Part shown: positions 1 through 21,706 of the stretch, in pieces
How positions within the stretch are numbered: the stretch's first letter is position 1
Layout: each line of letters begins with the position of its first letter
Virus record (IMG/VR): IMGVR_UViG_3300029448_000509
Coordinates: 1-21,706 of that record
Reading direction: 5' to 3' (one strand)
DNA length: 21,706 nucleotides
Source: a virus
Notes under the pieces: model-generated
Database searches by the model: none
Seen by the model: the letters and a program-made list of their open reading frames with translations, nothing else
What the model was told of the DNA's origin: nothing
Program-made: the position numbers and the translations under genes

Positions 1-117
1 GATTATGATGTAACTAAATGGCAACCTATGACAGGAATAGTAATTGGACCACTCCAATCACACACAATATTCTCAATCATTGGACTATACTTTGGCGGAT
101 CACTAACGAGGAAGTAA
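1..117 (+). CDS. C-terminal end of a probable small membrane protein (partial)
   Basis: The first reading frame is open from the window edge to a TAA at 115-117, giving 38 residues. The visible part is hydrophobic and Gly-rich (GIVIGPLQSHTIFSIIGLYF) and ends in a basic tail, TRK. This looks like one transmembrane segment with a charged end, as in phage holins or other small membrane proteins, but the start is missing and no family can be named. Its stop overlaps the next start by one base (TAATG), so the two are probably translationally coupled in the late operon. Confidence 0.5.
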   Translation, partial: DYDVTKWQPMTGIVIGPLQSHTIFSIIGLYFGGSLTRK

Positions 118-698
118 TGAAAAAGAAAGCTATATTAGTACTTTTGATTATTATTATATTACTAGGTATTGAACAAAGTTTAGCAGATGTAACCTCATCA
201 GGTGCTACTACAAATACCCAGTCTAATAATGCTGGTTCTAACACTGCCATAACTGGTGGTTATGAGTCAAGCACTACATACCAATCAGGCTCTAGTTCTA
301 ACAGCACAACCAATAACGAAACTAATAACAGCACTAATACTAAGACTGCTGTAAACCCGTCTAATGCTCCAGCTATGTCTGTCTATGGACAAGACTCTTG
401 TGTTATACCACTAGCAGCAGGAATCACGGTCATTGGATTTAGTGGCACATATGGTAGTTACTACACAGACCCAGAGTGTGAGCGCAGAAAAAAGTCTAAG
501 GTACTAAATGCATTAGGTATGAAAGTAGCAGCAATATCTTTGATGTGCCAAGACGAAAGTATATGGCAAGCTATGATGGACGCGGGGACCCCGTGCCCTA
601 TAGACGGATTGATCGGCAATGAAGCTAAAGCAAAATGGCTAGAGAAAAGAAAAACAAAATTATCTTCTGACAAGAGGTCAATGTCATGGAACGATTAA
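117..698 (+). CDS. Secreted Ser/Thr/Asn-rich protein with Cys-containing C-terminal domain
   Basis: The start is placed at 117 because GAGG lies just upstream, it abuts the previous stop, and it creates a clear signal peptide; an earlier in-frame ATG at 18 lacks these. The product has 193 residues: a KKK start, a hydrophobic core (AILVLLIIIILLGI) and probable cleavage near SLA-DV. A low-complexity Ser/Thr/Asn/Gly stretch (about residues 25-85) follows, then a compact domain with five Cys (including SVYGQDSCVIPL and DPECERRKK) and a basic tail. The protein is probably exported to the envelope or displayed on the virion. The family is not recognised. The last 13 bases overlap the next gene. Confidence 0.75.
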   Translation: MKKKAILVLLIIIILLGIEQSLADVTSSGATTNTQSNNAGSNTAITGGYESSTTYQSGSSSNSTTNNETNNSTNTKTAVNPSNAPAMSVYGQDSCVIPLAAGITVIGFSGTYGSYYTDPECERRKKSKVLNALGMKVAAISLMCQDESIWQAMMDAGTPCPIDGLIGNEAKAKWLEKRKTKLSSDKRSMSWND

Positions 699-1918
699 TA
701 TTTTTATTGTTGTTTCCATTGACTCTATTTGCAGAAGAAATAACTACTAATAACCTTATAACAAATAGTAATTTTGAAAATAATAACTATACTGGTTGGA
801 CTGCTACGGGAGATGTAACCGTACTGGGAGATTGTTGCGGTTCCAACTACGACCTAGAGTTTGGGGATAACGGTTCTATTGAGCAGAGCTTTGCTCTTAC
901 CACAGACGTTATCACACAGCAAATGCTCGACAATGGTGTTACTCTAAACTCTAGTGTCCAAGTACAAAACGGTGAATGTAGTGTTGCAGGTTGTTGGGGT
1001 GGCCAAGGCGGGGCTGATACTTTTACCATCAGACTACAGATCAGAGATTCAGATAATAACGTGTTAGCTACAACTACACAGGAGAGAACTAATGTTACAG
1101 GAATTAATGGCAAGGATTTCACAGATTCTGTCTCGTATACAGGGGTTAGTAGTAACCTTGGAAATATTTTTATTAGTGGCTCTGATGCTAATGCTCCTAA
1201 CAATCTTGGTGGCCCTAACCTAGACAACATCTCAGTGACAATGACGTATGATAATACGGTGCTATCTCAACAATTTATTGAAGAGATATTAGAAGTTGCA
1301 AACATAGAAATAGAAGAGCTTCCTGAAATAATACTACAAGAGCCTGAAATAATAGAAGTTATGATTGAAGAATTTGTAGAAGAAATAATTCAGATCAAAA
1401 CAATAGAAGAGGAATTTGTAGAAGAAACTATAGTACTCGCAGTTGAAATAGTAGAAGAAATACCTGTAGAGATAGTAGAAGAAGAAATAGAAATTATGGA
1501 GGAAGTTTATGAAGAAATTATCGAAGCTCCAATGGAAGCTGCGTCAGAAGAAACTGAGGGAACTGAAGCAGAACCAGAAGCAACAGTTTCTGAAGTCGAA
1601 ACAAACGAAGAACAGCCTAGAGCTGCAAGCAATAGCGGAAATGATATTGACATCAGCGTAGAAGAAATTAGTATAAAAGTAGCTGATAAAATTAAAACTA
1701 TAGACGGTCAGCTTAAAGCAACTCAATTAATTGTAGCTAAGGCAATGCAGAAAAACAAAATACTAAATGAATATGCCCAGGTTAATGCAAATATATTTGT
1801 ACAACCAGAAATAATTGATGCTAATATAGATTCATACATTGCTAGCAGTTATGTAGATATAAGGAATATATACTCAAATAATAAATATGAGGACAAACTA
1901 TGGACATTAAGACAATAG
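686..1918 (+). CDS. Secreted protein with carbohydrate-binding-like N-domain and Glu-rich stalk
   Basis: 410 residues, preceded by AGAGG. Residues 1-16 form a signal peptide (MERLIFLLLFPLTLFA). Residues about 20-190 look like a beta-sandwich of the galactose-binding or CBM type: a NLITNSNFENNNYTGW opening typical of such modules, alternating hydrophobic strands, a paired CC plus two more Cys, and a closing GGPNLDNISV. Residues about 195-290 are extremely acidic (repeats of VEEI and EEIIE), and about 320-410 form a probably helical C-terminal domain. The acidic part contains a 16-bp DNA repeat (1370-1385 and 1412-1427, 42 bp apart), suggesting growth by in-frame duplication. The role is inferred: an exported binding or envelope-interacting protein. 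It sits among late genes, not the tail-fibre genes visible in many phages, so a virion role is unproven. Confidence 0.7.
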   Translation: MERLIFLLLFPLTLFAEEITTNNLITNSNFENNNYTGWTATGDVTVLGDCCGSNYDLEFGDNGSIEQSFALTTDVITQQMLDNGVTLNSSVQVQNGECSVAGCWGGQGGADTFTIRLQIRDSDNNVLATTTQERTNVTGINGKDFTDSVSYTGVSSNLGNIFISGSDANAPNNLGGPNLDNISVTMTYDNTVLSQQFIEEILEVANIEIEELPEIILQEPEIIEVMIEEFVEEIIQIKTIEEEFVEETIVLAVEIVEEIPVEIVEEEIEIMEEVYEEIIEAPMEAASEETEGTEAEPEATVSEVETNEEQPRAASNSGNDIDISVEEISIKVADKIKTIDGQLKATQLIVAKAMQKNKILNEYAQVNANIFVQPEIIDANIDSYIASSYVDIRNIYSNNKYEDKLWTLRQ

Positions 1919-2091
1919 CTGGTATAATAGGTTTAGCAATCACAATAGGTGGATTGTTTGTGTATCAAGGTCAATTAATACAAAGGGTAGAAGTACTTGA
2001 ATCACAAGCCATTGATCAAAAAGAAATAACAGCAATTAAAAAAGATATAGAGCAACTACAAAAGAAGAGTACTAATCCACTAGCTCAATGA
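1900..2091 (+). CDS. Small membrane-anchored coiled-coil protein
   Basis: 63 residues, starting inside the end of the preceding gene (19-bp overlap) with GAGGA nine bases upstream. Residues 5-22 form a transmembrane helix (IAGIIGLAITIGGLFVY). Residues 25-55 have heptad-like hydrophobic spacing with many charged residues (RVEVLESQAIDQKEITAIKK), so a coiled coil is likely. This topology, one N-terminal anchor plus a helical soluble tail, is shared with inner-membrane spanins and other small phage envelope proteins. With the neighbouring secreted and membrane proteins, a role in lysis or envelope interaction is possible but cannot be proven from sequence alone. Confidence 0.65.
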   Translation: MDIKTIAGIIGLAITIGGLFVYQGQLIQRVEVLESQAIDQKEITAIKKDIEQLQKKSTNPLAQ

Positions 2092-2468
2092 AACACACGG
2101 ACAAGGGTCACCTAGGTGAAGCAGTCGCTGAAGCCTGGTTGATCAGTAAGGGGTATTGGGTGTTTAAAAACAGGGCTCCACAAGGGCCTGTAGACCTCGT
2201 AGCTATACACCAAAAGACACATAAAGTATTACTACTAGATGTTAAGGTAGCCTCTTGGCAAGCTAATAGATTCAACAAAGATGGTAGTAAAGCTATACGG
2301 TCAAGAATAATTAATAAACAAGCTCGTCAATTAGGTGTACAATTACTATATGTAGACCTTACTTGTAACAAGTGTAGAATAGTTATGAGACGCAAAGATT
2401 ACTTAAAGAAACACGGTAGGACTAGATATTATGGAACAGAAGACTTTACCCCGATTAGTCATAATTAA
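2088..2468 (+). CDS. PD-(D/E)XK nuclease, Holliday junction resolvase-like
   Basis: 126 residues, starting at an ATGA overlap with the previous stop. The N-terminal GHLGEAVAEAWLISKGYWVF, then GPVDLVAI and LLLDVKVAS, match the order of the PD-(D/E)XK nuclease core as seen in archaeal Hjc-type resolvases and related endonucleases: a Glu in the first helix, an Asp before a beta strand, and a D-x-K motif. A basic stretch with KQARQLG follows, where family members carry a conserved Gln. The likely role is metal-dependent cleavage of branched DNA, resolving replication or recombination intermediates before packaging. It lies in the late operon rather than the replication block, which fits debranching for packaging. 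The substrate is inferred; other small PD-(D/E)XK phage nucleases look alike. Confidence 0.7.
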   Translation: MKHTDKGHLGEAVAEAWLISKGYWVFKNRAPQGPVDLVAIHQKTHKVLLLDVKVASWQANRFNKDGSKAIRSRIINKQARQLGVQLLYVDLTCNKCRIVMRRKDYLKKHGRTRYYGTEDFTPISHN

Positions 2469-2724
2469 TTGGGAAGATGCAATAAGCCCTACGCATGGCT
2501 GGACTAGTGTTGACGAAGTTAAGTCACAACTTGCTGACTGTATTTCTATAGGGGTAGTAATAGCAGAAGATAGTAAGACTATTACAATAGTATCTCATAT
2601 GTCAGGAGATGAAAGTAGCACAGACATAGACGGAAGTCTTGTGCTAGATAAAACTTGGATCAAAAACATAAAGAGATTGCCTATACCAAGGCCTTTGCTT
2701 AAGAAGTTAAAAGGCTGGTTATGA
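2431..2724 (+). CDS. Conserved small phage protein, unknown function
   Basis: 97 residues. The start overlaps the end of the nuclease gene by 38 bp and has TAGGA 12 bases upstream. The sequence is soluble with no signal peptide: an N-terminal strand (RLVIINWEDA), a central SIGVVIAEDSKTITIVSHM that looks like two beta strands, then a basic amphipathic tail (PRPLLKKLKGWL). I do not recognise a catalytic motif. Its stop overlaps the next start by four bases (ATGA), so it belongs to the same tightly coupled late operon. Confidence 0.65.
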   Translation: MEQKTLPRLVIINWEDAISPTHGWTSVDEVKSQLADCISIGVVIAEDSKTITIVSHMSGDESSTDIDGSLVLDKTWIKNIKRLPIPRPLLKKLKGWL

Positions 2725-2879
2725 TACTAGAAGCAATAATATCTGCTATACTTTTGACGGCTTTGTTTCACTACTGGCCTAATTCATTTAGAACTTACTG
2801 GCAATCACCTAAAATATCTTGGGTAGAACTTATTTTAATCTTAGCCATTCTTTCCATTGTTCTCCCATTACTTGCGTAG
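2721..2879 (+). CDS. 52-residue membrane protein overlapping the convergent helicase gene
   Basis: A short gene found by reading past the previous stop: ATGA overlap at 2721, AAAGG about 11 bases upstream, and a TAG at 2877-2879. The product has two hydrophobic segments (ILEAIISAILLTALF, then VELILILAILSIVLPLLA) separated by a short polar loop with Trp and Tyr. This hairpin-like topology is common in small phage holins and other membrane proteins. Its last 50 bp lie opposite the 3' end of the SNF2 helicase gene, and no terminator is visible between them. It is real if the ATGA coupling holds; the function is unknown. Confidence 0.6.
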   Translation: MILEAIISAILLTALFHYWPNSFRTYWQSPKISWVELILILAILSIVLPLLA

Positions 2880-4281
2880 CTATTTGTCGCTTGTCTCTTA
2901 ATGATTTTACTATACGCTCGTCAACTGTGCCAGTGCATATTAAGTCTACGTATACTACATTATTTTTCTGTCCTATACGGTGGGCACGATCTTCAGACTG
3001 TATTCTATGTTCTAAGTTATAGCTATTAGAATAATATACAACAGAGCTGGCCGCTGTTAGTGTGAGGCCAAAGCCACCAGTCTGAGGATTACCAATAAAG
3101 AATCGGCAATTTGGGTCTTCTTGAAATCTTTTAACGGCTACCTGCCTGTCATCATTAGTGACTGCTCCGTAATAAGCTACATAAGAATCAGGTCCATATT
3201 CTTTTTTAATACTATTACATATGCTTTGTATGTCGTGTACGTAGCTAGCCCATATAATAACTTTATCAGGTGCTTCAGATAATACATTCATTAGTTCGTT
3301 AAGCCTATTATTTTTAATACTAGTTACAGTGCCATCATCTGATTTAAAATGACCGCAAGTTATTTGATGAAGTCTTAACATAGATGTTAACACGTTTTGC
3401 ACAGTTAAAGGTTTACCTTCTAATTCTGCAAAGGCCTTTTCAGTTAATTCTTTATATACGGTTTTTTGCTCTGCAGTAAGTTCAACAAATCTATACTGGT
3501 ATATTTTTTCTGGTAGTGTAAGACAATCTTCTTTCTTGCATCGATAGCTAAATGACTTAACTAGTTCAGATAGTTCTTCTAGTCTCTGATAACCCACAAT
3601 CTGTTTAAAACTTCTAGTACCCTTAGACATATTAATCATGATAGCATATCTATTTCTAAAGCTATAGTAACTACTGAATCCTAATATTACTGGGTTAAGA
3701 AACTGGCACTGAGTATATAGATCTAGTGGCGATCTAGTTACAGGCTCACCTGTTAAAATTCTTTTGTACTTAGCTTGTACAGATACTTTAATTATATTCT
3801 TAGTACGCATCGCGGTAGGGTTTTTAATAGTCGTTGATTCATCTACTATAACCATAGTACTTCCTAAGTCTACAAATTTCTTAGCATACTTCATACCCTT
3901 AGTCGTTGAGAAAGCTTCTACATTCATAACTAATATTCTTAAATCATGGATTGTGGTTGCTACTTTTTCTAATAATATCTTTTCTTTCTTTTTAGGACTG
4001 GCTGCCCAGTTAGCTATTACAGATTTTATGTGGTCAGGGAGATGAGCTGGTAATTCACTATTAATCCAATTCATATATACTCCTTTAGGTGCTATAATTA
4101 ATACTGAATCAATGGCTCCTTTATCATAAAGATATGAAAAGGTATCAATAGCTACCTTAGATTTGCCTGTGCCCATTTCCATAAACAAAGCATACTCAGA
4201 CTTATCCTTACTAGTCTCCCAGGCTTGCCTCTGATGCTCATAGGGCTTAGTTTTAAACGGATATATGTTACTATGGCTCAT
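2830..4281 (-). CDS. SNF2-family DNA helicase/translocase
   Basis: 483 residues of a superfamily 2 SNF2-type ATPase. Motifs in order: YEHQRQAW near 14; Walker A MEMGTGKS (34-41); motif Ia LIIAPKGV (61-68); DEST Walker B at 147-150; motif III LTGEP at 176-180; motif V NPQTGGFGLTLTAAS; and motif VI SEDRAHRIGQ near 440. All key residues are present, so an active dsDNA-dependent ATPase is expected. Phage enzymes of this type accompany replication and recombination genes and may remodel protein-DNA complexes or branched DNA. It is the last gene of the reverse-strand block, 34 bases after the UvrD-like helicase, with only a weak ribosome site (GTGAGA). Confidence 0.9.
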   Translation of the reverse strand: MSHSNIYPFKTKPYEHQRQAWETSKDKSEYALFMEMGTGKSKVAIDTFSYLYDKGAIDSVLIIAPKGVYMNWINSELPAHLPDHIKSVIANWAASPKKKEKILLEKVATTIHDLRILVMNVEAFSTTKGMKYAKKFVDLGSTMVIVDESTTIKNPTAMRTKNIIKVSVQAKYKRILTGEPVTRSPLDLYTQCQFLNPVILGFSSYYSFRNRYAIMINMSKGTRSFKQIVGYQRLEELSELVKSFSYRCKKEDCLTLPEKIYQYRFVELTAEQKTVYKELTEKAFAELEGKPLTVQNVLTSMLRLHQITCGHFKSDDGTVTSIKNNRLNELMNVLSEAPDKVIIWASYVHDIQSICNSIKKEYGPDSYVAYYGAVTNDDRQVAVKRFQEDPNCRFFIGNPQTGGFGLTLTAASSVVYYSNSYNLEHRIQSEDRAHRIGQKNNVVYVDLICTGTVDERIVKSLRDKRQIATQVMGEQWKEWLRLK

Positions 4282-4315
4282 ACTATAAAAGTCTCACTGT
4301 GCGCGTCTAAGGAAC

Positions 4316-5782
4316 TCATATATCGTAATAATTCCGAGACGTTGGTTGAATGATGTGAATACCGCATTTTGCGCGCGTAAGTGCTACATAGAACACTCGA
4401 TGCTCATCTTCAGGGTATTTTTCCATGTGTGTAAAAGATCGAGCTGCCATGTCAGTCATAATTGCTACATGATCTGCTTCACCTCCTTTAACTCCGTGTA
4501 TAGTATTTATCTTAATCCTAGGTTTTGTTAAAGATTCACCATGTCTCTTTGCTGCTAAGAAATATTCTCTTAGTCTAGGGTTAAGTTTATCAAAACAATC
4601 ATACCAAAAAGCAGATTCTAATTTTGTATCTTCTAAACTATATAATCTTTCATCATCTATTCTCATTCTAAATGAATAGTACTTTTTTATTCTCTTTAAA
4701 TCTGATCCAGCTATTTTATCTCCTTTACACATTTTAGTCCATGACCTTATTGCAAGTAAAGCATCTGACTCTAAAGGTTTACGTGTAGGTGATTCATAAG
4801 AGTAACCACCTTGTTCACATATCCTTTCATAGTCTGTTAACATATAAGAGTTCCGCGCTAGTAACAACCACTCTCCTTTTTCTAGTGGAAGATCGTCTGC
4901 AGAATAGTGGTATTCTACGTAGCCCTCAAAATCACGTGGTGTAAACTCTTTATCTACACGGTCAGGTATATTCTCTAGTATAGTATTAGCTAGCTTATGT
5001 ACTTGACGTGGTATTCTATATGAATGAGATAATACTTTTTTATTGCCTTGTAGATCTGTAAAGTCTTTAACAGAAGCTCCTGCCCAACGGTATATAGCTT
5101 GGTCGTCGTCTCCAGCAGCATATATCTCAGGAACATTTTTACTTACCTTGTGTATCACATTCCATTGTAACTTACTAAGGTCTTGTGCTTCGTCTACAAA
5201 CAAAGCTTTTAGACTAGGCTCAAAGCCTTCATCTAAATATTTATATAGTAAGTCTGTGAAGTCTATAATATTACGTATCTCTTTATATCTTTTAAGACCC
5301 TTAGAGACTATTTTAAGCTGTTCAAAATCAAAGTCATCATCTACTGTTGAGTCATAAATATCTTTTATAGATGTCATAGATATTCTAGCTAAGTTATCTA
5401 AAAAAAATAACCTATCACCTAACGGCATGCCCAATGAATATACATCTTCATTCATAGCACTACCTGATACATTAATACCAAGCAACATTCCTAATTCTTT
5501 GTAGTCAGACTTCTGCATCATCTGGTTAGGTTTAATACCTAGCTGCATAAAGCATAGACTATGTATAGTTCTAAAGTATGGCATATCATCTTTAGTAAAC
5601 CCAAACTTATCTTCAGCCCTAGATCGAGCTTCAAAAGCTGCTTTGCGTGTAAAAGCTAAGTAGCCTATTTGTGTTGGTGATATACTATCAGCTAACTTAT
5701 CTTCTATAAATTTCATACCTGTGGTAGTTTTACCAGTACCAGGTGGTCCAAATATTATATTCCAATCAGAACGGGACTTCAT
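4316..5782 (-). CDS. UvrD/Rep-like superfamily 1 DNA helicase
   Basis: 488 residues. Motif I GPPGTGKTT (12-20), Ia YLAFTRKAA (41-49), Walker B VDEAQD (196-201), motif III GDDDQAIYRW (224-233), motif IV SYRIPRQVHKLAN, motif V INTIHGVKGGEAD and motif VI VALTRAK near 470 are all intact. This is the superfamily 1A set of ATP-dependent 3'-5' helicases such as UvrD, Rep and PcrA. At under 500 residues it is shorter than the bacterial enzymes (about 700), with reduced accessory subdomains, as in many phage versions. It starts within the last 17 bases of the primase gene with GAGGGAA upstream, so the two are coupled. It is a good candidate for the replicative unwinding activity, since no DnaB-type helicase is visible. 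Confidence 0.9.
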   Translation of the reverse strand: MKSRSDWNIIFGPPGTGKTTTGMKFIEDKLADSISPTQIGYLAFTRKAAFEARSRAEDKFGFTKDDMPYFRTIHSLCFMQLGIKPNQMMQKSDYKELGMLLGINVSGSAMNEDVYSLGMPLGDRLFFLDNLARISMTSIKDIYDSTVDDDFDFEQLKIVSKGLKRYKEIRNIIDFTDLLYKYLDEGFEPSLKALFVDEAQDLSKLQWNVIHKVSKNVPEIYAAGDDDQAIYRWAGASVKDFTDLQGNKKVLSHSYRIPRQVHKLANTILENIPDRVDKEFTPRDFEGYVEYHYSADDLPLEKGEWLLLARNSYMLTDYERICEQGGYSYESPTRKPLESDALLAIRSWTKMCKGDKIAGSDLKRIKKYYSFRMRIDDERLYSLEDTKLESAFWYDCFDKLNPRLREYFLAAKRHGESLTKPRIKINTIHGVKGGEADHVAIMTDMAARSFTHMEKYPEDEHRVFYVALTRAKCGIHIIQPTSRNYYDI

Positions 5783-7244
5783 TAGTTCCCTCTACTGGTA
5801 CTTCAAACTCGCCTTCATGTTTAGTAAATGCTGGTATAGACCAGCAGTTAATTCCTTTGCCTTTGCAATTAAAAAAGTGATGTTCAGCTTTATTATTCTT
5901 AAGTATAGCTGTTACTTGGTTTACTTTATAGTCTCTAAAATGCATTCTATCTAAGTAAGCCATAAGATCTGTAATTCTAAAGTAGTGTCTATTATCTTCT
6001 AGCCAAGGTTTACCTAATAGTAATTCATCTTTATTTTTAGCTTGTACTCTACCATTACAAAACCTTTCAATGTGCTCAAACAACTGGCCTATAGGACTAG
6101 CGTCAGCTGGTGCAGGTATGACAGTTAAATTTTCCATAAGATGATTTATAAGTTTTCCCCAAGCAGGTTCTGATATTTTACTAGGCATAAGGTTTAATTT
6201 TTCCATACATTTCTTTTGAAATCTTCTTTGGTTTTGTAAGTCGTCTGTCTCTAGTTCTAAGCGACCACCACCTTCAATATCTAAAAACCAGATCGGTGGG
6301 TTAGAATCAAACTTAGTTAAGCTATGCACAGTTGGCATATCATTACTACCCTCTATACCGAACTTCCTTAGCTTACAGACTGGCGCATTGCAGTACGGAG
6401 CTATGGGAGCCCGGCTACAGGTATAATGATAATCTTTTCTATTGGCAGATTTTATAACACCTTGGACCTCTGAACTAGGTAGTGGTGGGTCCATACATTC
6501 TACATTATATTTATCTACATCTGCTTCCCAATTATCTGGATTACTTTTTCGACAGTACACAGCAATATTGAATAGGCCATTATTACGTGTGCCTGCAGGA
6601 AACCCTTGACCAGCTAAGTGTTGCAGGCAAGGTGGGCCATCTTCAAATGTATCACCTACAGGTTCTACTAATTTATCTAAGTCTTTTATATCTACTTTCT
6701 TTATTGATTTTAAAAATTCTTTAGGAGACTTTCCATTAAACCAACGCTCATCACCAAAGTAAGGCATATTAATCCATTGACCTATGTCTCCTCTGTCTGC
6801 TAGTATCTCTGTTTGTTTAGGAAATATTTCTGATCCTCCAAAACCTAGCATAGCTGCAAATTCTTTTAGTTTTGTTTGTACTAGTAGAGCAGGTGTCCAC
6901 TCATGCAAGAACAAGTATAAGTGAACACCGCCTGATTTAGACTTACAAGCGTAAAGGGGTAACTTAAAGTTTTTAACCTTAAGAAGTATCTTGTTATAGT
7001 CTAGGTCTTTATATACATCTACATCAATGGCACCAAACTTGCACATTGAATTATCATTAATAGGTATTATACCTAATCCTTTTTTTCCTGTGAGGTGAGC
7101 TTCCCATTTCTCTAGGGTAACGTCTTGTCTGACCGTAGTTGCTCTACCTTCTTTTTTACCATCAGCTCTTAGCTTACCACTTAGTGTGTACTCACCATGA
7201 GCTCTGGTTAATCCTTCAAATAGTTCATAAAATTCTTTATTCAT
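5766..7244 (-). CDS. Archaeo-eukaryotic-type (AEP) DNA primase
   Basis: 492 residues, preceded by GAGGGG. The AEP catalytic core is visible: FGAIDVDVY, with the two metal-binding Asp at 74 and 76; KSKSGGVHLYLFL, the SGGxH nucleotide-binding motif with His108; then SEIFPKQ and WINMPYFG. This version is closest to the primase-like domain seen in TOTE-type proteins and in many phages. After it come a GTRNNGLFNIAVYCRK helix typical of primase C-terminal regions and a Cys cluster (C276, C285, C290, perhaps C206) that may bind zinc or an iron-sulphur cluster. Residues 305-480 show no helicase motifs. It probably makes primers for the family A polymerase. The helicase is supplied in trans by the overlapping downstream gene. 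Confidence 0.8.
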   Translation of the reverse strand: MNKEFYELFEGLTRAHGEYTLSGKLRADGKKEGRATTVRQDVTLEKWEAHLTGKKGLGIIPINDNSMCKFGAIDVDVYKDLDYNKILLKVKNFKLPLYACKSKSGGVHLYLFLHEWTPALLVQTKLKEFAAMLGFGGSEIFPKQTEILADRGDIGQWINMPYFGDERWFNGKSPKEFLKSIKKVDIKDLDKLVEPVGDTFEDGPPCLQHLAGQGFPAGTRNNGLFNIAVYCRKSNPDNWEADVDKYNVECMDPPLPSSEVQGVIKSANRKDYHYTCSRAPIAPYCNAPVCKLRKFGIEGSNDMPTVHSLTKFDSNPPIWFLDIEGGGRLELETDDLQNQRRFQKKCMEKLNLMPSKISEPAWGKLINHLMENLTVIPAPADASPIGQLFEHIERFCNGRVQAKNKDELLLGKPWLEDNRHYFRITDLMAYLDRMHFRDYKVNQVTAILKNNKAEHHFFNCKGKGINCWSIPAFTKHEGEFEVPVEGTNEVPF

Positions 7245-7257
7245 AATACCCCTCTAA

Positions 7258-7314
7258 GCGGCTTAGGAATAAGAAAACCTAAGCCGCCCGCACTTAAAAT
7301 GAGCTAAAAGTGCG
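7258..7314 (-). promoter_or_regulatory. Two tandem RNA hairpins between the 245-residue protein gene and the primase gene
   Basis: Two perfect inverted repeats lie in transcript order. The first has a 7-bp stem (7308-7314 with 7289-7295, 12-nt loop) that includes the stop codon of the upstream gene. The second has a 10-bp GC-rich stem (7278-7287 with 7258-7267, 10-nt loop) ending 14 bases before the primase start. Neither is followed by a T-run on the transcribed strand, so they are not classic terminators. They may attenuate transcription, protect the upstream mRNA from 3' exonucleases or be a processing site, giving less primase than upstream product. Confidence 0.55.
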
Positions 7315-8041
7315 AAGTTTGTTCCTCTTGAACCGGTGCCGCTACTTTAACGTCACCTTCAGATATAGAGGCTGCAAATAATTTACCAGTGTCATACATT
7401 TCTTTATCAGAAACCTGACCTTCTAGTTCTATATTCCAGCCATACCATGAGCCTTTATCATTTTGTTCTTGTTGAGAACTAAGCTTATAGAAATGACTAT
7501 ATCTCCCAGGCGTAAACATTTTACCTTCAGCATCTTTCAACTTAATACCAGCCATTAGACTATTCCAACGTCTGTTCTTTTTAAGTTGTGTAGATGTCAT
7601 GGTAATAAGCCCACGCTCTACTCCATTTTTGGTCATCGCCAACACAAAGTGATAGGCTGTCTCCACCAGCCAGTTACCCGCTTTGGATGTCAATCGTCCT
7701 TCAGGCGATCTAATAGCCTGCTTAAGTGTCGTACTATCAATACTATGTTGCGCGACCAACCCACCGCCTTGTTCACGTGGTGTCCATTCTACGAACTCAC
7801 GCTTATAAGCACACGGTATAACTAGAAGTTCATCACAAACTTCATTAGTTACAGTATTAAAGATCTGACCAGCTTTAGCACCCTCAACAGAATCTAGTTG
7901 TGGGCTCATCTTTTGTAACAGTACAAAAAATGGTATAGCTACATCTTGCGCACTCAAGTCATTAAGACCTGCGTTAGCGTCCTCAGCGAAATTAATCTCT
8001 GTAGGTAGATGCTCCTTTTTCTTAGTTATATCACGAGCCAT
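7304..8041 (-). CDS. Conserved phage protein, possibly single-stranded DNA-binding
   Basis: 245 residues with a near-perfect ribosome site (AAAGGAGG). N-terminal features include PFFVLLQKMSPQLDSVEGA and an AGQIFNTVTNEV segment followed by ELLVIPCAYKREFVEW. Later there are several strand-like stretches and a polar C-terminus (QEEQTSHF). Proteins of this layout recur beside phage primase and helicase genes. Size, abundance-type ribosome site, position and an acidic or polar tail suggest a single-stranded-DNA-binding or replication accessory role, but I see no motif that proves it. It is four bases after the 174-residue gene and is separated from the primase by two hairpins, suggesting it is made in larger amounts. 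Confidence 0.6.
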   Translation of the reverse strand: MARDITKKKEHLPTEINFAEDANAGLNDLSAQDVAIPFFVLLQKMSPQLDSVEGAKAGQIFNTVTNEVCDELLVIPCAYKREFVEWTPREQGGGLVAQHSIDSTTLKQAIRSPEGRLTSKAGNWLVETAYHFVLAMTKNGVERGLITMTSTQLKKNRRWNSLMAGIKLKDAEGKMFTPGRYSHFYKLSSQQEQNDKGSWYGWNIELEGQVSDKEMYDTGKLFAASISEGDVKVAAPVQEEQTSHF

Positions 8042-8045
8042 GATA

Positions 8046-8570
8046 CTAACCTCCTTTGATTACAGATTTTTGCCCAATATATACACCGAGTAAGTCCAGG
8101 GGCAAGTTCTGTCCAGACTCTACTTGCTCACGCACAAACGCTTTAAGTGTCTGTGGATGAACAGCCGTTTTGTCAGTGTAGGAGACGCCAGAGCCAGTGA
8201 GTGTTTCTTTTAACACTTTAGCATTACCGTCTTCGCCACGTCCAAAGTCACATGTAATAGTATTCTTTATAAGATCTTCATGACCATTGTCACGCAACCA
8301 AGTAAAAGCTTGTTCAACCTTATCTTTAGGAATACTAGCATTATAAAATTGATTGACAGATATTTTACTGCCATCCAATAGTTTTATTTCTGATAAACCA
8401 GTCTCAGCTAAAGCTTCAGGTAAATCTGTCTGACTTACTTGCTTATGCTGATCTTTTAAAGTAGACAGTTCTTGCTCTTTTAACTTAATCTTTTTCTCTA
8501 GGATTAGTTGATAGCTAGCTAGTTCTGAAACTATTTTAAGTTGCTTATCGTTTACTTTGATATCAGTCAT
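8046..8570 (-). CDS. Conserved phage protein with N-terminal coiled coil
   Basis: 174 residues with GGAGG upstream, starting at an ATGA overlap. Residues about 5-50 form a long charged helix (ILEKKIKLKEQELSTLKDQH), likely a coiled coil. Then come strand-like LSEIKLLDGSKISVNQFY and a conserved-looking globular part (KDKVEQAFTWLRDNGHEDLI, then LPLDLLGVYIGQKSVIK). The mid and C-terminal part resembles a conserved protein found near replication genes in many podoviruses and siphoviruses. No catalytic motif is seen. Coupling to the 245-residue protein suggests the two work in the same step, perhaps as a replisome accessory. Function unknown. Confidence 0.6.
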   Translation of the reverse strand: MTDIKVNDKQLKIVSELASYQLILEKKIKLKEQELSTLKDQHKQVSQTDLPEALAETGLSEIKLLDGSKISVNQFYNASIPKDKVEQAFTWLRDNGHEDLIKNTITCDFGRGEDGNAKVLKETLTGSGVSYTDKTAVHPQTLKAFVREQVESGQNLPLDLLGVYIGQKSVIKGG

Positions 8571-8881
8571 GATTTACCTCCGCTAATATCTACTGTTATA
8601 GGGATATACTGTTTCTCTTGTCTATCCCATTTTAATAATCGAAACTTACCGTTAGCTAAAGTAGATGCATAAGCAGCCGCAATAGCGATGGCAGCAGGAT
8701 CTCCAATCATTAACAAATAATCTTCAAAAGTATACTTACGTAAATTAGATTTAATCCTATTTACAGTAGGCCCTGATGAAAAAGCTACCTGTCCTGAAGG
8801 CAATAAAATTTTAATATCACCAAACCGTGTGGCTGGTAGAATATTAAAGCCGTCAACTTCCTGTACGACATATACTGTCAT
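8567..8881 (-). CDS. Conserved small phage protein, unknown function
   Basis: 104 residues, first gene after a promoter at 8919-8947, with an AAAGGAG ribosome site. The N-terminal half is beta-rich (VYVVQEVDGFNILPATRFGD, IKILLPSGQVAF). A small Ala-rich helix follows (AAIAIAAAYASTLANG), and then KFRLLKWDRQEKQYIPITVDI. No signal peptide or catalytic motif is visible. It is the promoter-proximal gene of a unit that continues through the coiled-coil protein, the possible ssDNA-binding protein, the primase and both helicases. Confidence 0.6.
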   Translation of the reverse strand: MTVYVVQEVDGFNILPATRFGDIKILLPSGQVAFSSGPTVNRIKSNLRKYTFEDYLLMIGDPAAIAIAAAYASTLANGKFRLLKWDRQEKQYIPITVDISGGKS

Positions 8882-8918
8882 TAATATCTCCTTTCTAAAT
8901 AATATTTTATTATATTCT

Positions 8919-8947
8919 ATTATATCAAAAGTAAATAACTTTTTATA
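8919..8947 (-). promoter_or_regulatory. Early/middle promoter upstream of the replication sub-operon
   Basis: On the reverse strand, TATAAA (8947-8942) is followed by exactly 17 bases and TATAAT (8924-8919). A leader of about 35 bases leads to the AAAGGAG site of the 104-residue gene. The 69-bp gap between genes is AT-rich and sits where the operon would otherwise run straight on from the nuclease gene. It shares its layout with the promoters proposed at 17651-17688 and 19286-19323. Confidence 0.5.
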
Positions 8948-8950
8948 CTT

Positions 8951-9349
8951 TTAATAAAACAAAGATGTTGCTATCTCATCCCAGTCCCATGGCTTGTAAA
9001 AGTTTTGGTGTATCAAATCATCATCAATTCGTATACCAGCTTTTTGTGCTTTCTTTTTTACCATTTCTTTTTTAATATCTGAAGCCTTAACTATCATAAT
9101 TGTATCTGCATTTCTAGCTACTACATATATGTTTTCCATACCGTGTAGCCGTCTACAATTAAACCAATTGATCTGAGACCATTCAAAGAGCAAGTAGTTG
9201 CCTTTAATTATTTTAAGTTCTATCCATAGTTCTATTCCGTTGTGAACTACATTTACGTCTGGCATACCAGCACCAATTGTATTTTCAACACGGCACCAGT
9301 GACCTTCAATATGTTTTTTTAATAGTGTATGAAGTTGTGCTTCTGTCAT
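8951..9349 (-). CDS. VRR-NUC-like endonuclease
   Basis: 132 residues, starting at an ATGA overlap with the polymerase stop. The pattern GAGMPDVNVV, then GIELWIELKII, then SQINWFNCRR is that of VRR-NUC and related small PD-(D/E)XK nucleases: a catalytic Asp, the E-x-K pair and a downstream Gln. VRR-NUC phage proteins are thought to cut branched or flap DNA. The C-terminal third (KKAQKAGIRIDDDLIHQNFY) is variable. Translational coupling to the polymerase suggests a role in replication-associated repair or primer/flap processing. Family assignment is good; the substrate is inferred. Confidence 0.75.
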   Translation of the reverse strand: MTEAQLHTLLKKHIEGHWCRVENTIGAGMPDVNVVHNGIELWIELKIIKGNYLLFEWSQINWFNCRRLHGMENIYVVARNADTIMIVKASDIKKEMVKKKAQKAGIRIDDDLIHQNFYKPWDWDEIATSLFY

Positions 9350-11226
9350 TTTATCTCTCCCCAGTTAGGACCAACTTCTGCATCCACTTTAAGTGGTACT
9401 TTTAAGTTGACACAATTTTCCATTATCTCTTTTATTTGTATAATATCCTGGTTTGATTCTATTGAAAAGTCTAATTCATCATGAACTGTTAGGTGAGCAA
9501 TTAAACCAGCGTCATATAAGTCTAACATAGCTTTCTTTAGCATGTCAGCAGATGAACCTTGTACTAGAGCGTTAAGAGCTTTGTGTGTATTACTACGTCT
9601 TAAAGGACGATCAGACCATATTTTAAGAGCAGCTTCTCGGTCTAAAGGTATCTCTCTGTTAGGCCACTTATTTCTAAAATCAGCTGGTTCCCACACATCA
9701 AAATGTCTTTGTCTACCAAGTAAAGTTCTAACATACCCTCTTTGTGACGCAGCAGCTGAGCACTCTTGAGCAAGTTGTCGGACAAACGGTACTCGTTGAT
9801 GATACTGTTCAAACAGTGGCTTTGCTTCAGACATTTCTAGTCCTAGCATTTGGGATAGCTTATATATACCCATTCCATAAAACATGCCTAAATTGATAAC
9901 TTTAGCATCTTTTCGGGGGATATCTGCCATTTCGGACACAATCCGATGAAAGTCTGCATCAGCATCGGAGTTAAATAACTCTACAGCTTCTTCAGCTCCT
10001 CTTAATCTTCTTAAATATGAGTAGTGTAATAATACTCTAGGCTCTTGTTGTGAATAGTCTGCACACAACCATTGTTTACCTTTATCAGGTATAAATAAAG
10101 ACCTTACTAGAGGTCCCCAGTGGTCGTCTCTTGCAGGTATTTGCTGTAGGTTAGGTGTACTACTACTAAACCTGCCTGTACGCGTGCCATCAGAGTCTTT
10201 TCTTAGTGAGTGTAGCTGGCAATGAATTTTGCCGTTGTGGTTGTGTTCTAGTATTGTGCCTTGTATAAAATCTCGTCTCATCTTACAAGTTTTTCGCCAA
10301 TGAGCTATCTTTCTAGGAAATTCATGTTCATGTACATCTAGCCAGTTTGCTACAAATGAAGCATTACCTCTAGCGGTTGTTGGGTACCATATACCTAGCT
10401 TTTTAAATGCTTTTGCAAGATCATCTTGTGACCATGGTTCTATCAACATGCCACAGTCATCTCTTATATCTTTTAATAACTTAGCTTCTTCTAGTAAATA
10501 CCTTTCATTTAGATGTTCTGCTTTGTCTAGGTCTACACTAACACCTTTAAACTTCATATCTAATATTACATTTAATAGTCTTGACTCTAGTTCAAATATA
10601 TCCCACAAATCTAATCTTTTTAATTCAGGTTCTTGTAGTTGCCAGATCTTTAAAGGAAGTTCTGCATCAGCTTCTGCGTATGGTCCTACATATTTAGCAT
10701 GTAATTTATACATCTCTGACTTAGGATTTACTTTTAGTATTTTAGCTACTTCAGTAAGTAACTTTTCATTTTTTTCTGTGTGTAAGTATTTTTTAGCTAG
10801 TTGATTTAAGCTATAGCCACCTTGTAGTTCTTCATTCATTAAAGGTTCTGCTATTTGTATATCTCTAAGTGGCCCGTTAACCTCTATACCATAAGCTCTT
10901 AGCCACTCTAAGTCATATAGTAGGTTAGCGCCAACTTTAATAGTATCTCTGCCAAATATATCTTTAGCCCAGCGTAATACGTTATCTTTATCTAAATTAC
11001 CGCCACCCTCATGGTTTATTGGGAAGTAGCCCTTGTAGCCAGTGTCAGTACATATAGATATACCTACTAGCTTACCATCACGTTTAACACCACCAGGCCC
11101 ATACTTCATTAAGTTAGGGTCATAAGTTTCTGTATCTAGCGATACAACCTTAGCTCCTATTAGCTCAGGTAATTCTCTTGGTGCTTTCCATGATGATTTG
11201 GGTAAAAACATTGTTAATTGGTCCAT
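9346..11226 (-). CDS. Family A DNA polymerase with 3'-5' proofreading exonuclease
   Basis: 626 residues. The exonuclease domain has ExoI SLDTETY (D31, E33), ExoII GANLLYDLEWL (D105) and ExoIII YAEAD (Y183, D187), so proofreading should be active. The polymerase domain has motif A ADYSQQEPR (D390), the O-helix RKDAKVINLGMFYG (R438, K442, Y450) and motif C VHDE (H582, D583, E584). The residue equivalent to E. coli Phe762 is Leu446. There is no 5'-3' exonuclease domain, as usual for phage PolA. The ATG at 11226 is kept because the first exonuclease Asp is only 31 residues in and GAGG lies upstream; the start therefore overlaps the dCMP deaminase gene by 62 bp. Confidence 0.95.
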   Translation of the reverse strand: MDQLTMFLPKSSWKAPRELPELIGAKVVSLDTETYDPNLMKYGPGGVKRDGKLVGISICTDTGYKGYFPINHEGGGNLDKDNVLRWAKDIFGRDTIKVGANLLYDLEWLRAYGIEVNGPLRDIQIAEPLMNEELQGGYSLNQLAKKYLHTEKNEKLLTEVAKILKVNPKSEMYKLHAKYVGPYAEADAELPLKIWQLQEPELKRLDLWDIFELESRLLNVILDMKFKGVSVDLDKAEHLNERYLLEEAKLLKDIRDDCGMLIEPWSQDDLAKAFKKLGIWYPTTARGNASFVANWLDVHEHEFPRKIAHWRKTCKMRRDFIQGTILEHNHNGKIHCQLHSLRKDSDGTRTGRFSSSTPNLQQIPARDDHWGPLVRSLFIPDKGKQWLCADYSQQEPRVLLHYSYLRRLRGAEEAVELFNSDADADFHRIVSEMADIPRKDAKVINLGMFYGMGIYKLSQMLGLEMSEAKPLFEQYHQRVPFVRQLAQECSAAASQRGYVRTLLGRQRHFDVWEPADFRNKWPNREIPLDREAALKIWSDRPLRRSNTHKALNALVQGSSADMLKKAMLDLYDAGLIAHLTVHDELDFSIESNQDIIQIKEIMENCVNLKVPLKVDAEVGPNWGEIK

Positions 11227-11638
11227 GTTGTGTCCAACCTCTATTCCATATTTTTAATCCTGAGTTAGGATAGTCTTCTAAAAAGACTATAAAATCACAA
11301 GATGTGTTTAATAAAAGCTTAGTACAGCTAACACAAGGTGCAGTTGTAACATAAGCCACCGATATTTTTTGAGGGTCTCTACATTGTAGTATAGCATTTT
11401 GTTCTGCGTGTATTGCTTCACAATGATCTAACCCCTCTCCTGATTTATGATTAGCCCCAGGACATTGTGTCTCACTACAATGCCTTTCACCTGCAGCTAC
11501 ACCATTATATCCTATTCCAATGATATGTGCTTTACTATCTGTCAAAACACAGCCAACTTTACGCCTTACACAAGTACTTCTCATAGAAGCTAATTTAGCA
11601 AGAGCTAAAAAGTACTCTGATTTCTCTATTCTCGCCAT
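11165..11638 (-). CDS. dCMP deaminase
   Basis: 157 residues of the zinc-dependent cytidine deaminase fold: catalytic HAE (H78, E80) and PCVSC (C102, C105) bind the active-site zinc. Extra Cys/His between (HCSETQC, DHCE) match the second, structural zinc region of phage and bacterial dCMP deaminases. Such enzymes turn dCMP into dUMP for dTTP supply. It overlaps the preceding thymidylate-synthase-like gene by 13 bp and the polymerase gene by 62 bp. In T4 the same enzyme coexists with dCMP hydroxymethylase, so its presence beside the gene at 11626-12384 is consistent with a T4-like pyrimidine pathway. Confidence 0.88.
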   Translation of the reverse strand: MARIEKSEYFLALAKLASMRSTCVRRKVGCVLTDSKAHIIGIGYNGVAAGERHCSETQCPGANHKSGEGLDHCEAIHAEQNAILQCRDPQKISVAYVTTAPCVSCTKLLLNTSCDFIVFLEDYPNSGLKIWNRGWTQHGPINNVFTQIIMESTKRIT

Positions 11639-12384
11639 TTGAATCCTTTCTCCTTTAACTCAAGTAATATTCCTTTTAAATTATAAGCATTTAATGAATT
11701 TATTACTGGCTCTATGTGCCTAACAGGGTCTTTAATACAATCTTCTGCTTTTTTTCTATCTGTCTCATATAAGTGCATACAGCTTGAGTGTAAGTATAAC
11801 ATTCCTAGTTTCAGACCTTCATACTCACCATGCTCTAAATGATGTAATATGTACCTAGACATCATACTAAAGTTAAATACATCATACGGCCAACCTAACC
11901 ATAAGTCAGATGACCTCATATTAGCATGACATTCAAGACATCCATCTCTAATAGTCCACTGTAAATTAAGTGTACATGGGACATCTTTTGTTTTAGGCGG
12001 TTTCTCTCGCCATATATTTATAACTGCTTGCCTAGAATCTTTATCATGGGATAAAGTGTTAAAAACATGATCAAGTTGATCTACAAATTTAGGACCATAC
12101 GCTCCAAAAAACGTATAACCATTGTCTGAATAATAGCTTATGGCCTTTGAATAAGGTGCTATTGACTCTACTCTATTATCACCAGTTAAAATCCAATGAG
12201 CTTCTGCAGCCATAAATTTATAACCTAGCTTCCTCTTTTTTATTGTTAAGATTGGGTAATTCATATTAACTACTGTAGTTTTACAAAATTCCTTGGTACA
12301 CAAACCTCTGGGTTTTATATCCCTACCGTGCTCTATTACTTGTTTCAATGTTTCAATCCAAACATCGTTTACATACAATGACAT
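11626..12384 (-). CDS. Thymidylate-synthase homologue, probable dCMP hydroxymethylase or methylase
   Basis: 252 residues with GGAGG upstream. The fold family is clear: EAHWILTG near 61, DSRQAVINIW, the catalytic Cys in VPCTLNLQW (C137), NMRSSD (155-160) and a late MHLYETD. Two specificity sites differ from ThyA. The residue after the catalytic Cys is Thr138, not His, and the dUMP-selecting Asn of the LGxPFN motif is Asp (LGWPYD, D168). T4 gp42 dCMP hydroxymethylase has CT and an Asp (its Asp179) at the same places and the same NMRS segment, and an Asn-to-Asp change in Lactobacillus casei ThyA is known to shift preference to dCMP. So dCMP is the predicted substrate; whether the product is hydroxymethyl or methyl cannot be read from sequence. 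It lies in one operon with MazG-like, kinase and dCMP deaminase genes. Confidence 0.8.
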   Translation of the reverse strand: MSLYVNDVWIETLKQVIEHGRDIKPRGLCTKEFCKTTVVNMNYPILTIKKRKLGYKFMAAEAHWILTGDNRVESIAPYSKAISYYSDNGYTFFGAYGPKFVDQLDHVFNTLSHDKDSRQAVINIWREKPPKTKDVPCTLNLQWTIRDGCLECHANMRSSDLWLGWPYDVFNFSMMSRYILHHLEHGEYEGLKLGMLYLHSSCMHLYETDRKKAEDCIKDPVRHIEPVINSLNAYNLKGILLELKEKGFKWRE

Positions 12385-13357
12385 TTTTTAATACCTCCGT
12401 TAAGTTTACTTTGCCAAATCTTTTAGCATACGACGGATGCGGTAGCTCTTTATGGGGTATAACTCCAAGTTCAGCTACGGTATCCGCCGCATGTCCCCCT
12501 AGGGTAACCACTTTTAGCTTTCCAGAGGAAGCTAATGTGGCTATATGTTTATTAATTTGTTGATCGTGGTCGTAAGCATTACAAAACATTATAGTTTCTT
12601 CTGGTATATTAGCATCGTGCATACTTTGCGCTAGATATAAACTAGAATTACCATACTCATAGAATGGCCAAAATAGCTCTCTATGTTTAGGGTTAACTTG
12701 TTCGCCTACAATCAAATATTCTGCTTTGTCTAAATGACCTAACATATTCCATTCTTCGTAGTCTAGAGCTGGCTGATATTGCTGCTCACGTCTTATTTTA
12801 GCTAGGTCTATAACTCTTTCTGCAAATAAGTCTAAATAATGTCCATGTTCTGATATTTTGTACATTATATGGTCATCTCTGTTCTGTAAGCCACCAGATC
12901 TTATTAAAAAGTCTATGTGGTTAGTAGTATTAGTATGTTCTTTATCACCATACCATAATTTATTAAATAGTTCTGATATTTTACTCATATCTGTATACAT
13001 TTCGTATCTTTTCTTCTTTAATTCTTCAAATCTTTTAGCATGTTTGTTATCAGGCAGACAATATACATATACTGCGCCAAACTTACGCGCGATACGATCA
13101 GCCATACGGCCCTGTAATGGCCATTTGGAGCCATTTCTGTATACCTCTGCATAGATAGCCTCAGAAGGCCACCATCGATCAATTATTACAGGCTTATTTT
13201 GCCTAGCTGCATAACGTATGGCAGCTGTGTGATAATCAAACATTTTATCTTTCCATCTATACCCGAGGTGTAAATAAGTAGCTTTAAGCTGTTTACAAAG
13301 CTCTTTAGCCAGTGTAGTCTTACCTACGCCATCGGGTCCTTCTAGTATTATTATCAT
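12353..13357 (-). CDS. Thymidylate-kinase-like dNMP kinase fused to a UDG-like domain
   Basis: 334 residues, starting at an ATGA overlap with the MazG-like gene. The N-terminal half is a P-loop nucleoside monophosphate kinase: Walker A GPDGVGKT (7-14) and DRWWPS at 60-65, in place of the DRYxxS of thymidylate kinases. Residues about 213-325 resemble the uracil-DNA glycosylase superfamily: YLIVGEQ (214-220), an Asn in MFCNAYDHD (N260), VVTLGGHAA (283-291) and LPHPSYAKRFG with the conserved HPS at 307-309. The usual GEAPG in motif 1 is GEQVNP, so glycosylase activity is uncertain. In the cassette the kinase may phosphorylate the modified dCMP. The C-terminal domain could excise uracil or handle a modified base; both are inferences. 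The last 32 bases overlap the next gene. Confidence 0.72.
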   Translation of the reverse strand: MIIILEGPDGVGKTTLAKELCKQLKATYLHLGYRWKDKMFDYHTAAIRYAARQNKPVIIDRWWPSEAIYAEVYRNGSKWPLQGRMADRIARKFGAVYVYCLPDNKHAKRFEELKKKRYEMYTDMSKISELFNKLWYGDKEHTNTTNHIDFLIRSGGLQNRDDHIMYKISEHGHYLDLFAERVIDLAKIRREQQYQPALDYEEWNMLGHLDKAEYLIVGEQVNPKHRELFWPFYEYGNSSLYLAQSMHDANIPEETIMFCNAYDHDQQINKHIATLASSGKLKVVTLGGHAADTVAELGVIPHKELPHPSYAKRFGKVNLTEVLKNVIVCKRCLD

Positions 13358-13752
13358 TCACATAAATCCAGTAAATTGGGTGGTTTCCATCCTTCTGGCT
13401 TTACAATGCCAGATTTAACATCTCCGTCCCAATTATTACCTTCTGGTCGTACTTTACGCATGTTTGCGTGATGCACACGTTTAAAAGCCTCGTCAAAGTC
13501 AAGACCTTGCATGCGTGCAGTACCCATTGCTAGATATACAAGATCTACTAGAGCATCTAACTCATCTTCTACGGTCGTAGCTTTGTCGTATTCTCTAATT
13601 TCTTCTATCATATGTCTAATTCTTTCTTTTCTCGTATTAGATGGAAGGCTGCGAGGCCCTCCATCGTAATCAAGCCTAAACTTTCTTAAGAAAGCATTAA
13701 TCTCTTTTATCATGGTTGTAGTTGCCTCCAATCCTCCGTTATGTAGTATCAT
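13354..13752 (-). CDS. MazG-like nucleotide pyrophosphohydrolase
   Basis: All-alpha NTP pyrophosphohydrolase of the MazG/HisE type: the EExxE metal motif in MIEEIREYDKA and the second acidic helix in DELDALVDLVYLAMG, followed by the family-typical AFKRVHHANMRKV and a Lys/Pro tail. Such enzymes split (d)NTPs to (d)NMP plus pyrophosphate; T4 dCTPase gp56 belongs to the same superfamily. Start choice is unusual. ATG 13752 overlaps the methyltransferase stop (ATGA), and a duplicated copy of the ribosome site and ATG gives a second start at 13713, which begins MIKEINAFLRKF. Either gives an intact catalytic core (132 or 119 residues). In this operon dCTP is an attractive substrate, but specificity is not visible. 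Confidence 0.8.
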   Translation of the reverse strand: MILHNGGLEATTTMIKEINAFLRKFRLDYDGGPRSLPSNTRKERIRHMIEEIREYDKATTVEDELDALVDLVYLAMGTARMQGLDFDEAFKRVHHANMRKVRPEGNNWDGDVKSGIVKPEGWKPPNLLDLCE

Positions 13753-13772
13753 GGTTGTAGTTGCCTCCAATC
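13708..13772 (-). repeat. Tandem duplication of a ribosome-binding site plus start codon
   Basis: Two identical 26-bp copies (13708-13733 and 13747-13772) are offset by 39 bp, exactly 13 codons. Read on the reverse strand, each copy holds GGAGG, an 11-base spacer and an ATG followed by ATA. The upstream copy is also the last codons of the methyltransferase gene. The duplication keeps the MazG-like frame open and gives it two equivalent initiation sites. Confidence 0.85.
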
Positions 13773-14591
13773 ATCTGACGAAGACCATTGACCTTCGACA
13801 TCTCTTAAGTTTTTAAAGTGTCTACCATATGTCTCATTATGAGCAGGTTTTTCAAGCTGCCATATAACATTCCTAGATTTGTGTGGTACTAGTGGTGCCA
13901 TAATGGTAGCGAGATAGTTAGTATCGTAATAAGTACGTAGATCATTAAAAACCTCCTTTTGGGCTTGTGTTAGTTCATCTTTATAGTCCTTTATGCTAGC
14001 AAAGGTACCCCAGTGTCCTTGAATACCAAAACCTACATCTTCGATCATAGCTCCTAGTGCTTCATATGTCATTTCATTGATATGATTATTAGCAGCCCCA
14101 ACTTGTGGGTCCCAGCATGGTGTACTTATAAAAGCAATACCTTCAGGTTCTAATAGTTCATATATTTTAGAAAGCATGCGCCTCGAATGTTCAGGAGCAA
14201 CGTGTTCTAAAACCTCAAAACATGATATAATGTTAGGTACAGATTCAAAGTCTGTAGGCCTAAGATCGCAAACATCTGTCTTACCTGCTAGTGCAGGTTT
14301 CCATTTAGCATTCTTAAACTGTTCTGGAAGCACAAGATTGTTAACATCGACTGCATAGTATGCAGTTGGTTCCATTCTACTTGAATGCATTAGCTTAGCC
14401 ATGGGTATTTCTTTACCACAGCCAATATCTAATATCCTTGCTGTCTTATATCGTTGCTGTTGAGCAAGATATTTAACAACATGTGTCCATCTAAGACAAT
14501 GTGCAATGTAATCCCGGTGCAAAAAGCCCCGGGATTCTGCGTTATCTATAGATAGATGTGTTTTATCTATTTTACGCTTTGGGTTGGCCAT
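13749..14591 (-). CDS. SAM-dependent class I methyltransferase
   Basis: 280 residues from the chosen start. ATG 14591 has GGAGG seven bases upstream, whereas the ATG codons 14 and 7 codons earlier (14633 and 14612) lack a good site. The Rossmann-type core shows motif I ILDIGCGKEIPMAKL, an acidic strand end AVDVN, and the post-core CFEVLEHVAPEHSRRML with LLEPEGIAFISTPCWDP, as in UbiE/Methyltransf_11-type enzymes. A C-terminal part of about 90 residues has no obvious motif. There is no DNA-methylase catalytic NPPY or PCQ motif, so it is unlikely to be a standard DNA methylase. It sits directly upstream of the MazG, kinase and dCMP-modification genes, so a small-molecule, nucleotide or base substrate is possible. 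Confidence 0.8.
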   Translation of the reverse strand: MANPKRKIDKTHLSIDNAESRGFLHRDYIAHCLRWTHVVKYLAQQQRYKTARILDIGCGKEIPMAKLMHSSRMEPTAYYAVDVNNLVLPEQFKNAKWKPALAGKTDVCDLRPTDFESVPNIISCFEVLEHVAPEHSRRMLSKIYELLEPEGIAFISTPCWDPQVGAANNHINEMTYEALGAMIEDVGFGIQGHWGTFASIKDYKDELTQAQKEVFNDLRTYYDTNYLATIMAPLVPHKSRNVIWQLEKPAHNETYGRHFKNLRDVEGQWSSSDDWRQLQP

Positions 14592-14781
14592 ATAGTCCCT
14601 CCAATCTGGCATAGTTATTAAGTATGGATTCATGAGCTTTCTTATCTAAACAAGCTAATGTGCGAGCATCTGAGCTCACCATGTTAACTGTTCCTGATCT
14701 TTGGACTCTACAGAACCTATGAAATTCACCTTCAGTAATATCTGTTTGAGAATCATACTCTGGTATTGTGTTTTTAATCAT
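14572..14781 (-). CDS. Small conserved phage protein, unknown
   Basis: 69 residues. It starts in an 8-bp overlap (ATGATTAA) with the gene upstream and ends 20 bp inside the methyltransferase gene. The sequence FHRFCRVQRSGTVNMVSSDA followed by a helical CLDKKAHESILNNYARLEGLYG resembles a small all-helical family seen in many phages next to nucleotide or DNA genes. No catalytic residues stand out. Tight coupling on both sides supports that it is expressed. Confidence 0.6.
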   Translation of the reverse strand: MIKNTIPEYDSQTDITEGEFHRFCRVQRSGTVNMVSSDARTLACLDKKAHESILNNYARLEGLYGQPKA

Positions 14782-14986
14782 CTTCTAATTTCCTCGTTGT
14801 GATCAGGACCTCGACTAAACCTCTTTGGACTAACATGCCAACATAGTACGTAATAATACGCGCAGGAGCCTGTTTAGTCTTAAGAGCATTAGAGAAAGCA
14901 ATTAATTTAACTAACTTTCTCTTTTCTATAGTTCTTTGGACCTGGATTATATTAAGTAGGGCGCGAGCCTGCCTAGGCAGACCCAC
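14774..14986 (-). CDS. Small putative DNA-binding-type protein (LPxQ / PAxIIxYY family)
   Basis: 70 residues from GTG 14986, chosen because GGGAGGG lies four bases upstream and it leaves a normal 34-bp gap after the DUF932 gene. An alternative ATG at 15037 has a weaker site and overlaps that gene by 17 bp. An ATG at 15115 would overlap by 95 bp and is unlikely. The protein is basic and helical: LPRQARALLNII, a Lys/Arg-rich middle, then QAPARIITYYVGMLVQRGLVEV, which reads like a helix followed by a wing. Two other early proteins (18815-19222 and 20186-20491) share the LPxQ and PAxIIxYY elements, suggesting one family. A regulator or DNA-binding role is inferred. Confidence 0.55.
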   Translation of the reverse strand: MGLPRQARALLNIIQVQRTIEKRKLVKLIAFSNALKTKQAPARIITYYVGMLVQRGLVEVLITTRKLEDD

Positions 14987-15020
14987 GTTCCCTCCCTGTG
15001 GCTTTAAGAATATGTAATAC

Positions 15021-15983
15021 TTATGCAGCCTTTGCATATTCCACTGCCAATGCGAGTGCTGTACGTTTCTTAGCAGCTCTAGAACCAAACCAGGCTGATT
15101 TAAGTGACGTATCACGCTCTCTACCAGCTTTATGGTCCATATAATACGTTACCGCATTAAGTGCTGACCACCATGACCCCTCAGACATATTAGCGCCAGG
15201 TTGTTTATGAACCAAGTCAAATATGTATTGTGAAGTACGGTTCCATGTTTCTCTATCAATCAAGACGTTATCGTCTAGTCTCATAGTCGGATGGAACTGC
15301 TGGATTATATAACTGTTCAGATCTTTTTCTTTATAGCGTTTTTTGGCTAAGAAAGAGGCCGTTTCCTTGAACTCGTTGAACTGTCCTTTAGCTAAACCTA
15401 GGGCCTCTTGAGCCTTAAGTTGTATATCCGCGCTAAATTCCTGGACATGTGGCATCGTGAAGCGGTTGCCCTTTTCACCTAATGCCATAGTTAGTGTATT
15501 ATTACACACAACACGTATAGGTGTGAACATTATAGTTAATGCTTTACCCCACTGGTGTGGATGTGAAATAAGTAAGTGTCCTTCGACGTCATCGCCGCCT
15601 GGAAGTTTAAAGCCTTGCCTAATATTAGCAAGACCCCATACTTGGCGTCCTTCGTCTAGTGAACCCGCTGTACCCATAGTCATATCGCCTGCTTTTACGA
15701 ACTTATCAAAGAACGTGAAAGCTTGCTTATTTTGTATAGGTAAATAGTTTTTACCACAAGGACCTAGGACTTTCTGATTATCAGATCTGACTAAAAGATT
15801 CCAGTCTTCTGACATAACATACTTGTCTGCATCTTTGTGGTATGCTGGCTTACGCTCTACAGTCCAATCAAGGCCTGCTTCCTTAAGCATTTGTAAAGGC
15901 GTAAGGTTAGCTTTAACCTTAGTACCTAAACCATGCCAAGGGGTTTCCCCTGCGTACGCCATTGTGTCTACCATGTGTGACAT
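15021..15983 (-). CDS. DUF932 phage/plasmid-like protein
   Basis: 320 residues from ATG 15983, which has AAAGGAG seven bases upstream; an ATG eight codons earlier has none. The opening MSHMVDTMAYAGETPWHGLG, then DYLxI-like NYLPIQNKQAF, a GRQVWGLANIR stretch, FTPIRVVCNNTL and FAKKRYKEKD-like FLAKKRYKEKDLN, are the hallmarks of the DUF932 family (phage/plasmid-like protein TIGR03299). Members occur on many phages and plasmids; a biochemical role is not firmly known, though links to DNA recombination or anti-host functions have been proposed. It is the first gene after a promoter region at 16019-16052 and is probably made early in fair amounts. Confidence 0.85.
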   Translation of the reverse strand: MSHMVDTMAYAGETPWHGLGTKVKANLTPLQMLKEAGLDWTVERKPAYHKDADKYVMSEDWNLLVRSDNQKVLGPCGKNYLPIQNKQAFTFFDKFVKAGDMTMGTAGSLDEGRQVWGLANIRQGFKLPGGDDVEGHLLISHPHQWGKALTIMFTPIRVVCNNTLTMALGEKGNRFTMPHVQEFSADIQLKAQEALGLAKGQFNEFKETASFLAKKRYKEKDLNSYIIQQFHPTMRLDDNVLIDRETWNRTSQYIFDLVHKQPGANMSEGSWWSALNAVTYYMDHKAGRERDTSLKSAWFGSRAAKKRTALALAVEYAKAA

Positions 15984-16018
15984 AATGTCTCCTTTCTTTC
16001 GTTTCATTTATTACTAAA

Positions 16019-16052
16019 ATTATATTATATAACAAGTAATTCCCTATTTAAC
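16019..16052 (-). promoter_or_regulatory. Probable promoter of the DUF932 operon
   Basis: Two overlapping TATAAT boxes on the reverse strand (16029-16024 and 16024-16019). For the first, GTTAAA at 16052-16047 is a -35-like hexamer with 17-bp spacing. An AAATAGG element (16049-16043) overlaps the -35 and also occurs at the promoters near 17685 and 19320. The leader to the DUF932 start is about 30 bases and carries AAAGGAG. Confidence 0.45.
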
Positions 16053-16059
16053 CTCATTT

Positions 16060-16323
16060 TTAATCCGTTTTAAAAATAGAAGTTATCTTTGTTGGATTCG
16101 GATCATCTTTTCGTTCCGACCAATTCTTTGTAGTATACTGCTGACGAATCAGCATGTACCTGAGCTGTCCTACAATTGTCCTTTGCTCTTGTTCGGCTGC
16201 TCGTTTGAGTACCTTGTGTACATCTTTAGGCATTGTCACTACGACACGGTCCTTGAGAGCATTATAGCCCTCAGGGTGTACCTTAGGACGTCCCACGCCT
16301 CTAGTGTTTTGTTTCTTTGACAT
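16060..16323 (-). CDS. Ribbon-helix-helix (Arc/CopG-like) regulator
   Basis: 87 residues with an AAGGAG site. A basic N-terminal arm (RGVGRPKVHPEG) is followed by DRVVVTMPKDVHKVLKRAAE and QEQRTIVGQLRYMLIRQ: a beta strand, then two helices, the layout of Arc/CopG/MetJ-type ribbon-helix-helix repressors that bind DNA as dimers. The C-terminal 25 residues are basic and polar. It overlaps the preceding gene by 23 bp and ends just before the DUF932 promoter, so it could control that promoter or the repeated boxes near 17691-17779. Targets are inferred. Confidence 0.65.
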   Translation of the reverse strand: MSKKQNTRGVGRPKVHPEGYNALKDRVVVTMPKDVHKVLKRAAEQEQRTIVGQLRYMLIRQQYTTKNWSERKDDPNPTKITSIFKTD

Positions 16324-16633
16324 GATTTAAAGTCTCCTTATACATTTCCATTAGTTCGTCTGTTGTCATACCACCAATAGCGTCTGTATCATCGTGCATT
16401 TTAACTAGCTTAACTATCATTTGTAAAGGATCTGAATTATTGTCCAATATAATTTTAGCTATATAGCCCGCTAAATCACTAGATGTACCAAACTCTTTTG
16501 GCAATTCCTGATTCAAGGGTAAGTCCATACCTACCCTGAACCTTAAATATTCCTTATCATTAAGAATCATACATAGTTCTCTTAATATAACAATAAGTGC
16601 GCGTGCCTCATCTTTTGACAGATTGTTCTTCAT
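16301..16633 (-). CDS. Early protein of unknown function
   Basis: 110 residues from ATG 16633, which has GGAGAG eight bases upstream; an ATG seven codons earlier lacks a site. The protein looks largely helical: KDEARALIVILRELCMILND, then DLAGYIAKIILDNN and DPLQMIVKLVKMHDD, with an acidic Met-rich end. No motif is recognised. It overlaps both neighbours (26 bp upstream, 23 bp downstream) in a chain of small early genes. Confidence 0.55.
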   Translation of the reverse strand: MKNNLSKDEARALIVILRELCMILNDKEYLRFRVGMDLPLNQELPKEFGTSSDLAGYIAKIILDNNSDPLQMIVKLVKMHDDTDAIGGMTTDELMEMYKETLNHVKETKH

Positions 16634-16877
16634 GCTTTTTTCTCTCCATTGCAATTAATTCATCAATTAGCACTTCCATGCCGCTTAATTCCTTTATTTT
16701 CTTTTGATGATTACCTAAAGATCGATTAACAGCATCAATATGGTTAAATATCTTATTTGTATTCTCATCACCATTTATATGACGATTACCATTGACAAGT
16801 TTACTTAAAAAGTCCATCTTGTCAAGAATATCCTGCATATAGTCCTCTACAATATTATGTTTTTGTTTTTCTAACAT
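16608..16877 (-). CDS. Small early coiled-coil protein
   Basis: 89 residues with GAGAGG upstream. Heptad-like spacing runs through most of the sequence (MQDILDKMDFLSKLV, then IFNHIDAVNRSLG and KKIKELSGMEVLIDELIAM), interrupted by a polar NGNRHINGDENTN loop. It probably forms a helical hairpin or coiled-coil dimer. No family is recognised. It overlaps the upstream gene by 23 bp. Confidence 0.5.
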   Translation of the reverse strand: MLEKQKHNIVEDYMQDILDKMDFLSKLVNGNRHINGDENTNKIFNHIDAVNRSLGNHQKKIKELSGMEVLIDELIAMERKKHEEQSVKR

Positions 16878-17079
16878 TATTCGCCTCTCTGTTTATGATT
16901 AAAAATGAGGTGTCACCGCACCCCGCCGTTTTTAACGTACCATTAAGAAGATCACCAACTGCACGCATAACGGAGTTGGGGCTCTTGTCATTTACTCTGT
17001 ATTGGACAACGAAAGGACCTGAAAGGTCCTCCGTGTCTATAGTAAGTCCTAATTTAACGTTTATCTTTATCTTACTCAT
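16855..17079 (-). CDS. Small early protein, unknown
   Basis: 74 residues from ATG 17079, which has AGGAGAGG close upstream and overlaps the upstream stop by eight bases. A far-upstream in-frame ATG at 17175 would overlap the whole preceding gene and has no support. The product is beta-rich (KIKINVKLGLTIDTEDL, PFVVQYRVND) with a basic tail (NREANNVRKTKT). Function unknown. Confidence 0.55.
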   Translation of the reverse strand: MSKIKINVKLGLTIDTEDLSGPFVVQYRVNDKSPNSVMRAVGDLLNGTLKTAGCGDTSFLIINREANNVRKTKT

Positions 17080-17227
17080 TATCCTCTCCTGTGTCGTACT
17101 TCCAGCCGAGTAGCTTACAAAGCTTAACATAAGTTTCTTTACCACTGACTGACATTCTGTCATACTCCCAGCCAATGTCGTCTACTAGCTCGCGAATTAG
17201 CATGGCTTTTTGTTCTTCTTTAGTCAT
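17072..17227 (-). CDS. 51-residue early protein, unknown
   Basis: A short gene found between two larger ones: ATG 17227 with a strong AAGGAGG site, overlapping the upstream stop by eight bases and the downstream start by eight bases. The product is a charged helical protein: MTKEEQKAMLIRELVDDIGW, then ETYVKLCKLLGWKYDTGED. The repeated aromatic DIGWEYD and LLGWKYD segments suggest two copies of a short motif. Function unknown. Confidence 0.65.
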   Translation of the reverse strand: MTKEEQKAMLIRELVDDIGWEYDRMSVSGKETYVKLCKLLGWKYDTGEDNE

Positions 17228-17429
17228 TATCTATATCCTCCTTAGTAACCATGAAAAATTCCATGACTGATTTGGATGGCATCTCTGGGAACGTGAATTC
17301 CACATAGGGATTACCGCCGCCTGGACCCTGAGCTTCAATAACCTTGAAGGTACAGTCGTGGTCCTGGCAGAATTGACAAAACTCGTGGAAGGGCCAATCG
17401 TAGCCCACATCCACTTTTAGTTTATACAT
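17220..17429 (-). CDS. Small early protein, unknown
   Basis: 69 residues, with eight-base overlaps at both ends and only a weak ribosome site (GGAAAACGG), so it probably depends on coupling. It has a beta-strand start (MYKLKVDVGYDW), an aromatic/Cys segment (FCQFCQDHDCTF) and a Gly-rich GPGGGNPYVEF loop that might bind a small ligand. Three Cys and one His in nine residues could bind metal. No family is recognised. Confidence 0.6.
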   Translation of the reverse strand: MYKLKVDVGYDWPFHEFCQFCQDHDCTFKVIEAQGPGGGNPYVEFTFPEMPSKSVMEFFMVTKEDIDND

Positions 17430-17598
17430 CGCGTACCGTTTTCCATACTACTTGCCTAATCTTAATATTGTTAGCAGGATCATTTTTCAATTCACGTTGA
17501 AAAGTGACTTGGCAACAAGATTGAGGAGTAGTATTCCAACAATCACACTCAGTTCGTGTAAGTGTCTTCTTAAAACCGTTATAAATATCTATTATCAT
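17422..17598 (-). CDS. 58-residue Cys-rich early protein
   Basis: A short gene read from ATG 17598 (AAAGGAG seven bases upstream) to TAA 17422. It is the first gene after the promoter at 17651-17688. Residues 18-29 hold four Cys (ECDCWNTTPQSCC), a likely metal-binding or disulphide knuckle, followed by a basic region (TFQRELKNDPANNIKIRQVV). It heads a polycistron of at least seven small genes joined mostly by overlapping start and stop codons. Function unknown. Confidence 0.65.
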   Translation of the reverse strand: MIIDIYNGFKKTLTRTECDCWNTTPQSCCQVTFQRELKNDPANNIKIRQVVWKTVRDV

Positions 17599-17620
17599 AA
17601 CAATCTCCTTTCTAGTTTAA

Positions 17621-17688
17621 AGATATAAACCCAGTTATATCTATCCTTTTATTATATAATATGTAAATAAATTAGTATACACCTATTT
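17621..17688 (-). promoter_or_regulatory. Early promoter with leader hairpin
   Basis: On the reverse strand AAATAGG (17688-17682), TATACT (17679-17674), a 17-bp spacer and TATAAT (17656-17651) form a promoter. Downstream, the leader carries a perfect 8-bp hairpin (17635-17642 with 17621-17628, 6-nt loop) just before the AAAGGAG of the 58-residue gene. The layout is matched base for base in spacing by the promoter at 19286-19323. Confidence 0.55.
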
Positions 17689-17690
17689 AT

Positions 17691-17779
17691 TATTGGCAGT
17701 CAAACAGTGGCCAATACAATTTGATCTTACCTATATAGTTGATTTTAAACAATATTATTGGCATATTGTATTTATTGGC
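17691..17779. repeat. Cluster of TATTGGC boxes in the early control region
   Basis: TATTGGC occurs at 17691-17697, 17756-17762 and 17773-17779, and inverted (GCCAATA) at 17710-17716. Two copies extend to TATTGGCC(A). The cluster lies just upstream of the promoter at 17651-17688, in a 288-bp stretch (17599-17886) that has no gene. It could be a repressor or activator site or a set of iterons; the ribbon-helix-helix protein made from this operon is one candidate binder. Confidence 0.45.
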
Positions 17780-17835
17780 CTCTGCACATATTTTTTAAAA
17801 TAAAAATCTTCAAAAATCCCTATATATAATAACTG

Positions 17836-17875
17836 AAAAAGGACAGGTTATGAAGATCTAGTAAATAACCTGTCC
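17836..17875 (-). terminator. Intrinsic terminator after the 80-residue early gene
   Basis: A perfect 11-bp stem (17865-17875 with 17841-17851, 13-nt loop) is followed on the reverse strand by five T (17840-17836). It begins 12 bases after the stop at 17887 and closes the 18655-17887 transcription unit before the next promoter. Confidence 0.8.
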
Positions 17876-17886
17876 CCTAACACCAG

Positions 17887-18129
17887 CTAAGTGTACATTT
17901 TTTCGTGTTTCAGTATATCACCATTAGATAACTGAAGGTCATAATCTTCACTGGCGTTATATTTCCACCAATGTACAATCATATCTTCATTATGTATACT
18001 CCATGCTGTGCTCGTACCAGGATCTGAATCACCTGTAGTTGTCTTTGGAAAGTGTTTTATTACATTCGCAAAGAAGTAAAACTCAGCATCGTGTAATATA
18101 TCACTTACTTTTACTAGCTCTCTAGCCAT
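17887..18129 (-). CDS. Small early protein, unknown
   Basis: 80 residues from ATG 18129. AGGAG is seven bases upstream; the ATG two codons earlier touches the ribosome site and is less likely. It is acidic and aromatic: DAEFYFFANVIKHF, then STAWSIHNEDMIVHWWKYNA and DYDLQLSNGDILKHEK. There is no signal peptide or known motif. The start overlaps the upstream gene by 16 bp and the gene ends at a strong terminator. Confidence 0.55.
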   Translation of the reverse strand: MARELVKVSDILHDAEFYFFANVIKHFPKTTTGDSDPGTSTAWSIHNEDMIVHWWKYNASEDYDLQLSNGDILKHEKMYT

Positions 18130-18323
18130 TCGCATTCTCCTATCTTGTTGTATTCTATAATTTGTTTTAATTGCTCCTTACTAATACCATAGTAAGCACA
18201 AGGGTCTTTAATTATAAATCTAGTGCACTCCGACACTGTAGGATCGACGATCCAGATACCTCCATATTCAAAGCCTAGTTTTTCCTCACATATTTCAAGT
18301 TTACCTTGTTGTACTTTAGTCAT
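18114..18323 (-). CDS. Small early protein, unknown
   Basis: 69 residues from ATG 18323 with GGAGG six bases upstream; the ATG at 18365 would start inside a hairpin and is rejected. Strand-like EYGGIWIVDPTVSECTRFII is followed by a helix (ISKEQLKQIIEYNKIGECEW). No family is recognised. It is preceded by a hairpin at 18338-18363 that may tune its expression. Confidence 0.55.
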   Translation of the reverse strand: MTKVQQGKLEICEEKLGFEYGGIWIVDPTVSECTRFIIKDPCAYYGISKEQLKQIIEYNKIGECEWLES

Positions 18324-18337
18324 TATTGTCCTCCAAA

Positions 18338-18363
18338 GGGAGCCAAGATAATCCCTGGCTCCC
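18338..18363 (-). promoter_or_regulatory. Intercistronic hairpin, copy 1 of a duplicated element
   Basis: A perfect 8-bp stem (18356-18363 with 18338-18345, 10-nt loop) begins eight bases after the stop of the 94-residue gene. On the reverse strand only three T follow, then the GGAGG of the next gene, so it is probably a leaky terminator or mRNA stabiliser. It matches the terminator at 18782-18807 at 22 of 26 positions. Confidence 0.65.
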
Positions 18364-18370
18364 AAGTTTA

Positions 18371-18655
18371 TTATAATCCTACTTTTTCCTCTATGGCCTT
18401 CCTAACAACGAGATAGACTTTATCGTTCAAGAAGTTTGTATAATTCTCCTCTTCCGTACCAGTCCCATTCTCTGGATAAGGTAGTCTTTTCTTAACCATC
18501 TTATCTATCTCATCATATCCAACCGTCCCCAACCAGTCATCTGGAGAGAGACCGCCAGAAGCGGAATATATATCCATAAGGGAGTTTATTTCTTTATTAG
18601 ATAAACCTTCCTCATTTTTATATCTACCATAAAGAATTTCGTCTCTATTTTCCAT
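18371..18655 (-). CDS. Small early protein, unknown
   Basis: 94 residues with an excellent AAAGGAGG site. It is acidic and helical: SNKEINSLMDIYSASGG, then PDDWLGTVGYDEIDKMVKKR and an end of NFLNDKVYLVVRKAIEEKVG. No motif is recognised. It is the first gene after a promoter/leader at 18675-18705, and its stop is followed by a hairpin. Confidence 0.6.
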   Translation of the reverse strand: MENRDEILYGRYKNEEGLSNKEINSLMDIYSASGGLSPDDWLGTVGYDEIDKMVKKRLPYPENGTGTEEENYTNFLNDKVYLVVRKAIEEKVGL

Positions 18656-18674
18656 AGATCCTCCTTTCTTTATA

Positions 18675-18705
18675 AATAAGAATAATTTCTTATTATTATA
18701 TTATA
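18675..18705 (-). promoter_or_regulatory. Probable promoter -10 region and leader hairpin
   Basis: The 70-base AT-rich stretch before the 94-residue gene has two overlapping TATAAT boxes on the reverse strand (18705-18700 and 18700-18695), without a convincing -35. An 8-bp hairpin (18687-18694 with 18675-18682, 4-nt loop) would lie at the very 5' end of the transcript, as at the other early promoters. Confidence 0.4.
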
Positions 18706-18774
18706 TAATATGCTGATTAATAAATAAACTTCTTTTTATCCTCCGTACCAGATAATGTCTCCACCATTTTTTAT

Positions 18775-18807
18775 AAAAAAAGGGAGCTAAGATAACTCCT
18801 AGCTCCC
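18775..18807 (-). terminator. Intrinsic terminator, copy 2 of the duplicated hairpin
   Basis: A perfect 8-bp stem (18800-18807 with 18782-18789, 10-nt loop) starts eight bases after the stop of the 135-residue gene and is followed on the reverse strand by seven T (18781-18775). It is a sequence relative of the hairpin at 18338-18363; one of the four differences pairs is a compensatory C-G to T-A change in the stem. Confidence 0.85.
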
Positions 18808-18814
18808 CAATCCT

Positions 18815-19222
18815 TTATTTGTTAACTTGGATTAAAGTTATTTTTGTCTCCTTCTGACCTTTAAAATAATTTCTGTAAAAATTTAAGATCGCAGAAGCTG
18901 GTTGGGCAATTGGACTACCTTTTCTACCCAGTAAAACCCCATCAGCTGCCATTTTACGAACAGCCTCAGTTATTACTTCCCAACTATATTCAACCTCATA
19001 CTTAACACCAAACTTAGGTAAGTTGGATAATATAGTCTTCGCCTGTTTAGGAAGCTTATCATCCCAGTTATCTAATTTCGTAATATCTACAAACTTAAAT
19101 AACTTACTTTTACTAACTCTGGTAGCCTGCTTAGGCGTACTAGGTTTTGCTACATTTTTACTAGTTATTTTATGTCCAGCAGGAGCAACCGCTCCCTGTG
19201 GAGCTATGCTCATACTTTTCAT
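18815..19222 (-). CDS. Early protein of the LPxQ / PAxIIxYY family
   Basis: 135 residues with AAAGGAG upstream, a single-gene unit between the promoter at 19286-19323 and the terminator at 18775-18807. An unstructured Ala/Pro/Lys-rich arm (residues 1-40) precedes LFKFVDITKLDNWDDKLPKQ, a helix, VEYSWEVITEAVRKMAADGV and QPASAILNFYRNYFKG. The last part resembles PAxIIxYY segments in 14774-14986 and 20186-20491. Helix-turn-helix-like character and its own regulated unit suggest a DNA-binding early regulator or host-directed protein; this is inference. Confidence 0.6.
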   Translation of the reverse strand: MKSMSIAPQGAVAPAGHKITSKNVAKPSTPKQATRVSKSKLFKFVDITKLDNWDDKLPKQAKTILSNLPKFGVKYEVEYSWEVITEAVRKMAADGVLLGRKGSPIAQPASAILNFYRNYFKGQKETKITLIQVNK

Positions 19223-19254
19223 TTTATATTCTCCTTTCTAAGAATTTAATTAAC

Positions 19255-19323
19255 AGAATGAAAATTATTTCTCATTCTTATATAGATTATACTATAACCA
19301 GTTAATAAAGTATACTCCTATTT
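19255..19323 (-). promoter_or_regulatory. Early promoter with leader hairpin
   Basis: On the reverse strand AAATAGG (19323-19317), TATACT (19314-19309), a 17-bp spacer and TATAAT (19291-19286). A perfect 7-bp hairpin (19272-19278 with 19255-19261, 10-nt loop) would form at the 5' end of the transcript. The distances between all boxes equal those at 17651-17688. Confidence 0.55.
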
Positions 19324-19711
19324 AACATATAATATTAATCAGTTGTAATTGATAATAAATCAACTTTTATCGGGGACAGGCGCCAGGGTCCGAGGCATTC
19401 AGATCAACCGCAAGGGTTCAAGGTGTTTGATTTTTAAATAATTATTTACTCCTCCTGGCCCTTTGGTTAACTGATTCTGCGCCAGGGCGATTGATCCGGT
19501 AATCTTGACCCTTCTCGGGGAGCTCTTGGCTCTAAATTCGTACCTCCTCCCGCCCTGTACCGTACTCACCGTACCGTACCTACCGTACCCTACACCGCCC
19601 GATCCTTCGCGCCCATCTCTGCCTGCCTATAGCAGAAACCACGATATGGGGTTGTTGTGTCAGTTCAAATTGTCACTTATACAATCATAAGCATCACCTC
19701 ATGATATGATA
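19324..19711. other. Non-coding, GC-richer control or origin-like region with repeats
   Basis: No convincing gene is seen in this 388-bp stretch. It differs from the AT-rich flanks by a GC-richer block (about 19373-19640). Contents: GCGCCAGGG twice (19380-19388 and 19479-19487); a 14-bp perfect AT palindrome at 19435-19448 between them; four ACCGTAC copies in 30 bp (19559-19565, 19568-19574, 19573-19579, 19582-19588); and a pyrimidine-rich tract around 19540. Iterated boxes beside an AT palindrome suggest a replication origin or a regulatory site. A structured RNA is also possible; no tRNA cloverleaf could be folded by eye. Confidence 0.45.
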
Positions 19712-19900
19712 TTACTCTCTAGTTAGAGATTCAAAGCCAAGCTCTGAAGTCTCCCCATCGTAGATACCCCAAACACATCTCATGTAATAACCACAGTGGT
19801 CACATAAGTGTGTAACATGTAACACTGGTCTATTACTAGTCTCAGTGTTCATTTGGTTTCCACAATTAGGACAAGTAGAGTCTTCTACAAAACTACTCAT
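19712..19900 (-). CDS. Small zinc-ribbon protein
   Basis: 62 residues with GGGAGG eight bases upstream. Two CxxC knuckles, CPNCG (10-14) and CDHCG (33-37), separated by 19 residues, form a classic zinc ribbon. A hydrophobic YYMRCVWGIYDG and an acidic tail follow. Small zinc-ribbon proteins in phage early regions often bind nucleic acid or the host transcription machinery; the target here is unknown. Confidence 0.7.
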   Translation of the reverse strand: MSSFVEDSTCPNCGNQMNTETSNRPVLHVTHLCDHCGYYMRCVWGIYDGETSELGFESLTRE

Positions 19901-19931
19901 ATTGTCATCCTCCCGGCTCTTAACCTATGGG

Positions 19932-19945
19932 CCTCATCCATGAGG
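19932..19945. promoter_or_regulatory. Small intercistronic hairpin
   Basis: A 6-bp perfect stem around two bases (CCTCAT / ATGAGG) lies between the 55-residue gene and the zinc-ribbon gene. A run of five T follows on the + strand (19948-19952), so it could stop antisense transcripts. On the coding (reverse) strand there is no T-run. Its core ATCCAT is shared with the hairpin at 20148-20163. Confidence 0.4.
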
Positions 19946-19960
19946 ACTTTTTAGGGTTAT

Positions 19961-20128
19961 TTAATAATTGCGATGCATATGCATAACACGATTAATGTCA
20001 TCATATTCAACAAACAATTTCCAATCATCGAACATGCGTTGCAACATATATAATGGTAACTTATCAGACACATGTCTAACGAGTCTGCCATCAAGATATA
20101 TTGCCCACTTATGATGGTCAATGTTCAT
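19961..20128 (-). CDS. 55-residue early protein, unknown
   Basis: A short gene: ATG 20128 with TAGGAG seven bases upstream, stop TAA at 19961. It is rich in His and aromatic residues: MNIDHHKWAIYLDGRLVRHV, then LPLYMLQRMFDDWKLFVEYD and a VMHMHRNY end. The first part reads like a two-stranded sheet, the second like a helix. It sits between two small hairpins in the rightmost early operon. Function unknown. Confidence 0.65.
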   Translation of the reverse strand: MNIDHHKWAIYLDGRLVRHVSDKLPLYMLQRMFDDWKLFVEYDDINRVMHMHRNY

Positions 20129-20147
20129 AACAGTCTCCTATTTTGGT

Positions 20148-20163
20148 GACACATCCATGTGTC
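20148..20163 (-). promoter_or_regulatory. Small intercistronic hairpin
   Basis: A 7-bp perfect inverted repeat (20148-20154 with 20157-20163) separated by two bases, between the 101-residue gene and the 55-residue gene. No T-run follows on the reverse strand. It probably affects mRNA stability or translation; it resembles the hairpin at 19932-19945. Confidence 0.45.
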
Positions 20164-20185
20164 GTTAATCATCCATGCATCGAGC

Positions 20186-20491
20186 TTACTTGTTCTCGAT
20201 CTTCACGTGTGCGTCAGTCATACAAGCATCACGCTCACTGCTAAGATAGTAGTTAATTATCTTAGCTGGTGATTGTACATACTTAGTAGACCACTCACTA
20301 GTAGCATTCACAGTCTCAGACCATTTTGCAATGTCTGACATTGTAACAGGCTTACCAGTAGGCAGACCAGCTTTCCACGCAGCTACGAGTTGAGCAGGCA
20401 AACGCCATGTTCTTCTCTTCACTGGTGTATCGCCGAACTGCTTATTGAGCTCGTCAACACTTGTGAAAGTGTAATATGTAGTTTTAGACAT
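20186..20491 (-). CDS. Early protein of the LPxQ / PAxIIxYY family
   Basis: 101 residues from ATG 20491, which has GGAGG seven bases upstream; an in-frame ATG at 20626 would add a Cys/His-rich stretch from the GC-rich control region and lacks a ribosome site. YYTFTSVDELNKQFGD leads to a basic WRLPAQLVAAWKAGLP, a helical segment with Trp and VQSPAKIINYYL. The pattern matches 14774-14986 and 18815-19222. As the first gene of the leftward early transcript, next to the terminase control region, it may be an early regulator; this is inference. Confidence 0.6.
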   Translation of the reverse strand: MSKTTYYTFTSVDELNKQFGDTPVKRRTWRLPAQLVAAWKAGLPTGKPVTMSDIAKWSETVNATSEWSTKYVQSPAKIINYYLSSERDACMTDAHVKIENK

Positions 20492-20679
20492 ATTAACCTC
20501 CGTAATGTGTGAGTTGTTACTTTGTAAGGTCACAACAGGAAACTCACATCCTGCCGTGCACTTGTGTGCGTTTACGTACAAGGGCCCGGGGGCGCTCGTA
20601 TGCCTGTGCACACATATACATACCAACCGCGAATTTGGGGCGGGGTACTTTTTGTAATCGGATATAGTTCGTAAAATAA
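20492..20679. promoter_or_regulatory. Divergent control region between early genes and terminase
   Basis: No gene is seen. In the leader of the 101-residue gene an 8-bp inverted repeat (20508-20515 with 20541-20548) encloses a small 4-bp hairpin (20517-20527). A GC-rich block (about 20580-20645) contains GGGCCC and two GTGCAC palindromes. A packaging recognition site is often found next to terS, so a cos or pac element may lie here, but no specific match was made. No strong leftward promoter was recognised. Confidence 0.4.
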
Positions 20680-20709
20680 TTGTACATTTTTAATTTAATG
20701 GTGTATAAA
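20680..20709 (+). promoter_or_regulatory. Terminase promoter, possibly giving a leaderless mRNA
   Basis: TTGTAC (20680-20685), an 18-bp spacer and TATAAA (20704-20709) form a good host-type promoter. The terS ATG begins at 20717, seven bases after the -10, so transcription would start about at the ATG. No Shine-Dalgarno sequence precedes this ATG, unlike almost every other gene here. Confidence 0.5.
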
Positions 20710-20716
20710 TAGACTT

Positions 20717-21010
20717 ATGGCAAATGGCGGAAAAAGACCGGGCAGTGGAAGACCTGCCGGCAGTAAAAATAAGAGGTCACAAGAAATCCAAGATCGTCTA
20801 GATGATTTAGGAGTAGACCCTATAGAAGGTATGGCTATGATAGCAGCAGACCCTACCTCTTCACCTGAACTTAAACTACAATGTTTTAAAGAACTAGCTC
20901 AATACGTAGCGCCTAAACGTAAAGCCGTAGATATGAATACAGTACACTCAGGAGACATGACTATTGAAGTAGTCAACTTTAACGAATTAGATGAAGATCA
21001 GGGTACCTAA
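20717..21010 (+). CDS. terS: Terminase small subunit
   Basis: 97 residues. The basic Gly-rich N-terminus (GGKRPGSGRPAGSKNKR) is typical of the DNA-binding end of phage small terminases. It is followed by DDLGVDPIEGMAMIAADP and LKLQCFKELAQYVAPKRKAV, which match the central helical oligomerisation part, and an acidic tail (NELDEDQGT) of the kind that contacts the large subunit. It should recognise the packaging site and load TerL. Its last 20 bases overlap the terL start. The lack of a ribosome site and closeness to a -10 box suggest leaderless translation. Confidence 0.8.
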   Translation: MANGGKRPGSGRPAGSKNKRSQEIQDRLDDLGVDPIEGMAMIAADPTSSPELKLQCFKELAQYVAPKRKAVDMNTVHSGDMTIEVVNFNELDEDQGT

Positions 21011-21706
21011 AGACTGGAAGCCTCGTAACTATCAACTACCTCTCTGGAACTTTCTAGAAGAAGGTGGTCTTAGAGCCGTGGCGGTATGGCACAGACGTGC
21101 TGGCAAAGACTTAGCTAGTATTAACTGGTGTGCAGTATCTGCATTAAAAAGACCAGGACTATATTGGCATTTGTTTCCTACATATAACCAAGGACGGAAG
21201 ATTGCCTGGGACGGCATGACCAGGGACGGTCGTAAGTTCATAGATCATTTTCCAGAAGAAGTTATATCCGCTAAGAATAATACTGATATGAGACTTACCT
21301 TGAAGAACGGTTCGATCTACCAGGTAGTCGGTACAGATAACGTAGACAGATTAATCGGTGCTAATCCTGTAGGTGTAATCTTTTCAGAGTACTCGGTCCA
21401 AGACCCTAGAGCCTGGGACTATATTAGACCTATTCTAGCTGAGAATGGTGGCTGGGCCGTATTTATATATACAGCCAGAGGTAGAAACCACGGTTACGAT
21501 TTAATGAATATGGCTAGAAAAAATGAAAAATGGTTTAGCCAAGTATTATCAATCGAAGATACTAGAGCTGTAACTGCTCAAGCAATTGAAGATGAAAGAG
21601 ATTCCGGTATGCCAGAAGAAATGATTCAGCAAGAGTTTTACTGCTCATTTGACGCTCCGCTTGTTGGTTCATACTATGGTAATGCTATGGCCAAGGCCCT
21701 TGCAGA
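20991..21706 (+). CDS. terL: Terminase large subunit (5' part, runs off the window)
   Basis: The frame is open from ATG 20991 to the window end (238 codons seen). The ATPase half is recognisable: an NYQLPLWNFL adenine-binding-like region, Walker A WHRRAGKD (33-40), a Walker B-like GVIFSEYS with catalytic Glu (128-135) and a TARGRNHG coupling-motif region near 161-168. The nuclease domain lies beyond the edge. The protein drives ATP-dependent packaging and cuts the DNA concatemer. The start is inside terS with no strong ribosome site (GAATTAG), so translation is likely coupled. Confidence 0.88.
   Translation, partial: MKIRVPKDWKPRNYQLPLWNFLEEGGLRAVAVWHRRAGKDLASINWCAVSALKRPGLYWHLFPTYNQGRKIAWDGMTRDGRKFIDHFPEEVISAKNNTDMRLTLKNGSIYQVVGTDNVDRLIGANPVGVIFSEYSVQDPRAWDYIRPILAENGGWAVFIYTARGRNHGYDLMNMARKNEKWFSQVLSIEDTRAVTAQAIEDERDSGMPEEMIQQEFYCSFDAPLVGSYYGNAMAKALA

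Follow-up and report, generated by a model that had tools for sequence, protein, structure and literature searches.

A conserved gene-free element with a start-stop minigene and covarying hairpins, probably a structured RNA, in one clade of IMG/VR phages

What is a long, GC-rich stretch of gene-free sequence doing in a compact phage genome? The stretch of DNA analyzed here (“the window”) is a 21.7-kb virus record (21,706 nucleotides) with relatives in IMG/VR, and an earlier note on it had singled out a 388-bp gap at 19324–19711. That gap is real but forms part of a larger one: comparison of open reading frames in the window placed the gene-free stretch between plausible genes at 19223–19711, bordered by the start of a 135-aa gene (19222, minus strand) and the end of a 62-aa frame (19712, minus strand). 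It is the largest gap in the window but one of several (others are ∼150–290 bp, e.g., 18656–18814). Its base composition does differ from its surroundings: 19324–19711 has a GC content of 46.1% (37.3% for the window, 31.3% and 39.0% for the 300 bp to the left and right), reached by 1.0% of 388-bp windows, and its core (19373–19640) has 54.1%, reached by 1 of 2144 windows. The interval was also confirmed as gene-free against relatives, in which neither internal frame was conserved: a 56-aa minus-strand frame matched the related locus L003 only as two separate segments lying in different frames, a 61-aa plus-strand frame matched only in short pieces, and both were rejected as genes. No tRNA or tmRNA was found in the window.

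The iterated words within the gap had been read as an origin, a regulator-binding array or a structured RNA:

19554–19589, no strand assigned: variable GC-rich segment with an ACCGTAC array, in the window and L003 only
19380–19388, plus strand: first copy of GCGCCAGGG, inside the conserved block TTTTATCGGG..CAGGCGCC
19479–19487, plus strand: second copy of GCGCCAGGG
19435–19448, no strand assigned: 14-bp AT palindrome TAAATAATTATTTA, between the GCGCCAGGG copies

As descriptions of the window these words were accurate. ACCGTAC occurs four times in 30 bp (19559, 19568, 19573, and 19582) and elsewhere in the window only at 818; four copies in the gap were reached in 0 of 2000 dinucleotide shuffles (shuffle mean, 0.022). 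The two copies of GCGCCAGGG (19380 and 19479) flank the palindrome and have no further copy in the window. Among relatives, the boxes are not what is kept: ACCGTAC and GCGCCAGGG were each present in 2 of 13 related elements (the window and L003), and the palindrome was not kept in the alignment of related elements. The iterated DNA words are thus mostly not shared among relatives, and of the three proposals it was the structured RNA that gained ground, through hairpins and a minigene at 19608–19700 and a further hairpin, P3. Two minor observations concern words of this kind. In L028 (3573–3760), the variable GC-rich segment carries repeats of GGTACGTTGG that recall the ACCGTAC array of the window. 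Strong Shine-Dalgarno-like AGGAGG words lie at 19446–19456 and 19539–19548 of the window (minus strand) with no start codon nearby, and similar words occur in L003 and L006.

A search with the window terminase found 80 loci. In the clade members nearer to the window (terminase identity of about 89% or more), blastn and nhmmer located the element upstream of the terminase. It was recovered by nhmmer in 23 loci (window counted), and the larger element (∼19349–19700) is conserved, in an unchanged position, in 20 further IMG/VR contigs, all from a single phage clade. The covariance model R1 matched strongly in 21 of 81 sources (window included). Among loci L003 to L028, four were too short upstream to judge (L004, L005, L009, and L018), and the full right-hand module was present in 20 of the remaining 22. 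The other two were L025, a weak match with the minigene present and hairpins P1 and P2 absent, and L028, in which the left end is kept and the minigene module is absent. Outside the clade R1 gave chance-level matches only; those in 14 farther-clade records were weak, and the ones inspected resemble chance. A 32-nt match in an Asaia MAG came without the minigene and was rejected, as was a single 27-nt match between the L014 element and Providencia phage PSTCR6, taken as chance; a search of the phage collection gave no match to the window or L024 element. In the alignment, the conserved parts are the right module (19608–19700), P3 with its neighborhood, and a left block with a dyad. The element was more alike than the following gene in several comparisons, such as L008 with L012 (78% versus 57% of aligned bases) and L012 with L019 (76% versus 61%), and the reverse was true in others, such as the window with L003 (68% for the element versus 80% for the gene); the likeness of the terminase exceeded both in each of the ten pairs compared.

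Reading along the minus strand, the element comprises the following features, of which those of the module at the right end (19608–19700) are the best supported:

19697–19700, minus strand: Shine-Dalgarno-like GAGG, 8 nt ahead of the ATG of the minigene; found in 17 of 17 copies, most relatives having GGAGG
19677–19688, minus strand: minigene ATG ATT GTA TAA; all 17 copies checked have ATG, then one or two codons, then a TAA or TAG stop
19663–19674, minus strand: conserved linker GACAATTTGAAC, just past the minigene stop in the alignment
19639–19649, minus strand: hairpin P1; 10 of 13 copies have UUCG or UGCG as the tetraloop, and the window has another loop
19623–19635, minus strand: hairpin P2, CTGC-TATAG-GCAG; 5 pairs, 100% paired in 13 copies
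19608–19614, minus strand: conserved GGGCGCG, candidate 5' arm of a long-range pairing
19520–19532, minus strand: hairpin P3, GAGC-CAAGA-GCTC; 28 of 28 cells paired in 7 aligned copies

Relatives carry the minigene as ATG CAC TAG, ATG GAC TAG, ATG CAA TAA, or ATG GAA TAA. Spacing (5–9 bases from GAGG to ATG across 17 copies) and codons vary while the signals stay constant, and in the window group, where the frame is displaced by one base, another stop still closes it. For comparison, about 11 of 730 other GAGG-spaced ATGs in the same loci (752 such contexts minus 22 element copies) had a stop in codon 3 or 4; because the copies are related, the 17 of 17 amounts to few independent events. A promoter scan found no promoter conserved before the minigene, and the distance from the end of the upstream gene to the Shine-Dalgarno was 11–22 nt in 9 of 14 loci and 58–70 nt in 4, with none found in 1. 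From the minigene stop to P1 there are 27 bases, so that, given the footprint size of a ribosome, one on the minigene would cover the linker and not P1; our guess that a ribosome gates the linker starts from this spacing. In many relatives, judged by eye, a second ATG follows the minigene and begins a short frame. This frame was rejected: the ATG is missing from the window, L019 and L007 do not keep it in frame with the minigene, and the compensatory change in P1 is non-synonymous in it.

The bar minigene of phage lambda is toxic when peptidyl-tRNA hydrolase is deficient. In a published account (PMC8012679), lambda bar minigenes are a start codon, one or two codons and a stop on a phage transcript, a layout that the minigene of the window element shares. 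If the resemblance extended to function, translation of the tiny frame would tie up tRNA or ribosomes and slow host translation. We consider this very improbable: the layout with its Shine-Dalgarno is kept in all 17 copies, but bar reads AUG-AUA-UAA and AUA occurs in none of the 17 minigenes of the clade, their second codon varies (CAC, GAC, CAA, GAA, and ATT), and the frame is fixed to a syntenic place and to two hairpins, which would be superfluous.

Hairpin P2 has three pairs changed on both sides among 13 copies. None of 500 shuffles attained the joint covariation score of P1 and P2, and slid versions peaked at 0.115, versus 0.375; in a search of all column pairs of the right module, P2 pair 72-82 ranked first, a P1 pair fifth and a second P2 pair sixth. 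The P1 columns are unpaired in the window, L024, and L026, where a shifted register is needed. P3 has two of four pairs changed on both sides, with a modest shuffle control (12 of 500; 7 copies), and was found by motif in 8 of 13 elements (missing from L013, L010, L007, L024, and L026). Pairing at longer range is less clear. A candidate GGGCGC/GCGCCC stem can form in the main subgroup, where L008, L023, and L019 extend it, and is out of register in the window, L003, L006, L024, and L026. A blind helix scan of ten main-subgroup copies found no notable covarying long-range helix; P2 alone stood out, to nearly the same degree on either strand. Covariation therefore lends no support to long-range folding.

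Conservation across the clade at one place, covariation in P2 and P3 and a constant minigene, all established by comparison, are most economically accounted for by a structured RNA of the leftward transcript together with an adjoining promoter-control region, a reading that we regard as probable. Transcription of the element and its strand, like translation of the minigene, are what we infer from these patterns. Minus-strand signs are the UNCG loops of P1 (10 of 13), a U-G pair in P2 (13 of 13), and a G-U pair in P3 of L006. Folding energies leave the strand undecided, and whole-element folding does not favor minus: single-sequence z scores were −2.32 (plus) and −1.91 (minus), and RNAalifold on ten copies gave −117 and −107. 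An RNA from the plus strand, on which the apparent Shine-Dalgarno would be a CCUCC seed pairing with ribosome-binding sites, could draw on folding at least as good as that of minus and on a pyrimidine-rich strand with CTCCTCC near 19450 and 19545. It appears improbable: those internal words occur in the window, L003, and L006 only, the UNCG loops and U-G and G-U pairs fit minus, and the invariant ATG and stop would be left unexplained.

The left end of the element and the genes on either side bear on the promoter-control region and on two further explanations:

19349–19363, no strand assigned: dyad TTGATAATAAATCAA, conserved in the clade; no other exact TTGATNNNNNATCAA occurs in the window
19286–19315, minus strand: promoter-like pair GTATAC / TATAAT for the 135-aa gene, from a sequence scan
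18815–19222, minus strand: 135-aa gene, following the element in all compared loci
18781–18808, minus strand: intrinsic terminator after the 135-aa gene, from a terminator scan; 3 of 3 loci scanned (window, L008, and L003)
19712–19900, minus strand: 62-aa zinc-ribbon-like gene (weak Pfam matches, below cut-off), in a variable slot directly before the element

The dyad lies just upstream of the promoter-like site, where each of the 13 copies had TATAAT or TACAAT with a −35-like box among its top five sites; a regulator-site component at this end is plausible, judging by the position of the dyad before a conserved promoter. In the main subgroup (L008:3511–3598, L010:3898–3985, and 13 further terminase loci), AATCAANNACTTAGGRCCC occurs twice within the element, exactly 69 bp apart. 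These repeats match the IHF consensus, WATCAANNNNTTR.

Such sites might indicate that the element acts as DNA only (an operator, origin, or packaging site), with proteins binding the dyad, the GC-rich block, and the two 19-bp repeats of relatives, and with the hairpins and minigene incidental. The dyad and GC block are conserved in subgroups, L028 included; all 15 terminase loci with AATCAANNACTTAGGRCCC have it in the same spacing; and the composition skew turns within about 1 kb. We judge control by DNA alone unlikely, however. The GC skew turns near 20.6 kb, where gene direction turns too, the 19-bp repeats are absent from the window, L003, and L006, and compensatory changes in P2 and P3 are unexpected for duplex DNA sites.

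The gene directly before the element is of about six unrelated kinds across phages (by eye), and this slot is exchanged between phages, containing a zinc ribbon, a 55-aa protein, or other small proteins. The right module of the window is 91% like that of L024, and the remainder aligns with L003. Both facts would suit a boundary sequence, conserved as an anchor for the exchange of gene cassettes by homologous recombination, but base-pair covariation and the kept minigene would go unexplained, and we hold this to be quite improbable. On the other side, the 135-aa protein has relatives in all compared loci. When a DNA-binding role was considered for it, its AlphaFold model (mean pLDDT, 73) had no match at an E value of 0.001; the best match was VIA (Z, 5.0), with weak MDM2-like fold matches at 3–4. 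The protein has a paralog in another small gene on the upstream side of the element. In L028 the two are 55% identical, and there the paralogous small genes (3157–3480 and 4094–4384) stand either side of the region; likeness between the window pair was not significant.

To return to the structured RNA of the leftward transcript, none of the known families searched accounted for it. Rfam 15 gave 0 matches at family cut-off in the window, L008, L012, L019, L010, L007, and L003, with the best sub-threshold score (RAGATH-12; 13.9 bits versus a cut-off of 75) lying outside the core. On our reading the element is absent from Rfam and the structured RNA unlisted; a search of open-access literature found no recognized description of it. 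The RNAs manA, wcaG, and c4 antisense RNA, presented in one account (PMC2864571) as conserved non-coding candidates carried by phages (orphan phage or marine structured RNAs), were not detected at Rfam cut-off in the window or the six relatives. PF00940 (T7-like single-subunit RNA polymerase) was matched in 0 of 10 records, and the control genomes likewise gave none. Through put RNA, RNA polymerase reads through terminators without a phage protein. The put RNA of HK022 is outlined in another account (PMC9378689) as an antitermination RNA of about 70 nt with two adjacent hairpins in an early phage transcript. The window element has hairpins P1 (3 bp) and P2 (4–5 bp) side by side, but its stems are far smaller, a minigene stands in front, and an early promoter is not conserved immediately upstream; the two cannot be compared by sequence. 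We treat put RNA and lambda bar as functional analogies, not memberships.

The proposed element would have two parts. The first would be a minus-strand structured RNA starting right after the last small gene of the operon, in the order Shine-Dalgarno, minigene of two to three codons, linker, P1, P2, variable GC-rich stretch, and P3; the second, at the far end, would be the dyad and the promoter from which the conserved 135-aa gene is read. A ribosome that has finished the upstream gene might restart on the minigene, terminate immediately, and cover the linker, and the hairpins, with or without that ribosome, might decide what becomes of the transcript: how stable it is, how it is processed, or whether transcription continues into the 135-aa gene. 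This mechanism is a guess, to which we give low credence. That the element represents a new, ribosome-gated class of phage RNA, in which a start-stop minigene parks a ribosome over the linker and switches two hairpins so that an early transcript is continued, cut, or kept, is a doubtful, speculative extension. Most known non-coding RNAs of phages come from cultured model phages. Here an element outside Rfam shows compensatory changes and carries a conserved minigene of two to three codons. If translated, this minigene would allow one to ask, in a natural setting, whether a terminating ribosome can by itself serve as a regulatory signal.

The farther clade (81–84% terminase identity) has a conserved non-coding segment of its own, different from the window element; in L031 (about 2500–3100) and its farther-clade relatives, that segment carries TTTATGTCCCC and CAATCAATACAATA-like words.
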